IMG/VR virus record: IMGVR_UViG_3300046168_000082
Coordinates: 19,537 to 83,536 of that record
DNA length: 64,000 nt
DNA from: a virus
Strand: one strand, 5' to 3'
The first letter of the stretch is position 1, and each line of letters opens with the position of its first letter. Shown one piece after another: positions 1 through 64,000 of this stretch. The position numbers and the translations under genes are program-made. The notes beneath the pieces are model-generated. The model was not told the origin of the DNA. It worked only from the letters and a program-made list of their open reading frames with translations, and did no database searches.

Positions 1-1
1 T

Positions 2-130
2 CAAACATTAAATTCTCAAATACAATTGATAAATGATACTCTTGAATATGTTAGAGACGCTAATTCTGCTTTAAGAGATTGTGGAAAATATTGGAAAAGA
101 AAATATGATAGCAAAGGAAAAAGAAAATGA
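2..130 (+). CDS. C-terminal fragment of an unrecognised small protein
   Basis: An open frame enters from the left edge and ends at TGA 128-130. The 42 visible residues are hydrophilic and end in a very basic tail (KRKYDSKGKRK). The next gene starts inside the stop codon (ATGA overlap), which supports a real translated frame. No function can be assigned. Confidence 0.6.
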   Translation, partial: QTLNSQIQLINDTLEYVRDANSALRDCGKYWKRKYDSKGKRK

Positions 131-330
131 ACGAACAAATGATAGAAGAAATTAATTATCGTAAAGGTTATGATAAAGGATGGGCAGATGCACAAGAATA
201 TCTTGTTAAAAAATTTGAAAAAATATTATCAAAAAATTCGCATCAATCTTACGACAAGGGTTATCAAGATGGAGCAAATCAAAAAGATAATAAACCTTGC
301 GTGTGTGGATTTTGGGGGGATAAAAAATGA
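127..330 (+). CDS. Small hypothetical protein (67 aa)
   Basis: Hydrophilic protein with two similar segments, YDKGWADAQ and YDKGYQDGA, suggesting an internal helical repeat, and a C-terminal CVCGFW. It overlaps both neighbours by the ATGA arrangement, typical of translationally coupled phage early genes. Family not recognised. Confidence 0.65.
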   Translation: MNEQMIEEINYRKGYDKGWADAQEYLVKKFEKILSKNSHQSYDKGYQDGANQKDNKPCVCGFWGDKK

Positions 331-491
331 CAGAAGAAAAACAAGAATATATTATAATTGATTGGAATCGCCCACATGGTCACGAAAGAGTACCAACAAA
401 TAAAAAAATTCTCTTGACAAAAGATGAGGCTTATGATTTAAATAAGTTACTTACATTAAATGGAGAAAATAAAAGATATATAAAATTGTGA
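327..491 (+). CDS. Small hypothetical protein (54 aa)
   Basis: Starts at ATG 327 within the preceding stop codon and ends at TGA 489-491, where the next gene starts with GTG at 488. The chain of overlapping start and stop codons supports it despite its short length. Charged, soluble, no recognisable motif. Confidence 0.55.
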   Translation: MTEEKQEYIIIDWNRPHGHERVPTNKKILLTKDEAYDLNKLLTLNGENKRYIKL

Positions 492-769
492 AACCAATAC
501 ACAACACTAGAAACTGCAATTACAGAAGGTTCTTGTACAAAAAATTAAAACACGGCAAAATAAGTGGCAAGTTTTATAAGTTTCTTTATAGAAACTTTCC
601 CTATCGAGTTACCGCAAGAGAAGTGCAAGTTTGTGTTCAAAAAGTTCTTTACGCTGACATGAACGAAGACAAAGCTATCGCTATTTTACAAAAACAAAGC
701 AATGAACTCAGAAGACAAAGAGAAATGGCAAAATCAAATTGGGAGTGCAGAAAAAAAATTGAAAAATAA
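488..769 (+). CDS. Small basic hypothetical protein (93 aa), GTG start
   Basis: The frame begins with GTG overlapping the upstream TGA; the first ATG (residue 57) is far inside, so GTG is the likely start. The protein is Lys/Arg/Tyr-rich, with a C-terminal half predicted helical (NEDKAIAILQKQSNELRRQREM). Function unknown. Confidence 0.55.
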   Translation: MKPIHNTRNCNYRRFLYKKLKHGKISGKFYKFLYRNFPYRVTAREVQVCVQKVLYADMNEDKAIAILQKQSNELRRQREMAKSNWECRKKIEK

Positions 770-770
770 C

Positions 771-980
771 ATGAAACAAATTATACTTGAAACTTTAAAA
801 GAAATTGCTTGTAGCAATACAGGTACTTGCCAAATAAACTTACAATCAGAATCTGCACAAGAAATGATTGCGAATAAATTGCTTGACAAGTTAGAGCCTT
901 TTGTGCAAAATCAGACTATGCAAATAGTAGAAGATATTGTTTTATCAAATGGCGATTATGTAGGAGAAGCCCATGAATAA
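771..980 (+). CDS. Small acidic hypothetical protein (69 aa)
   Basis: ATG at 771, 1 nt after the upstream stop, is preferred over an in-frame ATG at 702 buried in the previous gene. Acidic, predicted helical, no transmembrane segment. The next gene starts 8 nt before its stop. Confidence 0.6.
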   Translation: MKQIILETLKEIACSNTGTCQINLQSESAQEMIANKLLDKLEPFVQNQTMQIVEDIVLSNGDYVGEAHE

Positions 981-1194
981 CGAACAAATACAAAGTGTTG
1001 TTGAAGCAAATAAATTAATTCTTGAAGATATTCTTTCTAATGATAGTTTTCAAGTTGAAGATTTACTTAGAATATCAAAAAATATGGAAGATTTAATTGA
1101 AAATCTCCACTTTTGGCTTGAGCAAGATAATTCTGAAAGATTTTTTTACGAACTAAAAAATTATATGAATTGGTTGTTAGATAACTTTTCCTAA
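973..1194 (+). CDS. Small acidic hypothetical protein (73 aa)
   Basis: Acidic helical protein with alternating hydrophobic residues, overlapping the previous gene by 8 nt. No recognised motif. It belongs to the run of tightly packed early genes and lacks its own promoter signature. Confidence 0.6.
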   Translation: MNNEQIQSVVEANKLILEDILSNDSFQVEDLLRISKNMEDLIENLHFWLEQDNSERFFYELKNYMNWLLDNFS

Positions 1195-1195
1195 C

Positions 1196-1528
1196 ATGGC
1201 TTGCAAAGATAAAAATTGCGTCTGCAACGACAACAAAAAGAAAAACATGGATACTTTAGATAAAATTAGAAAAATTCGATCTGAACGAGTCGAACAATTA
1301 AAGGAAACGATTGCCGAATACAATCCCGAAGCATTATTCGCTGATGGTCACGATCATGCTATCATGGGCTATTCTAGTGACGGCAGGGTTGTTTACTCTG
1401 CCGACCAAATAATTGGTGGACTAATGAACGAAGGCATGACAAATGAAGAGGCAATAGAGTATTTTCATTTTAATATTGAGGGTGCTTATGTCGGTGAATT
1501 TACTCCAATTTATATGTACGAGGAATAA
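1196..1528 (+). CDS. Conserved phage/bacterial hypothetical protein (110 aa)
   Basis: The core, NPEALFADGHDHAIMGY through EAIEYFHFNIEGAYVGEFTP, resembles a small protein recurrent in phages and bacteria: a conserved hypothetical with an 'F.FN..G.YvG..TP' signature. An alternative ATG at 1250 would drop the N-terminal Cys-rich extension (CKDKNCVCN). That N-terminus could bind a metal or be spurious; the core is the reliable part. Function is unknown in the family as I know it. Confidence 0.65.
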   Translation: MACKDKNCVCNDNKKKNMDTLDKIRKIRSERVEQLKETIAEYNPEALFADGHDHAIMGYSSDGRVVYSADQIIGGLMNEGMTNEEAIEYFHFNIEGAYVGEFTPIYMYEE

Positions 1529-1531
1529 TCA

Positions 1532-1828
1532 ATGTGGAATTATAGAATAATTAAAGACGAAAATAATTATGGTCTTTACGAAGTTATGTATAATGACGAT
1601 GGAGAAATATTCGCTCATAGCGAAAAACCCGAAATTGTTGGCGAAAACCCAAAAGATTTACTTGATACTTTAGAATTAATGATTCACGATGTAAATAAAC
1701 ACATTATTGATGGTAAAGAAATATTAGAAATAGATAAAATAAAATTCGCAAAACCATGCGAAGATTATGATAAAAGTGAAGCTATAACTTATGAAGAGTT
1801 AAAAAAAATGCTTGACAAGTTAGAATAG
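1532..1828 (+). CDS. Small hypothetical protein (98 aa)
   Basis: Begins MWNYRII, with a compact N-terminal beta-rich segment and a helical C-terminus ending MLDKLE. The Leu-Asp-Lys codons near the end contain the TTGACA -35 box of the next gene's promoter, so coding sequence and promoter overlap. Family not firmly recognised; similar MWNYRvi starts occur in small environmental phage proteins. Confidence 0.6.
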   Translation: MWNYRIIKDENNYGLYEVMYNDDGEIFAHSEKPEIVGENPKDLLDTLELMIHDVNKHIIDGKEILEIDKIKFAKPCEDYDKSEAITYEELKKMLDKLE

Positions 1829-1840
1829 CTATAATAGTAT
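1812..1840 (+). promoter_or_regulatory. Leaderless sigma70-type promoter
   Basis: TTGACA at 1812-1817, a 17-nt spacer and TAGTAT at 1835-1840. The downstream ATG (1848) lies 7 nt after the -10 box, where transcription should start. The -35 box lies inside the end of the upstream gene. Confidence 0.7.
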
Positions 1841-1847
1841 TTTAGTT

Positions 1848-2072
1848 ATGACAAAAAAAACATACGAAGTAGAAATTGCGAGTACAACATATCGTACTTT
1901 TCAAGTAGAAGCAGATTCACCCGAAAAGGCTCAAGACATTGCATTTGATGAAATGTATGAAGATTATGAGATAAGTAAGACATGGAAGCAAAATGCTGAA
2001 GTTAGTTTTATAGAAGAGCAAGAAAAACCTAAAGATGATTCGGAGCTTGACAAACTAAACCAAGACTTATAA
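1848..2072 (+). CDS. Small protein with DpnD/PcfM-like strand-helix pattern (74 aa)
   Basis: The segment YEVEIASTTYRTFQVEA, then PEKAQDIA, shows the beta-strand/VEA/helix pattern typical of DpnD/PcfM-like small proteins; the family assignment is tentative. A probable paralogue with the same 'f.VEA.s..eA..i' pattern is encoded at 3158-3448. It is transcribed from its own leaderless promoter, and its own end encodes the -35 box for the next gene. Confidence 0.6.
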   Translation: MTKKTYEVEIASTTYRTFQVEADSPEKAQDIAFDEMYEDYEISKTWKQNAEVSFIEEQEKPKDDSELDKLNQDL

Positions 2073-2075
2073 GGT
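2047..2075 (+). promoter_or_regulatory. Leaderless sigma70-type promoter
   Basis: TTGACA 2047-2052, 17-nt spacer, TAAGGT 2070-2075, ATG at 2082 (7 nt after the -10 box). The same TAAGGT -10 box occurs in the promoters at 2529 and 8136. Confidence 0.65.
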
Positions 2076-2081
2076 AAAGAC

Positions 2082-2372
2082 ATGAATAAACACGAAGAAG
2101 CACAAAAAATAGATAGTTTGTTTGAAGTTGAAAGTGGATTAGACACTCGCCTTTTTGAGTTGGCGGGTTATCCTCTCATTGAAGACCTTGTAGAAAAAAT
2201 GTTTCAATTAAAAGAAGAGATGAACAAGAGACTTAATGACAGAGCAAAACTTTTAGGTATAGGTGGAGAGTTTGGTGTTGTTCCACCCGATACATCTCAT
2301 TTAAATAATGATGATTTTGGTGCATTTATTAGAGGTGAAATAACGCAAGAGCAAGTGGAAGCAAAAAGATGA
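2082..2372 (+). CDS. Small hypothetical protein (96 aa)
   Basis: Hydrophilic, mixed-charge protein with a helical N-terminal half and a Gly-rich middle (LLGIGGEFGVVPPD). The start is fixed by a leaderless promoter that places transcription initiation at ATG 2082. The C-terminus (ITQEQVEAKR) resembles the C-terminus of the protein at 2564-2980 (LTQDQIMEMEQQ), which suggests two related proteins. Confidence 0.6.
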   Translation: MNKHEEAQKIDSLFEVESGLDTRLFELAGYPLIEDLVEKMFQLKEEMNKRLNDRAKLLGIGGEFGVVPPDTSHLNNDDFGAFIRGEITQEQVEAKR

Positions 2373-2524
2373 AAATAATTCGCACAATAATTAATTGGTT
2401 TCACCGCAAACGAAATATGCGTTCATCTAAAAAACAAATGGATAAAATAATGAGTGAAGTTAATGCTGACTTTATGGATTATGATGGCATGGGGAACTAT
2501 GGAAGATTTCCTCCCGAAAAATAA
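2369..2524 (+). CDS. Small basic hypothetical protein (51 aa)
   Basis: ATG overlaps the previous stop codon (ATGA). The N-terminus is strongly basic (WFHRKRNMRSSKKQ) and the C-terminus acidic, ending at TAA 2522-2524. No recognised family. Confidence 0.5.
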   Translation: MKIIRTIINWFHRKRNMRSSKKQMDKIMSEVNADFMDYDGMGNYGRFPPEK

Positions 2525-2528
2525 ACGC

Positions 2529-2557
2529 TTGACAATAATAAATAAAAGATATAAGGT
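2529..2557 (+). promoter_or_regulatory. Leaderless sigma70-type promoter
   Basis: TTGACA 2529-2534, 17-nt spacer, TAAGGT 2552-2557, ATG of the next gene at 2564, exactly 7 nt downstream. Confidence 0.65.
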
Positions 2558-2563
2558 ATAGAC

Positions 2564-2980
2564 ATGAAAGAAATTATAGGAGACGATCACCCAACTTACG
2601 AAGAATCCGTCAATATGACTCTTGCAGAAAAACAAAAGGCTGAGGCTTTGACTTATCTCACAGAAGTAGAGAGCGAAATCAATAAGCAAAACATTGAAAG
2701 ATTAATGAAAGAAAATCTTGAGCTTAGACATCGCTTGTCATGTATTGCTGATGATATTGAAATTATTGATAGGCACATTAAAAATAATTGCAATAAAAGA
2801 TTTAAAAGACCAAGCTTGAATAAAGATGGTAGCACCTATGCAGATGAAGCATGGCACAATGTTACAAATATAGAAATTGCTTGTGATTTAAATGATGACG
2901 AGCCATTATATTGGGGAAGTAAAATCAAAGGAGAACTCACTCAAGACCAAATCATGGAAATGGAACAACAAATACGATGA
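2564..2980 (+). CDS. Coiled-coil hypothetical protein (138 aa)
   Basis: Residues ~15-75 are a long charged helix likely to form a coiled coil; the C-terminal part contains AWHNVTNIEIACDLNDDEP. The start is set by a leaderless promoter. Its final codons overlap the next gene by ATGA. Function unknown. Confidence 0.6.
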   Translation: MKEIIGDDHPTYEESVNMTLAEKQKAEALTYLTEVESEINKQNIERLMKENLELRHRLSCIADDIEIIDRHIKNNCNKRFKRPSLNKDGSTYADEAWHNVTNIEIACDLNDDEPLYWGSKIKGELTQDQIMEMEQQIR

Positions 2981-3165
2981 ATATCGACTATACATTATTA
3001 GAAAAACAAAGAGATCACTTATTATCTATTTTATGGCATGACTTTAAACCCGCTGAAGAAAAAGAAGGTCAACCTGTTCCATTAGACAGAGAGTTAGGTT
3101 GGGGAATTGTACATTTACTAGATGATTTATTAGATCAAAATTATTACAAAGAAAAAAATGGATAA
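2977..3165 (+). CDS. Small hypothetical protein (62 aa)
   Basis: Overlaps both neighbours by a few bases (2977-2980 and 3158-3165), so it is translationally coupled. Central segment HDFKPAEEKEGQPVPL, C-terminal hydrophobic helix LLDDLLDQNYY. Family not recognised. Confidence 0.55.
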   Translation: MNIDYTLLEKQRDHLLSILWHDFKPAEEKEGQPVPLDRELGWGIVHLLDDLLDQNYYKEKNG

Positions 3166-3448
3166 TAAAAAAAGAGAATATTGCGTTGGAATTAAAATAA
3201 TCAACGCTTTTTATGTTGAAGCAGAAAGTCGAGATGAAGCAGAGCAAATAGTCAGAGAGTATGATCCATACAAAACTCTTGACGATTGTGATTTTAGTAT
3301 TGAATATGCTGATCCTACAAATGGAGAAATCGCATGGAAAATAAAAGCGGATGAAGTGGATTGGAAAAAACTTCGCGATGAAGATGATAATTGGCTTGAC
3401 AAACGCATTGACGATCTCTATGGTGATGATCCTACTTATAACACATAA
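3158..3448 (+). CDS. DpnD/PcfM-like small acidic protein (96 aa)
   Basis: N-terminal pattern VGIKIINAFYVEAESRDEAE matches the arrangement in the 1848-2072 product, suggesting a paralogous pair. The rest is very acidic (DEDDNWLDKRIDDLYGDD), as in DNA-mimic-like phage proteins, but no function can be inferred from charge alone. The stop codon TAA shares its last base with the next ATG (TAATG). Confidence 0.6.
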   Translation: MDNKKREYCVGIKIINAFYVEAESRDEAEQIVREYDPYKTLDDCDFSIEYADPTNGEIAWKIKADEVDWKKLRDEDDNWLDKRIDDLYGDDPTYNT

Positions 3449-3609
3449 TGAATAATAAAGAATTAAAAACAGAAATTCGTAAATTAGAAATTGAATTAGA
3501 TTATATTGAAGCTAAAGAACCTCATAATATAAAATATATAATGGAATTAGAAAGAAATATAGATAATTTATATAAACAATTAGAGGAATCAGAAAATGAA
3601 ACTAACTAA
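3448..3609 (+). CDS. Short coiled-coil protein (53 aa)
   Basis: ATG overlaps the upstream stop (TAATG) and TAA is at 3607-3609. Nearly the whole protein is a Lys/Glu/Leu/Ile heptad-like helix (ELKTEIRKLEIELDYIEA). It overlaps the next gene by 14 nt. Function unknown. Confidence 0.5.
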   Translation: MNNKELKTEIRKLEIELDYIEAKEPHNIKYIMELERNIDNLYKQLEESENETN

Positions 3610-3796
3610 ATATCAGAAAGCTAGATTATTAGAGCATGAGTGGGATGTTATCTCCAATGATCAAGGAAATTGTGCTTGGGTAAGTATTGCTCCCGAAGAT
3701 GGATCAATCTTTGGTGAGATTGTAGAAACTTTAGGTTTGACAGGGGAAGGTAAAGATGTTAAGTTATTGGTCGTAGCAACTAATGAAGGAGATTAA
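3596..3796 (+). CDS. Small hypothetical protein (66 aa)
   Basis: Soluble protein starting MKLTKYQKARLLEHEWDV. The ATG overlaps the preceding frame by 14 nt and no other in-frame ATG fits. Weak resemblance to small phage proteins of unknown role; no motif. Confidence 0.6.
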   Translation: MKLTKYQKARLLEHEWDVISNDQGNCAWVSIAPEDGSIFGEIVETLGLTGEGKDVKLLVVATNEGD

Positions 3797-3799
3797 AAT

Positions 3800-4000
3800 A
3801 TGAGAACAACAAAACAAAAATTAAGAAAAGATGATGAAGAACCATCAATTGATGATATGCGTGAAGACATTGCAGAAAGAGAAGCAATGAATATGAGTGT
3901 GTCTGACATAATGGATTTATTACTTGATGGTTGCGTTGGCTTAAATGAAATGCCAAGCATTGAAATAAAAGATGAATGGAATCAAATTTTTAACAAATAA
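3800..4000 (+). CDS. Small acidic hypothetical protein (66 aa)
   Basis: Lies 3 nt after the previous stop, with AAGGAG about 10 nt upstream of the ATG. Acidic and helical (DDMREDIAEREAMNMSVSDIMDLLLDG). No family recognised. Confidence 0.6.
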   Translation: MRTTKQKLRKDDEEPSIDDMREDIAEREAMNMSVSDIMDLLLDGCVGLNEMPSIEIKDEWNQIFNK

Positions 4001-4003
4001 ATT

Positions 4004-4180
4004 ATGAAATTAGAAAAAGCAATGCAATTAGTTTTAAACGAAGCAGAAACTTCTGCTCTTGGAGAATCCTCTTCAGCGGGAGAGAAGGTGCTAGAAGCAG
4101 TTGAACTTCTTCAAGCCTTTTACGATGAGCATGGTCATCACTTTGCAAATTTTTCTGTTGACATGGCAGAAGAAGTTTAG
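4004..4180 (+). CDS. Small hypothetical protein (58 aa)
   Basis: ATG 4004 to TAG 4178-4180, 3 nt after the preceding gene. Sequence MKLEKAMQLVLNEAETSAL followed by a helical segment ending SVDMAEEV. The C-terminal Val-Asp-Met codons contain a TTGACA followed 17 nt later by TAAAGT, so they probably carry the promoter of the next gene. Confidence 0.55.
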   Translation: MKLEKAMQLVLNEAETSALGESSSAGEKVLEAVELLQAFYDEHGHHFANFSVDMAEEV

Positions 4181-4218
4181 TAAAGTACAATCATTAATCA
4201 TAAACACAAGGAATAAAA

Positions 4219-4836
4219 ATGAATCATTTCGCAAATACAAATGTCCGTTGGAAAACATGGTCGCCCGAAAATGTTATCTTCAAAAGCAATCAATTAGTAA
4301 AGAAGGTTTTGCCCTCTGAACATATTTTATCATGGAAGAGCAAAAGTGATCGTGATCAAAAAATGTGCGAGAAAACAGGTTGCAAAGCAACTCAAACAAA
4401 TCAATTTGGTGGGCAACCATATACATATTATACCAAAGAAAACTACAAAGGAATTATGGTTCAATTAACCGATGTTAAATCAGATTTTCCATCTGCTAAT
4501 ATTGACTTTATTGATTGGACAGAAAAAAAAGATAGTGTTGGCAACCCAAAGGGTGCTTTAGATATTTTGGTTTACCTTAACTCTTTTCATCAGCCTTGGC
4601 AATATGTTAAATGCCCTCAAACAGGAAATTGGGTTAGAAAAAGCACAGGTAAAACTGCACCATTACGAGAAGGTTATCGTATGTCTTATGGTGGACAAGG
4701 TGATGCTCACGCTTTAGACTTTGACGAATTTCACGAATTGGTTCAAATAACAGAAATGATCAGAGATTTTCTTGTTGATGTTGTTATCCCCACAAAGAAT
4801 GGTGAATTAGTTGAAGAAGATTTGTTAGTAGCATAA
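4219..4836 (+). CDS. Hypothetical protein (205 aa)
   Basis: The largest gene of the first 9 kb. AAGGA lies 8 nt upstream of ATG 4219. Contains MCEKTGCKATQTN near residue 50 and a Trp/Tyr-rich middle (NSFHQPWQYVKCPQTGNW); a single metal site is possible but incomplete. A TTGACA...TAAAGT promoter lies at the end of the previous gene, giving a short leader. Function not recognised. Confidence 0.65.
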   Translation: MNHFANTNVRWKTWSPENVIFKSNQLVKKVLPSEHILSWKSKSDRDQKMCEKTGCKATQTNQFGGQPYTYYTKENYKGIMVQLTDVKSDFPSANIDFIDWTEKKDSVGNPKGALDILVYLNSFHQPWQYVKCPQTGNWVRKSTGKTAPLREGYRMSYGGQGDAHALDFDEFHELVQITEMIRDFLVDVVIPTKNGELVEEDLLVA

Positions 4837-5051
4837 TGAAAGAAGAAGCAAATAGAGAAGATATAAGTAAAGAAGAATATCATTTATATGATATTATTAG
4901 TGCTTGTGAGAATATACTTGACGATCTTGAGAATGGGGCAAAAATTGAACAATCAGATTTTAATAATCTTGGATATGTAGATGGCATTATGCTTCGTATG
5001 CAACATAATGTAAATAGACAATTAAATCCAACAAATATAAAAGATGATTAA
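4836..5051 (+). CDS. Small acidic hypothetical protein (71 aa)
   Basis: ATG shares a base with the upstream TAA (TAATG). Acidic helical protein with no motif. The last residues are NPTNIKDD. Confidence 0.55.
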   Translation: MKEEANREDISKEEYHLYDIISACENILDDLENGAKIEQSDFNNLGYVDGIMLRMQHNVNRQLNPTNIKDD

Positions 5052-5061
5052 TAGGATAATA

Positions 5062-5223
5062 ATGGATGATTATGATGCAGGGTTTATGGATGCAGTAAAA
5101 TTATTAGAGAAAAAATTAGATACCCTTATTGAGGATCAAGCTATTGCTTGTCAAGAAGATAAAACCCAACAAAAAAATTTATTCTTTTTAGAGTTCATCA
5201 AGCAAAAACTTTTTCAAGAATAG
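5062..5223 (+). CDS. Small hypothetical protein (53 aa)
   Basis: ATG 5062, TAG 5221-5223. An acidic helix followed by an aromatic C-terminal helix (NLFFLEFIKQKLF). A leaderless promoter for the next gene starts 3 nt after its stop. Confidence 0.5.
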   Translation: MDDYDAGFMDAVKLLEKKLDTLIEDQAIACQEDKTQQKNLFFLEFIKQKLFQE

Positions 5224-5225
5224 TG

Positions 5226-5254
5226 TTGACATGATTTGATTTTTAGTTTAGTGT
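5226..5254 (+). promoter_or_regulatory. Leaderless sigma70-type promoter
   Basis: TTGACA 5226-5231, 17-nt spacer, TAGTGT 5249-5254, ATG at 5261 (7 nt downstream). Confidence 0.7.
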
Positions 5255-5260
5255 TTTATT

Positions 5261-5437
5261 ATGAACAAAGAAATCGTAGTCAAAGAAAAAAAAGCAAAAG
5301 GTGTAATGGGTACTCTATGGGTAGTTATATCAGATCATGCTGAAAACATTAATTTACTAACCCGCAGAAAAAGTCTTGACAGGGTTGATCTTTTATGCTT
5401 AACTGATCTTGGTTTTAAAATTAAATACGAAAAATAA
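5261..5437 (+). CDS. Small hypothetical protein (58 aa)
   Basis: Start fixed by the leaderless promoter at 5226-5254; TAA at 5435-5437. Basic N-terminus (KEKKAKG), then a compact strand-rich stretch (GTLWVVISDHAENI). Family not recognised. Confidence 0.55.
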   Translation: MNKEIVVKEKKAKGVMGTLWVVISDHAENINLLTRRKSLDRVDLLCLTDLGFKIKYEK

Positions 5438-5438
5438 T

Positions 5439-5645
5439 ATGACTTATATATGGAATAGAGCAGATCGAGTAGACCCAAAACTCATGCCAAAAGTTATTGA
5501 GGATGCTTTTAATAAATGGACTAAAGAACAATACAAAAATTTTAAAGAATTAACTGAAGAGCAAAAAAATAAAGTTAATTACAAAGTAGTAGTTCAAATG
5601 GGTAAAATGAATTACAATTTAAAACAACTAGGTTATATAAAATAA
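5439..5645 (+). CDS. Small hypothetical protein (68 aa)
   Basis: ATG 5439, 1 nt after the previous stop, is chosen over an upstream in-frame ATG at 5409 inside that gene. Aromatic and basic (MTYIWNRADRVDPKLMPKV). No motif recognised. Confidence 0.55.
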   Translation: MTYIWNRADRVDPKLMPKVIEDAFNKWTKEQYKNFKELTEEQKNKVNYKVVVQMGKMNYNLKQLGYIK

Positions 5646-5657
5646 GGAGAAAATATT

Positions 5658-6086
5658 ATGGGATTAGATATGTATGCTTACGCTCGTCCACCTCGCAAGA
5701 GGAATGGTGACAATGATGTTTCAATCTGCGATTGGAGAAAACATAATCGCTTACAAGGTTGGATGGAAGACTTATGGGAAGCTAAGGGCAGACCAAATTG
5801 GAAACCATCTGAAGAAGAGAATGGCTTTGGCGGTGATTTCAATTCTGTTGAATTGCAATTAACTAGAGCAGACCTTTATAATCTTCAAGATGATATTGTA
5901 AATCTTAATTTACCCGAAGCAAATGGATTCTTTTGGGGTAGTGATTCTTATTTTTGGCATAATGAAGATGATAAACCATATCCCGATAACGAATATTATT
6001 ACAAAGAACAAGATTTAAATTTTGTGGCAGAAGCACATAAAATGCTTGACAAGGGTTATAGGGTATTTTATAGTTGTTGGTACTGA
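5658..6086 (+). CDS. GLDMY-type conserved phage protein (142 aa)
   Basis: Starts MGLDMYAYAR, the hallmark of a widespread small phage/bacterial protein family of unknown function. The family also has the W-rich centre seen here (ICDWRKHNRLQGWMEDLW, then NGFFWGSDSYFWH). A clear AAGGAG lies 12 nt upstream of the ATG. The C-terminal Leu-Asp-Lys codons carry the promoter of the lipoprotein gene that follows, and the stop overlaps its ATG. Confidence 0.7.
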   Translation: MGLDMYAYARPPRKRNGDNDVSICDWRKHNRLQGWMEDLWEAKGRPNWKPSEEENGFGGDFNSVELQLTRADLYNLQDDIVNLNLPEANGFFWGSDSYFWHNEDDKPYPDNEYYYKEQDLNFVAEAHKMLDKGYRVFYSCWY

Positions 6087-6400
6087 TGAAATATTTAACC
6101 TTAACAATTTTATTTTTTGCGGGATGCAATCATTCTTCTAACCTTCAACCCGAAGATACTAAAGTTTCTCGTTCAGCAGATATGCAAGAAGAAATAGATT
6201 ATATATTATCTTTAGATGAAGCATATAAAGCGGAAGAAAAAATGTATTTAGAAGAAATAAGAAAAGCTCAACTAAATGATGATGAAATCGCATTTCAATT
6301 TTTCATTAGAGAATACGCTAAAGTAAAAAGACTAGATTTGCCCGAATGGATAAAGAAAGAACCAAATTATGTCAAAGGGGGAGTCAACATCAAATATTAA
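6086..6400 (+). CDS. Putative phage lipoprotein (104 aa)
   Basis: N-terminus MKYLTLTILFFAGC is a short type II signal peptide: Lys2, a hydrophobic stretch and a lipobox ending FAGC, so Cys14 would be lipidated and the rest anchored to a membrane. The mature part is charged and helical. A promoter with TTGACA 6046-6051 and TATAGT 6069-6074 precedes ATG 6086. Small early phage lipoproteins are often superinfection-exclusion or envelope-modifying factors; that role is inference. An alternative TTG start at 6074 would add four residues. Confidence 0.65.
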   Translation: MKYLTLTILFFAGCNHSSNLQPEDTKVSRSADMQEEIDYILSLDEAYKAEEKMYLEEIRKAQLNDDEIAFQFFIREYAKVKRLDLPEWIKKEPNYVKGGVNIKY

Positions 6401-6417
6401 TACAAAACAATTTAATT

Positions 6418-6492
6418 CGCATGGTAGCCAAGTGGTAAGGCAGGAGTCTGCAAAACTCCCATTCGTCAGTTCGATTCTGATCCATGCGTCCA
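6418..6492 (+). tRNA. tRNA-Cys (anticodon GCA)
   Basis: A full cloverleaf can be drawn. Acceptor CGCATGG pairs with CCATGCG, D stem is GCC/GGC, anticodon stem GGAGT/ACTCC with loop CTGCAAA (anticodon GCA), and T stem GTCAG/CTGAT with loop TTCGATT. A discriminator T is followed by an encoded CCA end. It sits 17 nt after the lipoprotein gene and is the only tRNA seen in the window. Confidence 0.93.
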
Positions 6493-6617
6493 CTTTATGT
6501 AGATGGGTTCACCTCTTTCCCCTGCTTGATCAACAAAAAAAGACTAGCAAGTAACTCGATTACTGCTATATCGGAGTTAGTCATGGATACTCTCCATGCA
6601 AATATTTAAAATAACTT
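6493..6617 (+). other. Non-coding spacer with two inverted repeats after tRNA-Cys
   Basis: No gene. GACT and AACTC near 6532-6554 pair with GAGTT and AGTC near 6573-6582 across a 7-nt bulge. A second hairpin, CATGGA/TCCATG, lies at about 6582-6598. Without a T-run they are not a classical terminator; they may be an RNA processing signal or a small RNA trailing the tRNA. Confidence 0.35.
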
Positions 6618-6884
6618 ATGAAAATAAAATTAGGAATACGAGGAAGCACAGATGCAATCAATCATATTATCATTAAATTAGATGATCTTATGCTTGTAAC
6701 TGCTGATAATTTATTCCTCGCAGGAGATGAAAGCAGAGGTAAAACAGGAAAAAATTTAGTTGAGTTATTAAATACTTTATCTAAAGATCACGAAATATCT
6801 GTTGGTGAAGGTATAGCTAAAGAAATTGAAAGAGAATTAAATTTAGAAAATCAAGAGTTGCAAAAATTTGTTGTTGACAAATAA
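6618..6884 (+). CDS. Small hypothetical protein (88 aa)
   Basis: ATG 6618, TAA 6882-6884. Sequence MKIKLGIRGSTDAINHIII with a C-terminal helix; it ends FVVDK, whose codons include the -35 box of the next promoter. No Shine-Dalgarno is obvious. Family not recognised. Confidence 0.55.
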   Translation: MKIKLGIRGSTDAINHIIIKLDDLMLVTADNLFLAGDESRGKTGKNLVELLNTLSKDHEISVGEGIAKEIERELNLENQELQKFVVDK

Positions 6885-6902
6885 ATTAAACTGCTTTAGT
6901 GT
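6874..6902 (+). promoter_or_regulatory. Leaderless sigma70-type promoter
   Basis: TTGACA 6874-6879, 17-nt spacer, TAGTGT 6897-6902, ATG at 6909. It decides the start of the next gene in favour of ATG 6909 over TTG 6903. Confidence 0.7.
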
Positions 6903-6908
6903 TTGGGC

Positions 6909-7142
6909 ATGAACACATCAGAAGCATTCTTAGATAGCATCAACCAATCAATCGCTAACGCTGAAAAGATAGCAAACTCGATCCCCAAGAAGGGTCTTAA
7001 TGTTTATCTCGACAAATCAACTATGGTCATGCAAACATTCAATGATCCTAATGCATTTGCTCATGCCAAGAAAGTTACTTCAAGAGCAGGTCAATCAAGT
7101 TGTCTTCGTAATGTATTGGATGCAGGGGGCAGATTGCAATAA
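6909..7142 (+). CDS. Small hypothetical protein (77 aa)
   Basis: Start chosen from the leaderless promoter. MNTSEAFLDSINQSIANAE, then a basic C-terminal part with SRAGQSSCLRNVLDAGG. No family recognised. Confidence 0.6.
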   Translation: MNTSEAFLDSINQSIANAEKIANSIPKKGLNVYLDKSTMVMQTFNDPNAFAHAKKVTSRAGQSSCLRNVLDAGGRLQ

Positions 7143-7210
7143 TGCATGATGAAAGATGCAGAATAATAGTTTTCGCACTTAAATACAAACTTTTTATTAA
7201 AGAATTATAA
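7142..7210 (+). CDS. Possible 22-aa basic peptide
   Basis: ATG overlaps the previous TAA (TAATG) and the frame ends at TAA 7208-7210. The peptide (MHDERCRIIVFALKYKLF...) is basic and hydrophobic. Only the coupled start supports it. Confidence 0.25.
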   Translation: MHDERCRIIVFALKYKLFIKEL

Positions 7211-7216
7211 TTATGC

Positions 7217-7245
7217 TTGACATATCATGCAAAATCAACTTGAAT
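7217..7245 (+). promoter_or_regulatory. Leaderless sigma70-type promoter
   Basis: TTGACA 7217-7222, 17-nt spacer, TTGAAT 7240-7245 (weak -10), ATG at 7252. It argues for the internal start at 7252 rather than ATG 7213, which would overlap the -35 box. Confidence 0.55.
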
Positions 7246-7251
7246 AACGAC

Positions 7252-7458
7252 ATGGAAAAATTACCAACATACGAAGAGTGGACAAAAGACATGGACTTAG
7301 AATCTCAAATAAAATTCTATTATGATGTTGACATTGATAATTATTTGGGTGATCCTTGGCAAATAGTAGCAGAGATTGCAGAGGAATGTCCTAATTGGTT
7401 AGTAGAGTTTAAAGCTAATTTTAAAGAATATTTACAAGAGAGAGAATACATACAATGA
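7252..7458 (+). CDS. Small acidic hypothetical protein (68 aa)
   Basis: Start ATG 7252 (MEKLPTYEEWTKDMDL) is preferred because it lies 7 nt after the -10 box. Acidic, Trp-containing, no motif. ATGA overlap with the next gene. Confidence 0.55.
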   Translation: MEKLPTYEEWTKDMDLESQIKFYYDVDIDNYLGDPWQIVAEIAEECPNWLVEFKANFKEYLQEREYIQ

Positions 7459-7715
7459 AAGAAACAAGAGATCATTTTACAGAAAAAAATCTTCATGTTC
7501 AAATGAAGTGGAATGTTGAGCCACAAAAAATGCTAGATTATATTATTGAAGCAGATAAATCAAATGGAAGAGATTCAGACGAATATTCTCCTTCGTTTTA
7601 TGTAGGTAAATCTCTCAAATATATTCGTGAAGTCTATGAAGACTATAATGGTCTTGAATCTTTAACTGATACTGAATTAATCGAGAATGGTTATTATAGA
7701 TTGGAGATCGCATGA
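7455..7715 (+). CDS. Small hypothetical protein (86 aa)
   Basis: ATGA overlap at both ends (7455-7458, 7712-7715), indicating a coupled series 7252-8139. Charged, with YSPSFYVGKSLKYIREVYED in the centre. Function unknown. Confidence 0.55.
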   Translation: MKETRDHFTEKNLHVQMKWNVEPQKMLDYIIEADKSNGRDSDEYSPSFYVGKSLKYIREVYEDYNGLESLTDTELIENGYYRLEIA

Positions 7716-7942
7716 AAGAATTAAAAGAAAAATTAAATAAAGTTATTTCTAAACAAGTTGAGATGGTAAATAAGTATGGGTCAAATACTCTCTCTACTTG
7801 TGATCATTATAATTGGGATAAAGATATTTGGAATTATAGACATTCTATTGTTGACAAGCTAATTGATCTAGGTTTTAATGTCGATACTCAAATGAATTGG
7901 GGGGTATTAGATATAACAATCACAAAGGAATTAGAATTATGA
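7712..7942 (+). CDS. Small hypothetical protein (76 aa)
   Basis: Helical N-terminus (MKELKEKLNKVISKQVEMV), then CDHYNWDKDIW, and a strand-rich C-terminus LGFNVDTQMNWGVLDITI. Overlaps neighbours at start and stop codons. Family not recognised. Confidence 0.55.
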   Translation: MKELKEKLNKVISKQVEMVNKYGSNTLSTCDHYNWDKDIWNYRHSIVDKLIDLGFNVDTQMNWGVLDITITKELEL

Positions 7943-8139
7943 AAGTAACAAGTGTTAGATATTTTGAAACAAATAAAGGGGTTGGTTATCAATGCAAAAC
8001 TAATATCAAAGATATTCAAATATGCAATGATGGCACAGGGGGAGCAACTTATGTAGATGGAGATTTAAAAAAATTAATTAAAGAATATACAGAATGGGAT
8101 TTAGAAGATTTAATTGATCAATACGAAAATAATTCTTGA
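7939..8139 (+). CDS. Small hypothetical protein (66 aa)
   Basis: ATG 7939 in the ATGA overlap is preferred to an ATG at 7897 inside the preceding gene. Sequence MKVTSVRYFETNKGVGYQC with a C-terminal DLEDLIDQYE helix. Function unknown. Confidence 0.55.
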   Translation: MKVTSVRYFETNKGVGYQCKTNIKDIQICNDGTGGATYVDGDLKKLIKEYTEWDLEDLIDQYENNS

Positions 8140-8164
8140 CATACAAAACACAATAATATAAGGT
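8136..8164 (+). promoter_or_regulatory. Leaderless sigma70-type promoter
   Basis: TTGACA 8136-8141, 17-nt spacer, TAAGGT 8159-8164, ATG at 8171, 7 nt downstream. Confidence 0.65.
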
Positions 8165-8170
8165 ACAAAT

Positions 8171-8344
8171 ATGAATGATTACATAGACGATTATATAGAA
8201 GAAAACTTAAACAAGTTGGAATACGATTCTTTCTCAGGTACTTATTGGTTGCAAGATGAAGAGTGGGAAGAACCAAGAGAGTTTACTGCTGACGAATTAA
8301 TTAATGAAGGAATTTATTTAAATGAATACTGCGAAAGAGTATAA
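8171..8344 (+). CDS. Small acidic hypothetical protein (57 aa)
   Basis: Start set by the leaderless promoter, TAA at 8342-8344. Strongly acidic (DDYIEENLNKLEYD; WLQDEEWEEPREFTADE). It overlaps the next gene by 23 nt. Confidence 0.5.
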   Translation: MNDYIDDYIEENLNKLEYDSFSGTYWLQDEEWEEPREFTADELINEGIYLNEYCERV

Positions 8345-8540
8345 TGTAGAAATAGGCTTGACTCCAAGCGATATTAAAGCTATTCTCGATGGAGAAATGT
8401 CAACTCTTCACTTTTTACCAACTGATGATACTGATTATGAAGATAAGATTAGTGTTCACCTCAAACCAATTAGTGAAGATGCAACTTTATCAGAACAAAT
8501 GAATTTAGTTGTTGACACATGGAGCAGAAAAGAGTTATAG
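8322..8540 (+). CDS. Small hypothetical protein (72 aa)
   Basis: Begins inside the previous gene. Acidic, with IGLTPSDIKAILDGEMSTLHF near the N-terminus. The C-terminal Val-Asp-Thr codons contain TTGACA and TATAGT follows 18 nt later, so a promoter for the next gene overlaps this end. Confidence 0.55.
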   Translation: MNTAKEYNVEIGLTPSDIKAILDGEMSTLHFLPTDDTDYEDKISVHLKPISEDATLSEQMNLVVDTWSRKEL

Positions 8541-8588
8541 TATCGACATATTAATAACTATATGTTTACAAAAGGAGAAAACATCGAC

Positions 8589-8819
8589 ATGAATTACATC
8601 ACAGAGAAAGTTTCTTTTAGAGTTCCGCAAAATGGTGGAGATCAATATCGCTTATATGAGTGTGTTGATCAAGTGGCAGATTTAATTGATATGTATTTCG
8701 GTACTGCAATAGAAGATACAACTAATATACATAATTTAATTGAACAAGAAATTAAAACAAGTAAACTTAGAGAAGTGGAACATAATAGATTAGAAAATAT
8801 AAATGGGGGAAGTAAATAA
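8589..8819 (+). CDS. Small hypothetical protein (76 aa)
   Basis: ATG 8589 is preferred over ATG 8562 because AAAGGAG lies about 12 nt before it. Sequence MNYITEKVSFRVPQNGGDQY followed by a helix. This is one of the few early genes with a clear ribosome binding site. Function unknown. Confidence 0.55.
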   Translation: MNYITEKVSFRVPQNGGDQYRLYECVDQVADLIDMYFGTAIEDTTNIHNLIEQEIKTSKLREVEHNRLENINGGSK

Positions 8820-8916
8820 AAATATTTAGAAGATTAAATTAATTCTTTATTAAAATAAATTTTAATATTCAAATTAATTTATTTAATAAATTGTTAAAAT
8901 AAAAATTATAAGAAAA

Positions 8917-9063
8917 ATGCAAGAAGTAATACAATTAATTGAAGAAAAAATTCAAAACATTAAAAATTACCCAATCACAACACAAGAAGAAGAACAACTT
9001 CATATTCTTGAGGTTGGTTGTTTAAATCAGTTACTTAGAGTAGCAAAGGAACTTTCTGAATAA
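8917..9063 (+). CDS. Small helical protein (48 aa)
   Basis: ATG 8917, TAA 9061-9063, after a ~97-bp A+T-rich spacer without features. The peptide is a single amphipathic helix-turn-helix-like pair (MQEVIQLIEEKIQNIKN, then EEEQLHILEVGCLNQLL). No function known. Confidence 0.5.
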   Translation: MQEVIQLIEEKIQNIKNYPITTQEEEQLHILEVGCLNQLLRVAKELSE

Positions 9064-9079
9064 AAAAAGAAAAAAAGTA

Positions 9080-9108
9080 TTGACACACACTCATGTGTAA
9101 TTTAGTAT
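9080..9108 (+). promoter_or_regulatory. rIIA promoter
   Basis: TTGACA 9080-9085, 17-nt spacer, TAGTAT 9103-9108. Unlike the leaderless promoters it gives a ~40-nt leader with AAGGA before ATG 9154. Confidence 0.75.
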
Positions 9109-9153
9109 AGCATCATAACTTAAATTTTCACACACACAACAAGGAAAACAAAA

Positions 9154-11460
9154 ATGATAATCACACAAAACAAATCAAAAGAGGTAATCAGTTCTCACGA
9201 CTTTGAACAAGTCAATTGCACGATTGATGCTGAAGATATGCGTTATGTCGCATCCCTTCTTCGCAACAATTATTCAAACACAAGACTTGCAGTAGTACGC
9301 GAAATTAGTGCAAATGCACTAGATGCAAATGCTGAAGCAGGTGTTAATCGTCCTATTGAAATTAAGTTGCCAACTTCAATGAATCCAACATTTGCAGTTC
9401 GTGATTTCGGGGGTGGACTTAGCCAAGAAGATGTTTTCGGTCTTTACTCTAAGTATGGTAAATCAACCAAGCGTACATCCAACAATTATATTGGTGCTTT
9501 CGGTATCGGTAAATTTGCTCCACTTTCTTATGGTGACAACTTCACTTGTGTTTCTTTTCACAATGGGCTAAAAACTTCTTACAATGTATTTGTCGATGAG
9601 AATGACGATACCAAAATCACAAAGTTGTTTGAAGAACCAAGTAATGAACCAACAGGGTTATCTATTGAAGTTGCAGTTTCGGAAGATGATCGTAACGAAT
9701 TTAGAGAAGTTGTACAAAAATTCTTTCGTTTCTTTTCTGATTCTGATATGCCAAAATTTCTTGGAGTCGAAGAAGGTTTTATACAAACTCCTAAAAAAGT
9801 TTTATCAAGTAAAACTGATGAATGGTTCTTTGCGGAAGACGAGAGTCGTGGATATGGTTATAATTATTACTCTCATGTTCTTATGGGTAGAGTTGCTTAC
9901 CCTATTGATCCAAATGCAATAAATGTAGAAAATTTTGTATCCAATGAAAGTTCTCGCAGAATAGTTCAACAACTTTTACAACAAAGTAATTTCTACTTTC
10001 GTGTTCCTCTTGGTTCAGTAAGATTGCATCATAGTCGTGAGTCGCTAGAATACAACAAAGCAACTCAAAAAGAAATTTGTGCGATTCTTTACAAAGTTAG
10101 TCAAGATATTCAAACTATTGCAAAAGAAAAACTTGCCGATAGTGAAGATTTGTGGGATGCAAAGAGAAATTACGCTCAAGTTATTAATGCTTTACCTTAT
10201 CAAGTAAGAGGAGTATTTGAGAATAGTTTTGAGTGGAATAGTATCAAAATTACAGATTCTACATTTCAAAGAGATTATCAATTACAAGACGATCTAATTA
10301 TTACTGATTACGAAAAAATTGAAGATAAAGATTCTCGCAATGGTTTCAAGGTAAAAGCCACTAAAACAAATCGCATTTATTGTCAAGACAATTATCTTGT
10401 GATGATTCAAGATATTGATTCTTCTCATGGCAACAATCTAAGAGTTCGCACATTGATGAATGATTTACCCGACCTCAAAGGTGTTTATGTTGTTCATGCA
10501 ACATCCGAATGTGGTAAATCAGAAGTTTATGATAATTGGCAATTTGATCTTGTTGACGCAAAACATAAGAGATATTCTTCACAAGTAGATAAAGAAAAAA
10601 TTGTTCGCAATAAAGTTTCGGGTACAAGTCGTGCTTCTATTCCATTGTTCAAAATGAGAATGGATAAATCTTCTTATGCTTATCGTAATGCAGATTATTG
10701 GCAAAATGTCAACGAACCAATCAATTCACTTGAGCTAGATGAAGTCGAAGGTTCTGTCAATAATAAAATCATTTATGTTCCAATCAAAAACTATAAGGTT
10801 GATAGTGAATCTTATGATCTTGACAGAGTTTACAAAATATGCAGAGGTATCCGCAAAAGTGCTGAAGATAATTCAGAAGAAAAAAATCTTCAATTATTCG
10901 GTGTTCGTGCAGGTGATGTTAAAAAGTTAGATAAAAGCACATGGGTATCATTCTTTGACTTTTATCTTGACTATTGCAAAAACATCATTCGTGACAATAA
11001 GAAAGAATGTCAATCAGCATACAAAACAATTCAATTCAAAAAATCTGTTAATAATGAATTCGCAGAATATCGTTGGAATTATGGTCAATTATTCACTAAT
11101 AATACGCTTGACATTTCTAGTCTCGGTGATGATCACTTGTTAGTTCGTTGTGCAGAGAATTGGAATCTTCTCATGCAAGAAAGTACAGATGATCGTAGAT
11201 TTAGTGTGGCAATCAATGTAGTTTCATTAGGAGATCAAAAATGGTTAGATGATGTATTAGATACAAAAGTAAATGCCGAATCTATCATGCAAGAATTTAA
11301 ATCATTGAAAGAAAAATATCCTTTACTTAAAATAATCTCGCATAGTGTTAATCAATGGATCAACTTAAAACACAATAAAGATTATGACAATCGTAATACC
11401 AATGAAGATATTACCGAATATATTTCCTTGTGTGATCAAAAAGAGAGGGGGGAGAAGTGA
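9154..11460 (+). CDS. rIIA: rIIA-like GHKL ATPase (768 aa)
   Basis: Homologue of T4 RIIA, a membrane-associated protein that with RIIB protects infected cells against prophage-encoded exclusion. The N-terminal GHKL (HSP90/gyrase B/MutL) ATP-binding fold is well preserved: N-box REISANALDANAEAG at 49-63 (Glu50, Asn54), G1 box DFGGG at 84-88, and the lid/G2 segment GAFGIGKFAPLSYG at 114-127. Length 768 aa against about 725 for T4 RIIA. It is read from its own strong promoter with a Shine-Dalgarno and is followed directly by rIIB. The C-terminal two thirds are divergent. Assignment rests on motif order plus the rIIB neighbour. Confidence 0.88.
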   Translation: MIITQNKSKEVISSHDFEQVNCTIDAEDMRYVASLLRNNYSNTRLAVVREISANALDANAEAGVNRPIEIKLPTSMNPTFAVRDFGGGLSQEDVFGLYSKYGKSTKRTSNNYIGAFGIGKFAPLSYGDNFTCVSFHNGLKTSYNVFVDENDDTKITKLFEEPSNEPTGLSIEVAVSEDDRNEFREVVQKFFRFFSDSDMPKFLGVEEGFIQTPKKVLSSKTDEWFFAEDESRGYGYNYYSHVLMGRVAYPIDPNAINVENFVSNESSRRIVQQLLQQSNFYFRVPLGSVRLHHSRESLEYNKATQKEICAILYKVSQDIQTIAKEKLADSEDLWDAKRNYAQVINALPYQVRGVFENSFEWNSIKITDSTFQRDYQLQDDLIITDYEKIEDKDSRNGFKVKATKTNRIYCQDNYLVMIQDIDSSHGNNLRVRTLMNDLPDLKGVYVVHATSECGKSEVYDNWQFDLVDAKHKRYSSQVDKEKIVRNKVSGTSRASIPLFKMRMDKSSYAYRNADYWQNVNEPINSLELDEVEGSVNNKIIYVPIKNYKVDSESYDLDRVYKICRGIRKSAEDNSEEKNLQLFGVRAGDVKKLDKSTWVSFFDFYLDYCKNIIRDNKKECQSAYKTIQFKKSVNNEFAEYRWNYGQLFTNNTLDISSLGDDHLLVRCAENWNLLMQESTDDRRFSVAINVVSLGDQKWLDDVLDTKVNAESIMQEFKSLKEKYPLLKIISHSVNQWINLKHNKDYDNRNTNEDITEYISLCDQKERGEK

Positions 11461-11483
11461 AAACTCCTCTCTCTCTCAATTTT
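11443..11483 (+). terminator. Intrinsic terminator of rIIA
   Basis: A 12-bp stem (GAGAGGGGGGAG 11443-11454 with CTCCTCTCTCTC 11464-11475, two G-T pairs) and a 9-nt loop are followed by an AATTTTTT run. The stem begins inside the last codons of rIIA. It separates rIIA from rIIB, which has its own promoter. Confidence 0.75.
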
Positions 11484-11495
11484 TTAAAATAATTC

Positions 11496-11524
11496 TTGAC
11501 AATAATAGCAAAACAAATTAAGAT
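11496..11524 (+). promoter_or_regulatory. rIIB promoter
   Basis: TTGACA 11496-11501, 17-nt spacer, TAAGAT 11519-11524. About 30 nt of leader follow, with AGGAG before ATG 11559. Confidence 0.7.
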
Positions 11525-11558
11525 ATAGATATATTAAACAAAATAGGAGAATAAAATT

Positions 11559-12719
11559 ATGAATCAAGTACCATATCAACTCACAGAAAATTCACTCACA
11601 ATCTTTTGGGATGGCAAGCCTTATACATTGCGTAAGGATCATGCCAACTTTCAACTTGCTAAGAAAGCTATTCTTGATGCTAGGTATGATGATCTCGGTG
11701 ATCTTATTGACATTTCCAAGGCGGTAGAAAACTTTGTCGAAGGTGATATTGAAGTAAAAGATGAAGTTGTTTATTACAAAGGTCATCGTTTGCATGGTGT
11801 TGTTGTGGATAAATTGCTTGAAATGCTTCGTGCAGGAATGAAAGATTCTGCTCCACTCACTAACTTTATTTCTCGCTTGCAAGCTAATCCAAGTGCAAAT
11901 TCAGTAAATGAACTTTATTCTTTTATGAGTTATAAGTCTCTTGCGAATACTTCCGAAGGTAAGGTTTTAGGTTACAAAGGTGTACAATCCGATTATTGGA
12001 GTACAACAGGTAATGCTGATACAATTGTATTACAAGGCGAAACTAATGATCGTCACCAAATTCTCAATGAGGTTGGTGCAACAATTGAAGTCGCTCGCAG
12101 ATGCGTAGATGACAATAAGGATAATCATTGCTCTTTCGGTCTTCATGTTGGTTCATTTGATTATGCCGATAGTTGGGCAGGAGAAGGTGGAAGATTACTT
12201 CTAGTCGAATTTGATCCTGCTGATGCAGTATCTGTACCAACTGATTGCGATTTTCAAAAACTTAGGGTTTCTAAGTACAAGGTGATCTCTGATATTAGTG
12301 ATACAAGAAAAGAGCTTAATAAACCTGTCTACGAGGCTAATAAGCCTATTTATGGATCAGATGATGATGAGGATTTCGGGGGTCACAATGAAGATGATTC
12401 AGATTATGTAGATATGGAATCTAATATTGATGATGGTTCGGGCATTGAATATGATGATGATAATTGGGAACAATTGGGCGAAGAAGTATTAGAAGAAGAT
12501 ATGGATCAAACAGAAAAAGATATAAGTGAATATATAGAAACTTATATAAATAATAAACACGATAATTCTGTCAATCCAACTCTTAAAAACATTGCTGATC
12601 TTAGAGCTTGTAAGAATGAGAGATTAACTTGTAAAGAAATTTATAAAATTGTTGATGATCTTAATTTCGTTGTTGAAGAAGATGATAACAAACCTTTAAA
12701 TCAATTACGAGTACTTTAA
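11559..12719 (+). CDS. rIIB: rIIB-like protein (386 aa)
   Basis: Matches T4-type RIIB in organisation. A short N-terminal strand-rich part (LTIFWDGKPYTLRKDHANF) leads into the conserved central domain with LGYKGVQSDYWST, the signature CSFGLHVGSFDYA and LLLVEFDPADAVSVPTDC. The C-terminal ~120 residues are very acidic (DDDEDFGGHNEDDSDYVD) and end in a small helical segment. T4 RIIB is about 310 aa, so this one carries an acidic tail. It acts with RIIA in protection from abortive infection/exclusion. AGGAG precedes the ATG. Confidence 0.85.
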   Translation: MNQVPYQLTENSLTIFWDGKPYTLRKDHANFQLAKKAILDARYDDLGDLIDISKAVENFVEGDIEVKDEVVYYKGHRLHGVVVDKLLEMLRAGMKDSAPLTNFISRLQANPSANSVNELYSFMSYKSLANTSEGKVLGYKGVQSDYWSTTGNADTIVLQGETNDRHQILNEVGATIEVARRCVDDNKDNHCSFGLHVGSFDYADSWAGEGGRLLLVEFDPADAVSVPTDCDFQKLRVSKYKVISDISDTRKELNKPVYEANKPIYGSDDDEDFGGHNEDDSDYVDMESNIDDGSGIEYDDDNWEQLGEEVLEEDMDQTEKDISEYIETYINNKHDNSVNPTLKNIADLRACKNERLTCKEIYKIVDDLNFVVEEDDNKPLNQLRVL

Positions 12720-12721
12720 TT

Positions 12722-12868
12722 ATGGTAAAAACCATTAAAAATAAAAAACTAAATAATAATACAAAAAATCATTATAAACAAATTTTTGCTAACCCGATGA
12801 AAACATATACAAAGAAAGAAGAAGAGGTTATCGCAAAACATTTAAATAAACTAAAAAGAGATAAGTAA
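12722..12868 (+). CDS. Small basic hypothetical protein (48 aa)
   Basis: ATG 12722 lies 2 nt after the rIIB stop, TAA at 12866-12868. Very Lys/Asn-rich (KTIKNKKLNNNTKNHYKQ) with MKTYTKKEEEVIAKHLNKL at the end. Probably co-transcribed with rIIB. Confidence 0.5.
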   Translation: MVKTIKNKKLNNNTKNHYKQIFANPMKTYTKKEEEVIAKHLNKLKRDK

Positions 12869-13210
12869 ATCTATCTCCTATGGGTATTGTGGCGAGGTTT
12901 TCTCTTTGTCCTTGGTCAAAATTCATCACCCGATTCGTAACCACATAAAAGCGAATCAATTTTATAATTTCAAATAATCCTTAAAATTATTAATTCACAC
13001 ATAAAAACAATAATTTCAAATAGTTTTTACTTCGTGCTTGCTTCTTATATCAATATCCCTTACAATATATAACATAATACAATATACTAATAAGGAATAT
13101 ATATAGGCAAAATATAAACAATCACACATAAATAACAAAAATATATTGAAATTTAATAAATAATAAATATAATGATAAGGGAGTACGCAAATTAATTATA
13201 TAAAAATAAG
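12869..13210. other. A+T-rich intergenic region (342 bp)
   Basis: No convincing gene. Visible features are a GATTCG/CGAATC inverted repeat near 12933-12958, repeated CACACATAAA segments (near 13003 and 13123, and again at 14040) and long A/T tracts rich in TAATAAAT. Composition would suit a regulatory or origin-type unwinding region, but no iteron set or DnaA-box cluster is evident. Confidence 0.4.
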
Positions 13211-13354
13211 ATGAAAATAAAAGTATTGGCAATTATAAAAAATTTTATTTCAAATAAAAAAAAGAAACTAAAGCAAAACAATTCAAAACAAAATAATTTA
13301 CAATATGAACGAAATAAATATGGTTTTTTTTCAGTTAAAAATAAAGAAAATTAA
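13211..13354 (+). CDS. Possible small basic protein (47 aa)
   Basis: ATG 13211, TAA 13352-13354. Lys/Asn-rich with a short hydrophobic N-terminus (MKIKVLAIIKNFIS) that could be membrane-associated. No Shine-Dalgarno and no overlap with a neighbour, so the coding call is weak. Confidence 0.3.
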   Translation: MKIKVLAIIKNFISNKKKKLKQNNSKQNNLQYERNKYGFFSVKNKEN

Positions 13355-13465
13355 ATAATAATAAATAAAAACAAATTAAATTAGACTTAAATAATAAATA
13401 ATAATAAATAATAAAATTTTTCAAAGTTGAAATAATAAAAAACCAAATAATATAAACCAAAATAA

Positions 13466-13693
13466 TTGCAAATAAAAGTGGATGTTGGCGAACAGAGCGT
13501 AATATTTGTCGAAAAACAAATGGAAACGAATTTCAGTCAAATAATGTCGCAAAACATAATAAAAGAAATGTATTGGATTGATGTTTCGGATGGAGCAAGG
13601 GCGGTAGCAATAATGGGCGAAATAACTGATGAAAAAAAAATAGAAAGTAATTTAATATGCCTCTTTCCAATATTTAAACCAAAAGAGGATTAA
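13466..13693 (+). CDS. Hypothetical protein, start uncertain (up to 75 aa)
   Basis: Open frame with plausible globular sequence (SVIFVEKQMETNFSQ; WIDVSDGARAVAIMGEI; LICLFPIFKP). There is no ATG at the front: TTG 13466, GTG 13478 or ATG 13520 could start it. Flanked on the left by ~110 bp of almost pure A/T. Confidence 0.45.
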   Translation: MQIKVDVGEQSVIFVEKQMETNFSQIMSQNIIKEMYWIDVSDGARAVAIMGEITDEKKIESNLICLFPIFKPKED

Positions 13694-13702
13694 CGCAAAT
13701 AA

Positions 13703-13786
13703 TTACTTACTAGGATAAAAAATAATAATAATTAAAACAAATATTATTGTTAATAAAAAAGCATCCCAAATTTCATTGAATGTCAT
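13703..13786 (-). CDS. Small membrane peptide (27 aa)
   Basis: Minus-strand frame MTFNEIWDAFLLTII followed by a run of Val/Leu/Ile to the Lys at the end: a single transmembrane helix. It follows the other minus-strand gene (13788-13988) by 1 nt, suggesting coupling. Confidence 0.35.
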   Translation of the reverse strand: MTFNEIWDAFLLTIIFVLIIIIFYPSK

Positions 13787-13787
13787 A

Positions 13788-13988
13788 TTAATTTTTTTTA
13801 TTTTTTCGTTTATTAATTTCTACTCGTTGTAGCAATATTTCAAACTCTTCTGTTCCCATATTATTATATAAATACCAAGCATATTCTTGTATTCTCAATA
13901 ATCTCTTTTCGGGAGTACCATTGACATGGTAAAAAGCGTTTGAGCTTAATAATTTGTTGACCAAATAATTATAAACATCAATATTCAT
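13788..13988 (-). CDS. Hypothetical protein (66 aa), minus strand
   Basis: Start at ATG 13988 (MNIDVYNYLVNKLLSSNAF) is preferred to ATG 14042; the extra 18 residues would be translated A/T-rich promoter DNA. Soluble, aromatic, with a basic tail (EINKRKNKKN). It is oriented against the surrounding + genes and diverges from the 14135 gene. Function unknown. Confidence 0.5.
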   Translation of the reverse strand: MNIDVYNYLVNKLLSSNAFYHVNGTPEKRLLRIQEYAWYLYNNMGTEEFEILLQRVEINKRKNKKN

Positions 13989-14054
13989 GCCAAGAATTAC
14001 ACCCAAATAATTATACAAAAAATTTAATATAATAAAACACACATAAAATAATTC

Positions 14055-14083
14055 TTGACAATGTGTGAAAAATATTTTAATGT
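14055..14083 (+). promoter_or_regulatory. Sigma70-type promoter
   Basis: TTGACA 14055-14060, 17-nt spacer, TAATGT 14078-14083. A ~45-nt leader with AAAGGA precedes ATG 14135. Confidence 0.65.
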
Positions 14084-14134
14084 ATTCTCATCAATCACAA
14101 ATAATGTGTTAAAAGCGTTAAACAAAGGAAAACA

Positions 14135-14473
14135 ATGAGTCTAGCAAAAGAAATCAACGAAAAATTAGATGCAATACTTTTCATGCGTAGTGAAATGCAA
14201 CGCATGGATCACGACTTGGATGACGACCAAGTTCTAAATAATATAACAACAGGTGAGAAGACAAATAAAGAACAAGCGTTTGAAATAGTTGAAGGTATGA
14301 TAAATGATATTAAAAGAGAATTGAATCAAATAACAAATAACGGATTAAATATAAAAAATATTTTTACAAATAAATATTATATAAATGATTTTATGCAAGA
14401 TAAAGTATGTTCTGATATAGAATTGAATAATACTCTTAATGCTCAACAACCAAATGATATAGAATCTAATTAA
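14135..14473 (+). CDS. Hypothetical protein (112 aa)
   Basis: Start supported by AAAGGA about 8 nt upstream. The N-terminal half is a charged coiled-coil-like helix (MSLAKEINEKLDAILFMRSEMQRM, DHDLDDDQ); the C-terminal half is Asn-rich. No recognised domain. Confidence 0.6.
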   Translation: MSLAKEINEKLDAILFMRSEMQRMDHDLDDDQVLNNITTGEKTNKEQAFEIVEGMINDIKRELNQITNNGLNIKNIFTNKYYINDFMQDKVCSDIELNNTLNAQQPNDIESN

Positions 14474-14486
14474 TTAAAATATTTGT

Positions 14487-14515
14487 TTGACAGGTTTTAT
14501 ATTTGATGCTAGTAT
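14487..14515 (+). promoter_or_regulatory. Sigma70-type promoter
   Basis: TTGACA 14487-14492, 17-nt spacer, TAGTAT 14510-14515, then a leader with AAGGAG before ATG 14550. Confidence 0.7.
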
Positions 14516-14549
14516 ATTCTTATAACATTCAAAAAAGGAGATAATAATT

Positions 14550-14741
14550 ATGGCTAATATAGCAAAATGTGCAAGAGCGACAGCAGTAATGAACAAAGTA
14601 AGAGGCAGAGACCCTTTCGCTTTTACTCGCAGGTTCATGGGTTACAACGAGGCAACCGAAGGTATTCTCGCCCAACAAAGGGAAGCGGATCGTAGGTTAA
14701 GACAAATACAAGCTAAAAAACTAGCAAAAGGGGTAGCGTAA
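14550..14741 (+). CDS. Small basic protein (63 aa)
   Basis: Strong AAAAAGGAG upstream. Arg-rich helical protein (KCARATAVMNKVRGRDPF; EADRRLRQIQAKKL) that could bind nucleic acid, though this is only from charge. The stop overlaps the next ATG (TAATG). Confidence 0.6.
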   Translation: MANIAKCARATAVMNKVRGRDPFAFTRRFMGYNEATEGILAQQREADRRLRQIQAKKLAKGVA

Positions 14742-15001
14742 TGGATGCGACAATTAAACCTCTTAGTGATAAAGTTAGTATGTTTGCATCTAACGATGAA
14801 TTATACGAACAATTAACCAACAAAGAATTAATGTTAATTAAAATGGTTAAGGCGGAAGAATTCGTTGATGATTTATATAGAGCACACGATTCTGAAGCAA
14901 ATAAAAAACTATTTCCCCCCGAAAAAAGTTGGTTTAAAATAAAAGAATTATTGAGAGAATTACGCGAATTAAATAAAAAACAAATAACCCCTAAAATATA
15001 A
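14741..15001 (+). CDS. Small hypothetical protein (86 aa)
   Basis: Translationally coupled to the previous gene by TAATG. Helical and charged (KELMLIKMVKAEEFVDDLY; IKELLRELRELNKKQ). Ends 10 nt before the promoter of the putative non-coding RNA. Confidence 0.6.
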   Translation: MDATIKPLSDKVSMFASNDELYEQLTNKELMLIKMVKAEEFVDDLYRAHDSEANKKLFPPEKSWFKIKELLRELRELNKKQITPKI

Positions 15002-15010
15002 AAATAATAG

Positions 15011-15039
15011 TTGACAAATAACAAATAATATAGTAATAT
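15011..15039 (+). promoter_or_regulatory. Promoter of the putative non-coding RNA
   Basis: TTGACA 15011-15016, 17-nt spacer, TAATAT 15034-15039. Transcription should begin near 15046. No start codon or Shine-Dalgarno follows at a sensible distance. Confidence 0.7.
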
Positions 15040-15045
15040 ATAATA

Positions 15046-15457
15046 TATAAAATTGAGAAGGATAAACTCAAATAAATAAAATAATCCAAAATTTTTGTTC
15101 TTTTACATTTTAAATTTTGAGCATAGATCTCGCAAGCATTAAGTTGCTAAAAGCCAATTCTTGTAAGTCTCAATTCACTTTGGAAGGGCTTATAATCCTT
15201 CCTGTGGGTGACCGAATAAGCCTGTCGTGAGCGGGCTAAGGTATGCAGATCCCTGTGGTAGGGTTGGTAGAGTCCAATCGAATGAGCCAAATGACAACAC
15301 CAAGTCTAGTCTGTAGTTGGAAGTAGGTACACCATGAACTGATGTTCACGCCGAAAACTTGAGGGTATACAGTAGCCCCTCCCCACACAATTTTCTCTGA
15401 TATCCTCGACCCTCCTTGGTTCTCTCTTGCCCGCCACCTGAACCAAGGAGGGTTTTT
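15046..15457 (+). ncRNA. Putative structured non-coding RNA (~410 nt)
   Basis: A transcription unit with a consensus promoter upstream and a strong intrinsic terminator at its end, but no credible reading frame. From about 15120 the base composition rises to roughly half G+C in a very A+T-rich genome, the usual mark of structured RNA. Several local hairpins can be drawn: GGAAGG/CCTTCC near 15182-15202, GCCTG/CGGGC near 15221-15237, CCCT/AGGG near 15253-15265, CCAA-CTA/TAG-TTGG near 15301-15321, TGAAC/GTTCA near 15335-15348, and GAGGG/CCCTC near 15361-15381. It lacks recognisable tmRNA, RNase P, 6S or group I intron signatures. Confidence 0.6.
15410..15457 (+). terminator. Intrinsic terminator of the putative RNA gene
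   Basis: Perfect 13-bp stem CCCTCCTTGGTTC (15410-15422) with GAACCAAGGAGGG (15440-15452), 17-nt loop, T5 run. The next promoter's -35 box begins 3 nt later. Confidence 0.85.
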
Positions 15458-15459
15458 GT

Positions 15460-15488
15460 TTGACAGCTGCTTTTTTATTTATTATAGT
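15460..15488 (+). promoter_or_regulatory. Leaderless sigma70-type promoter
   Basis: TTGACA 15460-15465, 17-nt spacer, TATAGT 15483-15488, ATG at 15495 (7 nt downstream). Confidence 0.75.
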
Positions 15489-15494
15489 ATACTC

Positions 15495-15749
15495 ATGAAA
15501 ACATTAAAAGATATCTTATCAAACTACGGGTACATGAACAGCAATCAGCTTAAAGAAATAGCTGAGCACTTCCCTGCATTCAGGGTTGTCATTAAATGGG
15601 GCGGACTTCCCCGCGAGCGTCTTCCAGCCTGGGAGGCAATATCCAGGATTAAATCAGTGGAGACCCAAAACATCGATTACTGTAGAGAGGTGTTTATCTC
15701 AGGTACTGAATACAACGCACTCAAACAAGCTTTCAACATCGCCGACTAA
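15495..15749 (+). CDS. Hypothetical protein (84 aa)
   Basis: Start ATG 15495 is set by the leaderless promoter; an upstream in-frame TTG would place the promoter within the gene. Sequence MKTLKDILSNYGYMNSNQL with WGGLPRERLPAWEAISR in the middle. G+C is higher than in the flanking genes, suggesting acquisition. Family not recognised. Confidence 0.6.
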   Translation: MKTLKDILSNYGYMNSNQLKEIAEHFPAFRVVIKWGGLPRERLPAWEAISRIKSVETQNIDYCREVFISGTEYNALKQAFNIAD

Positions 15750-15773
15750 CAAACATTATTAACCAAAAAACAT

Positions 15774-15845
15774 ATGGAACCATTGCTAATATTAACATTG
15801 GCGATTACACTAGGAATAAAATTATTAGTAGAGGAAGTAATATAA
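15774..15845 (+). CDS. Possible 23-aa membrane peptide
   Basis: ATG 15774 to TAA 15843-15845 encodes a single hydrophobic helix (MEPLLILTLAITLGIKLLV) with an acidic end. No ribosome binding site; support is composition only. Confidence 0.25.
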   Translation: MEPLLILTLAITLGIKLLVEEVI

Positions 15846-15983
15846 TAATATACAGTATAATATATAACAAATAATAAAAATAAAAATTTAATCAAAATGG
15901 ACTAGTATAAATAATAAATAATCAAAATAAATAATAAAAAAATTTTAAATAAATAAATAATTTGATTATGATTACCTCCTTGG

Positions 15984-16011
15984 CCCCCACCGTAATTGGT
16001 GGGGGTTTTTT
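15984..16011 (+). terminator. Intrinsic terminator
   Basis: CCCCCACC (15984-15991), 6-nt loop, GGTGGGGG (15998-16005), then TTTTTT. It ends the 15495 unit after a ~140-bp A/T-rich trailer and lies just before the first long palindrome. Confidence 0.85.
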
Positions 16012-16031
16012 ATTGGTCAACTTTACGCTTT

Positions 16032-16105
16032 TGTAAGTCTTTGTTTATCAAGCACTTCTGAGATCGGCTGCCGCGCTAGCTAAGTCTTTGATATTCAATG
16101 AATTA
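16032..16105. repeat. Long palindromic repeat, copy A
   Basis: Left arm has TAAGTCTTTG and CAAGCACTT, core GGCTGCCGC, right arm TAAGTCTTTGATATTCAATG. Followed by a T-rich stretch and the TTGTGT-type promoter of the 16168 gene. Confidence 0.8.
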
Positions 16106-16132
16106 AAAAACTCAAATTAATTCACTTTTTTC

Positions 16133-16161
16133 TTGTGTTAAATTGTTTTTTATGCGATACT
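16133..16161 (+). promoter_or_regulatory. Leaderless promoter, accessory-region type
   Basis: TTTTTTC then TTGTGT 16133-16138, 17-nt spacer, GATACT 16156-16161, ATG at 16168. The TTTTTTCTTGYGT block is repeated before the 21978, 23261, 24260 and (minus) 25978 genes. Confidence 0.6.
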
Positions 16162-16167
16162 ATGTAT

Positions 16168-16284
16168 ATGAAAGCGAGAGACATAAAGATCAGAAAACCA
16201 ATTGTCTTCACTAAGTCAAGACCTCACAAGGTCAAGATTAAAACAATCCACAGAAAACTAAAACACAAGGAATTATTAGCATGA
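16168..16284 (+). CDS. Very basic small protein (38 aa)
   Basis: ATG 16168 is placed by the leaderless promoter; TGA 16282-16284 overlaps the next ATG. Of 38 residues, 14 are Lys/Arg and three are His (SRPHKVKIKTIHRKLKHK), so nucleic-acid binding is plausible but not shown. Confidence 0.55.
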   Translation: MKARDIKIRKPIVFTKSRPHKVKIKTIHRKLKHKELLA

Positions 16285-16508
16285 ATATTAACGAAGATTA
16301 TTTAAGTTCAGATTGCCCAAACGCAGATGAAGTAATGACTCAAGGCATGGGTTGGATTTGGAAACATTTCATTGAACCTAACGCAGATCAAATTACAGAA
16401 GAACAAGCAGAAATGCTTACAATGATTGGGATCAGTTTTAAAATGGTCGCAGAACAAGCAGATGCTTACGATCAAACTTTTGAAGAAAGCCCATATTTAA
16501 ACAATTAA
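16281..16508 (+). CDS. Small acidic hypothetical protein (75 aa)
   Basis: ATGA overlap with the preceding gene and AAGGA 13 nt upstream. Acidic helical sequence (MNINEDYLSSDCPNADEVM; ITEEQAEMLTMIGISFKM). No function known. Confidence 0.6.
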   Translation: MNINEDYLSSDCPNADEVMTQGMGWIWKHFIEPNADQITEEQAEMLTMIGISFKMVAEQADAYDQTFEESPYLNN

Positions 16509-16511
16509 CTC

Positions 16512-16540
16512 TTGACAAAAAACATTATAACTATTATATT
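16512..16540 (+). promoter_or_regulatory. Leaderless sigma70-type promoter
   Basis: TTGACA 16512-16517, 17-nt spacer, TATATT 16535-16540, ATG at 16547. Confidence 0.75.
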
Positions 16541-16546
16541 ACTATC

Positions 16547-17420
16547 ATGAATACAGAAGAAAACACCAATATCGCTCCTCGCAAATCCGTTAACTTGCAC
16601 ATTTGCGGAGGTAATCGTACAATCGTAGACTTTGACGAAGTTCAAGCTGTACCAACTCCAATGCCTACAATGCGCTACAAAACCAAACAAAAGAACAGGG
16701 GAATTTGCCGTTTCTCATCAGCCCATTGCTCATGACGAGCTTGTTGTTCGTACTAAAGATTCTCTTGTCAAGAGAGGGTTTACTATTCAAGACGAATTAC
16801 ATTCTCTCGCTAGAGATAACCAACATTACTTTGGTCTATTCTCTGTTGATCATCCTGATCGTGACGAATCAGATCGTGGTTGTGTCGTAGGAGTTCGCAA
16901 TTCTCATGACAAAACTTTTCCTGCAGGACTTTGCGCAGGTGATGCTCCATTTGTTTGCGATAATTTAATTTTCACAAACACTATTAAACTTGCTCGTAGA
17001 CATACTCGCAACATACTTAACGATCTTGATTTTATGATCAATCGTGCTTTGGGTAAATTGTTTGGCTTTTGGCATGGACAAGATGAAAGAATCAATGCTT
17101 ATAAAAATCATTCTATCGGGAATGTTCTTGCTCATGATTTAATCATCAAAGCAGTTCGTGCAGGGGCTTTACCTAAGTCAAAAATTCTTGATGTGGCAGA
17201 TCAATGGGAATCAAGTGATCATGTTGAATTTAAGGATCGCAATGTCAATTCTCTCTACAACGCTTTTACCGAAATCTACAAAGGTAACTTAGTTGCCTTG
17301 CCAAATCGTTCGGATGCACTTCATGCCGTTCTCGATAGCTATGTTGATTTTGACATCAATAGTCATGTCGAGAATACGCTTGATATGGAAGTCGTCGAAG
17401 GCGAATTGGTGGAAGTTTAA
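16547..17420 (+). CDS. DUF932-like protein, reading frame broken near 16695
   Basis: The promoter fixes the start at ATG 16547 (MNTEENTNIAPRKSVNLHIC). After about 50 residues this frame stops, while the +1 frame, open to 17420, continues with GEFAVSHQPIAHDELVVRT, LARDNQHYFGLFSV and later conserved blocks. The join resembles the DUF932 family (pattern 'H.PI.H.eLv', then 'YFGL'), present in phages and plasmids, function unknown. Removing one base near the GGGG at 16698-16701 restores one ~290-aa protein. Read alone, the downstream part would start at ATG 16632. Confidence 0.65.
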
Positions 17421-17441
17421 ATATTGCTTGCGTTATTGTTG

Positions 17442-17470
17442 AAGCCCCCTGAAAGGGGGGCTTTTTTTTT
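17442..17470 (+). terminator. Intrinsic terminator
   Basis: AGCCCCC and GGGGGCT arms around a short TGAAAG loop, followed by nine T. Ends the 16168-17420 unit; palindrome copy B follows within 20 bp. Confidence 0.85.
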
Positions 17471-17487
17471 GCGTTTGTTTATTGTTT

Positions 17488-17563
17488 CGTAAGTGCTTGT
17501 TCTTCAAGCACTTAGCGAGCGGGGCAGCCGAGCCACCGAAGTGGCTGGCTACCAATGACTTAC
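17488..17563. repeat. Long palindromic repeat, copy B
   Basis: CGTAAGTGCTTG and CAAGCACTTAG on the left, core GGCAGCC, right arm CAATGACTTAC. The centre carries an extra GCCACC/GGTGGC-like insertion. It lies between two convergent genes. Confidence 0.75.
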
Positions 17564-17571
17564 AAAGCTAC

Positions 17572-18012
17572 TTAGTTGACGCCAAAGTAGTGCTTGGCTT
17601 GTCTCCTGGGGATCCTTTTGTTGCATTTCCTCTCTAATGAATCAAGAGTGTACACAACATTTAGAAGTTTTCGCTCGATGTAGTCCTTTATGACTTTTCC
17701 CTCAACTCCCTTCTTTTTCAATTCAGAAAGAGAGATCATATCCTCTTCCTTGATTACCAAGCCAGGATTAAAGATCAACTCTCTGTGAGTAGTTTCAACA
17801 TGAAACATATGCTCAAGCCCCATAACTTTGATCAGATTCTCAATTTTGTCTTTCTGATCTATAGGAGCCCACCATTTTTGAGCTTTGCCATGCCAACTCA
17901 TGCCATTTGCCTTCCAGGCTGCCTTGTAGCCATATGTTTGACTAGAGCTTCCGTAGCAAGATACTACGATGGCGTTATGGTTGTTTATGTCGATTTGGGC
18001 TGATTTATCCAT
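17572..18012 (-). CDS. Hypothetical protein with DUF5710-like W-rich motif (146 aa)
   Basis: Minus strand; GAAAGGA precedes ATG 18012. Residues ~28-50 (YKAAWKANGMSWHGKAQKWW) fit the 'K..G..W....k.Wy.p' pattern of small DUF5710-like domains found in phage and plasmid proteins. The C-terminal half is helical and basic. It is convergent with the DUF932-like gene and divergent from the 18302 gene; the ~280-bp divergent spacer is the only unit junction here without a palindrome. Confidence 0.6.
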   Translation of the reverse strand: MDKSAQIDINNHNAIVVSCYGSSSQTYGYKAAWKANGMSWHGKAQKWWAPIDQKDKIENLIKVMGLEHMFHVETTHRELIFNPGLVIKEEDMISLSELKKKGVEGKVIKDYIERKLLNVVYTLDSLERKCNKRIPRRQAKHYFGVN

Positions 18013-18266
18013 GATATTTCCTTTCGGTTTATGGTTATTACTAAAACAATTTATTCTTTCTACCTTCTATAGTGACAACATTTCTAAGAAAGAAAAGAAA
18101 AAAATGCTGATTTTTGAAATTTTTTTCCATGTGTCTATATATAACTATGTGGAATTAGAACGCATCTGTGACAGAAAACCTGGTTTTCGCTTGATTTTGT
18201 ATAAAATTTAAACACATGCTAGATATTGCCTAACCTAAAGAAAAAGAAAAAAAATATTTTTTTTTC

Positions 18267-18295
18267 TTGCAGTAATTTTGAAATTGGCTTAGTAT
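18267..18295 (+). promoter_or_regulatory. Leaderless promoter
   Basis: A long T-run, then TTGCAG 18267-18272, 17-nt spacer, TAGTAT 18290-18295, ATG at 18302. Confidence 0.7.
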
Positions 18296-18301
18296 GTTTA
18301 C

Positions 18302-18715
18302 ATGATACTAAGAAACCAACAAGACCCACGATACACAATCAAAAAGAATCGACCTGTGTATGTCTACAAGAATCTCCACAAAGATTGCTGGAGCATCAAG
18401 CAACATGGATTAGTTAAAGCTCACATTCCAAAGGATCATGCTGTTGGATTATGGGATTGCTATTTTCATGTCGATGTTAAGGGCAGAGAAAAAGTTCTTC
18501 GTGAGAAGCGTAAGAATGTTCATGCTTTTGTTAAGGGTTACCTTCAAGACGCTGAGAATGTATCTCGCAATTCTCAAGTTATCACCAGGGAAGTCGAGGT
18601 GACATACAATCCTTACAAGTATGAGACTTTTGTAGAGAAAGATACCGAAAAGTTTGCATACTATGCAGACGAAGTATTATTAACACACAACAAAGTAACC
18701 GCTTATATGTCATGA
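18302..18715 (+). CDS. Conserved phage hypothetical protein (137 aa)
   Basis: Contains VYVYKNLHKDCWSIKQHG and REKRKNVHAFVKGYL, a combination found in a widespread uncharacterised family of phage and environmental proteins ('V..NLHK..wSv' plus 'kNVHAfv.G'). Start set by the leaderless promoter; the end overlaps the next gene by ATGA. Strand-rich, soluble, function unknown. Confidence 0.65.
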   Translation: MILRNQQDPRYTIKKNRPVYVYKNLHKDCWSIKQHGLVKAHIPKDHAVGLWDCYFHVDVKGREKVLREKRKNVHAFVKGYLQDAENVSRNSQVITREVEVTYNPYKYETFVEKDTEKFAYYADEVLLTHNKVTAYMS

Positions 18716-18915
18716 AAGAAGAATTAAAAGGAATTAAACACGCCATTGACGGACTCAGCGACGAGATGCTAGAGCATAGACGCTATGCAAACATGGACGA
18801 CCTTGTCAAGGTAATGAAGAACATTAACGATAATCTTGTTGCAATTAGTTTTGACTTAAAAGATTTAGTTGAAGCAAAAAAATTCGAAAATGAGTTGACA
18901 ACTGCACTCAGATAG
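18712..18915 (+). CDS. Small hypothetical protein (67 aa)
   Basis: Coupled to the previous gene by ATGA. Amphipathic helices (GIKHAIDGLSDEMLEHRRY; LVKVMKNINDNLVAISFDL), possibly a coiled coil. The unit ends at palindrome copy C, which starts at its stop codon. Confidence 0.6.
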   Translation: MKEELKGIKHAIDGLSDEMLEHRRYANMDDLVKVMKNINDNLVAISFDLKDLVEAKKFENELTTALR

Positions 18916-18989
18916 ATAAGCCCTTTACAGTCAACCACTTAGGTGGCTGGCTGCCGCGTCAGCTAAGTGCTTAACATCCAACGACTTAC
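18916..18989. repeat. Long palindromic repeat, copy C
   Basis: Left arm is degenerate (TAAGCCCTTTAC, CAACCACTTAGG), core GGCTGCCGCG, right arm CTAAGTGCTTAACATCCAAC and GACTTAC. The following AAAGCATTTTTATTTA is shared with copies E and F. Confidence 0.75.
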
Positions 18990-19050
18990 AAAAGCATTTT
19001 TATTTACTTTTTATTTGACAGAAGCTAAAAATTGACTTTAGTTTTATATT

Positions 19051-19227
19051 ATGCAAGAGACAATAGATGTAACACCAAAATGGTCAGCAATCATCCTTCC
19101 AATGATCGAGGTGCTGAAGAACCCAAAAGCAGAACCACAAGCTAAAAAGTTTGTTCAAGCTGAAATCCTTCGCTTGGCAAAGATTGCAGATGCAGCAAAA
19201 GAAAGGGTAAAAAATGACACAAAGTGA
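19051..19227 (+). CDS. Small hypothetical protein (58 aa)
   Basis: ATG 19051 follows TTGACA 19015-19020 and TAGTTT (18-nt spacer) and lies 7 nt after the -10 box. Sequence MQETIDVTPKWSAIILPMIE, then Lys/Ala-rich helix. It overlaps the next gene by 14 nt. No function known. Confidence 0.55.
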   Translation: MQETIDVTPKWSAIILPMIEVLKNPKAEPQAKKFVQAEILRLAKIADAAKERVKNDTK

Positions 19228-19438
19228 AATTAGAATAATGATATTAAACATCGTTAACGGAAACATTCGCTATGCGAATCCCGCAGATCCAATGAATGTC
19301 AAGAAAGCTGAAGACTTGGGTATTGATTACTTCACTACTCAATCAGCGGAAGAAGTCTTAGATGATATCATTACAGACTTGACAAGCTTGCAAGATGAGC
19401 TTAGGATAGAATCATCTTTTCAATCAGCACAACTATAA
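19214..19438 (+). CDS. Small hypothetical protein (74 aa)
   Basis: AAAGGG lies about 10 nt before ATG 19214. Contains MILNIVNGNIRYANPADPM and an acidic helical C-terminus. Function unknown. Confidence 0.55.
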   Translation: MTQSEIRIMILNIVNGNIRYANPADPMNVKKAEDLGIDYFTTQSAEEVLDDIITDLTSLQDELRIESSFQSAQL

Positions 19439-19460
19439 CACACAGGACACAAGGAGAAAA

Positions 19461-20454
19461 ATGACAACTATAGCACAATTACAAACCAAAAAAAGAAAAA
19501 GCAAGAAAACTACTTCTTTGCAAGTTAACCAAAGCAAAGTTACCGCAGAAAAACAATTCAACAAAATTTTTAAACAAAAAGAGTTTAAGCATTTTATCTA
19601 CGATTTTGGTGTCAAAGATTTACCTTTGCTCGATCATATGCTATCCGATCAAGTAAACAATCCCTCAAGAAATCGTGGCAAAGCAGATGACAACATCAAG
19701 AGATTATTTCGTTGTCTTCAAGCGGGTCAATGGTTTTTCGAGTCAATCGACATTCTCATCAATGAAAGAGGCGAGCTTCTTAATGGTCAACATACATTGG
19801 AGGCTATTAACCAACACCTTCTTGACGCAAAAAACACCAAGAGATGCTGTAGTGAAAGTTGGCTTCAAGTTAGGAGTTGATTCAAGAGCAATGCCTTATC
19901 TCGACACTCAAAAGAAAAGAAGTCCACATCAAAATCTTAGAATTAAACAAGGTGGTGTGGATATTAAACTTAATCGAGCACAAGAGTATATTGTATTAAC
20001 TGAAGGTAAAAATTTAGTACATGGTTCTCCTTTCGCTAAAGGTAAGATCGTAAACTTTTTTGAATACGATAGCGTTATTAAAAAGCATTCTAGTATGTTA
20101 AACAGAGTGTTTGGTAATCGAGTATTCTGCTCAGACTTTCCTCATATTGGCATCAGTTACCCTTTGTTCTGTGTTGCCAAAGAAGATGAAGAGCTTGCAA
20201 ACACTATTCTTGATGAGATTTGCGACATTCATAACGAAAGCAATCGAGGAGTCTCAAAATGGTATCCTTATGAGAAACAAATTCCTGTAGAGCACGAATT
20301 GATAGAAAAGTTTAGACAAGAAAAACATCTCAAAATGTCAGGAATGACAAGCAAGACGGGCAGAGATTGTTATCGTGCCGAAGAGTTTTATCCATTAGCA
20401 GTTAATTGGTTAGTTGAGAAGTGCGATCTTGATCGCAACATTTTTCCAAAATGA
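19461..20454 (+). CDS. ParB-like phage protein (NGQH motif), frame broken near 19834
   Basis: The N-terminal part (AAGGAG before ATG 19461) ends with ERGELLNGQHTLEAINQHL, the 'DGQHRL' block of a large uncharacterised family of ParB-like phage/actinobacterial proteins. That frame stops at 19880, but the +1 frame carries the expected continuation (VVKVGFKLGVDSRAMPYLDT, then KKRSPHQNL) to 20454. One surplus base, probably in the A6 run at 19829-19834, explains it; the intact protein would be about 330 aa. Role likely DNA-related regulation, unproven. Confidence 0.65.
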
Positions 20455-20779
20455 ATTATTACATAAAACAAGCAAACTCACTCGAAATGGCTTTTTACAT
20501 TGGTAAAACCAGGAAAAACCCCTTCACCCAAAGGGGTAATCCTACCAACAAGACAATCTGTCAATGGATCAAAGATTATGGTGAAATTGCATGGACACAC
20601 TTATGGTTATACCCGAATACGCATTGCACAATGAATACGGAGAAACTTATCTCATAAATTGTTTCAAAGAAAAATTTAGCAATTTAAAATTATTGAATGT
20701 AGCCACGCCACATTCGGGAGCAATTAATTACGATAAAAAATCTGAGTTAATTATTGACAAACTCAAGAAAATGCTTTAG
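20451..20779 (+). CDS. GIY-YIG-like protein, frame broken near 20590
   Basis: ATGA overlap with the preceding gene. The N-terminal frame has MNYYIKQ and FYIGKTRKNPF, resembling the GIY...YIG strand pair, then TICQWIKDYGEIA, and stops at 20657. The continuation lies in the -1 frame from ATG 20591 (MDTLMVIPEYALHNEYGETY), which supplies the helix with the family's catalytic-type Glu. A single missing base at about 20590 would join them into ~110 aa. GIY-YIG domains are nucleases in homing and repair enzymes; the match is partial. Confidence 0.5.
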
Positions 20780-20810
20780 TGTTTAACTAAATCACAACGA
20801 AAGGAAAATC

Positions 20811-21239
20811 ATGACAGCAGTATTAGACACACCCGAACAAATCGAAATGTTTCGCTACAAAACTCTTCTCAGAGGTTTAAGGCTTGAGACTTTAGGTATG
20901 CAAATGAGTCGAGGCAGATCTTGCTATTCTATCATCAAACAAGAGTTTGGTCTCAAAGGTAGCAAGCAAAAAGTTTTTGATCAATTTAAACTTATGTTAG
21001 AACAAGTAGAACGAAAGGGCAGTATAATGACAGCATCACAAGTAGAAGCGAGAGTAGAGAGTTGGAATTGGAACATGAATATCTTTGAGATTTATGATGA
21101 ACTTAGAGATGGGCATACGAGAAAACAACAAGAGGATTTACTTTCTTTTGCCTATCGTTACTTTAACAAAGATAAAATGATTTTAGAGCTTGCGTCTCAC
21201 TTCGGAGTCTATAACATAGAGGATAATGAAAATGAATAA
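20811..21239 (+). CDS. Conserved phage hypothetical protein (142 aa)
   Basis: AAAGGAAAA precedes ATG 20811, with a promoter in the end of the previous gene (TTGACA, TAGTGT). The first ~60 residues (LRLETLGMQMSRGRSCYSII, KQEFGLKGSK) resemble a small conserved phage/bacterial family of unknown function. The remaining ~75 residues may be a second domain; an internal ATG at 21027 could start it separately. Confidence 0.65.
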   Translation: MTAVLDTPEQIEMFRYKTLLRGLRLETLGMQMSRGRSCYSIIKQEFGLKGSKQKVFDQFKLMLEQVERKGSIMTASQVEARVESWNWNMNIFEIYDELRDGHTRKQQEDLLSFAYRYFNKDKMILELASHFGVYNIEDNENE

Positions 21240-21466
21240 TTACATAGAAGCAACCTGCATCGGCAGTCCGCTAGATTTACCTGAATACAACGAAGATACT
21301 GAGCAATACGAAGTTTTCTTCGAAGAAAATTACGACGAGTTTAAACCCGTACTTTGAGAGAGATATTATTTCTTATAGTTGCGAAGACGCTGAGGAAGCG
21401 ACTGAGATCTACAACTATTACAACCAAAATCCCGTACAAGAAGAACATGAAGAAATTGTTTCTTAA
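21232..21466 (+). CDS. Hypothetical protein with a CTT-TGA +1 shift site
   Basis: Frame 0 runs ATG 21232 to TGA 21355-21357 (41 aa: MNNYIEATCIGSPLDLPEYN...). The +1 frame continues uninterrupted to TAA 21464-21466 with similar acidic/aromatic composition (ERDIISYSCEDAEEATEIYN). The junction is CTT TGA G, the same slippery stop used for programmed +1 frameshifting in bacterial prfB, although no AGGGGG-type stimulator lies just upstream. Together ~77 aa. It overlaps both neighbours by 8-20 nt. Confidence 0.5.
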
Positions 21467-21680
21467 AATACTCCGTTGGTTTACTCCGATATATCAAATA
21501 GTATATCACACCAAAGACGGCAGAACAGAAATGTACACAATCACCCCGCCAAAACATGAAAATGAATTTGGCAACAAGCAAGAAGGCAAGTCAGTCGTTG
21601 GCTTCAGGTCCTTCTGCCTAAATCGTGGTGGTATTCGTTCATTTCGCTACAATCAAATAATCTCATTAAACAAAATTTAA
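21447..21680 (+). CDS. Conserved phage protein with GFRSF/RSFR motif (77 aa)
   Basis: Start ATG 21447 (MKKLFLKILRWFTPIYQIVY) overlaps the end of the shifted frame above. The blocks YHTKDGRTEMYTI and VVGFRSFCLNRGGIRSFRY match a strand-rich, WYL-like small protein seen in many phages ('GfraY..gkgvRsFr'). The basic N-terminal helix may be a membrane-proximal segment. Function unknown. Confidence 0.6.
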   Translation: MKKLFLKILRWFTPIYQIVYHTKDGRTEMYTITPPKHENEFGNKQEGKSVVGFRSFCLNRGGIRSFRYNQIISLNKI

Positions 21681-21682
21681 TC

Positions 21683-21835
21683 ATGAAGAAAAAAGTTAAA
21701 AATAAAGATTCACTACAAGATAGCTTAAGAAGATTCGGGCACATGCTCGCAATTAGAGAGAGAAGGGGCGACGGCATCAGAAGAGTACAAAGCAAAAGCA
21801 AGCTCTCACGAATCGATGTTAAGAAAGCTCTATAA
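21683..21835 (+). CDS. Small basic hypothetical protein (50 aa)
   Basis: ATG 21683 lies 2 nt after the previous stop, TAA 21833-21835. Lys/Arg-rich helix (MKKKVKNKDSLQDSLRRFGH). Last gene of the unit, ending 5 bp before palindrome copy D. Confidence 0.5.
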   Translation: MKKKVKNKDSLQDSLRRFGHMLAIRERRGDGIRRVQSKSKLSRIDVKKAL

Positions 21836-21840
21836 TCGAG

Positions 21841-21915
21841 CGTAAGTCCTTAACATCAGTCCACTTAGGTGGCTGGGCTGCCGCGCAGCATAAGTGCTTG
21901 ATATTCAATGAGTTA
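21841..21915. repeat. Long palindromic repeat, copy D
   Basis: CGTAAGTCCTTAACATC and CCACTTAGG on the left, core GGCTGCCGCG, right arm TAAGTGCTTGATATTCAATG. The flank TTTTAATTCACTTTTTTC is shared with copy A. Confidence 0.8.
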
Positions 21916-21942
21916 AAAATGTCATTTTAATTCACTTTTTTC

Positions 21943-21971
21943 TTGCGTCTGGTAGTCTTTTCTGCGATAGT
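21943..21971 (+). promoter_or_regulatory. Leaderless promoter, accessory-region type
   Basis: TTGCGT 21943-21948, 17-nt spacer, GATAGT 21966-21971, ATG at 21978. Confidence 0.65.
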
Positions 21972-21977
21972 GTAAGC

Positions 21978-22184
21978 ATGAAACGAATAGTAAAAATCCT
22001 AATGGAGCGTGACGGACTTTCCCTCGAAGACGCTACTCACCAAACCGCAACTTTTTTTAGAGAAATGTCTGAAGACATCGCAATGGGTGGTGACCCTTTC
22101 GAGTGGGAGCATTCGTTCACTAGTGAGTTTTCTCTAGAGCCAGATTTTTTTGAAGATCTTATTTTTTCGCTTGCAATTGCATAA
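21978..22184 (+). CDS. Small conserved acidic protein (68 aa)
   Basis: Pattern MERDGLSLEDA...EMSEDIAMGGDPFEWE...FSLEPDFFEDLI resembles a small conserved phage/bacterial protein with a C-terminal 'LEPDYl..L' motif. Acidic and helical; function unknown. Start defined by the leaderless promoter. Confidence 0.6.
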   Translation: MKRIVKILMERDGLSLEDATHQTATFFREMSEDIAMGGDPFEWEHSFTSEFSLEPDFFEDLIFSLAIA

Positions 22185-22199
22185 AAATTTGTTTAGTTT
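22171..22199 (+). promoter_or_regulatory. Leaderless promoter
   Basis: TTGCAA 22171-22176, 17-nt spacer, TAGTTT 22194-22199, ATG at 22206. The -35 box lies within the end of the preceding gene. Confidence 0.65.
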
Positions 22200-22205
22200 T
22201 ATATC

Positions 22206-22932
22206 ATGAATCTATTATCAAACCCATCTAAAATGCCTTGTTTAGGCTTTAACATTCCCGCTTTCAAGTATTGCCCAGCAGCTCAACTTATGGCAAAAGT
22301 CAAAGACAAAGCAAAAAAGTTTATTTGTGATGCTTGTTATGCTTGCAAAGGTTTTTATATGTTTGCCAATGTCAAACAAAGCTTGCAAGACAAAGCAAAT
22401 TTTGTCACCAAGTCTTTACATCGAGACAATGGGCAAACTTTTGTAAATGAGATATCCAAGCAAATTACTAAAAAGTATTTTGACAAGCAAGGCAACAAAA
22501 AAGTTTTAAAGAATGTCAACACAGATCTTTTTCGCGTTCATGATTCAGGAGATCTTTTTTCCCCAAAGTATATTGAGGCGTGGATTAAGATTTGCGAAAA
22601 CTTTCCTTCAATTCGCTTTTGGTTTCCAACTCGTGAGTGGGCAAGGGATAGTCAATTGCCTTCACTTCGCAAGCTTGCAAGTTTAAAGAATGTTTGCTTA
22701 AAACCAAGTGCTTTATATGTTGATGAACCCGCTCCACAAATCGATGGTCTAGATGCGGGAACTTCCGTCTATAGCTCAAAAGAGAAAGCCGAGCAAGATG
22801 GTCATTTTGTTTGCCCCGCAACTTATGTTAAGGGCGAAGACGGCAAGATTTTAGCAACTTGTAAAGCTCATAATTGCAACTTATGCTTTATCAAAGGGAT
22901 GCAAAAAAGGTATTGCATATTTAGCTCATTAA
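22206..22932 (+). CDS. Gp88-type phage protein, C-terminus frameshifted near 22905
   Basis: Sequence features of the phage 'gene product 88' family: CDACYACKGFYMFANV, FRVHDSGDLFSPKYIEAW, FWFPTREWARDSQLP and CKAHNCNLCF. The conserved Cys pairs suggest a metal or iron-sulfur site. The enzymatic role is unknown. Frame 0 runs to TAA 22941-22943 with an atypical end. The +1 frame after an A6 run at 22902-22907 gives GIAYLAH and stop at 22932, matching the family's usual '(V/I)a...H' ending. I therefore place the natural end at 22932. Confidence 0.7.
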
Positions 22933-22947
22933 TCTATAATTAAAGCC

Positions 22948-23129
22948 ATGAATGAAGAAACTTATTTTGACTCAGCCCAAGGAATTGACATTTCACAAGA
23001 TCGTGCCTTAGCAAGAATTAGCAAGGCACGGACATTACTTCAAGTGAAGAAATTATTGAATTCTTTGAAGACATGGGTGACAAGGAAGGTTACTCAGCCC
23101 AAAAAGTTCTTGAGTGGTTAGGCTACTAA
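22948..23129 (+). CDS. Conserved small phage protein, frame broken near 23025-23036
   Basis: A promoter (TTGCAT, 16-nt spacer, TATAAT) precedes ATG 22948. The start, MNEETYFDSAQGIDISQDRA, is the N-terminus of a common small phage protein. Its usual C-terminus, here EEIIEFFEDMGD and YSAQKVLEWLGY, lies in the -1 frame from about 23037 to TAA 23127-23129. Frame 0 stays open to 23121 with unrelated sequence. One missing base around 23025-23036 would restore a ~60-aa protein. Confidence 0.6.
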
Positions 23130-23199
23130 AGCCTTGACCATCAAGCACTTAGGGGCGCGGCAGCCGCCCAAGCTAACTGCCTGTTAGTCAACGACTTGC
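23126..23199. repeat. Long palindromic repeat, copy E
   Basis: TAAAGCCTTGACC and ATCAAGCACTTAGG, core GCGCGGCAGCCGCCC, degenerate right arm CTAACTGCC...CAACGACTTGC. It starts within the stop codon of the 22948 gene. Its core is the exact reverse complement of the core in copy F. Confidence 0.75.
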
Positions 23200-23225
23200 G
23201 CAAGCATTTTTATTTAACTTTTTTC

Positions 23226-23254
23226 TTGCGTTAATTGTAAAAAGAGTTTAATGT
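23226..23254 (+). promoter_or_regulatory. Leaderless promoter, accessory-region type
   Basis: TTGCGT 23226-23231, 17-nt spacer, TAATGT 23249-23254, ATG at 23261. Confidence 0.7.
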
Positions 23255-23260
23255 GTTTAT

Positions 23261-23656
23261 ATGATTAACTACGACATACCAGACTCAATCTCACAATTCA
23301 ACCCACAACCTTCTATGCTAGATTTTGACGATTTAGATTTTCAACCACATCGTGGTGCTGATGATGCAGTCCAAGCAAGACTTGACTTTGGCAACGGGCT
23401 AGAAATTTCTGTTGTTGCAGGTAATGACGATAGAAGAGGATTATATGGTAGTGTGAAAGAAGATTTATACGAAGTTGCAATCTTTGATAAAAACGGCATG
23501 ATTCCACTTTCTCCTTCTGACGATGTTGTCGGATGGCAATCTCCCGCCCAAGTATCTATCTTAATGGCAAAAGCTCAAGTCGAAGGAAGTGTTTGGGTTG
23601 ACGAGCTAATCGAAGACAAAGCAGAATTTAGAAGAGATTTAGGACTTGACGACTAA
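23261..23656 (+). CDS. Hypothetical protein (131 aa)
   Basis: Sequence MINYDIPDSISQFNPQPSML, then HRGADDAVQARLDFGNGLEI and GRRGLYGSVKEDLYEVAIF-like strands and a helical end. The central strand-rich block (GNGLEISVV, YEVAIFDKNGMIPL) recurs in uncharacterised marine-phage proteins. The C-terminal Leu-Asp-Asp codons carry the next promoter's -35 box. Confidence 0.6.
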   Translation: MINYDIPDSISQFNPQPSMLDFDDLDFQPHRGADDAVQARLDFGNGLEISVVAGNDDRRGLYGSVKEDLYEVAIFDKNGMIPLSPSDDVVGWQSPAQVSILMAKAQVEGSVWVDELIEDKAEFRRDLGLDD

Positions 23657-23674
23657 ACCAAATTAAACTATATT
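23646..23674 (+). promoter_or_regulatory. Leaderless promoter
   Basis: TTGACG 23646-23651, 17-nt spacer, TATATT 23669-23674, ATG at 23681. Confidence 0.7.
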
Positions 23675-23680
23675 ATTACT

Positions 23681-23944
23681 ATGACAGAAGAACAAAGAAT
23701 ATCAATTATCCGACACGCTCACCAAAATTCTCAAAAGATTTGTCCTCCAAAATCTATTCAAGAGTTTATTGGTGATATTTTAGTCGAACAATTAGTAACC
23801 GAGCATGGTTTGCTTGATACTCAAAAAGAAGATCTAGCAGACGAGTCTCAATTTCTCTTCACTGATTCAGCAGAAAACATTGATGAGGAAGACGAACAAT
23901 TCGGAATATCCGATGAAATGAAAGGAATATATCATGATAGTTGA
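23681..23944 (+). CDS. Small acidic hypothetical protein (87 aa)
   Basis: Leaderless start. Helical and acidic (MTEEQRISIIRHAHQNSQKI; ENIDEEDEQFGISDEMKG). The gene following overlaps its end by 11 nt. No known family. Confidence 0.6.
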   Translation: MTEEQRISIIRHAHQNSQKICPPKSIQEFIGDILVEQLVTEHGLLDTQKEDLADESQFLFTDSAENIDEEDEQFGISDEMKGIYHDS

Positions 23945-24011
23945 ATTATTATTTTTCACTCCTTGGCTTTTTGTTTTCTACTTAATGTGGCAAGATTTAA
24001 AAGAGGAATGA
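23934..24011 (+). CDS. Small membrane peptide (25 aa)
   Basis: ATG 23934 overlaps the end of the preceding frame; AAAGGA lies about 10 nt upstream. MIVELLFFTPWLFVFYLMW is a single transmembrane helix with a charged QDLKEE end. Confidence 0.4.
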   Translation: MIVELLFFTPWLFVFYLMWQDLKEE

Positions 24012-24064
24012 TGCCATTAATAATAATTATGGCAATTTTATTATTTTTTTATATATCAGATTAA
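24008..24064 (+). CDS. Possible membrane peptide (18 aa)
   Basis: ATG overlaps the previous stop; GAGGA lies just upstream. MMPLIIIMAILLFFYISD is one hydrophobic helix. Coupling to another membrane peptide is the only support. Confidence 0.3.
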   Translation: MMPLIIIMAILLFFYISD

Positions 24065-24125
24065 ATAGGGCAAATATCAAATAAACTTTTAGTAGTAGTT
24101 AGGTTGTCTGGATTAGTCCCCCGCT

Positions 24126-24199
24126 CTAAGTTGCTGATTATCAAGCACTTAGGGTGGGCGGCTGCCGCGATCATAAGTGCTTAACATTCAACGACTTAC
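24126..24199. repeat. Long palindromic repeat, copy F
   Basis: CTAAGTTGCTGATTATC and CAAGCACTTAGG, core GGGCGGCTGCCGCG, right arm TAAGTGCTTAACATTCAACG and ACTTAC. One of the most symmetric copies. Confidence 0.8.
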
Positions 24200-24224
24200 G
24201 AAAGCATTTTTATTCATTTTTTTC

Positions 24225-24253
24225 TTGTGTATTTTTATTTTTTCGCTTAGTCT
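24225..24253 (+). promoter_or_regulatory. Leaderless promoter, accessory-region type
   Basis: TTGTGT 24225-24230, 17-nt spacer, TAGTCT 24248-24253, ATG at 24260. Confidence 0.65.
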
Positions 24254-24259
24254 GTATGT

Positions 24260-24466
24260 ATGAAACATTCAGAGAGCGGAACCAAAAAGATATTAAAGCA
24301 GTTACGGAAATGTCCCGATATTAAAGACATCCGTGCCACGGCAAAAGGTCACATGATCCTTGCTCAAAATGGGGAGCAATTACTTGTGCATTTTAGTGCC
24401 AAAGCTTTTCATCCATTGCGTAGGTGGTTAAAAAGAAACACTTCGCTAAAAGCGTTAAAATTTTAG
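24260..24466 (+). CDS. Small basic protein, possibly HicA-like fold (68 aa)
   Basis: Pattern KKILKQLRKCPDIKDIRATAKGHMIL...GEQLLVHFS...PLRRWLKR has the alpha-beta-beta-beta-alpha spacing and basic character of HicA/dsRBD-like small proteins. The catalytic-type His of HicA toxins is not clearly placed and no HicB partner adjoins, so a toxin role is not supported. Confidence 0.5.
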   Translation: MKHSESGTKKILKQLRKCPDIKDIRATAKGHMILAQNGEQLLVHFSAKAFHPLRRWLKRNTSLKALKF

Positions 24467-24473
24467 TTTTAGC

Positions 24474-24502
24474 TTGCAATTATTTTAAATTTAGTTTACT
24501 TT
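24474..24502 (+). promoter_or_regulatory. Leaderless promoter
   Basis: TTGCAA 24474-24479, 17-nt spacer, TACTTT 24497-24502, ATG at 24509. Confidence 0.6.
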
Positions 24503-24508
24503 ACTATT

Positions 24509-24694
24509 ATGGAAACATTAAAAGACTTACTTAACAGAATTAACGAACTTCAGGAAATCATCGACAGGGAGACCCCTGACGCAGACGCAGGATGCGATTG
24601 GTCAAAGTCTCTCGTTATTAACGCTGAGGTAGAAAAGGATCAAGTCCAAGACATGATCGACAAATTAGCTATTAACTCTCAACTTGTTTATTAA
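24509..24694 (+). CDS. Small acidic helical protein (61 aa)
   Basis: METLKDLLNRINELQEIIDR followed by an Asp-rich turn and a second helix; likely a helical hairpin. Leaderless start. Function unknown. Confidence 0.55.
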   Translation: METLKDLLNRINELQEIIDRETPDADAGCDWSKSLVINAEVEKDQVQDMIDKLAINSQLVY

Positions 24695-24696
24695 TT

Positions 24697-24918
24697 ATGG
24701 ATACTTACAACGGCTGGAAAAACTGGGCGACCTGGAATGTTGCTCTTTGGTTAGGGAATGACGAATATCTTTACAAACTTTCTCGTAGATTTGTTCATTA
24801 CAAAGATCTTGCAAATACGCTAATAGAAATGGGTAGCCCTTGTACGCCTGACGGGGCAAGGTATGCAGACGAAGACTTAGATACCTACGCCCTCGATGAA
24901 TGGTTGCAAGAAGAGTAA
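24697..24918 (+). CDS. YNGWKNWATWNVALW family protein (73 aa)
   Basis: The N-terminal motif YNGWKNWATWNVALWLGND marks a conserved small phage/bacterial family (I recall it as DUF7249-like, number uncertain) of unknown function. The family's acidic C-terminal helix (DLDTYALDEWLQ) is also present. The stop codon TAA is supplied by the left arm of palindrome copy G. Confidence 0.7.
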   Translation: MDTYNGWKNWATWNVALWLGNDEYLYKLSRRFVHYKDLANTLIEMGSPCTPDGARYADEDLDTYALDEWLQEE

Positions 24919-24987
24919 GTCGTTGATTACCAAGCACTTAGGTGCTTGGCAGCCGCGCTCGTAAGAGCTTGGCTATCAGTGATTTAT
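24915..24987. repeat. Long palindromic repeat, copy G
   Basis: GTAAGTCGTTGATTAC and CAAGCACTTAGG, core GGCAGCCGCG, right arm degenerate (TAAGAGCTTGGCTATCAGTG). It lies between convergent genes and its first bases provide the stop codon of the upstream gene. Confidence 0.75.
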
Positions 24988-24995
24988 GAATCGTT

Positions 24996-25242
24996 TTATT
25001 CGGTTAGCATTTCTACTTTTACTGCATTGTTTGCAATGTTGTTAATTTCGGTCATCCATTTATCAACATTTTCATTGAACACTTTTCCATCGCCTGAAAT
25101 GTTTTCTGCAACTGTGTTTTTAATGGCTCTTGCTTGAGCCGCAATGTCCAAGAGTGCTCTTGACAAGTTGTAAGCTTGATGATTTTTGTATGAATCGTTT
25201 TCTATTAAGTCAACGATTGAGATGGTGTCTTTATTAGCTCAT
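24996..25242 (-). CDS. Hypothetical protein, minus strand, frame broken at its start
   Basis: On the minus strand a promoter (TTGCAA 25277-25272, 17-nt spacer, TACATT 25254-25249) places +1 at ATG 25242-25240. That frame meets TAA within two codons. Skipping one base (25239) opens MANKDTISIVDLIEND-like sequence of ~81 aa to TAA 24998-24996, with helical, Asn/Ala-rich content. Either one base is surplus in this sequence or the gene is dead. Confidence 0.45.
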
Positions 25243-25407
25243 AAACACAATGTAAACTAGCGGTGCGTGTTTTGCAAGCAAATACGGATTTATTTTCACT
25301 TTTTTTTCGTTTTTTTATTTAGTTGCAAATAGCCTAATAGTGCAACTTTATAGGAGTAGCAGGATTGTACAACTTTATAGTTGGCACACTTCCTGAACAC
25401 CCGTTCT

Positions 25408-25480
25408 GTAAGTCGTTGTTTAGCAAGCTGTTACGAGAGCGGCAGCCGCCGCCCTAAGTGCTTGGTTATCAGTCACTTAG
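25408..25480. repeat. Long palindromic repeat, copy H
   Basis: GTAAGTCGTTGTTTAGCAAG, core GCGGCAGCCGCC, right arm CTAAGTGCTTGG and CAGTCACTTAGG. Nearly identical to copy I. Follows the minus-strand 25491 gene. Confidence 0.8.
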
Positions 25481-25490
25481 GAGGCTAAGT

Positions 25491-25664
25491 TTAGCGATGT
25501 GCTAAACCTTCCAATTGTGCTATTTGTTTGTCCAATTCTATTTGAATGGCTTCTATATCCGAAGCTTTCTTTTTATTGTTCAATTTCATAGCTTTTACCC
25601 TTTCGTTATTTAAAGCCATGATTTGTATTTTAAGTTTATTTATTGTATTTTTTATGTATTCCAT
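25491..25664 (-). CDS. Small coiled-coil protein (57 aa), minus strand
   Basis: ATG 25664 shares one base with the upstream stop (TAATG). MEYIKNTINKLKIQIMALNN and IEAIQIELDKQIAQLEGL form heptad-like helices. Function unknown; co-transcribed with the 25978 gene. Confidence 0.5.
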   Translation of the reverse strand: MEYIKNTINKLKIQIMALNNERVKAMKLNNKKKASDIEAIQIELDKQIAQLEGLAHR

Positions 25665-25978
25665 TATACTAGCTCCTCCTCTGCTAAAACTTTGATTCTA
25701 TCCTCGAAGCATTCGTCAATTTCAGAATCGCTTTCAATGAAGTCTTCTATTTCTTTATTTGTGAAGGTTAAACTTGTTGGCTTGTCATTATCATCTAATT
25801 GCTCAACTTTAAGAACTCTTGCGTTTGTGAAGATGTCCCACTCGTCAAAGTCATGTTCTATTTTAGCTTGAACTAAGAGTGTTCCAAAGTCTCCGAAGAG
25901 AACGATGTCGAATGTTCCACCATGTATGCCGTTCGAGTCTACGCTCTCGGCACTTTCGAATTGTAATGTCTTTGTCAT
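25664..25978 (-). CDS. Hypothetical acidic protein (104 aa), minus strand
   Basis: Start ATG 25978 (MTKTLQFESAESVDSNGIHG) follows TTTTTTC-TTGCGT, a 17-nt spacer and TACTAT. An upstream in-frame ATG at 26038 would translate the promoter itself. Strand-rich middle (FDIVLFGDFGTLLVQAKIEH) and acidic C-terminus. Related small proteins occur in phages without known function. Confidence 0.6.
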   Translation of the reverse strand: MTKTLQFESAESVDSNGIHGGTFDIVLFGDFGTLLVQAKIEHDFDEWDIFTNARVLKVEQLDDNDKPTSLTFTNKEIEDFIESDSEIDECFEDRIKVLAEEELV

Positions 25979-26050
25979 ATAACTACATAGTAAACCACAA
26001 AACAAAAGAACGCAAGAAAAAAGCGATTTATTTTGCATTTATTTTACTTT

Positions 26051-26123
26051 CGTAAGTCGTTGTTTAGCAAGCTGTTACGAGAGCGGCAGCCGCCTCCCTA
26101 AGTGCTTGGTGGTCAGTCACTTA
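26051..26123. repeat. Long palindromic repeat, copy I
   Basis: CGTAAGTCGTTGTTTAGCAA, core GCGGCAGCCGCC, right arm CTAAGTGCTTGG and CAGTCACTTAGG. Differs from copy H at only a few positions. Upstream of the minus-strand 25978 gene's promoter. Confidence 0.8.
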
Positions 26124-26134
26124 GGAGGCTAGTA

Positions 26135-26209
26135 TTAAAGGCTATGTAAGAAGAGGGCTAGAGATAGACAAGCGATCAAGATCATATAGCCTCCTTGTAC
26201 TTTACGCAT
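26135..26209 (-). CDS. Small membrane peptide (16-24 aa), minus strand
   Basis: Frame from ATG 26209 overlaps the end of the 26202 gene by 8 nt; an internal ATG is preceded by a perfect AAGGAGG. Product MILIACLSLALFLHSL (with or without 8 extra residues) is one transmembrane helix. Confidence 0.4.
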   Translation of the reverse strand: MRKVQGGYMILIACLSLALFLHSL

Positions 26210-26372
26210 TTGTTTCTCCCTCTGTTACGATTTGAAAATGTGGATTGTTTCGTTTTATTTGTTTTGCAATTTGCAAGGCTTTTGCTTGTGATTTTGCGTT
26301 GTCTATTAGTTCCCCAAAAAGGCGAATGTCAAACCAATTTGAAAAGTTAGGGTTTCGTAGTATTTTAATCAT
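26202..26372 (-). CDS. Small hypothetical protein (56 aa), minus strand
   Basis: ATG 26372 (MIKILRNPNFSNWFDIRLFG) is preceded by AAGGAAAGG, which favours it over a TTG at 26405. The pattern resembles small phage proteins with 'F..A...A..ia' helices. Downstream partner of 26409-26621. Confidence 0.55.
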   Translation of the reverse strand: MIKILRNPNFSNWFDIRLFGELIDNAKSQAKALQIAKQIKRNNPHFQIVTEGETNA

Positions 26373-26408
26373 TTCTTTTTTACCTTTCCTTGTGTGTTGT
26401 GTCAAGAC

Positions 26409-26621
26409 TTACCTTTTAAAGTAAGCCTTGACTTGATCGGCAGTTGCCTTGATTAGGTCAGAGATAAAAACCTCTGACTCGAAAAGATGATTTTGCGCAT
26501 GATGCTTGATCGTTGCGATCCGTTGAGATCCGACTCTGTCGATAGACACGAGACGAACAACTTTATTATTAACCTTTGAGTGGTAAAGGCTTCCGACTTT
26601 TAATCCTTTAGTAATGTTCAT
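26409..26621 (-). CDS. Small basic strand-rich protein (70 aa), minus strand
   Basis: Minus-strand promoter TTGACG (26656-26651), 17-nt spacer, TAGTTT (26633-26628), ATG 26621: a leaderless start. Sequence VGSLYHSKVNNKVVRLVSID, then RIATIKHH, suggests an SH3/KOW-like barrel. Function unknown. Confidence 0.6.
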   Translation of the reverse strand: MNITKGLKVGSLYHSKVNNKVVRLVSIDRVGSQRIATIKHHAQNHLFESEVFISDLIKATADQVKAYFKR

Positions 26622-26843
26622 ATATACAAACTAAACAAAAAAGAGCTTCACGTCAAACTAATTCAAAAAAAAAACTATTATTTTTATTTTTAAAAATTTA
26701 AGGATGTCCCCCGTTTTTTGAATTTTTTACAGATTAAGCTTGACAGATTTGGCGGGGGGGTGGTTTTTCTCAAAAAATCAAAGCTTCGATCTTTTGTGAA
26801 TAACATTTTTCAAAAAAAAATCGGCGACACTTGAATTTTAATT
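26622..26843. other. Divergent spacer between accessory and late modules
   Basis: No gene. Contains the minus-strand promoter of 26621, long A/T tracts, a G8 run near 26753 and, at its right end, the first GTGTA late-promoter motif. It marks the switch from early/accessory to late genes. Confidence 0.5.
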
Positions 26844-26862
26844 GTGTATCATATAGTATATC
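26844..26862 (+). promoter_or_regulatory. Putative late promoter (GTGTA motif)
   Basis: GTGTATCATATAGTATA lies about 29 bp before ATG 26873 of phoH. First of a series of GTGTA motifs in the late module. Confidence 0.5.
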
Positions 26863-26872
26863 TTTGATAGAC

Positions 26873-27598
26873 ATGCCAAGACGCAAAAAATCTGAAATAG
26901 AAGACGATCAAGAAATAGAAAAAATCATGAGCTCCATGTCTAAGACAAAAGTGAAGCTCAAAAAAATAGATTTTTCTGATAAACAACAAGAGTTGTTGAA
27001 GTTAATATTTGACAGAGATACTAAGATAATTTTTATAAACGGTCCTGCTGGAACAAGTAAAACGTTTATGGCTATTTACGGTGCTCTTCAATTATTTAAT
27101 ATGAATAATAACTATAGTATTAGTTATGTGCGAACAATCATTGAAAGTGCTGACAGGGGCATGGGCGCATTACCAGGAAATGTTGATGAGAAATTTTGCC
27201 CATTTATGATGCCGCTTAATGATAAACTATACGAATTGATACCAATATCGACAGCAAAAAATTTGGTTGACAAAGGCGTGATAACAGCTATGCCTATTAA
27301 TTATTTACGCGGAGCGAGTTTAAACGATCAAATTGTAATAGCTGATGAAGCTCAAAACTTTAGCTTAAAAGAGCTAGTAACCCTAATCACAAGAATAGGA
27401 GAGAACACGAAAATGTTTATTTGTGGAGATATTATGCAGAGCGATATAAACGGAAAAAGCGGATTATGTCCAATTAAAGAACTTTTTGACGAAGAAAATT
27501 CTAAAAGGCAAGGGATACACACTTTTGACTTTGATCATAAAGATATAAAGAGAAGCGAAATATTAAAATATATAGTTAAAAAATTAGAAGAATTATAA
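26873..27598 (+). CDS. phoH: PhoH-like ATPase (241 aa)
   Basis: P-loop ATPase of the PhoH family common in marine phages. Walker A GPAGTSKT at ~57-64, the PhoH-typical RTIIESADRGMGALPGN block, and Walker B VIADEAQN at ~155-162; the mid-region MPINYLRGASLND is also family-typical. Start at MPRRKK (26873); an upstream in-frame start would cover the promoter. PhoH proteins are NTPases related to helicase/RNA-metabolism proteins; their phage role is unclear. First gene of the late module. Confidence 0.9.
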   Translation: MPRRKKSEIEDDQEIEKIMSSMSKTKVKLKKIDFSDKQQELLKLIFDRDTKIIFINGPAGTSKTFMAIYGALQLFNMNNNYSISYVRTIIESADRGMGALPGNVDEKFCPFMMPLNDKLYELIPISTAKNLVDKGVITAMPINYLRGASLNDQIVIADEAQNFSLKELVTLITRIGENTKMFICGDIMQSDINGKSGLCPIKELFDEENSKRQGIHTFDFDHKDIKRSEILKYIVKKLEEL

Positions 27599-27599
27599 A

Positions 27600-27612
27600 G
27601 TGTATATAAATA
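27600..27612 (+). promoter_or_regulatory. Putative late promoter (GTGTA plus TATAAATA)
   Basis: GTGTATATAAATAC, 14 bp before ATG 27614. It contains TATAAATA, the T4-type late promoter sequence. Confidence 0.5.
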
Positions 27613-27613
27613 C

Positions 27614-27808
27614 ATGCAAGAAGGAGATTATATATACTTTAATCACAATAATACAAAAAAATCAGGGAAAATAGCTAAAATTTTTACTCAAATTGGTTTT
27701 GAGGATCATGGCGAAAAAATGGTGGTAATTTTAGTTGATAATTCGAATGGCTTATTTAACGAAGAGTCTAGTTTAATTTTAAAACTTAAAGACCTGCAAG
27801 TTATGTGA
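27614..27808 (+). CDS. Small hypothetical protein (64 aa)
   Basis: Strand-rich (MQEGDYIYFNHNNTKKSGKI; KMVVILVDNSNGLF), resembling a small SH3/KOW-like barrel. Own late promoter directly upstream. Function unknown. Confidence 0.6.
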   Translation: MQEGDYIYFNHNNTKKSGKIAKIFTQIGFEDHGEKMVVILVDNSNGLFNEESSLILKLKDLQVM

Positions 27809-27830
27809 GCATTTAAATTGAAAAAATCCT

Positions 27831-27849
27831 GTGTATTATTAGTATAAAT
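27831..27849 (+). promoter_or_regulatory. Putative late promoter (GTGTA plus TATAAATA)
   Basis: GTGTATTATTAGTATAAATA, 23 bp before ATG 27854. Confidence 0.5.
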
Positions 27850-27853
27850 ACAT

Positions 27854-28078
27854 ATGGAGTTGATCATATCTGCATTTATAGGAGCGTTGTCTGCAATTAT
27901 TGTCGCGATTTTAAATAAAAAAAAGAGCGATAGTAATAAAGATAAAATCGTGCAACAAATAATTGAACAATTAAACATTAACCACAACAATGTTTATGTT
28001 GTCGATTCTACAAAAAAACAAGAAATTAAATATAAATCAGAAGGCTCGCAAAATAAATCTTTAATTATACTAAAATAA
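27854..28078 (+). CDS. Small membrane protein (74 aa)
   Basis: N-terminal transmembrane helix LIISAFIGALSAIIVAIL followed by a lysine stop-transfer (NKKKSD) and a soluble C-terminal domain. Topology suggests a membrane-anchored cytoplasmic protein. Its position outside any lysis cassette gives no support for a holin role. Confidence 0.6.
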   Translation: MELIISAFIGALSAIIVAILNKKKSDSNKDKIVQQIIEQLNINHNNVYVVDSTKKQEIKYKSEGSQNKSLIILK

Positions 28079-28079
28079 A

Positions 28080-28370
28080 ATGGCACATAAATACTGTAAA
28101 TCATGTGGAAGCAAAAATGAATATCTTGGCGTAGAGCCAAAATTTTGCAGTCATTGTGGAGCCCCGTTGGGTGCTTCATCAATAAAGAGAGTTGTTAAAA
28201 ACTCAGAGGCTCAAGCTGGAAACTTTGAAAGCTTAGCTGAAGATGAAACTGATGTTAATTTTGTCCCCAATATATCAAAATTACAGTATGAAGTATCGCC
28301 ATTCGAAAAAAGAACTTTCAAGGTGGAAGAACTATTTAATCTTGAAAGCGATGGCAAAAAAGAGGGGTAG
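28080..28370 (+). CDS. Zinc-ribbon protein (96 aa)
   Basis: N-terminal zinc ribbon with C6xxC9 and C23xxC26 (YCKSCGSKNE, FCSHCGAPLG), then an acidic linker and a conserved-looking C-terminus. Adjacent to and overlapping the sigma-like gene by 20 nt, so a transcription-related role is possible but not shown. Confidence 0.7.
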   Translation: MAHKYCKSCGSKNEYLGVEPKFCSHCGAPLGASSIKRVVKNSEAQAGNFESLAEDETDVNFVPNISKLQYEVSPFEKRTFKVEELFNLESDGKKEG

Positions 28371-29070
28371 GCCAAGAAAAATAAGATTCGAAGATAAGTA
28401 CGAAACAATTCTAGAGCAAATAGCTAAAAGAAGAGGGCAGTGGTACTTAAAGGCAATAAATTGGATTTCTTGGGACGATGTGGTGCAAATTATATTATCA
28501 CACATCCATCAGAAATGGCACCTATGGGATCAGAAAAGATCTATTGAGCCATGGCTTAATAGAATTATATCAAATCAAATCAAAAACTTATTAAGAAACC
28601 ATTACAGTAACTTTATTAGACCTTGCACTTCTTGCCCTTTTAATTCTTCAGGAGCAATAGATAATAACAATGAATCCGCAAATACTTGTTCTTGGACAAA
28701 AACAGGAAAGCAAGATGGCAGCTGTCCTTTATTTAAAAAATGGGAGCGCACAAAAAAATCTTCTTTTCACATTAACACAGCTTCTTGCATAGATAACTCA
28801 GAAGCGCTACATAAAAAGCATAAAGATTTTGATATTGATAATGCGACAAAAAAACTTAATGAGCATATGAAAAATAATTTATCAGAAAAACATTATAAAA
28901 TATATGAAATGATACATATTTATAATTTAGATATTCATAAAGCTGCTGAGAAACTTGGATATAAAAGCAATGAAAAAGGAAGAAATGCGGGATACAAACA
29001 AATAAAAAATTTTGAAAAAATGTTTAAAGCATTAGCTAAAAAAATAATTAATGAAAACGACATAATATGA
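28351..29070 (+). CDS. Putative divergent phage sigma factor (239 aa)
   Basis: Start ATG 28351 gives a basic N-terminus (MAKKRGRPRK). Residues 41-86 (WDDVVQIILSHIHQKW, IEPWLNRIISNQIKNLLRN) follow the sigma region 2 pattern 'DlvQe...k.w..fd....f..Wl.rI..N...n.lR'. Residues 175-226 (NLSEKHYKIYEMIHIYNLDI, HKAAEKLGYKS) resemble a region 4 helix-turn-helix. Between them Cys92, Cys95, Cys113 and Cys125 could bind zinc, an unusual insertion. Its position ahead of packaging and capsid genes, plus a repeated non-sigma70 late motif, suggests it directs late transcription, as gp55 does in T4. Homology is inferred by eye. Confidence 0.55.
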   Translation: MAKKRGRPRKIRFEDKYETILEQIAKRRGQWYLKAINWISWDDVVQIILSHIHQKWHLWDQKRSIEPWLNRIISNQIKNLLRNHYSNFIRPCTSCPFNSSGAIDNNNESANTCSWTKTGKQDGSCPLFKKWERTKKSSFHINTASCIDNSEALHKKHKDFDIDNATKKLNEHMKNNLSEKHYKIYEMIHIYNLDIHKAAEKLGYKSNEKGRNAGYKQIKNFEKMFKALAKKIINENDII

Positions 29071-30116
29071 AACTAACAGAAGAACAACAAAACTTTATAA
29101 GAGAAAATTATATGTTAATATCTGATTTGATTGAATTAACGAGACAAGTATTTAATGACAATACTCTTGACGGTAGAACAAAAGAAGGTCGAGCTGTAAG
29201 GAAATATCTTGTAGATAATAATCTAGAATATAAAACGACAGAAAAACAAAAAAAAGAAGATATAACATTTTCTCAAGAACAAAAAGAATTTATTGTTCAA
29301 TATGCGAAAGAAGGTATGAGTGCATATGAAATATCAAAAATTATATTCCCAGATATAAATATAACAAATTTAACAAAAGAAGTAACAGAAGTAGCTAAAT
29401 TTATAGAAGATATTGATCAGAAGCTTTTGCATCCTGACGAATCTGCAATAAACTCTCAGTATTTTGCGCCAAAATCTGTTTCGAGAGTAATTAAAAAAAT
29501 TAATGATTATTGTCAAGAAGAACTTGACGAAAAGCAATTAAATCGTCAAGATTTAGACAACATAGAAAGCACAACGAAATTTTTGTCTGCACCTAGATTT
29601 ATTCAAGTGATTAATACATATAGCGCCATGGATGATAGAAATTTATTTGAAGCTGAGTATATAAGATCTGTATGGGATAAACCAGACTTAACAAGTGATG
29701 AATTAAATTTGTACATTAATGTTTGTATGGATTATATTCATTTAAAAAATATTAGTAAAGCAATAGATAAATTAAATCGTATGTTTGAAGAATGTGAAGA
29801 TCAGAGAGACATGACTGTACGATTAGCTGAATTATTAAAAACAAAAAGCGAAGAATACAATCAATGTGAAAAACGTCAAGAAACATTAATCGCGCGGTTA
29901 AATGGTGATAGAAAAGAGCGTATCAAGAATAGACATAAAGATAATGCATCTATACTATCACTTGTTAGAGTATTTCAAAATGAAACAGATAGAAAGCGTA
30001 TGGTAGAAATGGCAGAAAAACAAAAATTACTTATTAATCAAGAAGCTGACGAATTAGAGAGAATGGATGTTTGGAAAGCTCGAGTTTTAGGAATATCAAA
30101 AGATGAAGCTATCTAA
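29067..30116 (+). CDS. Hypothetical protein with HTH-like repeats (349 aa)
   Basis: Contains two GcrA/HTH-like segments (TEEQQNFIRENYMLISDLIE and SQEQKEFIVQYAKEGMSAYE with I..IIFPD) followed by long helices. Overlaps both neighbours. Its position three genes before the large terminase and its DNA-binding look make it a candidate small terminase subunit, but it is longer than most and the match is not decisive. Confidence 0.5.
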   Translation: MKLTEEQQNFIRENYMLISDLIELTRQVFNDNTLDGRTKEGRAVRKYLVDNNLEYKTTEKQKKEDITFSQEQKEFIVQYAKEGMSAYEISKIIFPDINITNLTKEVTEVAKFIEDIDQKLLHPDESAINSQYFAPKSVSRVIKKINDYCQEELDEKQLNRQDLDNIESTTKFLSAPRFIQVINTYSAMDDRNLFEAEYIRSVWDKPDLTSDELNLYINVCMDYIHLKNISKAIDKLNRMFEECEDQRDMTVRLAELLKTKSEEYNQCEKRQETLIARLNGDRKERIKNRHKDNASILSLVRVFQNETDRKRMVEMAEKQKLLINQEADELERMDVWKARVLGISKDEAI

Positions 30117-30774
30117 ATTAGAAAAAATATCAAATGCTATAGGTGAGCGTTACTATACCATTCAGCTGATGTTAAATCTCTTCGAAGGTTTTGGCGGCAG
30201 TAATATTATTCAAGTTGGATGTCAAAAGCGGGACTTTGAATCTTTTCATTACGACTTATTCAATATACTTGCTGATTATGTTGATGACAAAAAACTACAA
30301 TATGTCAATTATTCACTATACCATGATCATGATGATAATGCTAAGGCTATACAATCATTAATATATAAACAATATAATACAAAACAAATAAATATAAAAG
30401 ATATATCAGAATATAAAGAATATAAACAAAATGATATAGATTTATTGATACTACATGATATAAACTATCCAATGCAAAAATTAATACAGCAAGTAGATAG
30501 TAAATTAAATTATTTAGAAGCTAGAAATATATTAAACGGAATAGAAGAAAAAGAATTTGAGCACCTATTTGGAGATGCAGTACATCCATGCAGGAAAACA
30601 ATGCTTAATCAGCTAAAAACCTTTTCTAGCCGTCTTGCTCGCCGTGCAATCGTGGTTCTAGAAGGAAATGATTATCCTGGCGGCTCCCAAACTCTTCTTG
30701 CCAAGCGGCAATTGGAGAGGGAGGGATTTATTTGTTTATTAGATTTAAAACAGTCAGTGTGGATTAAGCGTTGA
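30103..30774 (+). CDS. Hypothetical protein, Rossmann/methyltransferase-like (223 aa)
   Basis: N-terminal GGSNIIQVGCQKRDFESF is reminiscent of a methyltransferase motif I, and the C-terminal AIVVLEGNDYPGGSQTLLAK followed by LEREGFICLL and VWIKR resembles the terminal strands of that fold. No catalytic signature is certain. Overlaps the upstream gene by 14 nt and the downstream TTG-start gene by 4 nt. Confidence 0.45.
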   Translation: MKLSKLEKISNAIGERYYTIQLMLNLFEGFGGSNIIQVGCQKRDFESFHYDLFNILADYVDDKKLQYVNYSLYHDHDDNAKAIQSLIYKQYNTKQINIKDISEYKEYKQNDIDLLILHDINYPMQKLIQQVDSKLNYLEARNILNGIEEKEFEHLFGDAVHPCRKTMLNQLKTFSSRLARRAIVVLEGNDYPGGSQTLLAKRQLEREGFICLLDLKQSVWIKR

Positions 30775-31700
30775 GTATAACATGTAAAATATGCGGTTCA
30801 AAATTTAGAAGTGAGCGTTCTCTCCACACTCACATAAAAGCGCATGGAATTTTGCTAGCTGAATATTATACAACATATTATCCTAGATATAATTTATATA
30901 CAGGTGAATTAATTCCTTTTAAAAATAAAGATCAATATTTTTCTACTTATTTTTCCAATAATGTTGAATTAGAAAAGTGGGCGGCTACAGCCGAGCGCGA
31001 ACATGTTCAGCAAATATTACTAGATATGTTGAGCAAAAGAATAATTAGCAAAGATTTGCAATACGCGCCTAATCATTTAGAATTAAAATTACTTGATTTA
31101 CCAGAAATAGAAATATATAAAGTATTTTTTGGTTCATATAATGAAGCCTGTCGCAGGCTTCAGGTTGAACCTTTATTAAACAAAAGTGTAAAAAGTAAAT
31201 TTTTAAAAGAAAATAAAAATTTAAATGACATTGAAATCTTGATTGATACTAGAGAGCAAAACCCATTAAAGTTTCCAAATAGCAAATCTCACAAATTAGA
31301 TTTTGGAGACTATACAGCAACAGGAGAATATTATAACAAGACCTACATTGACCGAAAAAGTGAAACCGATTTTAAATCAACAATGACAGTAGGTTTTGAT
31401 AGGTTCAAAAAAGAACTGCAGAGAACTGTAGATTTTGATTCTTTTTTATATATAGTTGTTGAGAGTTCAACAGAAAAAGTTATAAGAAACAATAGCTTTG
31501 GTCCTCACAAATCTAATTTAACTTTTGTATGGCATCAAATGAGAGTGTTATCTCATGAGTTTGCAAGAAGGTGTCAATTTGTTTTTTCTGGAGGAAGAAA
31601 AAGATCTGAGAATTTAATACCAATACTTTTAGATGCTGGTCCAGAGATGTGGCATTCAGACATACAATATTACATTGATAAAAGAATTTTAAAAATATGA
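30771..31700 (+). CDS. C2H2 zinc finger plus ERCC4/XPF-type nuclease (309 aa)
   Basis: TTG start overlapping the upstream TGA. Residues 5-25 form a C-x2-C-x12-H-x3-H zinc finger (CKICGSKFRSERSLHTHIKA). Residues ~153-205 carry the XPF/ERCC4 nuclease signature: ILIDTREQNPLKF, LDFGDYTATG and YIDRKSETDF, i.e. the catalytic D..RE and ERK-like triads (DRK here). Such nucleases cut branched or junction DNA. Being encoded directly upstream of the large terminase (ATGA overlap), it could resolve branched concatemers before packaging, as T4 gp49 does; that role is inference. Confidence 0.7.
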   Translation: MSITCKICGSKFRSERSLHTHIKAHGILLAEYYTTYYPRYNLYTGELIPFKNKDQYFSTYFSNNVELEKWAATAEREHVQQILLDMLSKRIISKDLQYAPNHLELKLLDLPEIEIYKVFFGSYNEACRRLQVEPLLNKSVKSKFLKENKNLNDIEILIDTREQNPLKFPNSKSHKLDFGDYTATGEYYNKTYIDRKSETDFKSTMTVGFDRFKKELQRTVDFDSFLYIVVESSTEKVIRNNSFGPHKSNLTFVWHQMRVLSHEFARRCQFVFSGGRKRSENLIPILLDAGPEMWHSDIQYYIDKRILKI

Positions 31701-33562
31701 CTTGGGAAAAAGGAAAACAAAAAAGACGAAGTACTAGTAAAGATATAAACGAAAGAATATCTAAGTTAGAAGGCTTCTTAGAAGAAAGAGAATCGAAAAT
31801 TTTATTATATGAATTTTTACGAGAGAATGTTACTTTTAGTACAAACTTAATTGCTGGGGTAGATTTATTCCCTTTTCAACATATGGCTATTAAATCGATG
31901 TTTGAAAGCGATTATTTTTTGGGAATATGGTCTCGTGGTATGTCAAAATCTTGGACCACAGGAATCTTTGCATTTATGGACGCCATCATGAACCAAGGTG
32001 TGGAAATAGGTATTCTATCAAAATCTTTTCGACAAGCTAAAATGATTTTCAAAAAAATTGAAGATATAGCAGCTAAACCAGAAGCGAAATACTTATCTCA
32101 ATGCATTACAAGGGTATCTAAGCAAAATGACGAATGGGTCATGGAAATTGGAAGTAGCTCAATTAGGGCACTGCCTTTAGGCGACGGTTCAAAACTTCGG
32201 GGTTTTAGGTTTCATAGAATTATTATTGACGAGATGCTACTTATGCCAGAAAGGATTTATAATGAGGTTATTGTTCCCTTTCTATCTGTAGTGCAAAACC
32301 CAAAAGAAAGGGAAGATTTACATAATCTTGAAACCCAGTTAATTAAACAGGGCAAAATGAAAGAAGAAGACCGTTACGTTTGGCCAAACAATAAATTAAT
32401 AATGTTGTCCTCTGCAAGTTACAAATTTGAATACTTGTATAAACTTTACGAAAACTTCGAAACCCTTATTAATAACGAAGGGAAGTCAAACACAAATGCA
32501 TCTAGAGCTATAATGCATTTCTCATACGATTGCGCTCCAAAGCAATTGTATGACCAAAACCTTGTAGAACAGGCAAAGTCAACCATGAGTCAAAGCCAGT
32601 ACGATAGAGAGTTTGGTGCAATATTTACAGATGACAGTTCTGGTTACTTTAAGATTTCAAAAATGCAAGAATGTACCGTCGAAGAAGGTGTGAGCCCTTG
32701 CGTTGAAGTGAAAGGAGAAGTGGGAGCTGAGTACATGCTTTCGTTTGACCCAAGTTGGGCTGAAAGTGAAAGTTCTGATGATTTTGCTATGCAAATATTT
32801 AAATTAAATAAAGAGACTAAGCAAAGTACGCTTGTTCACGTATATGCAATGGCAGGTCAAAACCTTAAAAATCATATTAATTATTTTCATTATTTATTAA
32901 CTAATTTTAATATTGTATCAATGGTAGGAGATTATAATGGAGGAGTACAATTTATAAATGCTGTTAAAGAAAGTTCATTATTTAAAGTTGCTAAAATACA
33001 AATTAATGTACTCGAAACTGAATTTGATGATTTAGAGAATTATCATAAATCTTTAAGATCAGCAAAAAGAGAGATGAACGCTGAAGGTATTCCTTGTGTG
33101 CTTAGAAAACCAACTTCAGACTGGATCAGAAGAGCTAATGAATTGTTGCAAGCTAACTTTGATCATAAAAGAATATGGTTTGCCTCAAGAGCTATAGACG
33201 AATCATTTCAAAGCCAAAGAAAAAAGAAAATACCTATTCAAAAATTAAATTTTTTAAATTTTGCTGATGATGAAGAAAAACAAAGTGACGGTGCGAAAAT
33301 GATAGACTTTGTGGAGCATCAACATGATATGATGGAATATACAAAAGGTCAATGCGCATTAATTGAAGTTAAATCTTCACCTCAAGGAACACAAACTTTT
33401 GACTTGCCTTTAAATTTAAAAAAGACGACTGGGCCCAGTAAAGCCAGAAAAGACTGCTATTCAGCACTAGTGCTTGGAAGCTGGATGATGAAAATTCATA
33501 ACGACATTTACAACTTTAAGGATGAAACTGTTAATTCTTTTGTGCCAATGTTTATAAAGTAA
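31697..33562 (+). CDS. terL: Terminase large subunit (621 aa)
   Basis: Packaging motor ATPase/nuclease. FQHMAIKSMFESDYFLGIWS precedes a Walker A-like SRGMSKS at 79-85; Walker B RIIIDEM at ~174-180; coupling-type motif LSSASYK near 236. The C-terminal RNase H-like nuclease has acidic stretches LSFDPSWAESESSDDF, VGDYNGG and DGAKMIDFVEHQHDMM. Length is typical. It cuts and translocates concatemeric DNA into proheads through the portal encoded next. Confidence 0.92.
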   Translation: MTWEKGKQKRRSTSKDINERISKLEGFLEERESKILLYEFLRENVTFSTNLIAGVDLFPFQHMAIKSMFESDYFLGIWSRGMSKSWTTGIFAFMDAIMNQGVEIGILSKSFRQAKMIFKKIEDIAAKPEAKYLSQCITRVSKQNDEWVMEIGSSSIRALPLGDGSKLRGFRFHRIIIDEMLLMPERIYNEVIVPFLSVVQNPKEREDLHNLETQLIKQGKMKEEDRYVWPNNKLIMLSSASYKFEYLYKLYENFETLINNEGKSNTNASRAIMHFSYDCAPKQLYDQNLVEQAKSTMSQSQYDREFGAIFTDDSSGYFKISKMQECTVEEGVSPCVEVKGEVGAEYMLSFDPSWAESESSDDFAMQIFKLNKETKQSTLVHVYAMAGQNLKNHINYFHYLLTNFNIVSMVGDYNGGVQFINAVKESSLFKVAKIQINVLETEFDDLENYHKSLRSAKREMNAEGIPCVLRKPTSDWIRRANELLQANFDHKRIWFASRAIDESFQSQRKKKIPIQKLNFLNFADDEEKQSDGAKMIDFVEHQHDMMEYTKGQCALIEVKSSPQGTQTFDLPLNLKKTTGPSKARKDCYSALVLGSWMMKIHNDIYNFKDETVNSFVPMFIK

Positions 33563-33589
33563 CTTTAAAAGTGACTTTTTGACTTTTCG

Positions 33590-33600
33590 GTGTACTATAT
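33590..33600 (+). promoter_or_regulatory. Putative late promoter (GTGTA motif)
   Basis: GTGTACTATAT, 16 bp before ATG 33606 of the portal gene. Confidence 0.45.
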
Positions 33601-33605
33601 ATGTA

Positions 33606-35666
33606 ATGAGCGAGCAGAAAAGAAAATATGTTAAAAAATCCTCTTACTGGAATAAATTTGAAAAAAAAGATAAAGCTTTAGACGAGAGTGGCTTTGAACC
33701 TATGCTTTGTGGCGACAATTACTACAGTGAAGCTTCTGAAAAAAGACCTCCAGTAATTACCACAAAAGCCTCTTGCTCGGTAAGAGACGCTTTGAAAAAT
33801 GCAGACAGTGCAACTGCAGGCAGAGGAAGAATGGGCTCTGGAGTTAAAAGCGATAAGTATAAAAATATCGCTCAAGGGATGTTACCTTATACAGTAGGAG
33901 CTAATGGAATAGATATTAGAGAAACAATAGAACTGTGCCAAAAAGCATACGCTAATATTCCTATATTCAGAAACGCTGTGGATGTTATGTCTGAATTTTC
34001 TAATTCTGATATCTACCTTGAAGGAGGTAGTGAGAATGCGAGAAACTTTATATACAAATGGTTTGAAAAAATTAATTTATGGAAAGTAAAAGACCAATAT
34101 TTTAGAGAATACTACAGAAGTGGAAATATATTTTTGTATAGAATAGATGGAAAATTTAATAAAGAAGATATTTTAAAATTAAATACTATTTATGGTAACG
34201 ATTCTAAATATTTAAATCCAGGTAAAATACCAGTAAGATATATATTACTAAATCCATACGATATTATATCCACAAGAAGCAGTTCTTTTAATAATGGAGT
34301 GTATAAAAAAATTCTTTCTGAATATGAACTCGAAAGATTACGAAATCCAAAAACAGAAGAAGATAAACATATCTTAGATTCTCTTGACTCTGACTCAAGA
34401 AAAAAAATAAAAGAAGGTAGTTATCACTTGGGCGGAATGACAGTTAATCTCGATCCTAATAGATTAATTTATTCTTTTTATAAAAAACAAGATTACGAAC
34501 CATTTGCAATTCCTTTTGGGTTTCCTGTTCTTGATGATTTAAATTGGAAAATAGAACTTAAAAAAATTGACCAAGCAATTAGCCGAACAATTGAAAATGT
34601 TGTTTTGTTAATAACAATGGGGGCAGAGCCTGATAAAGGAGGAATAAACCCTCATAGTCTTGGAGCTATGCAATCATTGTTTCAAAGTGAAAGCGTGGGG
34701 CGCGTACTTGTAAGTGATTATACTACAAAAGCTGAATTTATTATTCCTGAAGTAAATAAAATATTAGGGCCTCAAAAGTATGAGATTGTAAACCAAGATA
34801 TTAGGGAAGGATTGCAAAACATTATCGTAGGAAAAGAAAACTATTCAAGCACTCAGATCAAAGCTCAAATATTTCTTGAAAGATTAAAAGAGGCGAGAAA
34901 TGCTTTTATTAATGATTTTATTATGCCTCAAGTAAAAACTGTATGTAGAGCAATGGGATTTAGAAAATATCCTACAGTTAGATTTGAAGAGGTGGACATC
35001 AAAGATGAAGTTCAGTTCCAAAGGGTGATTACTAGACTACTTGAAATCGGAGTGATAACTCCTGAGCAGGGTATAGAATCTATAAGAACTGGATTGTTTC
35101 CAAATCCAGACACTCTATCTAATGCGCAAGAAAAATATATTGAACAGAGAGGCGAAGGGTTGTATAATCCACTCATTGGAGGTGTGCCTCCTGTTGAAGC
35201 TGCTGGATCTGAAGAAGACAGAGATTTAAGAGAAAAACAAATTGATGAGCAGGTGAAGCAACAGAATCAAAACAAGCCAAACCAGCAACCAGTAAAAAAT
35301 ACTCCTAATCAACCTGGCAGACCTACAGGAGCAAAAGCTAATCAGTTGTATTCTAGGCAATCAATCCAAGGAACTATATACGAAATAGAAAAGTTAAGAA
35401 GTTTAGCTTCTAAAGAAATTAAAAATAAATTTAACGTTAAAAGATTAAATTCTAATCAATCAAAAATTTTAGATAATCTTATCGAAGCTGTTGTCACATC
35501 AACTCCAAAAAAAGAATGGACCAAAGAAATAAAATCGTGCATTAAAAATGAAGATAAGATTGAAAAATTGACTTGTTTAGAAAGTGTTTTAGATATTTCT
35601 TCTCAACACCAACTTCCTGATTATCCAGCCTCAATATTATTTCACAGTCAAAATAAAGAAAGTTGA
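33606..35666 (+). CDS. Portal protein (686 aa)
   Basis: Dodecameric connector through which DNA enters. Start at MSEQKRKYVKK (33606). The core has AYANIPIFRNAVDVMSEF, the clip/stem segment KIDQAISRTIENVVLLITMG and the wing helices RLKEARNAFINDFIMPQVKT, typical of large-phage portals. A Gln/Pro/Asn-rich linker (QQNQNKPNQQP) around residue 560 leads to a C-terminal ~110-residue domain with paired Cys. Lies between terL and the capsid genes as expected. Confidence 0.88.
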   Translation: MSEQKRKYVKKSSYWNKFEKKDKALDESGFEPMLCGDNYYSEASEKRPPVITTKASCSVRDALKNADSATAGRGRMGSGVKSDKYKNIAQGMLPYTVGANGIDIRETIELCQKAYANIPIFRNAVDVMSEFSNSDIYLEGGSENARNFIYKWFEKINLWKVKDQYFREYYRSGNIFLYRIDGKFNKEDILKLNTIYGNDSKYLNPGKIPVRYILLNPYDIISTRSSSFNNGVYKKILSEYELERLRNPKTEEDKHILDSLDSDSRKKIKEGSYHLGGMTVNLDPNRLIYSFYKKQDYEPFAIPFGFPVLDDLNWKIELKKIDQAISRTIENVVLLITMGAEPDKGGINPHSLGAMQSLFQSESVGRVLVSDYTTKAEFIIPEVNKILGPQKYEIVNQDIREGLQNIIVGKENYSSTQIKAQIFLERLKEARNAFINDFIMPQVKTVCRAMGFRKYPTVRFEEVDIKDEVQFQRVITRLLEIGVITPEQGIESIRTGLFPNPDTLSNAQEKYIEQRGEGLYNPLIGGVPPVEAAGSEEDRDLREKQIDEQVKQQNQNKPNQQPVKNTPNQPGRPTGAKANQLYSRQSIQGTIYEIEKLRSLASKEIKNKFNVKRLNSNQSKILDNLIEAVVTSTPKKEWTKEIKSCIKNEDKIEKLTCLESVLDISSQHQLPDYPASILFHSQNKES

Positions 35667-35685
35667 GATAAACACTGGGTTACTA

Positions 35686-35695
35686 GTGTACATAT
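35686..35695 (+). promoter_or_regulatory. Putative late promoter (GTGTA motif)
   Basis: GTGTACATAT, 11 bp before ATG 35697 (17 before ATG 35703). Confidence 0.45.
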
Positions 35696-35696
35696 C

Positions 35697-36767
35697 ATGT
35701 ATATGAAACATACAATCAATGGAACAGTAAATAGTAAAAAAATTATTGTAACTGGAGTCACTGGGCAAGATGGCAGCCATATGGTAGATTATCTTTTAAA
35801 AAATGTTGACTGTAAAATTTTTGGATCATTGAGAAGGATAAGTGTGCCTAATTATAAGCACATTAAACATTTAAAAAATGAATCAAGATTTGAATCTATA
35901 AAATTAGATTTAACTGATTCGTACAGTATTCAAAATGCAATCACCAACATTCAACCAGATTATTTTATAAATTTTGGAGCACAGTCATTTGTGCAATCAA
36001 GCTGGGATTTTCCAGAGCAAACTTTTCAAACAGATGCTACTGCTATGATACATATATTAGAAGCAATTAGAAAGTTCGCTCCGAAGTGTCATTTTTATAA
36101 CGCAGGGTCTTCTGAAGAATTTGGTGATGTAGTTTATTCTCCACAAGACGAAAAGCATCCTTTAAGACCTCAGTCTCCGTATGGAGCAGCTAAAGCCGCA
36201 GCTAGACACCTCGTGAGAGTATATAAAGAATCTTATGACTTGTACGCTATTCAAGGTTGGTTGTTTAATCACGAAGGAACTAGAAGAGGGTATGAATTTG
36301 TTACCAGAAAAATCAGTAATAGCATTGCAAAAATCAAAAAATGCATAGAAAAAAATGAAGATTTTAAACCTTTAAAATTAGGTAATCTTGACGCTAAAAG
36401 AGATTGGACAGATGCTGAAGATTTCATGGATGGCGTGTGGAAAATGTTAAACCAAGAAACACTAGATCCTAAAAATTATGTTCTAGCGAGTGGAGAAATG
36501 TATACGATTAGAGAATTCCTACAAGAAACTTTAAAACATGCAGGAATAAAATTTGTGGTATCTGGAGAAAAAGAAGATGAAAAATATCTAACTGAAGATG
36601 GAAAAACCTTAGTGATTATAGATCCGTCTCACTACAGACATGCAGAGGTTAAGGAATTGCTTGGAGATTGCTCAAGAGCTAAAAAAGAATTGGGCTGGAA
36701 ACCTAAAAACAGTTTTATTCAATTAGTGCATAAAATGTACGATAATGATTACGCAGAAAGTTCTTAA
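35697..36767 (+). CDS. gmd: GDP-mannose 4,6-dehydratase (356 aa)
   Basis: Extended short-chain dehydrogenase converting GDP-mannose to GDP-4-keto-6-deoxymannose. Nucleotide-binding motif TGVTGQDGSHMVDYL at ~18-32, QSFVQSSWDFPEQTFQTDAT, catalytic Ser/Glu region AGSSEEFGD at ~135-143, and SPYGAAKAAA with Tyr~162 and Lys~166; GWLFNHEGTRRG and RDWTDAEDF are Gmd hallmarks. Two ATGs (35697, 35703) are possible. Metabolic insertion in the morphogenesis module with its own late promoter; the product would feed sugar modification of virion or host surface. Confidence 0.92.
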   Translation: MYMKHTINGTVNSKKIIVTGVTGQDGSHMVDYLLKNVDCKIFGSLRRISVPNYKHIKHLKNESRFESIKLDLTDSYSIQNAITNIQPDYFINFGAQSFVQSSWDFPEQTFQTDATAMIHILEAIRKFAPKCHFYNAGSSEEFGDVVYSPQDEKHPLRPQSPYGAAKAAARHLVRVYKESYDLYAIQGWLFNHEGTRRGYEFVTRKISNSIAKIKKCIEKNEDFKPLKLGNLDAKRDWTDAEDFMDGVWKMLNQETLDPKNYVLASGEMYTIREFLQETLKHAGIKFVVSGEKEDEKYLTEDGKTLVIIDPSHYRHAEVKELLGDCSRAKKELGWKPKNSFIQLVHKMYDNDYAESS

Positions 36768-36773
36768 TTTTTT

Positions 36774-36783
36774 GTGTATTAAA
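36774..36783 (+). promoter_or_regulatory. Putative late promoter (GTGTA motif)
   Basis: GTGTATTAAA, 14 bp before ATG 36788. Confidence 0.5.
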
Positions 36784-36787
36784 AAGC

Positions 36788-37498
36788 ATGAAAAAAATAA
36801 TTTTAGATTTCTCTGAACAAATCCGCTCTAGTTCGTTATTTTGCGACTGTACTGAAGGGGATGAAGAATACATAACTATGGAAACATGGGCTGAAGAAAA
36901 AGGAAAAGGCAAGAAGTTAAATAAGCCTTTTAGAACCCCAGGGGGTCCAAAGAAATTTTCTGTTTACGTTAAAAACGAAAAAGGTAATGTAGTAAAAGTA
37001 AATTTTGGAGATCCAAATATGTCAATAAAGCGGGATAACCCAGAGCGTAGAAAAAGTTTTAGAGCTAGACACAACTGTGCTAATCCTGGACCAAAAACTA
37101 AAGCTAGATATTGGTCATGCCGTCAATGGAGAGCTGGATCAAAAGTTCAAGGATCAGAATTCGATCTAAGTGATGAAGAAGTTGATGCTGTTATTCTTGA
37201 TGAGCTTGATGAATCAGAAGCTAAAAAGGGCAAACCAGGACTTTGGGAAAACATTAGAAGAAAAAAAGCTCGGATGGGGAAAAATTATAAACCAGCAAAA
37301 CCAGGAGACAAGGACTACCCTGACGAAAAATCTTTGAAAAAAGCTCAAAAATCTTCGAAAGAAAAAAAAGAATCCAAGGGAGAACTAACAAAAGAACAAA
37401 AAAGCTTACCCCCTGCATTGCAGAAAAAAATATTAGAAAAAAAGGGTAAATCTCCAAAAGATAAAGAAGATAAAAACAAAGATAAAAAAGATAAATAA
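36788..37498 (+). CDS. Conserved marine-phage head-module protein, basic C-terminus (236 aa)
   Basis: Residues ~45-115 (KPFRTPGGPKKFSVYVKNEK, KVNFGDPNMSIKRDNPERR, FRARHNCANP...ARYWSCRQW) form a compact domain widespread in marine and other phages near capsid genes; role unknown. Residues ~150-180 (LWENIRRKKARMGKNYKPA) are another short motif often found in phage structural operons. The last ~70 residues are Lys/Glu/Ser-rich and disordered. Here the two motifs are fused. Confidence 0.7.
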   Translation: MKKIILDFSEQIRSSSLFCDCTEGDEEYITMETWAEEKGKGKKLNKPFRTPGGPKKFSVYVKNEKGNVVKVNFGDPNMSIKRDNPERRKSFRARHNCANPGPKTKARYWSCRQWRAGSKVQGSEFDLSDEEVDAVILDELDESEAKKGKPGLWENIRRKKARMGKNYKPAKPGDKDYPDEKSLKKAQKSSKEKKESKGELTKEQKSLPPALQKKILEKKGKSPKDKEDKNKDKKDK

Positions 37499-37505
37499 AT
37501 TTTTA

Positions 37506-37515
37506 GTGTATTAAA
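37506..37515 (+). promoter_or_regulatory. Putative late promoter (GTGTA motif)
   Basis: GTGTATTAAA, 16 bp before ATG 37522; the ten bases are identical to those of the preceding late promoter. Confidence 0.5.
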
Positions 37516-37521
37516 CAACAC

Positions 37522-39111
37522 ATGAATTTTAAATACAAAACAGCTTTTTCTCATGAGATCAAAGCTTCTGATAAAGATGTTAAGAATAATAAATTCACAT
37601 CAGAAGCTTCTTTAGAACAATTAAAGAGTTTAGTTCCTGAAGATATTGATTTCAAAAGAAATATCGATCTTATAGGTTTAGCTTTTAATGCAGCAGTTAT
37701 TAATCAATTTAATAAAAATGATGATGGAATTGATACAGCTACAGCAATGGCTATAAAAGATTATTTTGTTCATAAACCTACTAATATAGAACATAATAAA
37801 AAGAAAATTGTCGGACATATTGTTTCTTCAGCTTTTTCAAGATCTTATAACGATGAAATTTTTGAAATTAACAATCAAGATTCTAAAGAGCCTTTTAATT
37901 TAGCTCTGGGTGCAGTGATATATTCTAATGCTAATCAAGAGTTTGCAGATCTTGCTCTACGCTCTGTTAATCCGAATGATGAATTATATCAGTCAGTATC
38001 TGCAAGCTGGGAACTCGGATTTAATGATTATGTTATTGCTGCTGGTAGTCGAAAACTAAGTGAAGCTGAAATTATTACAAATGTAAAACATATAAGTGAA
38101 TTGTCAGAATATTTAAAAGCTTTTGACGGTGAAGGGGAAATGAAAGATGGTACTCCTATTTACAGATTAGTTGTTGGAGAAGTTTATCCGCTAGGAATTG
38201 GATTCACAGCAAATCCTGCAGCTGAAGTTCAAGGTATTTATATACATAAGGATAAAAAAAAAGAGATTGAACTAGACGACCAAGAAGCTCAAGAAATTGA
38301 GCGCATAGAAGTACACAATAAAAACTTTTTTGAAAAAAGTGAAAAAAATATTTCACAAAATGAAAATTTACATGTAATAGAATCTATAAACAAAATTTCT
38401 ACTATGGAAAAAAAAGAATTACTAGAAGACTTTAAAGCCATTCTCGAAGAAAAAATGCCTGGTCATGATTTCTCTCAGGAAACTGTGGCTAATGTTGGCC
38501 GCGTAATTGGAGATGCTATCAAATCCAAAAGCGAACAATATGAAAAGGAACTTCGTGCTCTTGAAGAGCATAAGTTAGAATTTGAAAAGTCTGAACAAGC
38601 ATTGAAAGAAGATATTGAAGATCTTCGTTCAAAACTCGGTTCAGCTGAAGAACAAGTTTCTAAACTTAACGAAGAAATCGAAGCTCGTAAAAGCGAAGAA
38701 GCTTTTAACGCAAGAATGGACGAAATTGATGCGACCTATGAATTGAGCGATGAAGATCGCAAGGTTCTTGTTGCTGAAATTCAATCTGTTGGATTAGAAG
38801 ATTCTGATTTTGAAGAATACAAATCCAAGCTTGCTGTAATGTGGGCTCATAAAAACAAAGAACATATCGCAGAGCAAGAAAAGCTTTTCAACGAAAAACT
38901 TGAAGCTGAAATTCAAAAACGTTTGAATTCAGAAAAAGTTGAAGTTGTCGAAGCTAAAGAAGAAGATTCTGTCGAAGAAGTTCTTGAGAATGCAGTTGCT
39001 GAAGAAGAAATTGTTGCTAATAACAATGTCGATACAGCCACTGAAGAAAAATCTTTAAAGGAAAAGTTTCAACAAGCTTTTGCTAGAGAGAATATATCAA
39101 TCAAAATTTAA
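37522..39111 (+). CDS. Prohead protease fused to capsid scaffold (529 aa)
   Basis: N-terminal ~235 residues look like a capsid-maturation serine protease: PTNIEHNKKKIVGHIVSSAF (His), YQSVSASWELGF (Ser) and GEVYPLGIGFTANPAAEVQG. From Met295 (ATG 38404, MEKKELLEDFKAILEEKMPG) follows a long acidic coiled coil with a typical scaffold C-terminus. Codon choice changes at that ATG: AGA/TTA-rich before, CGT/CTT/GCT-rich after, like the capsid gene. The scaffold is therefore probably also made alone and in excess from an internal start, as lambda Nu3 is within gene C. Confidence 0.8.
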   Translation: MNFKYKTAFSHEIKASDKDVKNNKFTSEASLEQLKSLVPEDIDFKRNIDLIGLAFNAAVINQFNKNDDGIDTATAMAIKDYFVHKPTNIEHNKKKIVGHIVSSAFSRSYNDEIFEINNQDSKEPFNLALGAVIYSNANQEFADLALRSVNPNDELYQSVSASWELGFNDYVIAAGSRKLSEAEIITNVKHISELSEYLKAFDGEGEMKDGTPIYRLVVGEVYPLGIGFTANPAAEVQGIYIHKDKKKEIELDDQEAQEIERIEVHNKNFFEKSEKNISQNENLHVIESINKISTMEKKELLEDFKAILEEKMPGHDFSQETVANVGRVIGDAIKSKSEQYEKELRALEEHKLEFEKSEQALKEDIEDLRSKLGSAEEQVSKLNEEIEARKSEEAFNARMDEIDATYELSDEDRKVLVAEIQSVGLEDSDFEEYKSKLAVMWAHKNKEHIAEQEKLFNEKLEAEIQKRLNSEKVEVVEAKEEDSVEEVLENAVAEEEIVANNNVDTATEEKSLKEKFQQAFARENISIKI

Positions 39112-39123
39112 CAAATATTAAAA

Positions 39124-39792
39124 ATGCAAAAATTATTACCATTTAGACAATATGACGAACAAGACGTACTTGGAATCTTTTCTTTAGATGTATCATCTGA
39201 AAAAGTTACTAAGTATGTAGATTTAGCACCCGACAATGTAAATTTTGACGGTGGAGCTAATTGGAGTGGAACCCTTGTAAAAGCTACAGCTGGAAACGAG
39301 TTGGGTAAAGACGAACCTTTAAGAACAAACGATGCTTATCTTGGAGCAATTGGAAGCGGAGATCAAGGGTTTGCTATGCAACAAGGAAGTTTTTATCCTC
39401 AAGCCCCTTTGAAAGTAGAGGCTGTTGCAAGTGATCAAGATGAAAACGCTTTAGGTTTAACTCTTCGCCCAACAATGGCATGGGACGAAAATATGGAAAA
39501 GCTTCTTTACTATCCTGTAAAGAAAGATGAGTTTCAAGCTGTTCTTCCTGGGGAAACTGTTCCTGTTGTTACTCGCGGATTTTTTACAGTAAAATACGGC
39601 GGCACAACTACAGGAGTAACTATAGCAGGAACACCTGCAGTTGGCAATGTATTGAAAGCAACAGCTGTTGCTGGAGAATTGGGAGTAGCAACAAGTGCTC
39701 AGAAGGGCATCGCAAGAGTCCTTGCTATAGGAAAAAATGGAGGAGACAATGTAGCACTAATTCAATTTGGAATTTCTGCTGTCGCTTCCTAA
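39124..39792 (+). CDS. Head decoration/stabilisation protein candidate (222 aa)
   Basis: Glycine- and alanine-rich, strand-rich protein (MQKLLPFRQYDEQDVLGIFS; DAYLGAIGSGDQGFAMQQGS) located between scaffold and major capsid genes, the usual place for a decoration protein. No specific family signature recognised. The N-terminal ~40 residues fit an extended attachment arm. Confidence 0.6.
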   Translation: MQKLLPFRQYDEQDVLGIFSLDVSSEKVTKYVDLAPDNVNFDGGANWSGTLVKATAGNELGKDEPLRTNDAYLGAIGSGDQGFAMQQGSFYPQAPLKVEAVASDQDENALGLTLRPTMAWDENMEKLLYYPVKKDEFQAVLPGETVPVVTRGFFTVKYGGTTTGVTIAGTPAVGNVLKATAVAGELGVATSAQKGIARVLAIGKNGGDNVALIQFGISAVAS

Positions 39793-39810
39793 AAGAAAGG
39801 AAAATTTAAT

Positions 39811-40992
39811 ATGAATATTACTTTAAAACGTACACAAGAACAAGTCGAGCTTATTAAAGCTATGGCTTCTAAGAATCGAAACGTTGCATATGAAGCTCAA
39901 GCTGCAGCTGCTGAATTTATTGGCCCTGTTTTGGCAGAAGTCATTAATAACGCTCCTGCTTTGAGCAATATGTTTAACACCTTTTCTTTTAATGATGATG
40001 ACAATCCCTCTATTCCATTGGATCTGTATCATGATATTACAGATACTGATTATGTAGAGATTTACACTCAAAATGTTCCTGGTGGACTTCCATCCAACCA
40101 TGTAGCACCTAAGCACAGCGAGCTTAAATTCCAAACTTACCGTCTTGAAACAGCAGTTGACTTTGATCGTCGATATGCTTCTCGTTCAAGGCTTGATGTT
40201 GTAAGTAAAACATTTACTCGTATCGCTCAAGAATTGCTTCAAAAACAAGAAGTTACTTCTGGTAACTTGGTAATGTCTGTTTTGGCAAAAGCTTTGACAA
40301 ACGGCAAAAAACATGTTATTAAATCTCATACAGAGAATCAATTCTTACTTGCTGATGTTAATAAACTTATCACTCACGCTAAAAGAATTAATACAGCATG
40401 GAATCAAGGAACACCAATCAATGCAACTCGCGGAGTTACTGATTTGATTGTTTCTCCTGAAATTATGGGTGAAATTCGCGCTATGGCTTACAACCCCATC
40501 AATACTCGTACACACGGTTCTTCTTCTGTAACTGGTTCAGTTGGAGGTAGCGGATCTTCTGCTGGCGATGCTGTTACTGGTACAGTAGATAATCCTGGTG
40601 GAGTTATTGCAGCTACTGATAGCATGCGTGAAGCATTGTACAACAACGCTGGAACTTCTGAGCTTTATGGTATCTCCATCACTGAACTCAACGAGTTTGG
40701 TATTAGCCAAAGATTTAACACAATCTTTGATACTGCTGATGGTGATGCTGGTAGTTTTGGACAAGCTGGCACTCATTTTAATACTGCCGATGATGAAATT
40801 ATCCTTGGCTTGGATCGCACTCGTGAATCCATGATGAGAGCTATTGCTGTTGATTCTGAAACTGGAGCAGAGTTGAGACTTGCTGCTGATGATCAGTATA
40901 CTGTTCGTCAACAAAAGATCGGATACTATGGTTCAATTGAAGAAGGTCGTATGATCCTCGACAGTCGTGCCCTCACAGGTATTGTTGTGTAA
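39811..40992 (+). CDS. Major capsid protein, HK97 fold (393 aa)
   Basis: AAAGGAAA precedes ATG 39811. Pattern fits HK97-type capsid proteins: N-terminal helical arm (LKRTQEQVELIKAMASKNRN), E-loop and spine helix (VVSKTFTRIAQELLQKQEVT), P-domain and A-domain strands (GVTDLIVSPEIMGEIRAM), plus a Gly/Ser-rich insertion (SSVTGSVGGSGSSAG). CGT/GCT/GGT-biased codons indicate high expression. Followed by a strong terminator. Confidence 0.85.
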   Translation: MNITLKRTQEQVELIKAMASKNRNVAYEAQAAAAEFIGPVLAEVINNAPALSNMFNTFSFNDDDNPSIPLDLYHDITDTDYVEIYTQNVPGGLPSNHVAPKHSELKFQTYRLETAVDFDRRYASRSRLDVVSKTFTRIAQELLQKQEVTSGNLVMSVLAKALTNGKKHVIKSHTENQFLLADVNKLITHAKRINTAWNQGTPINATRGVTDLIVSPEIMGEIRAMAYNPINTRTHGSSSVTGSVGGSGSSAGDAVTGTVDNPGGVIAATDSMREALYNNAGTSELYGISITELNEFGISQRFNTIFDTADGDAGSFGQAGTHFNTADDEIILGLDRTRESMMRAIAVDSETGAELRLAADDQYTVRQQKIGYYGSIEEGRMILDSRALTGIVV

Positions 40993-41021
40993 GACACTTC
41001 TTAACACATATTAAGAGTTTA

Positions 41022-41049
41022 AAAAAATCCACCTACGGGTGGATTTTTT
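41022..41049 (+). terminator. Intrinsic terminator after the major capsid gene
   Basis: AAAAAATCCACC (41022-41033), TACG loop, GGTGGATTTTTT (41038-41049), continuing into T. Confidence 0.9.
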
Positions 41050-41071
41050 TATTCCCAGATTTAACATAAAA

Positions 41072-41081
41072 GTGTAACCTA
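41072..41081 (+). promoter_or_regulatory. Putative late promoter (GTGTA motif)
   Basis: GTGTAACCTA, 20 bp before ATG 41092, restarting transcription after the capsid terminator. Confidence 0.45.
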
Positions 41082-41091
41082 AAATAATATT

Positions 41092-41505
41092 ATGGCACAA
41101 AGCAAAGCAAAAAAAACGAAGAAAAAAGCTCAAGAAAGCGTTTCAAGGACGAATAAAGAGATGATGTATACAGATGGTAAAGCTACAATAGCAAGCGAAG
41201 AAAAAAAACTAACTGATTTAGAGTCAATATTGAACCCTGGGATTTTAACAAATCATTTTCAAGCGAAAACAGGAGAAGAATTTGATAGTAAAATGGCTGA
41301 TATGTCCATGCCTGAGCTGCAATCCTTGGCTGTAAAAGTCGGAGTATTTCCTTCTGGAAATAGAACAACTTTAAAAAATAAATTAAAGAAAGAATTCAAT
41401 AATGTTGTGTTTACAGGAAAAGGAAAAGTCATGCAATCAGAAAGACCAATGTTTGATTTTGACTCTTTAACTGCAGAGCAAAAAAAATTATTTAAAGAAA
41501 TTTAA
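41092..41505 (+). CDS. SAP-like small protein after the capsid gene (137 aa)
   Basis: Basic N-terminus (MAQSKAKKTKKKAQESV), then MSMPELQSLAVKVGVFPSGN and RTTLKNKLKKEF, the helix-turn-helix pattern of a SAP nucleic-acid-binding motif, and a short C-terminal helix. It may bind packaged DNA or be a minor head protein; function not established. Confidence 0.55.
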   Translation: MAQSKAKKTKKKAQESVSRTNKEMMYTDGKATIASEEKKLTDLESILNPGILTNHFQAKTGEEFDSKMADMSMPELQSLAVKVGVFPSGNRTTLKNKLKKEFNNVVFTGKGKVMQSERPMFDFDSLTAEQKKLFKEI

Positions 41506-41506
41506 C

Positions 41507-42046
41507 ATGGGGCAACTGGATGATATTGCTGGAGATATATATGATACTGAATTTTTTGATGAAGTAGCGACTCCAGGAGAAATAGCTGCAGCAAAAGCTA
41601 GGATAGCTGCTTGGCTAGAAACCAATATTGGACAGTTAAATGTATTAATAAATTCTTCTTATAGAGTAGATGCAAGCAATGATACTTGCCCTGTTTTGCA
41701 GGATGAAGAAATTGCTATATTTATACAGTTATACCTTAAGTATTACTACAAAAGACAAAGTCAATCTATTCTTAAGAATTTAACATCAACCACAGTAATT
41801 TCTGGAACTCCAATTTATACAATGTCAGATTGGACAGAGTTGCGAGAAGGAGATTCTCAAATTAAAAGAGTCTCGCAAAACGCTTCTCCGCAACAAAAAG
41901 TTCAAATAGCTCAAGCTTATAAAGGATTCTCTTCTGAGGCTGATGTAAAATTAAGTGAATTAATTCATGCCTATAATATGTATAAATCTGTGCCAAGGCA
42001 AGTTGTATCAGATGGTATAATAAATACTCCTCCAACACCTACTTAA
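41507..42046 (+). CDS. Head-tail connector candidate (179 aa)
   Basis: Helical protein (GEIAAAKARIAAWLETNIGQ, FIQLYLKYYYKRQSQ, ELIHAYNMYKSVPRQ), resembling the helical-bundle head-completion/adaptor proteins encoded right after capsid genes. Assignment is by position and secondary structure. Confidence 0.55.
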   Translation: MGQLDDIAGDIYDTEFFDEVATPGEIAAAKARIAAWLETNIGQLNVLINSSYRVDASNDTCPVLQDEEIAIFIQLYLKYYYKRQSQSILKNLTSTTVISGTPIYTMSDWTELREGDSQIKRVSQNASPQQKVQIAQAYKGFSSEADVKLSELIHAYNMYKSVPRQVVSDGIINTPPTPT

Positions 42047-42047
42047 A

Positions 42048-42494
42048 ATGGCAGATTTAATTCCAGGGTCTGACAAAATAGCTTTTGATGCTATTTTTGA
42101 CGATATTCACGATACTTTTGCGAGAGAAATTACAATTTTTAAAAAAGAGAAAAAAGTATTTGTAGCTACGAATCCCACTTATAACGCACTGTACTCTAGA
42201 CTTAAAAACGCAAAAGGTTCAGAAAAAACAGTTGAAGCTATAACAGTGAAAGCACGAGTTGCATACGCTGGGAATTTTGAATTCTTGAGAGCCAATTCAG
42301 AAAACGAAATTATGGGAATAGATATCCCAGCAGATCATGTAAGAATTAAAATTGATGCAGCTGGATACAATTTAATCAAGCAAGCTACTGATATAGAAAT
42401 TGACGGAGAATTATTTAACATCACATCTGACGCTGCAAAATCTGGATTGTTTAAAGTTAATTACTACAATTTATTGCTAAAAAGAAGGAGTTAA
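42048..42494 (+). CDS. Head closure (stopper) protein candidate (148 aa)
   Basis: Beta-rich with one N-terminal helix (DAIFDDIHDTFAREITIFKK) and strands such as HVRIKIDAAGYNLI and IDGELFNITSDAAKSGLF, the layout of head-closure proteins of siphoviruses. Next in order after the adaptor. Assignment by order and fold impression. Confidence 0.55.
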   Translation: MADLIPGSDKIAFDAIFDDIHDTFAREITIFKKEKKVFVATNPTYNALYSRLKNAKGSEKTVEAITVKARVAYAGNFEFLRANSENEIMGIDIPADHVRIKIDAAGYNLIKQATDIEIDGELFNITSDAAKSGLFKVNYYNLLLKRRS

Positions 42495-42495
42495 T

Positions 42496-43101
42496 ATGCC
42501 TGTAAGAATAAACATGAGAGCTTTAAAAGCGATAGAAAACTCTCAAGTTGCTCCAATTGTAAATAAGCAAGTTGAAATGAGTATAATAAAATCGGCAAAA
42601 TTAGCTCATCAAAAAATGTTAAAAGCATTTGATAATCACCCAGTAACAAAAGAAATTATGTCAGGGCCTGAAGGGTATAATCAAAGCGGTACATTAGGAG
42701 GATATGGTAATTTATTTTCTTTTATTGGTTTCGAAGAAGGTATGGATCCTATAGCTCCAATTAGATATATACTACAAAAAAGTTTAAATGTTAAAGCTAC
42801 ACCTTCAAACCATAAATCAATGATCATGAATTTTTTAGTAGAGCTACCCTCTAAAGAAAGTTTGTTTGAAGCCTCTCCAATGCCGTGGGCTAGTGGTAGA
42901 AGTTGGTTGGAGGGAATCGAGCGGGGAATATCTGGACTTGGAAATTATCTTAACACAATGTCTTTTTCAAGTAGGTCTGGAGAAGGTGTGCAAACAAAAA
43001 ATAAAATTCGAAGCGGTGGATTCAGGAATACTCAGTATTTGAGTAGTTTATTAAACAATCTAGCAATAGATGTTAGAAAAGGAGTGTCGTTTAAAAAATG
43101 A
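42496..43101 (+). CDS. Neck / tail-completion protein candidate (201 aa)
   Basis: AAGGAG precedes the ATG. Contains NKQVEMSIIKSAKLAHQKML and a central SGRSWLEGIERGISGLGNY, plausible for a neck protein with a basic C-terminus. Overlaps the next gene by ATGA. Not matched to a specific family. Confidence 0.5.
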   Translation: MPVRINMRALKAIENSQVAPIVNKQVEMSIIKSAKLAHQKMLKAFDNHPVTKEIMSGPEGYNQSGTLGGYGNLFSFIGFEEGMDPIAPIRYILQKSLNVKATPSNHKSMIMNFLVELPSKESLFEASPMPWASGRSWLEGIERGISGLGNYLNTMSFSSRSGEGVQTKNKIRSGGFRNTQYLSSLLNNLAIDVRKGVSFKK

Positions 43102-43973
43102 ATGTTGGGTTTGATCATGAGTTACTGTCTAGTTTTTATTTATGGTGTGATGATAGGTTAACTTATTTTGCTGAAGCTTATCAGCCAATAGAAACTCATA
43201 CTTTTGAATTTGTTGATTCAATTGATGTTCCAACAAATTACCACGCGTATTACAGCCCATACAGACAATTCGTATGGTCATCTGATAAATTTTTAGTTGA
43301 CGATCATGTTGAAATTGGAGGATCTCAAGTTGTTGATAAAAATGGGATATATATAGATTATAACAATGGCAGAGTATTGGTTGATACAGCTACACATGGA
43401 TCAAGTAAAACTTTAAATATTCAGGGGAACTTTGCATATAAAACAGTAAATTTATACATCACCGATGAGACTGAAGAAAATGTTATTTTAAATAGTGATT
43501 TTATTATTAGCCCTTTAAATCAAACTTATATGCAAACAGCAGGAGGATTCAGTGATCAGATGTATACTGTTCCTGCTATATTTTTAACATTATCAAGTTC
43601 AACAAATGAGCCGTTTGCTTTCGGCGGAATGGATTGCACAAAAGTAAATGTAAGATCTGTTGTGGTAGCTGATTCAAATTACACATTGGATGGTGTACTT
43701 TCTATTTTTAGAGACTCTGCACGAACAAGTTTTAAATTAATATCTTTTGAGGATTTTCCGTTTGGAGAATTTCATCATATTAAGTCCCATCCATATAAAT
43801 ATAACTCATTATCTAACTCTTCTTCAGCTCATTGTTTTGTTGATGAAGTGAGGGTTTCAAAGCTTACGGATCGTTCAAGAGAAAGAATTACAGGGTCAAA
43901 AGATTATAAGATTGGTTTTATTGATTTCCAAATATCAAAACCAAGAACTCCAAGAGAAATTTTTTCTAGATAA
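43098..43973 (+). CDS. Putative tail-completion/structural protein (291 aa)
   Basis: Beta-rich, Tyr/Phe/Ser-rich virion-like protein (YHAYYSPYRQFVWSSDKFLV; TYMQTAGGFSDQMYTVPAIF) between the neck and tail-tube genes. Possibly the tail terminator or a tail-attachment protein; no family recognised. Confidence 0.5.
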   Translation: MNVGFDHELLSSFYLWCDDRLTYFAEAYQPIETHTFEFVDSIDVPTNYHAYYSPYRQFVWSSDKFLVDDHVEIGGSQVVDKNGIYIDYNNGRVLVDTATHGSSKTLNIQGNFAYKTVNLYITDETEENVILNSDFIISPLNQTYMQTAGGFSDQMYTVPAIFLTLSSSTNEPFAFGGMDCTKVNVRSVVVADSNYTLDGVLSIFRDSARTSFKLISFEDFPFGEFHHIKSHPYKYNSLSNSSSAHCFVDEVRVSKLTDRSRERITGSKDYKIGFIDFQISKPRTPREIFSR

Positions 43974-44036
43974 AATTTCACATTTATCCTTTTTTTCTGT
44001 AATACTAGATACTAACAATTTTACACAAAAAATATT

Positions 44037-45281
44037 ATGGCAACAGATAGAATTATTTACCAAAGTGAATCTTTGTTTGTCAGCGACATTAAAAAAAGTG
44101 GTGGAAACATTACTGACGCTGATATTTCAGAGGTTAATCGTGTTCAGGATATGAGTTATAACCTTGAGGTTTCTCGTACTGACATTAATGAGTTTGGTCA
44201 ACTTGCAGCTCTTTCGAGAGAGGTAACTGAACCCCCCACAGTGTCTTTAGATTTTTCTTACTTACTTACGGATGGCACTCAGGAAGAAAAATTGGGCTTT
44301 ACTTTAAACAGTGCTGATTCATTACCTAAGAGTAGTGCAGACTCAATGACAAAAACTATCCTCGGAGGATCGACTGAAGAAAAAAATTATTACATATTAA
44401 CCGTACCCGAAGGAGAAGATGTTCATGGCAATACTCCACTCAACGCCGCTGATCATGGAGTGATTGGGGTCGGAAACGGATTTGTCACAAGTTATGGAAT
44501 GACCGCTGCAGTAGGAGAACTAGCAACAGCCAGTGTTTCTGTAGAAGCATCTAATATCATGTTTAAAAATGATATTAGTGGTACTTTTAAAAACCCTTCA
44601 ATTGACACCAGTTCTTCAACAGGAGATAGATTAAGTAATACAGTTAATTTTGCTAGCGTAACCTCTAGTGATGGAAGTATCCAGAACACTACAACTGGTG
44701 ATGAAATTTATGCTATTCGACCTGGTGATATTCTTATTGATTTTGATGCAGTTGGATATTTAGACGGATCAAAAAGCGCAGGTGACTTAAATGTTGGCGG
44801 AGCAAGACTTCCTGGTGCTGGAGGTGCATTGGGGGCAGGTAATACAGCTGTTCACGTTCAAAGTGTATCTCTTGATATTCCTATCGGAAGAAGTCCGCTT
44901 AATAGATTGGGTAGTCATTTTGCATTTGCAAGAAAAACCGATTTCCCTGTAAACATGACTTTGAGTGTAAGCGCTCTGATGACAGATTTTACAGACGGAA
45001 GTCTTGATGGATTGATGTGTGAGGCTGAACAGAAAAGAGACATAGCCATTGTTCTTAATGATAGATGCGGAAATGCAACCAATATGGTATTCGTTATGAA
45101 GAATGCTATACTTGACACACAAGCGTTTTCAGCTTCTATTGGAGACAATAAAACTGTTGACTTGACTTTCTCTTCTCAAGTGGGTGGAGCGAATGATAGT
45201 GAAAATGGCATCTTCTTGCTTGCTGAGCCAACCAACAAGATTCCAGAATACGGAGAGACTCCAACTCCTGAATCTTTCTAA
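44037..45281 (+). CDS. Major tail (tube) protein candidate (414 aa)
   Basis: Codon bias toward CGT/GGT/CTT matches the capsid gene, marking an abundant protein. Beta-rich sequence (MSYNLEVSRTDINEFGQLAA; VHVQSVSLDIPIGRSPLNRL; VDLTFSSQVGG) typical of tail-tube subunits, in the slot before the chaperones and tape measure. It is larger than most tube proteins (about 150-250 aa), so an additional domain in the middle is likely. A sheath gene is absent. Confidence 0.7.
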   Translation: MATDRIIYQSESLFVSDIKKSGGNITDADISEVNRVQDMSYNLEVSRTDINEFGQLAALSREVTEPPTVSLDFSYLLTDGTQEEKLGFTLNSADSLPKSSADSMTKTILGGSTEEKNYYILTVPEGEDVHGNTPLNAADHGVIGVGNGFVTSYGMTAAVGELATASVSVEASNIMFKNDISGTFKNPSIDTSSSTGDRLSNTVNFASVTSSDGSIQNTTTGDEIYAIRPGDILIDFDAVGYLDGSKSAGDLNVGGARLPGAGGALGAGNTAVHVQSVSLDIPIGRSPLNRLGSHFAFARKTDFPVNMTLSVSALMTDFTDGSLDGLMCEAEQKRDIAIVLNDRCGNATNMVFVMKNAILDTQAFSASIGDNKTVDLTFSSQVGGANDSENGIFLLAEPTNKIPEYGETPTPESF

Positions 45282-45304
45282 AGGAAAGAAAAGAGTTTTT
45301 AAAA

Positions 45305-45333
45305 AACCTCAGGTTTCACACCTGAGGTTTTTT
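45305..45333 (+). terminator. Intrinsic terminator after the tail-tube gene
   Basis: AACCTCAGGT (45305-45314), TTCAC loop, ACCTGAGGTT (45320-45329), then T4-5; A-rich on the other side, so it could act in both directions. Confidence 0.9.
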
Positions 45334-45369
45334 TGTGTAAACACACAAAAGGTAAAAGGAAAGTTTATT

Positions 45370-45654
45370 ATGAAAAAAGAAAGAGAACTCTTAGAGTTTC
45401 AAGTTTTGCGTACAATCGTAAATTTATACAAAGGTTTTTTGTTAACAATAGAAGATCTCAATAAAGATCATAAGATGCAGTTTGATAAATTAAAACAGTC
45501 AATACCTGAACATGAGGATTTACTGCGACAAGCTGAATATTTAGATGAAGCGCAATTAAACTATTTAAGAAAAAAAATTTTAGACAATGGCAATGACGCT
45601 AGAAGAGAGCTCATGTCTTATATGGAAAATTTTGATATAAACTTTAAAAAATAA
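45370..45654 (+). CDS. Small helical protein before tail chaperones (94 aa)
   Basis: AAAAGGAAA precedes ATG 45370; a longer upstream reading would run through the terminator. Helical and charged (ELLEFQVLRTIVNLYKGFLL). Position suggests tail assembly; function unknown. GTGTAAACACAC 35 bp upstream may be its late promoter. Confidence 0.55.
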   Translation: MKKERELLEFQVLRTIVNLYKGFLLTIEDLNKDHKMQFDKLKQSIPEHEDLLRQAEYLDEAQLNYLRKKILDNGNDARRELMSYMENFDINFKK

Positions 45655-45690
45655 ATTTAAATATTAATATAATAAGGTAAAAGGTAAAAT

Positions 45691-46545
45691 ATGATAACAG
45701 AAAAAAACACACTATATTCTTTCTCTATAAATATCGAAAAAGAAGTTGAAGAAGAAGTAGAGAAAAAAAGTAGAAAAAAGAACAAAGAAACAGGTAAAAC
45801 TGAAGTTGTAACAACAACATCAATAAAAACTGTAAAAAAAGAAGTTCCATACAACGTATATATCAAGAAACCAAATAGAACAGAACTTGAAGATGGAGAT
45901 ATGTTTTATAGCTTGGAGCTAAATAAATACATCAAAATGGGCTTGCTAACAAAAGCAATGCTTGCGAAGCAATACGGTAATCAAGGAGGAGTATGGTCTG
46001 AGAAAGAGCAAAAAATATATTCTGAATTACTGTATAAAATGCACAGCAAACAACTTGAAGTTCAACAGTTTTCTTTGCTTGGAGATAATGGAAAGTTATC
46101 AGTAAGGCAGAAAGATAAGTTAGAAACTGCAGTAAAGGAACTTGCTGAAATCAAGAAAGATCTTACAGAATATGAAATGATTCAAAACTCTCTGTTTGAT
46201 CACACTGCAGATGTAAAAGCTAGGAATAGAGCTATCATGTGGTATATTTTGCATATGACTTATTTCACAGAAGGTGATGAAGATGATCCTGTATTTGAAG
46301 ATTTTTTTGAGGGGTTAGACTTTCAAGAAAAGTATAGCGACTATCAGGAAAAAGAAGATGATCAAGATCCTTTATATTCGGCAGCTATAGATAAGATTTC
46401 TTCAATTATGACGATATGGTATATTAGTGGCACTCAAGATAAAGAGGGTGTAGAAAGTATATTAAAAGAAATGAAGTCTATTGAGAAAGAAGAAGAAGAA
46501 GAAGAAGAAGAAGAATTAGAAGCTGAACCAGCTTCGAATGAATGA
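45691..46545 (+). CDS. Tail assembly chaperone candidate, first frame (284 aa)
   Basis: Lies immediately before the tape measure gene with a partly overlapping partner (46538), the layout of tail assembly chaperones. Charged, strand-rich N-terminus, helical middle, and a C-terminal run of Glu encoded by consecutive GAA/GAG codons (46488-46515) ending ELEAEPASNE. No classical slippery heptamer is obvious at the overlap. Confidence 0.5.
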   Translation: MITEKNTLYSFSINIEKEVEEEVEKKSRKKNKETGKTEVVTTTSIKTVKKEVPYNVYIKKPNRTELEDGDMFYSLELNKYIKMGLLTKAMLAKQYGNQGGVWSEKEQKIYSELLYKMHSKQLEVQQFSLLGDNGKLSVRQKDKLETAVKELAEIKKDLTEYEMIQNSLFDHTADVKARNRAIMWYILHMTYFTEGDEDDPVFEDFFEGLDFQEKYSDYQEKEDDQDPLYSAAIDKISSIMTIWYISGTQDKEGVESILKEMKSIEKEEEEEEEEELEAEPASNE

Positions 46546-47527
46546 AGATAATAAGTTTTTTGAAAATTTATTTTTAGAAATTAAAGATGGATTTTCTGAA
46601 TTTGATTTTCAAGATCAAGTTCTGTATATTAAACACTCTGATTTAAATCAGTTAAAAGTTATCAATGATAATTATGAATTCTTTTTGGGTAGAGCTAAAA
46701 AAATGGGAATCCCAACTGAAGAGCAGGTTTTGCAGGATCTTGAAGAAGGTGATTTATGGACTAAGAAAGATGAAAGTTTATATCAAAGCTTAGAGATCGA
46801 AATTAGCAACATCAAAAAAACTTTATCAAACCTTTTTGTAGAAAAAGAAAAAAACAATCTTAAACAAAGGCTTGATGAAGCTGAAAAAGAATATTTAGAA
46901 AAAAAGAATATTAGAAGCGCGTTAATGCTAAATTCTGCCGAGCAGTATGCAGAGCGCAAGAGTAATGAAAAATTTGTTTTTCATTCTTTGTACAAAGATA
47001 AAGAATGTTCTAATTTATTCTATAATAATGATGAGTTTGATGAAATAGATAATAAAGAGTTAAGCGAGTTGTATGTGATATACAATGATTGTGTTGAAAA
47101 ATTTTCAAATAAAAATTTAAAACAATTATCTATAAGTCAAATGTTTACAAGTTTATTAAATATATACTCCAAAGACTTATCTAACTTTTTTAAAAAACAC
47201 CCATTAGATCTAACTTTCTATCAAATTAATTTATTGAACTATGGAAAGCTATTCTTATCAATTTTTCAAAACCATGAAATTCCTGAATCAATATCTAAAG
47301 ACCCTGATAAAATTTTAGAGCATATAGACAAAAGCAAAAAAATAAAAAAAGAAAATTTAAAAGAAAAAAGTTCAAAATCGGACGGATTCTCTTACGCAGG
47401 AGCCACACAAAAAGAATTGGAAAAAATGGGAGGAAGAAAAAAGAAAGGAGTTGATATTCATTCAATAGCAGATGAAAAAGGGGGCGAGCTATCAATGGAT
47501 GATTTTATGAAAATCCATAAAAAATAG
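46538..47527 (+). CDS. Tail assembly chaperone candidate, second frame (329 aa)
   Basis: Starts 8 nt before the end of the preceding gene. Helical and highly charged (FLEIKDGFSEFDFQDQVLYI; RLDEAEKEYLEKKNIRSAL) and ends with FSYAGATQKELEKMGG and GGELSMDDFMKIHKK. Position between tube and tape measure genes supports a role in tail assembly. No homologue recognised. Confidence 0.5.
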   Translation: MNEDNKFFENLFLEIKDGFSEFDFQDQVLYIKHSDLNQLKVINDNYEFFLGRAKKMGIPTEEQVLQDLEEGDLWTKKDESLYQSLEIEISNIKKTLSNLFVEKEKNNLKQRLDEAEKEYLEKKNIRSALMLNSAEQYAERKSNEKFVFHSLYKDKECSNLFYNNDEFDEIDNKELSELYVIYNDCVEKFSNKNLKQLSISQMFTSLLNIYSKDLSNFFKKHPLDLTFYQINLLNYGKLFLSIFQNHEIPESISKDPDKILEHIDKSKKIKKENLKEKSSKSDGFSYAGATQKELEKMGGRKKKGVDIHSIADEKGGELSMDDFMKIHKK

Positions 47528-47536
47528 TGTAATACT
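47527..47536 (+). promoter_or_regulatory. Putative late promoter (GTGTA motif)
   Basis: GTGTAATACT, 31 bp before ATG 47558 of the tape measure gene, which also has AAGGA. Confidence 0.4.
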
Positions 47537-47557
47537 TAACAGGTTTAAGGATAATTC

Positions 47558-50500
47558 ATGAGTGTAGTAAATATACCAACTAGTGCGACTGGCTATCATC
47601 AAAGTATTGTTAGTCAAGCAACTACTGCCCAGAAAGCAGTAAATAGAATGCAGATGTCGCCAAGATTGAATCCTCAAGGAATTGTACAGCCATTAGGAAA
47701 AATTACAAATTCAGCGAGTGAATTCCAAAAATCAATGGATGCATCCGCAGCTCGTGTTTTTGCTTTCGGGGCTGCAGTTGGAGTGATTAATGGAATATCC
47801 GATGCGTTTAGAGGAATAATTCAAGCAACAGCTGAAGTCGAAAAGTCGTTAAAAGATATTCAAGTTGTTATGGAAGCAACGGATAGTGCTATGAAAAAAT
47901 TTGGAGATGGATTGTTTGACGTAGCAAGAAACACAGCTACTAGTTTTCAATTAGTAGCAGAATCTGCAACAGAATTAGCTCGTCAAGGTTTGAGTTCAGA
48001 AGAAACTCTTGCTAGAGTAAATTCCGCTTTAGTACTGAATAGACTATCAGGATTAGGGGCCGTAAAATCTACAGAGACTTTAACAGCAGCTATAAACTCA
48101 TTTAATAAAGAAGGGATTACTCATGAACAAATTGTGAATCGAATGGCTAATGTCGATGCTGCTTTTGCTGTATCCTCCGCTGATTTAGCTGAAGCGATAT
48201 CAAGAGCTGGAGCTGTTGCGCAAGAATCAGGGGTTCAGTTTAACGAACTAGCTGCGATTGTAACCGCTGTCCAGCAAAGAACCGCCAGGGGTGGTTCTGT
48301 CATAGGTAATGGATTTAAAAGTATATTTACGAGAATAAAAAGAAGTAGAGTTAGAGATGCTCTAGAAGAGATCGGAGTAAGCACCACAAATTTAGATGGT
48401 AGTTTTAGATCTTCAATTGATGTATTGAAAGATTACGCTGGAGTTTATGAAACTTTATCAGATTCTCAAAAGTCATACACTTCAGAACAAATTGCTGGAG
48501 TATTTCAAATACAGAATTTGCAAGCGTTAATATCTGATTTGAATGATGAGTACTCTGTGTATAATAGAGCTTTAGGTGTCGCTAATAATACAACTAATGA
48601 AGCCACGAAAAGAAACGAAGAACTAAATAAAACTTTATCAGCTGTTTTTACGCAAACTTCGTTAACCGCAAAAGAATTAGCGGCTTCAATTGGAGAAATA
48701 GGTTTTTCGGACAACTTTAAAGAAATTTTAACATTTTTAAATAATTTAGCGGGAAAGTTAAATGAAATGCTTTCGGAAAATAAAGGGAGTGAATTAGCTA
48801 AAGGCTTAGTTCGCGGAATAGGAGCTTTTCTGACGGGTCCTGGTTTAGTTATTCTTGGCGCGGCTTTTATTAAAATTTTTGCAATGGTAACTAAATTTGC
48901 AAAAGAAGCTTTTTCTGATTTGTTAGGGGTTAATAAAGAAACTAAAAGACAACAAAGTTTGCAAGTTGCTATTAGTCAAATATTATCAACAAACGCTGGC
49001 TTGTATCAAAAAATATTTGCAGCGGGAACCAGTACTGCGAAGCAAGAACAAATGATATTAAACATCATAAAGCAAGAAACCGCAGAAAGACTGAAGCAAG
49101 AAGCGGTGATCAAAAGAATAGCCGCTTCAAGTAGCTTGGTTGGTATCGGAGCATCTGATAAAGGTTTTGTGCCTATGGGGAAAAGAGGGGCTAAGAAAAC
49201 AGGTAGAAAAACTTTAAATGCAGCGAACGGTTTTCTTCCATCGTTTAATCAAGAAAAACGAGATATTAATAAAGGGGTTGGCGGAGCAAAGACAAGCGAT
49301 AAACCAGTTTTATTAAAAAATCATAAGATGGGAAGGGGGCGCACAGAAAATGTAATCGCTCACACTGGCGAGTGGGTGATTAATAATTTTGGTGGTAGTG
49401 GAGGAACTGCAATATTTAACAGGGATATGGCAAAGCAGTATGGATTACCTAAAGAAGCAAAAAAAATTACCGCATCTGGAGGGCTTATTCCAAATTTTAG
49501 CAAGAAAAGAAAAGATACACTTACTAGACCTTCTCTTGAATTAGGTTGGTCTCCAGGCGGAAGATCCCAAATATCGCAAAAAAGTGATCCTTTTGATAAA
49601 TTCACAGCGACAGTTAGCAGGATAGAACAAGATAAAACAGCAGATGAAACAAAAGGTATCGTAAAAAAAGAATCAGGAAGATTCTTGCAACCTTATTGGG
49701 TTAATAAGAACAATAATAAGCAAGTATCATCAGAGTGGAGTGGTTCAAATTGGGGAGGATCTAGCTACAAAGAGATAAGTAAGTTGCCCGAAGAAGAAAG
49801 GCAAAATTTTGTTAAAAAATATAAAATACATTCAGAAAATTTTAAACAATTCAAAGCTAAAGGTTATGGACAATTAATGAAAACGTTTCCATACAATAAT
49901 TCAAAAAAATATATTAAAGATATTGTAGATAGCGGGGGTTATTCTGGAAAGTCTCAACCTCAAGAATTAAAACAAAAATTTGCGGCTTTAAACATGAATT
50001 TATCAGGAGCTGCTGGGGAAATTAGTGGAGCAAAATATTTAAAAAAAATAGGGTATTCAGATATAAAATTTATTGCTGCTGGAAAATCTTTTGATTACAC
50101 AGCGAGAAATAAGAAAGGGGATAAAGTTCTCTTCGAAAACAAAATGAAAGAAATGCAGAATATATCTGCATATCTTAAGAAAGGAGCCACAGAGTATTTA
50201 GGTACTATTGCTGCTCCAGGCATTAAAGATAATAAACCTCAAAATATAAATTTAGATTTAGTCAAATCTTCTGGGAGTCTATTATTTCCATCAGGGATTA
50301 ATGCTGTTACTGCAAAAGATTCAAAAGAAACAAATTCAAAAATTACTCATAAAAATTTAGTGAAAGATTCTAAATTGAGAGAGCGGCTAGATAAAGAATT
50401 AGAATTAATATGGAAAAACCCTGACATTAAAGATTCAGTTAAAAGCGAAGAAACTATAAGAAATTTTTTATTTCATAACGCAGAGTCAAAAATACCAAGA

Positions 50501-53500
50501 TATTCATCAGGATTCGTTCCAAACTTCGGCCCTAGGTGGGGTAGATTTAAGAAGTATAACAAAGATAAGTCTCTTAAGGATTTACGAAAAAAACAAGCTG
50601 ATAACAAACAGATGGAAGAAGCTTTCTATGTTAGATCTGCAGACGCTGCTCAAAGATTTCAAAGATTTAATAATAAATTTGGAGTAGAAAAAATTGACGA
50701 TTTATTTAACGTACTTCCTTTTTCAGAAGGATATGTGCCGAATTTTATGATAAAAAAACCTGGCTTTGGTAGGAGCGGTTCAGTTTATTCCATGAATAGA
50801 GGAAAGGAGAAAGTTTTAAACGTATCTCATATTAGAGCTGAAGAAGGTGAATTTGGTTCAAGTATATATAAAAATTTGATGAAAGAAATTGAAAGTGCCG
50901 CTAAATCTGGACAACCATACACAAAGATAGACGCTGGCTCTGTAATTGGACCGAGGATACCAAGAGCTTTGTTAGCTGCAAAAAAAATGTTAGACAAAAA
51001 AAGGCTTTCCTCGAATATTCCAAAAATGACACTCGAAGGAGTTTTTATTCCTAGACAGCTAAGAAAGAGAGTAGAAGGGTTTAGGCAAGATAATTACTAT
51101 AGAGAATCTGGTAAATTTCGAACAAAAGATCCAGCAGAATACTTACCTGGAGAAGAAGGTAAATTAATTAAATCTCTTCGAGCATTTGGTTTAGGTCGTA
51201 ACGCTCATAAGCGCAAAGCGTTTGTAAGGTTAGAAGATTTACCAATTGGTAAGAATTTTTCAAAGGGATATATTCCTAATTTCAGGAATGTTACCTTGTA
51301 TAGAGGGCAAAAGCAAAAAGAGTTAGATTTACCAAATATTGGTAAAAATATGCCAAGTTTTGATGCAGCTAAAACCCCACAGGAAGTAATTGGTGTTATT
51401 CAAAAATTTGTAAAGTCTCATTCAACAGGCCCATTATCTGGATACAGAAACATGGGAGAAGTTGACGGAAAAATGCCTTCAGGAGCAACATCATTTTCGA
51501 CAAGTAGAAAAGTTGCCGAAAATTTTTCTAACTCTATTAATATAGGACAACCTGTTTTACCTGGCAAAATTTTTGAAAAAATAGTTCCTGAAAAAAACAT
51601 TTTTAGCAAAAAAAAGTTGTTGAAAATTTTTAATAAAGGAGCTAATCCAGAAAAAAACTTTTATCCAAAAGTTGATCAATTTAAGACTGCAATAAAATCT
51701 GGAGCGGTAGAAAAATGGGCTAAGAAAAATGGAGGAGTGTTCCTGAATGTAGCTGGAGAATATAACGATAAAAGACATTTAAGTTTAGCTAAAATGGACG
51801 CAGGAAGAATGCGTAGTAAATATGGAAAAGATATGGGCTCAATTGTACCTGAAATCGATGTGGGTAGGACTTTGAGTGGGAAAAGAGATATTTTCAGAAA
51901 AGAAAAAGAAGTTATGCATATTATGTCTAGAGGATACGTTCCTAATTTTTCGTTTAGAGGTGGTGCTCTTAAGAGAATTGCGACTAAAATGCATAAACCA
52001 GCAATAGAAGACCCAAAGGGGAAAATATTATACCAGGGAAAAAAGTATAGAGAAGCTAAATTTAACACTCCTGATTGGGATAACCCTAATGTAAAATGGA
52101 TTAGCCCTGTAGCGCAAAGAATACAAGGTGGCAAACAAGAAGTTGAGGAATTTGCTAAATATTTATCGACTAGAAAAGATATTCCAGCTTATGTAGCTTC
52201 AAATTTCAAAAAGGGTTTAGAGAAAGAAAAAGCTGCTTTAGAAGAACAAAAAAAACGACATTACGAGCTTGGTAAGAAAATCAAAATGGGCAATGCAGGT
52301 TATTACGAAAGAAAAAATCATTTTACAACTCCTTTGCCTGAAGATAATCCGTTTAGAGTAGAATTAAAATATCTTAAAAAAGATAAAATTAATGATCTTG
52401 TTCAGGGTTTCAGGAATAATTACTCAAAAGGATTTATTCCAAATTTTGCAGCTGGAGTCAAAACATCAAGAGGGTTTTTCTCTACCCAGCGAATAAATCG
52501 ACTTAAAGGTGGGCAGGCAGCCAAAGATCAAGATGGCAATAAAGTTTACATGAATATGTTTTCACCTGAAGATCGGAAGAAGATCAAAGGATTTCAAGCA
52601 ACTTTCTCAAAAGAAAACATGGCTGCTACAAGACAAGTTTCTAGAGATAAAAAAAATGAAATGCAAACCATTGACGCTTCCAGGCAGGCAACCATGCTTG
52701 TAGCTACAAATAATTTAAGAAAGAGGGTTGATACAAAAATAAAACAAGGGAAACAAGATATAAGATTAAAGTACAGGGTAGAAGGATTGAAGCCTTCGAG
52801 ATTAAAAAACTCAGAAGAAAAAATTAGAGGCAGAGTAGAGAACCTTATGCTTAAAGAATCTTCTTTTTTAGCTCAAGAAATGGCAGGAGCTGGCAACTTT
52901 GGAGCTAACACCCCTCCTGTTACAAGAATAGCAAATGCTGGTAGTGTAGGTTCTGCTGCAGGATCCATCTTTGAGACAGCTTTAAAGGCAGTTGGGAAAA
53001 ATAAATTATTTACAAAAAATAATGCTAGTTTTGACATAGCTGGATTTCCAGATGAAAAATTGCAAAAATTATTTGGTTACTACACTCCTTTTGCTGATGC
53101 TAAAATTGGATTAAGCCCCGATACCAAAAGAGACTTTAATCAAAAATTGCTAAAACTGCCAAGTAGTCAGGCTGAAATAGGTAAGCAAGATGCAGTTAAA
53201 CAACAAGCAGTATCTAGATCTTCTCGAAAGAATTTTGGGCCTCTAAGAAAATCTGAAGGTTTTATACCAAATTTTGCTATTAAAAAATGGGAAGCTCAAG
53301 ATTTTATAAATAAAGGTTTAGCGAAAAATCTAAGAGACGCTAGTAAGAGGTTTACATCCAGAGATCATGAAATAATGTTTGGAGGTAAAAGATTTAATTC
53401 TAGCAGCCCAGGTATAAGCGTGAAGAAATTTGGACAAGAAAAATCTTTTGATGCAGATTATCAGAAAATGAAAGGAGTTAGATCTCAAGATAATTTTATA

Positions 53501-56500
53501 TTTGGTCCTACTGTTAACAATAGAGAAGAAAGAAATTTCCAAATGTTATTAGCTCAAACACAAAGAATGAATTTGGAGGCAAAACAACAAAGAATAGCTA
53601 GAGAGCTTTCTAAAAAACAGCAAGGAATTAAATCAAGAGATTATAAGCCTACTACCATAGATAAAATCTTTAAAACGAAATCAGTAAGATTTGATCAGAT
53701 TAATTCCATGGGCAATTTAACAAAAAAACAATTTAAGCTTTATGGTGGCGCAAATAAAGATTTGACTACAGCTTTTCATAAAAAACAAAATCAACTAATG
53801 CAGTTATTAACGAATCCCCCTGAAGATTTAGATACAGGCTTTAGGAATGGGAAAGGTTATTACAGTCCGCAGGTAGAACAGTTAGAAAAAGAATTAAAAG
53901 ATATCAAAGATCAGAGAAAAAATTTACAAGCAAAATATAAAAATATTTCAGATAAATCAATACTAAATAAGTTTCGAAAAAAATTTGGCGGAGAAAGAAT
54001 TTTTGTATCCCCGAGGATGAGAAGGATGTTAAGCAGAGCAGCTAAAGGTTTCATACCTAAACCAAGAAAACTTGAAGGTAAAGAGTATTCTCAGTTTAGC
54101 ACTTCTTTAGCTAGGTATAATTCTAGAGTGTTGAAGGGTAGTGGAAAAAATAATCAGGGCGACATGCAGTCAAAAATGTTAGAGTCTTTAGATTCTAGAA
54201 AAATGTTTAAAATATCAAGAAGAAAAAGAGAAGAAACTTTAGGTAATATTAAACAATATCTTAATTCGGATATATTTAAAATGTTGCCACAAGAAATTAA
54301 AAATAAAGTAAATAATTATTATAAGAAACAAACTAAAACTTCAGGAGATAATGAGTATTTAAGGCATTCAAAAAATCCAAGTTTTACGGGAAGAATCAAT
54401 AATTACGCGGGCGGATTTGTGTCTAATTTTTCTCAACCATTACAGCAGGCAATAGCAAGAGAAGGAGTTGCCTTAAAAGAAAGAGGATTACCAAAATCTT
54501 CAATTAAAGTTGAACAATCAAATAAGTTAAAAAACAATAAAAATCCAATGGGGTTAGCTGTGACCAATAAATTTGACGAACCAGGAGGTCTTTTTCAAGG
54601 AATAAACCGAGCTAATCAAATGGGGATAGATCCAAAGACTCATGGCATGTCCGAAGGGTACGTTCCAAATTTCAGGATGATACAAAAACTGATCCCAGGT
54701 AAATATTTAAAAGACTTAAATCGTAGAATGCATGCTGGAAAGTTTTTGAAAAAAAGAGGGGAGCGGGGGAACCCACAAAGTGGCAGTGGGTTTGGTCAAA
54801 ATCTAGCAATGGGAGGAATGTTTGCAGCTCCTATGGCTAATGAAATGATGTTCGGGGGGCAAGAAAAACCCTTAGGAGTAGGCGCGTCTGCAGCCAGTGG
54901 CGCCATGACAGGAGCAGGCTTTGGAGCTATGTTTGGCGTTCCAGGAATGATTGCAGGGGCTGGCTTAGGAGCTGCCCATGGAGCAATAAGCTCTTACTCA
55001 AAAAAGGATGGAGTGGAGGCTAGCTCAAGAATGATGGAAGGGTTGAAGAAGTCAAAAGAAAAACTTGATAAAATTATGAATGACGGTTCAGCTATGGAAA
55101 GTTTTGGAGCTGGACTAATAGAGTTAAATCAAGCTATGGAATCAGGCGACCCTAAAGAAATAGTGGCTGCAAATAAAAAAATGAGAGAGTCTTTGATGAA
55201 TATAGCTGATCCAAAACTAAGAGATAAGCTTCACGAAATTAGAAGTTCTAGCGTATCAGCTTCAGAGAAATTAAAAATGATGGGGGAAGCTATTAATGAC
55301 GTAAAAGGCAGAGCTGAAGAATTTCAAGGGTTAATGAATGCGGGAGGAAAGTTTCAAGAACATACCCAGAAAAATGCAAAATTAGGTGAGGGGGCAATGG
55401 GTGCGATTGCTGATACGTTTTCAGCGACTGCTGAAGGATTGATGAATTGGGAATGGCAAGGAGGTAATTACGCTAAAAAAAGAAGAGATAGGATGTCAGG
55501 AACATTTACTCAAACTGAAGAAGGAGAAGCTGCAGCAAAAGATACTGCCATGAGTTTTTTAAACCCGATTATGAAAAATAATGCTATAGAAGCTAGGAAT
55601 CTTGCAAATGAAAGAATTGCTTCTGGAGCAGCTTCAAGAAGCATAGCTTCTGATAAAAAATTGATTCAAGATTTAATCAATAGCAATAAAAGATACATTG
55701 AAATAACGAAAGAGCGAGATGAAATATCACGAGCTCAAAAAAGTGGAGAAATTGGTGAGAAAGAAGCGTTTCAAGGAATCCAAAATCTAAATTCAGAAAG
55801 AATTGATTTGGATAAAAATTATGCAAGAAAAAGAAGAGATGTTGAAGGCTTTAATGATTCTAGTATAGCAAGCTCCTTGATGGAAATTTATAAAAGTGGA
55901 GAATTTAATTTAAGCCAAGAAACTTTAAAAAAGTTTGAAGATATAGCAGATGGATTAGATGATGTAAGTGGTGAAATTTCCAATTTAAAAGGTTTATCTA
56001 CAACAGAGATTGAAGTTAAAAGAAGAGAGGGTTTAGTGACAGACGCCAGTGCGGGTGTGGTTGATAGGGTAGCTTTGCAAGATTTTAATCAACAGGAAGC
56101 GGGGTTATTTAGATCGGGTCAATTTGAAGAAACAGAAGTAATTCAACAGTTAAAATCTAGTGGGCAAAATGCGGTAGCGGTGGAATTAATGAAGCAGCTT
56201 GAAAATGAAACTGGTGTACTTGCTCGAGCTTTCGCGAAACACTACGAAGATGCTAATAAAAAAATCGCTACCAGTTTTTCGGATTTGTCAAGTTCGATGG
56301 ATGCAGCTAATACAACGTTATCAACCAGAGAAAGATTAGATCAAAAAACGCTTAGCATGTATCAAAAAATAATTTCCGCTCAGGATAGGATGAATTCTGT
56401 CATGGGGAACTACGCAAATGCTGTAAGTAAAGCTTCTGGGAATTTAGAAAACATGAATGATTTTTTGATGTCTGGAATTGATTATTTGGTAAGTACTGGA

Positions 56501-57889
56501 TCAATGAAACAAAGAGAAGGTATTCAGCAAGCTGCAATAGTTCAAGGGAAAACTATGAAAGCTAGTCAAAGAATCGAAGAAAGTCAAGCCTTGTTTGAAA
56601 TACTTCGGAGTAATGTCAATCTTGATAGTATGATGAACTTAACTCGATCCGAAAGAAGAGAGTTGGGAGAAACTATACCTAACCCCTCCACAAAACTTGG
56701 AGAGTTTAAACAAGATACTCAAGAAATGTACACTGGACAAGATAGTGTTATTGCGCAAAAATTTGATGAATTTTTAAAAGTTAATGAGGATGGCAATATT
56801 ACACTGAGTGAGATTAAAGGGTTTCAGGCAGAACTTAGGACGGTAGGAAAAAGAGGAAATGATATTGCTGATGACATGAGTCGAATGTCTGAAAATTTTG
56901 CGATAAAAGCTCAGCAACAGAGAGAAAAGATGCTTCTACAAAATCAATTACAATTAGCAACACTAGCTAAGGATGAATTAGCTAAAAAAGGTCAGCTCGT
57001 GACTGAGAGTGATCTACAATTTTTAACTGCTAATTCAAGCGCTATTGATATACCAAAAGCTCAAGATTTTGCAAACTTTGGCTCGAGAGGTGCAGGTCCA
57101 GTTAACACTGAAATGCTAAAACTTTTACAAGTGACAGAGCAAGTTGCTGCTATACTAGGGATGCAACCACATGAAATGATGGGAGTCGATAAAGTAGATT
57201 ACGACTATCAAAAGGCACAATATAATCAAGATTTAATGGAGAGGAGTCTGAAAGCTGACACAGGTCAGTTACCACCAGGCATGCAAGAGGTTCTTGATAA
57301 GATGGCTGAAAACACTAAGAAAGACTACGAGCAAGCTAAAAAATTTGACGAATTAATCAAAAAATCTTTATCAACTTTAACGGATTCTAAATCTGATGAC
57401 CCTTTGATAAATTTAAATTTACAAATGGCAACTTTAATTAAAGATGGACTTAAGATTCAAGAAAAGTCTGAATTAGCAAAAGAGATTGGGTTAGAAGTTG
57501 CTAAAAATTTACCCACAGGAAGTGGCACAACTTCTGGAGATCCTCCTCCACCTGAATACATCCCACCTTCTGGTGAAGTAACCATAATTGGCTTAGATCA
57601 ACTCACAACAAATTTGCAAACCACATCAACAAATCTAGAGACTTATACAAATTCAATATCGGAAATGACAAATACTATGTCAAGGTTACCAGAAGTGTTA
57701 AAAACAGAGTTGCAGTCTGTTGTTTTAGAGCACAACGTAACAGGATCTATTGATTTTAATTTTAATTCAGATGTCGTGAGAAACACATTAGGGCCCGTCA
57801 TGTTCGAACAGTTAAAAAGAACCATAGCTGAGCCTATGATATTAGATTATTTAGCTAGAGCTTTAGGTCCCAGAATGGACGTAGAATAA
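47558..57889 (+). CDS. Tape measure protein with embedded enzyme-like domains (3,443 aa)
   Basis: Residues ~60-330 carry the PhageMin_Tail-type domain (FQLVAESATELARQGLSSEE; AAIVTAVQQRTARGG). Hydrophobic segments lie at ~424-450 and 2413-2483 (Gly-rich). Between ~555 and ~2370 eleven GFVPNF-type linkers separate modules: a PD-(D/E)XK-like nuclease (~808-865, FDYTA...LFENKMK), a GNAT-like module (~1082-1228), an ADP-ribosyltransferase-like module (~1245-1465: LYRGQ, STSRKVAENF, EKEVMHI, the R-S-E triad), and a second nuclease-like module (~1799-1851, SIFETALKAVG...FADAKIG). The C-terminal ~950 residues are coiled coil. Such linker-plus-cargo tape measures are known in large environmental phages; the cargo may be ejected with DNA. 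Domain calls are by eye. Confidence 0.88.
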   Translation: MSVVNIPTSATGYHQSIVSQATTAQKAVNRMQMSPRLNPQGIVQPLGKITNSASEFQKSMDASAARVFAFGAAVGVINGISDAFRGIIQATAEVEKSLKDIQVVMEATDSAMKKFGDGLFDVARNTATSFQLVAESATELARQGLSSEETLARVNSALVLNRLSGLGAVKSTETLTAAINSFNKEGITHEQIVNRMANVDAAFAVSSADLAEAISRAGAVAQESGVQFNELAAIVTAVQQRTARGGSVIGNGFKSIFTRIKRSRVRDALEEIGVSTTNLDGSFRSSIDVLKDYAGVYETLSDSQKSYTSEQIAGVFQIQNLQALISDLNDEYSVYNRALGVANNTTNEATKRNEELNKTLSAVFTQTSLTAKELAASIGEIGFSDNFKEILTFLNNLAGKLNEMLSENKGSELAKGLVRGIGAFLTGPGLVILGAAFIKIFAMVTKFAKEAFSDLLGVNKETKRQQSLQVAISQILSTNAGLYQKIFAAGTSTAKQEQMILNIIKQETAERLKQEAVIKRIAASSSLVGIGASDKGFVPMGKRGAKKTGRKTLNAANGFLPSFNQEKRDINKGVGGAKTSDKPVLLKNHKMGRGRTENVIAHTGEWVINNFGGSGGTAIFNRDMAKQYGLPKEAKKITASGGLIPNFSKKRKDTLTRPSLELGWSPGGRSQISQKSDPFDKFTATVSRIEQDKTADETKGIVKKESGRFLQPYWVNKNNNKQVSSEWSGSNWGGSSYKEISKLPEEERQNFVKKYKIHSENFKQFKAKGYGQLMKTFPYNNSKKYIKDIVDSGGYSGKSQPQELKQKFAALNMNLSGAAGEISGAKYLKKIGYSDIKFIAAGKSFDYTARNKKGDKVLFENKMKEMQNISAYLKKGATEYLGTIAAPGIKDNKPQNINLDLVKSSGSLLFPSGINAVTAKDSKETNSKITHKNLVKDSKLRERLDKELELIWKNPDIKDSVKSEETIRNFLFHNAESKIPRYSSGFVPNFGPRWGRFKKYNKDKSLKDLRKKQADNKQMEEAFYVRSADAAQRFQRFNNKFGVEKIDDLFNVLPFSEGYVPNFMIKKPGFGRSGSVYSMNRGKEKVLNVSHIRAEEGEFGSSIYKNLMKEIESAAKSGQPYTKIDAGSVIGPRIPRALLAAKKMLDKKRLSSNIPKMTLEGVFIPRQLRKRVEGFRQDNYYRESGKFRTKDPAEYLPGEEGKLIKSLRAFGLGRNAHKRKAFVRLEDLPIGKNFSKGYIPNFRNVTLYRGQKQKELDLPNIGKNMPSFDAAKTPQEVIGVIQKFVKSHSTGPLSGYRNMGEVDGKMPSGATSFSTSRKVAENFSNSINIGQPVLPGKIFEKIVPEKNIFSKKKLLKIFNKGANPEKNFYPKVDQFKTAIKSGAVEKWAKKNGGVFLNVAGEYNDKRHLSLAKMDAGRMRSKYGKDMGSIVPEIDVGRTLSGKRDIFRKEKEVMHIMSRGYVPNFSFRGGALKRIATKMHKPAIEDPKGKILYQGKKYREAKFNTPDWDNPNVKWISPVAQRIQGGKQEVEEFAKYLSTRKDIPAYVASNFKKGLEKEKAALEEQKKRHYELGKKIKMGNAGYYERKNHFTTPLPEDNPFRVELKYLKKDKINDLVQGFRNNYSKGFIPNFAAGVKTSRGFFSTQRINRLKGGQAAKDQDGNKVYMNMFSPEDRKKIKGFQATFSKENMAATRQVSRDKKNEMQTIDASRQATMLVATNNLRKRVDTKIKQGKQDIRLKYRVEGLKPSRLKNSEEKIRGRVENLMLKESSFLAQEMAGAGNFGANTPPVTRIANAGSVGSAAGSIFETALKAVGKNKLFTKNNASFDIAGFPDEKLQKLFGYYTPFADAKIGLSPDTKRDFNQKLLKLPSSQAEIGKQDAVKQQAVSRSSRKNFGPLRKSEGFIPNFAIKKWEAQDFINKGLAKNLRDASKRFTSRDHEIMFGGKRFNSSSPGISVKKFGQEKSFDADYQKMKGVRSQDNFIFGPTVNNREERNFQMLLAQTQRMNLEAKQQRIARELSKKQQGIKSRDYKPTTIDKIFKTKSVRFDQINSMGNLTKKQFKLYGGANKDLTTAFHKKQNQLMQLLTNPPEDLDTGFRNGKGYYSPQVEQLEKELKDIKDQRKNLQAKYKNISDKSILNKFRKKFGGERIFVSPRMRRMLSRAAKGFIPKPRKLEGKEYSQFSTSLARYNSRVLKGSGKNNQGDMQSKMLESLDSRKMFKISRRKREETLGNIKQYLNSDIFKMLPQEIKNKVNNYYKKQTKTSGDNEYLRHSKNPSFTGRINNYAGGFVSNFSQPLQQAIAREGVALKERGLPKSSIKVEQSNKLKNNKNPMGLAVTNKFDEPGGLFQGINRANQMGIDPKTHGMSEGYVPNFRMIQKLIPGKYLKDLNRRMHAGKFLKKRGERGNPQSGSGFGQNLAMGGMFAAPMANEMMFGGQEKPLGVGASAASGAMTGAGFGAMFGVPGMIAGAGLGAAHGAISSYSKKDGVEASSRMMEGLKKSKEKLDKIMNDGSAMESFGAGLIELNQAMESGDPKEIVAANKKMRESLMNIADPKLRDKLHEIRSSSVSASEKLKMMGEAINDVKGRAEEFQGLMNAGGKFQEHTQKNAKLGEGAMGAIADTFSATAEGLMNWEWQGGNYAKKRRDRMSGTFTQTEEGEAAAKDTAMSFLNPIMKNNAIEARNLANERIASGAASRSIASDKKLIQDLINSNKRYIEITKERDEISRAQKSGEIGEKEAFQGIQNLNSERIDLDKNYARKRRDVEGFNDSSIASSLMEIYKSGEFNLSQETLKKFEDIADGLDDVSGEISNLKGLSTTEIEVKRREGLVTDASAGVVDRVALQDFNQQEAGLFRSGQFEETEVIQQLKSSGQNAVAVELMKQLENETGVLARAFAKHYEDANKKIATSFSDLSSSMDAANTTLSTRERLDQKTLSMYQKIISAQDRMNSVMGNYANAVSKASGNLENMNDFLMSGIDYLVSTGSMKQREGIQQAAIVQGKTMKASQRIEESQALFEILRSNVNLDSMMNLTRSERRELGETIPNPSTKLGEFKQDTQEMYTGQDSVIAQKFDEFLKVNEDGNITLSEIKGFQAELRTVGKRGNDIADDMSRMSENFAIKAQQQREKMLLQNQLQLATLAKDELAKKGQLVTESDLQFLTANSSAIDIPKAQDFANFGSRGAGPVNTEMLKLLQVTEQVAAILGMQPHEMMGVDKVDYDYQKAQYNQDLMERSLKADTGQLPPGMQEVLDKMAENTKKDYEQAKKFDELIKKSLSTLTDSKSDDPLINLNLQMATLIKDGLKIQEKSELAKEIGLEVAKNLPTGSGTTSGDPPPPEYIPPSGEVTIIGLDQLTTNLQTTSTNLETYTNSISEMTNTMSRLPEVLKTELQSVVLEHNVTGSIDFNFNSDVVRNTLGPVMFEQLKRTIAEPMILDYLARALGPRMDVE

Positions 57890-57917
57890 AAATTTTTTAT
57901 TTTTAATATAATAGTAT

Positions 57918-60900
57918 ATGAATTTTAATAATGTAAGCTTGTTATCCATATCAGAACAACAAAATAGTTTTGGTGGTGATTTAAGTTTTCATAAAATTAA
58001 AAATATATCTATAACTGGATATTTACTCGACCTACAAAATACTGATGGGGTAAAAAGTATTATTGAGCAAGCAAATGATATATTTGAAATTCCAGATGCT
58101 CTAGCTAGTGATGATAGTTCAATACTTAACGCAATACAGGGTATTGAAATTAATGGAGTCGATTATGGAGAAGGCTTTGTAACTTCTTTTTCTGTTGATG
58201 GAGATAGTATACAAACTGCAAATTATGAAGCAGAATTAGTTGTAAAAGAAGAGGGAGATTTAAAGGATATAATATTAGCGCAAAATCTATATCCAGAAAC
58301 AGCAACAGGAACAAGTACACCTTTAGATAATAAATTAATTTTTAGTGATTCAAATTTAACAGATGAAGATTTAAAATATTTAGAAAATTTTGATGAAAAT
58401 TTATCTTTCACTACAGATGCTAGTAACAAAGGATCTTTTACTCATCAAATTAATTGCACTTTTAAACACAGAGAATCGTTAATACCTTCAAGAAAAAATA
58501 TATGGAGCAATAGTTCAATACAACAATCAAAACTTAAGAATTTAAAAAATAGAGGTAAAGGATCTTTAAAAGTTTTAGCTAATCAAGTTAGCTCGTATTC
58601 ATTAAATTTAAATGCTGGAGATTATGTTCTACAGTTTGATTACTTGGGGCAAGATTCTCAATCTTGGGGTAGTGCTAGTGTTGATTTCGAAAATGAAAAT
58701 TATAGTCTTGATAATGTTGCTGGTATTAAAAAAATAGAAGTTAACTTAACCACAAGTAAGACAGTTTCAATATCTTTAAACGCAAATTCAACAAATAATA
58801 CTTTTTTTGATAATTTAAAATTATTTAAAAAAGATGAACTGCCGTTACAGAAGAGCAGGGAGTTAGCTAATTTTTTATTAGATAATAACCCTAACTACCC
58901 AGTAATACAAAGTAGTTACAACGATAAATATAAAAACTCTTCTAGTTTTGATAATTTTTCATATACAGAAAGTTTTGACGAAGTTAATCTTACTTACTCA
59001 AAATCTAGAACTATAGAAAATGATGCGCTGCAAAATGGCTCAGACATATCTTTGTCTCAAAATTACGCTGTTAATTATTTACCAGAAGGAGTTATAGAAA
59101 TAACTGAAGTATCAAACTTACAACTTTTAAAAAATAAAACTGATAATAATTTAAAAAATTTCGCAACAAGTGTTGTTAATGGTTCGTATTCAAGATGTTT
59201 ATCAAAATTAGAGGGGTATGAAGATTATTTTACCTATGGTTGCCCAACAAATACATCGACAGAAATAAATAAAAATAATTTACTTTCTACCCCGATATCA
59301 AAATCAATAACATATAATATAAATAAAGGGTTAGCAACCATCCAGGTTGTATACTCTAATCATAATAGTTTAAAATTTAATGGTGGACCTTATAATCATG
59401 AACACCAAGAGTCTATTTCTGAATTTGATGGTTATTATATAATTAATATATCAGGAGTAATTCAAGGAGAAGATGAAGCTTTAGAGAATAAAAATGCTTA
59501 CGCTAAAAACGGTCTTGATGATGCAATTAGCGGACTAGCAACAAGAATATCAGAGATAAAAACAAATATAGGGATAAGCTCAACTTTTAGAGAATTATCG
59601 AGAACAATAGACGCTAATACTTCTATTGGTGAAATTTCCTATGACATAGAATATAGTGATAAAAAATCACTCGAAGGTTACACTGATGCTGATGGAAAAA
59701 AAATTGCAAAATCATACGAAATCTCAGTAGCAATAGATAATTCTAGTAGGATTTATAATAACTTTTCAGTAAATTGTAAAAATATCGCTCAATTACTAGG
59801 AAATTTGTTTTCACCAAAAACAATAACAGTTTCTATCGATTTAAATGGATACAAGAACGTTACTCAAATTGAACTATATAACGCAGCTAAGTCTATATTA
59901 ACATCACAAAATTTATTATTTGACGATGAAAACTCAAACAACTTTTTAACTGAAGAGAATTATAATTTTTCAGAAAAACAAAAATCTTTATCTTACACAA
60001 GGGCATCTTTTGATTTAAGTTCTTGTCCTGTTCCAACAATAACAGCAACAGAGGGATTTGGTTTTTTAAACGATTTCAAACATCCACCTTTTACACCAAC
60101 TCCTGAGACTATAACTTTTGAGCCTGAGATATTTGATATTTACCCAATTACAATTACATCAACCCCTGATTTTAATTTTAACTATACTCCTTACCAAGCT
60201 ACGATAATACCTGAGGAGACACCAACAACAACTCAAACAGAAACGTTTACTCCATTTACCCAAACAACTTTTCCAACTGCCACCGAAACAGAAAACGTTA
60301 GTCAACCAGATCCTACTTCTACTCCCACGCTAAATTCGTATTTTTATAGAGCTTATATACCAGATAATTGGAATAATAATATTGCAAATTTAGCTCCAGG
60401 GGGTAATATAATATTAGGGTATAAATGTTTGGATGAAGGAGGTTCTTTAAATAATCCAAATTTCACTTTTATTAACCAAAGTTACGCGGAAGATTCATCC
60501 AATATTGTTAAAGATTGTTATAGGGGGATAGGTGATAATGGACAAGCTTTCGGGTCTTTTTTATTTGAAATGCCTCCAGAAATAACGCCAACACCATTAG
60601 TTGATCAATGTACTTTATACACAGCTACTATACCAGATTTTTGGGTTGGAGCAATTGGCGATTTAGTTTCTTCTTCAACCTCTTTTAATATTATTGGTGG
60701 TTATAAAAATTCAGCTGCTTTCTTATATTCTAATTTAAGTAGTTCTAGTGATTTAATAAAATTATCTGACAATAATAGCTCTCATCCTGATTTTAATTCA
60801 AGTAGCAAAGAAGTTTATGCTGGCCCTCTTATTATTGAAAGTTGTCAACCTATTTCAGTAGAAAGTTATGATGTCGTGGAATTAAACATTCCTTTATCTT

Positions 60901-61181
60901 CGTCAAAAAGTATAAAAGAATTAGTGATAGAAAATCAGAATGATTTAAACTGGAGCGCTGGTATATGTTTTGAAATAATTGGTTATAGGAGTTGTAATAA
61001 TATTAAACGATACAACTCTTTTGTTAATCAACCCCCAACGACAACAGAAACTCCTAGAGAATTACAAAGTTTTAGCGTAGTTGATAATTGTAATGAATTA
61101 TCTGGCAGGACACAGGTATTTTCTGTGTATTTAAGGAAGTATAGTTGTGGATCAACTTCAATAGAAAATTCAATAGGATAA
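57918..61181 (+). CDS. Tail/baseplate protein with Thr/Pro-rich linker (1,087 aa)
   Basis: Virion protein downstream of the tape measure. N-terminal ~130 residues resemble a distal-tail-like beta domain; residues ~215-310 resemble a carbohydrate-binding beta-sandwich (AGDYVLQFDYLGQDSQSWGS, FFDNLKLFK); several 'YYIINISGVIQGEDEAL'-type repeats follow. Residues ~720-810 are a Thr/Pro-rich stretch (TPTPETITFEPE; TETFTPFTQTTF) linking to C-terminal domains rich in paired Cys. Probably host-contact or baseplate. Function inferred from position. Confidence 0.6.
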   Translation: MNFNNVSLLSISEQQNSFGGDLSFHKIKNISITGYLLDLQNTDGVKSIIEQANDIFEIPDALASDDSSILNAIQGIEINGVDYGEGFVTSFSVDGDSIQTANYEAELVVKEEGDLKDIILAQNLYPETATGTSTPLDNKLIFSDSNLTDEDLKYLENFDENLSFTTDASNKGSFTHQINCTFKHRESLIPSRKNIWSNSSIQQSKLKNLKNRGKGSLKVLANQVSSYSLNLNAGDYVLQFDYLGQDSQSWGSASVDFENENYSLDNVAGIKKIEVNLTTSKTVSISLNANSTNNTFFDNLKLFKKDELPLQKSRELANFLLDNNPNYPVIQSSYNDKYKNSSSFDNFSYTESFDEVNLTYSKSRTIENDALQNGSDISLSQNYAVNYLPEGVIEITEVSNLQLLKNKTDNNLKNFATSVVNGSYSRCLSKLEGYEDYFTYGCPTNTSTEINKNNLLSTPISKSITYNINKGLATIQVVYSNHNSLKFNGGPYNHEHQESISEFDGYYIINISGVIQGEDEALENKNAYAKNGLDDAISGLATRISEIKTNIGISSTFRELSRTIDANTSIGEISYDIEYSDKKSLEGYTDADGKKIAKSYEISVAIDNSSRIYNNFSVNCKNIAQLLGNLFSPKTITVSIDLNGYKNVTQIELYNAAKSILTSQNLLFDDENSNNFLTEENYNFSEKQKSLSYTRASFDLSSCPVPTITATEGFGFLNDFKHPPFTPTPETITFEPEIFDIYPITITSTPDFNFNYTPYQATIIPEETPTTTQTETFTPFTQTTFPTATETENVSQPDPTSTPTLNSYFYRAYIPDNWNNNIANLAPGGNIILGYKCLDEGGSLNNPNFTFINQSYAEDSSNIVKDCYRGIGDNGQAFGSFLFEMPPEITPTPLVDQCTLYTATIPDFWVGAIGDLVSSSTSFNIIGGYKNSAAFLYSNLSSSSDLIKLSDNNSSHPDFNSSSKEVYAGPLIIESCQPISVESYDVVELNIPLSSSKSIKELVIENQNDLNWSAGICFEIIGYRSCNNIKRYNSFVNQPPTTTETPRELQSFSVVDNCNELSGRTQVFSVYLRKYSCGSTSIENSIG

Positions 61182-62839
61182 TGAGTGTTAATATATTTTA
61201 TAATAGTGTAGACTTTTTCTCAAGCAAAGATATTCCAACACCTAGAGTTCGAAGAAGTTCAACAACCGTAGAGATGGGAGAAATTACTGGAGTACGAGAA
61301 TTGCTTCTGCTGGAAGGAAGTATATACATAGAGTCTCCCCCAGCTGACTGCGATTATTTTTCAGAAATAACAAAAATAAGAGACGATCTTTTTAATTTTT
61401 TTTCACAAAAATATAAACCATTAATAATAAAGCAAGACGGGACTACAATTTTTGAAAAAGATTTTTGTGACATTAAAAATATTGTTTTTGAAAATTCTAA
61501 TTATGTAAAAACTCTGCCTTATTCAATAGAAATTGAATGTTATGACGAAAAAATACATAATGAATTTTTTGAAGTTAAGGAAGCTGAAAACTCAACAAAT
61601 ATAAATAAAGATGATGAAGATTTTTATACAATTAGTAGAACTTTATCTGCGATAGGGGTAAGCACTCAGGACGGTCAGCTTCAAGGAAAAAACACCACTG
61701 AAAAGTCTAATGCTTTACAGAACGCTATTGATTTTGTAGATTCGTTAAAGGTTTTTGATCCAGTTTTACCTGAAGGTCAAGATGACTTGGCTCTGCAACT
61801 TATTTCTGAAAATGAAACTATTGATCGAATAAAAAACTTTTACCAAATTAACCAAGAATATCAAGCTCAAAAAAATGTTAACGATTCAACAAAGGGAGTT
61901 TTGAGATACACCGTCGATCAATCGAAAAGTTTTGGAGACATTAAAACAGTTCAAATGTCTGGAGAGCTTAACTTTGGTAAAAGTACAAGTTTTTCAGATG
62001 TGAGATCAAGGTTTAAACAAATTAATTTTTTGCAAGAAATAGAAAAAGTTATATCTATAGAAAAATTAAACAAGACACCTAAATCGCTAGAAATATCAGA
62101 AAATGATCCAGCAAGACAAATATCTTTTAAGGTTGTTTTTGATGATGATCAGAATTATGACCAATGCGGAGCGTCTGAAAAAGTTGATTTTTCAATAGAC
62201 GAAGATGGAGAAAAAATTGTAGTAAATATTTCGGGTAGTATACAAGCTCTTGGACCTCAGGAAAAAAGATGGGATTTTGTAAAAGATAAATTTTATAATG
62301 CTTCATATGATAACGTATCCTATGAGAGCAGGGCTCATCAATTAGCTCAAGAGCAATTAAATATTTTTTATAATTCAAAAAGTTTAAATGGAACGCCAGA
62401 ATCTTTTCAGGTGTCTGAAGATGAAAATAATAACATTATTCAATTTAATTACGTTTTTAATAACGAAGATAAACTTGATGATTTTAAAAATTTTGAATGT
62501 AACGTCAGTGTAAAAATGTCTTCAAATAGATACTCGATAGATTTGAACGCAGGAGGCGGGATGAATAGATACATAGCATCTAAAGCAGGTCAGACAGTGC
62601 CTGTTGTTTCTATTGGGGTGCAAGGTTCTTACAAAAACTTCACGGGCAACGAAGTTAATGATAGAGCTACAGCTCTTGATTTACTTAGAGGCAAAATAAA
62701 TGAAAAATTTCAAGAAGTAGAATCAGAATTTTTTCCAAACCACAAATCAAGAGTTTCGTCTGATTCTGAAAACTATTTTAAAAACGAGAATATAGCTTCT
62801 ATAAGCCAGACAAAAGAATATTATGATTATTTAGTGTGA
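61181..62839 (+). CDS. Tail/baseplate protein (552 aa)
   Basis: ATG 61181 overlaps the upstream TAA (TAATG) and is preferred over an ATG at 61145. Early residues GEITGVRELLLLEGSIYIES resemble a distal-tail fold. Later repeats (KIVVNISGSIQALGPQEKRW; VVSIGVQGSYKNFTG) match repeats in the preceding protein, pointing to tandem duplication of a tail beta module across the two genes. Likely part of the tail tip. Confidence 0.6.
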   Translation: MSVNIFYNSVDFFSSKDIPTPRVRRSSTTVEMGEITGVRELLLLEGSIYIESPPADCDYFSEITKIRDDLFNFFSQKYKPLIIKQDGTTIFEKDFCDIKNIVFENSNYVKTLPYSIEIECYDEKIHNEFFEVKEAENSTNINKDDEDFYTISRTLSAIGVSTQDGQLQGKNTTEKSNALQNAIDFVDSLKVFDPVLPEGQDDLALQLISENETIDRIKNFYQINQEYQAQKNVNDSTKGVLRYTVDQSKSFGDIKTVQMSGELNFGKSTSFSDVRSRFKQINFLQEIEKVISIEKLNKTPKSLEISENDPARQISFKVVFDDDQNYDQCGASEKVDFSIDEDGEKIVVNISGSIQALGPQEKRWDFVKDKFYNASYDNVSYESRAHQLAQEQLNIFYNSKSLNGTPESFQVSEDENNNIIQFNYVFNNEDKLDDFKNFECNVSVKMSSNRYSIDLNAGGGMNRYIASKAGQTVPVVSIGVQGSYKNFTGNEVNDRATALDLLRGKINEKFQEVESEFFPNHKSRVSSDSENYFKNENIASISQTKEYYDYLV

Positions 62840-63822
62840 TGAGTTGTATAAATAAAAATTTAGATAGTTTATGTAATAAATTTGTATCCTTGAATATCAA
62901 TTTAAGCCCAACAGGGGGACCCACCATAGACTGTGAATTAATTGGAGAACCAAATGGCAACCCTGTTGAGGTTGCTAGTGGCATAGTTAATGAATTAAAT
63001 AATTTAGACTTACCTATACCACTTGGACCTTGGGTCGTTACATCTATAAAAACCGCAAAAAGTAGTAGTGGAATTGTAACTTCTGTGAGAGCTGTAGATT
63101 CTGTATGGCTAGACTATAATTCAAAGCTTCTTGGTGTTCAAGGATCTTCTGGTGGAGATGTTATCTTAGGAGAAGAGTACTTTCATATACAGGGTATACC
63201 TGTTGGGAAAAATTTAGGAAGAGGAGAGATTATTATCAAAGGAGATTTGTTGAGACAGTATTATAGAAATTTTAATAATGGAACTAAATATATTAATGCT
63301 GATGGCAATATAGTTTCGCAGAGCAGTTTAAGCGCTAAGCAGTTTTTAGAAAGCTACTCTTACTCTTTGCCTAACCCATTTATAGAATTTGGAAGTTTTT
63401 ATTATAAATTTGAAGATTTAATTAAAGAAACTAAAGTAAATAATGCATCTGGTATCTATGGTTTATATAATGAATCTGGATCTTTTTTTGATGTCTTGAG
63501 TTCTATCGGGGCAAGTTTTGGAAAATTATTTGTAGCTAATTCAATGTATGGAGCAACTTTTGTAGATTTAGCTTCTAATATTGGAAAACTAGAAGTTTTA
63601 GAGAACGCTGGAATATCAGTGCCAGAATCAGCCGTTAACTCAGCTAAAGAAATTGATTTTGCTTCTGGTTATACAATAGAAGCTACAAGAATCAATAAGA
63701 TGCCAGGGAGGTATAAAAACCAGTCTGACTTGGATGATGACATTGACTCAGATGATGGAAGGGCGATTTCTGATACGAATAGAAATGGATCCAAGTTTTT
63801 GCTCGGTAGAACAATATACTAA
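62836..63822 (+). CDS. Tail-tip protein candidate (328 aa)
   Basis: Overlaps its upstream neighbour by ATGA. Residues LNINLSPTGGPTIDCELIGE and ARGEIIIKGDLLRQYY-like strands, then GASFGKLFVANSMYGATFVD; the C-terminus is Asp/Asn-rich. Position suggests a baseplate hub or tip component. A second open frame begins inside its last 38 nt (see 63785), so either a gene overlap or a frame break exists here. Confidence 0.55.
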   Translation: MMSCINKNLDSLCNKFVSLNINLSPTGGPTIDCELIGEPNGNPVEVASGIVNELNNLDLPIPLGPWVVTSIKTAKSSSGIVTSVRAVDSVWLDYNSKLLGVQGSSGGDVILGEEYFHIQGIPVGKNLGRGEIIIKGDLLRQYYRNFNNGTKYINADGNIVSQSSLSAKQFLESYSYSLPNPFIEFGSFYYKFEDLIKETKVNNASGIYGLYNESGSFFDVLSSIGASFGKLFVANSMYGATFVDLASNIGKLEVLENAGISVPESAVNSAKEIDFASGYTIEATRINKMPGRYKNQSDLDDDIDSDDGRAISDTNRNGSKFLLGRTIY

Positions 63823-64000
63823 TAGTCAAGGGTCTAGCAGGGGAGGTATCGTAGACGCTTCGAAAATTTACAGAAGAGATAAGCAATACGATGAGTATGA
63901 ATGGAAAAAATCTGATTTAGCTTGGGCTATATTTAAACAAACTAACTTGGGTAAAGAATATTGCGCAGCTGCAAATATAAAGAAAAGAGTGCTAGATGAT
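63785..64000 (+). CDS. N-terminal part of a tail-module protein (runs off the window)
   Basis: Starts at ATG 63785 in the +1 frame relative to the preceding gene and stays open to the right edge (72 codons: MDPSFCSVEQYTNSQGSSRG...). It contains SKIYRRDKQYDEYEWKKSDL and EYCAAANIKKRVLDD. The 38-nt overlap is longer than elsewhere, so it might instead be the continuation of the 62836 gene. Function unknown. Confidence 0.5.
   Translation, partial: MDPSFCSVEQYTNSQGSSRGGIVDASKIYRRDKQYDEYEWKKSDLAWAIFKQTNLGKEYCAAANIKKRVLDD

Follow-up and report, generated by a model that had tools for sequence, protein, structure and literature searches.

The RNA encoded on the plus strand at positions 15011-15461 of the window belongs to a known RNA family, manA, and has an architecture that is unreported in the literature found. 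The window, the whole stretch of viral DNA that was analysed, is 64,000 nt long and corresponds to positions 19,537 to 83,536 of the 83.5-kb virus record IMGVR_UViG_3300046168_000082, in which a single copy of manA RNA is present. The unit was shown, at the level of sequence signals, to comprise a predicted promoter of its own, an untranslated hairpin-boxA leader, an exchangeable module, a compact core and a terminator, and to be followed by a separately promoted gene. We consider it probable that the unit is a free-standing gene for a non-coding manA-family RNA, that this RNA acts by itself and that it does not switch the next gene. Weinberg et al. (PMC2864571) introduced manA RNA in 2010; they found it in cyanophages, in two gamma-proteobacteria and in marine metagenomes, within what may be 5' UTRs, and proposed it as a candidate riboswitch. 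It is an orphan family filed by Rfam as type Cis-reg, and no experimental function has been reported for it in the literature found. Relative to the published description, the free-standing architecture, the boxA leader and the modular 5' inserts are new. Since 2010 the RNA has been regarded as a riboswitch candidate and has stayed an orphan; the existence of a stand-alone clade argues against the accepted label.

Identity and fold of the manA core

The Rfam model RF01745 (manA RNA) matches positions 15182-15391 on the plus strand with 83.8 bits against a gathering cut-off of 55.2 (E 7e-20), and the match extends over the full model (positions 1-192); the core itself is taken as 15182-15387. 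The original prediction, a gene for a structured RNA that is bracketed by a promoter and a terminator of its own, had assigned this region to no known class, which proved wrong, and had counted a match to a known family against itself; the gene organisation that it proposed is nonetheless borne out by the promoter, terminator and covariation evidence given below. Family membership is supported by the score over the full model and by compensatory changes that agree with the consensus secondary structure. Unlike in the published description, the core does not stand in a potential 5' UTR, being followed by a terminator and then by a leaderless promoter before the next gene, but such placement is a functional label and not a criterion of homology. 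As had been predicted, the 3' part of the unit is rich in G+C, rising from 14-24% at 15000-15149 to 46-53% at 15150-15449.

The absence of a credible open frame was likewise correctly foreseen, as none longer than 50 aa lies within 15011-15461. A conserved peptide was rejected, the alignment of relatives containing gaps of 1-2 nt that would break any frame. ARAGORN and Rfam found no tRNA or tmRNA at the unit, the sole tRNA in the window being a tRNA-Cys at 6418, and a BLASTN search of 50,697 phage records with the unit as query gave no match. An Rfam match to RybB (E 0.024, below threshold) reflects the terminator only. A hammerhead-like CUGAUG...CGAAA arrangement in the core was also rejected, these bases forming a GAAC/GTTC hairpin instead.

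Relatives were collected with a conserved-core pattern, which gave 40 viral contigs; from these 32 non-identical units were catalogued and the 30 with complete cores were aligned (alignment A1). A second pattern gave at least 120 cyanophage-type contigs, and 97 distinct members with flanks, among the matches listed, were analysed. Five loci (L002-L006) with only partial manA resemblance were left out. The cyanophage members that were scanned score 181-197 bits against 76-88 bits for the clade of the window, which places the window in a divergent manA subclade. A search for the host by the exact 19-nt boxA string in 398 + 148 genomes and a search for manA in 395 genomes of one order gave no match, but neither did the controls. 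The phage terminase, RIIA and capsid-like proteins gave distant matches or none.

In A1 (n=30) 99.2% of the cells of the proposed fold are paired, and both-sides changes occur in 134 cells and 19 pairs. When the partner strand was slid by 1-3 columns as a control, at most 13 compensated cells were obtained, against 134 for the proposed fold. The covariation check on collected homologues that had been called for gave a positive outcome, the tree-aware test being our own simplified R-scape-like null and not R-scape itself. Pairs above this null lie in P2 and the 3' hairpin, and also in a pseudoknot that joins the P2 loop (15226-15228) to 15348-15350. The pseudoknot consists of three pairs, all with both-sides changes and 100% paired, and its outer pair exceeds the tree-aware null; Weinberg et al. 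put a question mark on a manA pseudoknot (PMC2864571). Judged from the alignment, the compensatory changes support the fold, including this pairing of the P2 loop with the 3' part. The closing helix, TGTGGG at 15203-15208 pairing with CCCACA at 15382-15387, is invariant in the window clade, and in cyanophage members it is formed by other partners (GGGAG/CTCCC). The cyanophage set shows significant covarying pairs separately from the window clade.

Promoter, boxA leader and inserted modules

A sigma70-type promoter is predicted at 15011-15039 on the plus strand, with TTGACA at 15011-15016, a 17-nt spacer and TAATAT at 15034-15039, in agreement with the promoter originally proposed, and would place the transcription start near 15046. 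Its position is kept in 29 of the 30 relatives, in which TTGAC-N16-19-TAnnnT occurs within 90 nt before boxA; 0.19 such cases would be expected in shuffles. A 5' hairpin, TTGAG-AAGGATAAA-CTCAA, follows at 15053-15071 (plus strand) and is boxB-like by position. Its stem is kept in almost all boxA-bearing relatives and shows a both-sides change, CTGAG/CTCAG, in L178. The GGAT of the loop can pair with ATCC at 15084-15087, and loop and downstream strand co-vary in L015, L172 and L178 (GAGGC/GCCTC, AGAT/ATCT). These co-changes suggest that the hairpin may be able to form a pseudoknot with the downstream strand, although the pairing is absent in many other loci.

The boxA-like element TTGTTCTTTTACATTTTAA lies at 15095-15113 (plus strand). 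The motif TTGWTCTTTWA or a close variant of it is present in all 30 boxA-bearing relatives scored, as is TTGATCTTTAACATTTTAA or a near variant in all 30 leaders scored, and boxA holds a fixed position after the promoter and, in most loci, the hairpin, as in leaders of the rrn type. The clade consensus TGATCTTTAACA is identical at 11 of 12 positions to the boxA of E. coli rrnB (TGCTCTTTAACA), and the window's own boxA, TGTTCTTTTACA, differs from the latter at two of the 12. The order of promoter, hairpin and boxA is also that of the E. coli rrnB leader (P2 - boxB - boxA). Unlike the rrnB leader, however, the putative Nus-factor site here stands ahead of a phage RNA rather than rRNA, and the hairpin differs. 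It has been shown that boxA, with NusB/S10, shields rRNA synthesis from Rho and aids folding (PMC4807359, PMC6614801), and that boxA boosts the expression of CRISPR precursors (PMC7862264). In CRISPR arrays, as here, boxA stands ahead of a long untranslated RNA, and the Legionella Lens CRISPR boxA (GTTCTTTAAAA) resembles that of the window (GTTCTTTTACA), whereas the RNA concerned is a folded manA RNA and not a crRNA precursor. By analogy with these precedents in rRNA and CRISPR precursors, boxA here probably secures the finishing of an untranslated transcript. The unit would then be a case of a phage RNA placed behind a ribosomal-RNA-type boxA leader.

Between boxA and core the window carries a small structured RNA module, which we call alpha (15114-15175, plus strand). 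The same module is found in L012, L167 and L179 and also, outside manA units, in contigs L186 and L187; it gave no match in Rfam. About a dozen loci have no insert at this place and the others have one self-closed module or two, some of which recur in different combinations among loci. It is possible, if doubtful, that the unit represents a modular RNA-cassette platform, in which an rRNA-style leader and the manA core carry 0-2 small structured RNAs that marine phages exchange with one another, host antitermination factors being hijacked for their synthesis. That the modules differ, are recombined from locus to locus and are also found away from manA units might even suggest that the exchangeable module is the payload and the manA core mainly a scaffold or 3' stabiliser. 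This we hold to be very improbable, as the dozen or so loci without a module still keep the highly conserved core.

Terminator and downstream gene

An intrinsic terminator is predicted at 15408-15461 (plus strand). Its hairpin (15408-15454) has 15 paired positions and a predicted stability of -26.3 kcal/mol and is followed by a T tract; the perfect 13-bp stem of the original prediction is the inner part of this longer hairpin. A terminator lies within 200 nt after the core in 23 of 29 relatives, against 0.75 expected. The strict rule overlooks a terminator-like hairpin in L008, and a terminator comes after a further element in L175 and L184. In two loci, L007 and L153, a coding frame lies directly 3' of the core and there is no terminator, which counts against reading the RNA as a stand-alone gene.

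The next gene has a separate promoter, TTGACA-17-TATAGT at 15460-15488 (plus strand), which ends 6 nt before the ATG; the gene itself (15495-15749, plus strand; 84 aa) is not part of the RNA unit, and its product had no match in Pfam or PHROG. In 23 of 25 relatives a promoter ends 5-7 nt before the ATG of the next gene and there is no Shine-Dalgarno sequence. The next gene is therefore predicted to be leaderless, with the manA RNA lying outside its mRNA. At least nine genes of the window (at 1848, 2082, 2564, 5261, 6909, 8171, 15495, 16547 and 19051) have the arrangement TTGACA-16/18-(-10)-5/8 nt-ATG, and thus predicted leaderless mRNAs, where 0.1 would be expected in shuffles. A second strong terminator-like hairpin, CCCCCACC..GGTGGGGG with a T run, lies at 15985-16013, at the end of an A+T-rich stretch that follows the 84-aa gene and has no evident genes.

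These observations bear on the proposal that the core is a riboswitch or attenuator which, by sensing a ligand, would determine whether transcription continues past the terminator into the downstream gene. The Rfam type and the published proposal (PMC2864571) speak for it, as does the position of the terminator a few tens of nt 3' of the core. One downstream gene family is moreover common to 18 of 28 relatives, which could hint at a link and so also counts against a stand-alone RNA; the genes in the other 10 are unrelated. We nevertheless find control of this kind distinctly unlikely, given the leaderless promoter that the downstream gene has for itself in 23 of the 25. The terminator stems of different loci are, furthermore, unrelated in sequence. 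An attenuator pairing between core and terminator found no support: the score for each core with its own terminator was -14.63 against -14.79 +/- 0.41 for permuted terminators, so that there is no sign of a co-evolved attenuator. A stand-alone gene with a leaderless neighbour favours an RNA with an action of its own over a metabolite sensor.

Cyanophage manA and a possible mode of action

The window clade resembles the described manA RNA (RF01745) in sequence and fold over the 192-position model, in the closing helix and in its occurrence in marine phages, and differs from it as described (PMC2864571) in being free-standing with its own terminator and not in a 5' UTR. The manA RNAs of T4-like cyanophages (S-CREM1, PMC9964418; P-SSM2; P-HM2) belong to the same family and also have a sigma70-type promoter upstream, but they start at P1 with no hairpin-boxA leader and are mostly followed by an ORF or tRNA. 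Among the matches listed, 77 of the 97 cyanophage members have a promoter TTGAC 47-58 nt before the conserved GTGAC, a spacing which indicates that in cyanophages P1 is the first part of the RNA and no boxA leader precedes it. To our knowledge cyanobacteria lack Rho. The absence of boxA from cyanophages would fit Rho-less hosts, provided that the host of the window clade does have Rho.

Downstream of cyanophage manA, again among the matches listed, are 26 unrelated protein clusters, the largest of which resemble, by eye, a gp32-type single-strand-binding protein and transaldolase; tRNAs occur in 7 of 97 and terminators in 16 of 97. So wide a range of neighbours, which also stands against a riboswitch acting on the next gene, does not fit well with a riboswitch dedicated to one pathway. 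In 75 of the 97 listed members an ORF begins within 110 nt downstream, so a cis role is possible there. The RNA could, for example, be a portable 5'-end element acting in cis, which modifies RNA polymerase (like the HK022 put RNAs) or shields the 5' end of a phage transcript from decay whatever gene follows. This would explain use independent of the gene, the cyanophage members lying exactly at the promoter and ahead of unrelated genes and tRNAs. For the unit as a whole it seems to us unlikely, since in the window clade a leader of variable length, with hairpin and boxA at its start, precedes the core, and a strong terminator comes right after the core, then a gene with a promoter of its own, so that nothing is left in cis.

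Taken together, the free-standing unit and the varied cyanophage contexts make a metabolite riboswitch for one pathway unlikely and speak rather for a phage RNA with an action of its own. For such an RNA, host RNA polymerase would initiate at the predicted start and boxA would recruit host NusB/S10, with the result that, as with rRNA, synthesis and folding of the untranslated transcript would reach completion in spite of Rho. Transcription would end at 15455-15461 and the RNA might perhaps be trimmed to the compact core closed by the helix 15203-15208/15382-15387. We infer that it is most likely a stable compact RNA acting in trans, whose target during infection may be a component of the host or of the phage; the RNA would not switch the next gene.

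Several further elements were seen close to manA RNAs. A second conserved hairpin, GACCTAAGATGCAACT..AGTGGGGCAGATGGTC with a T run, lies just 3' of the cyanophage core in L043, L045, L046, L050, L054, L073, L078 and L125, and had no Rfam match in the loci scanned. A recurring unannotated element, GGTATTGTnGCGG..TTCGT..CTGGTnATTTCATnCGCC..TAAnnACATAAAAGC, also with no Rfam match in the loci scanned, lies upstream of the manA promoter in L011 and downstream of the core in L175 and L184, and a similar one is present in L157. In L050 an Rfam glutamine riboswitch (positions 312-360; 37.7 bits, cut-off 35) lies about 230 nt upstream of the manA RNA. Elsewhere in the window a nucleotide-sugar epimerase gene (35697-36767; PHROG 540, E 1e-66) is located between the portal and other head genes, and its product looks like GDP-mannose dehydratase.
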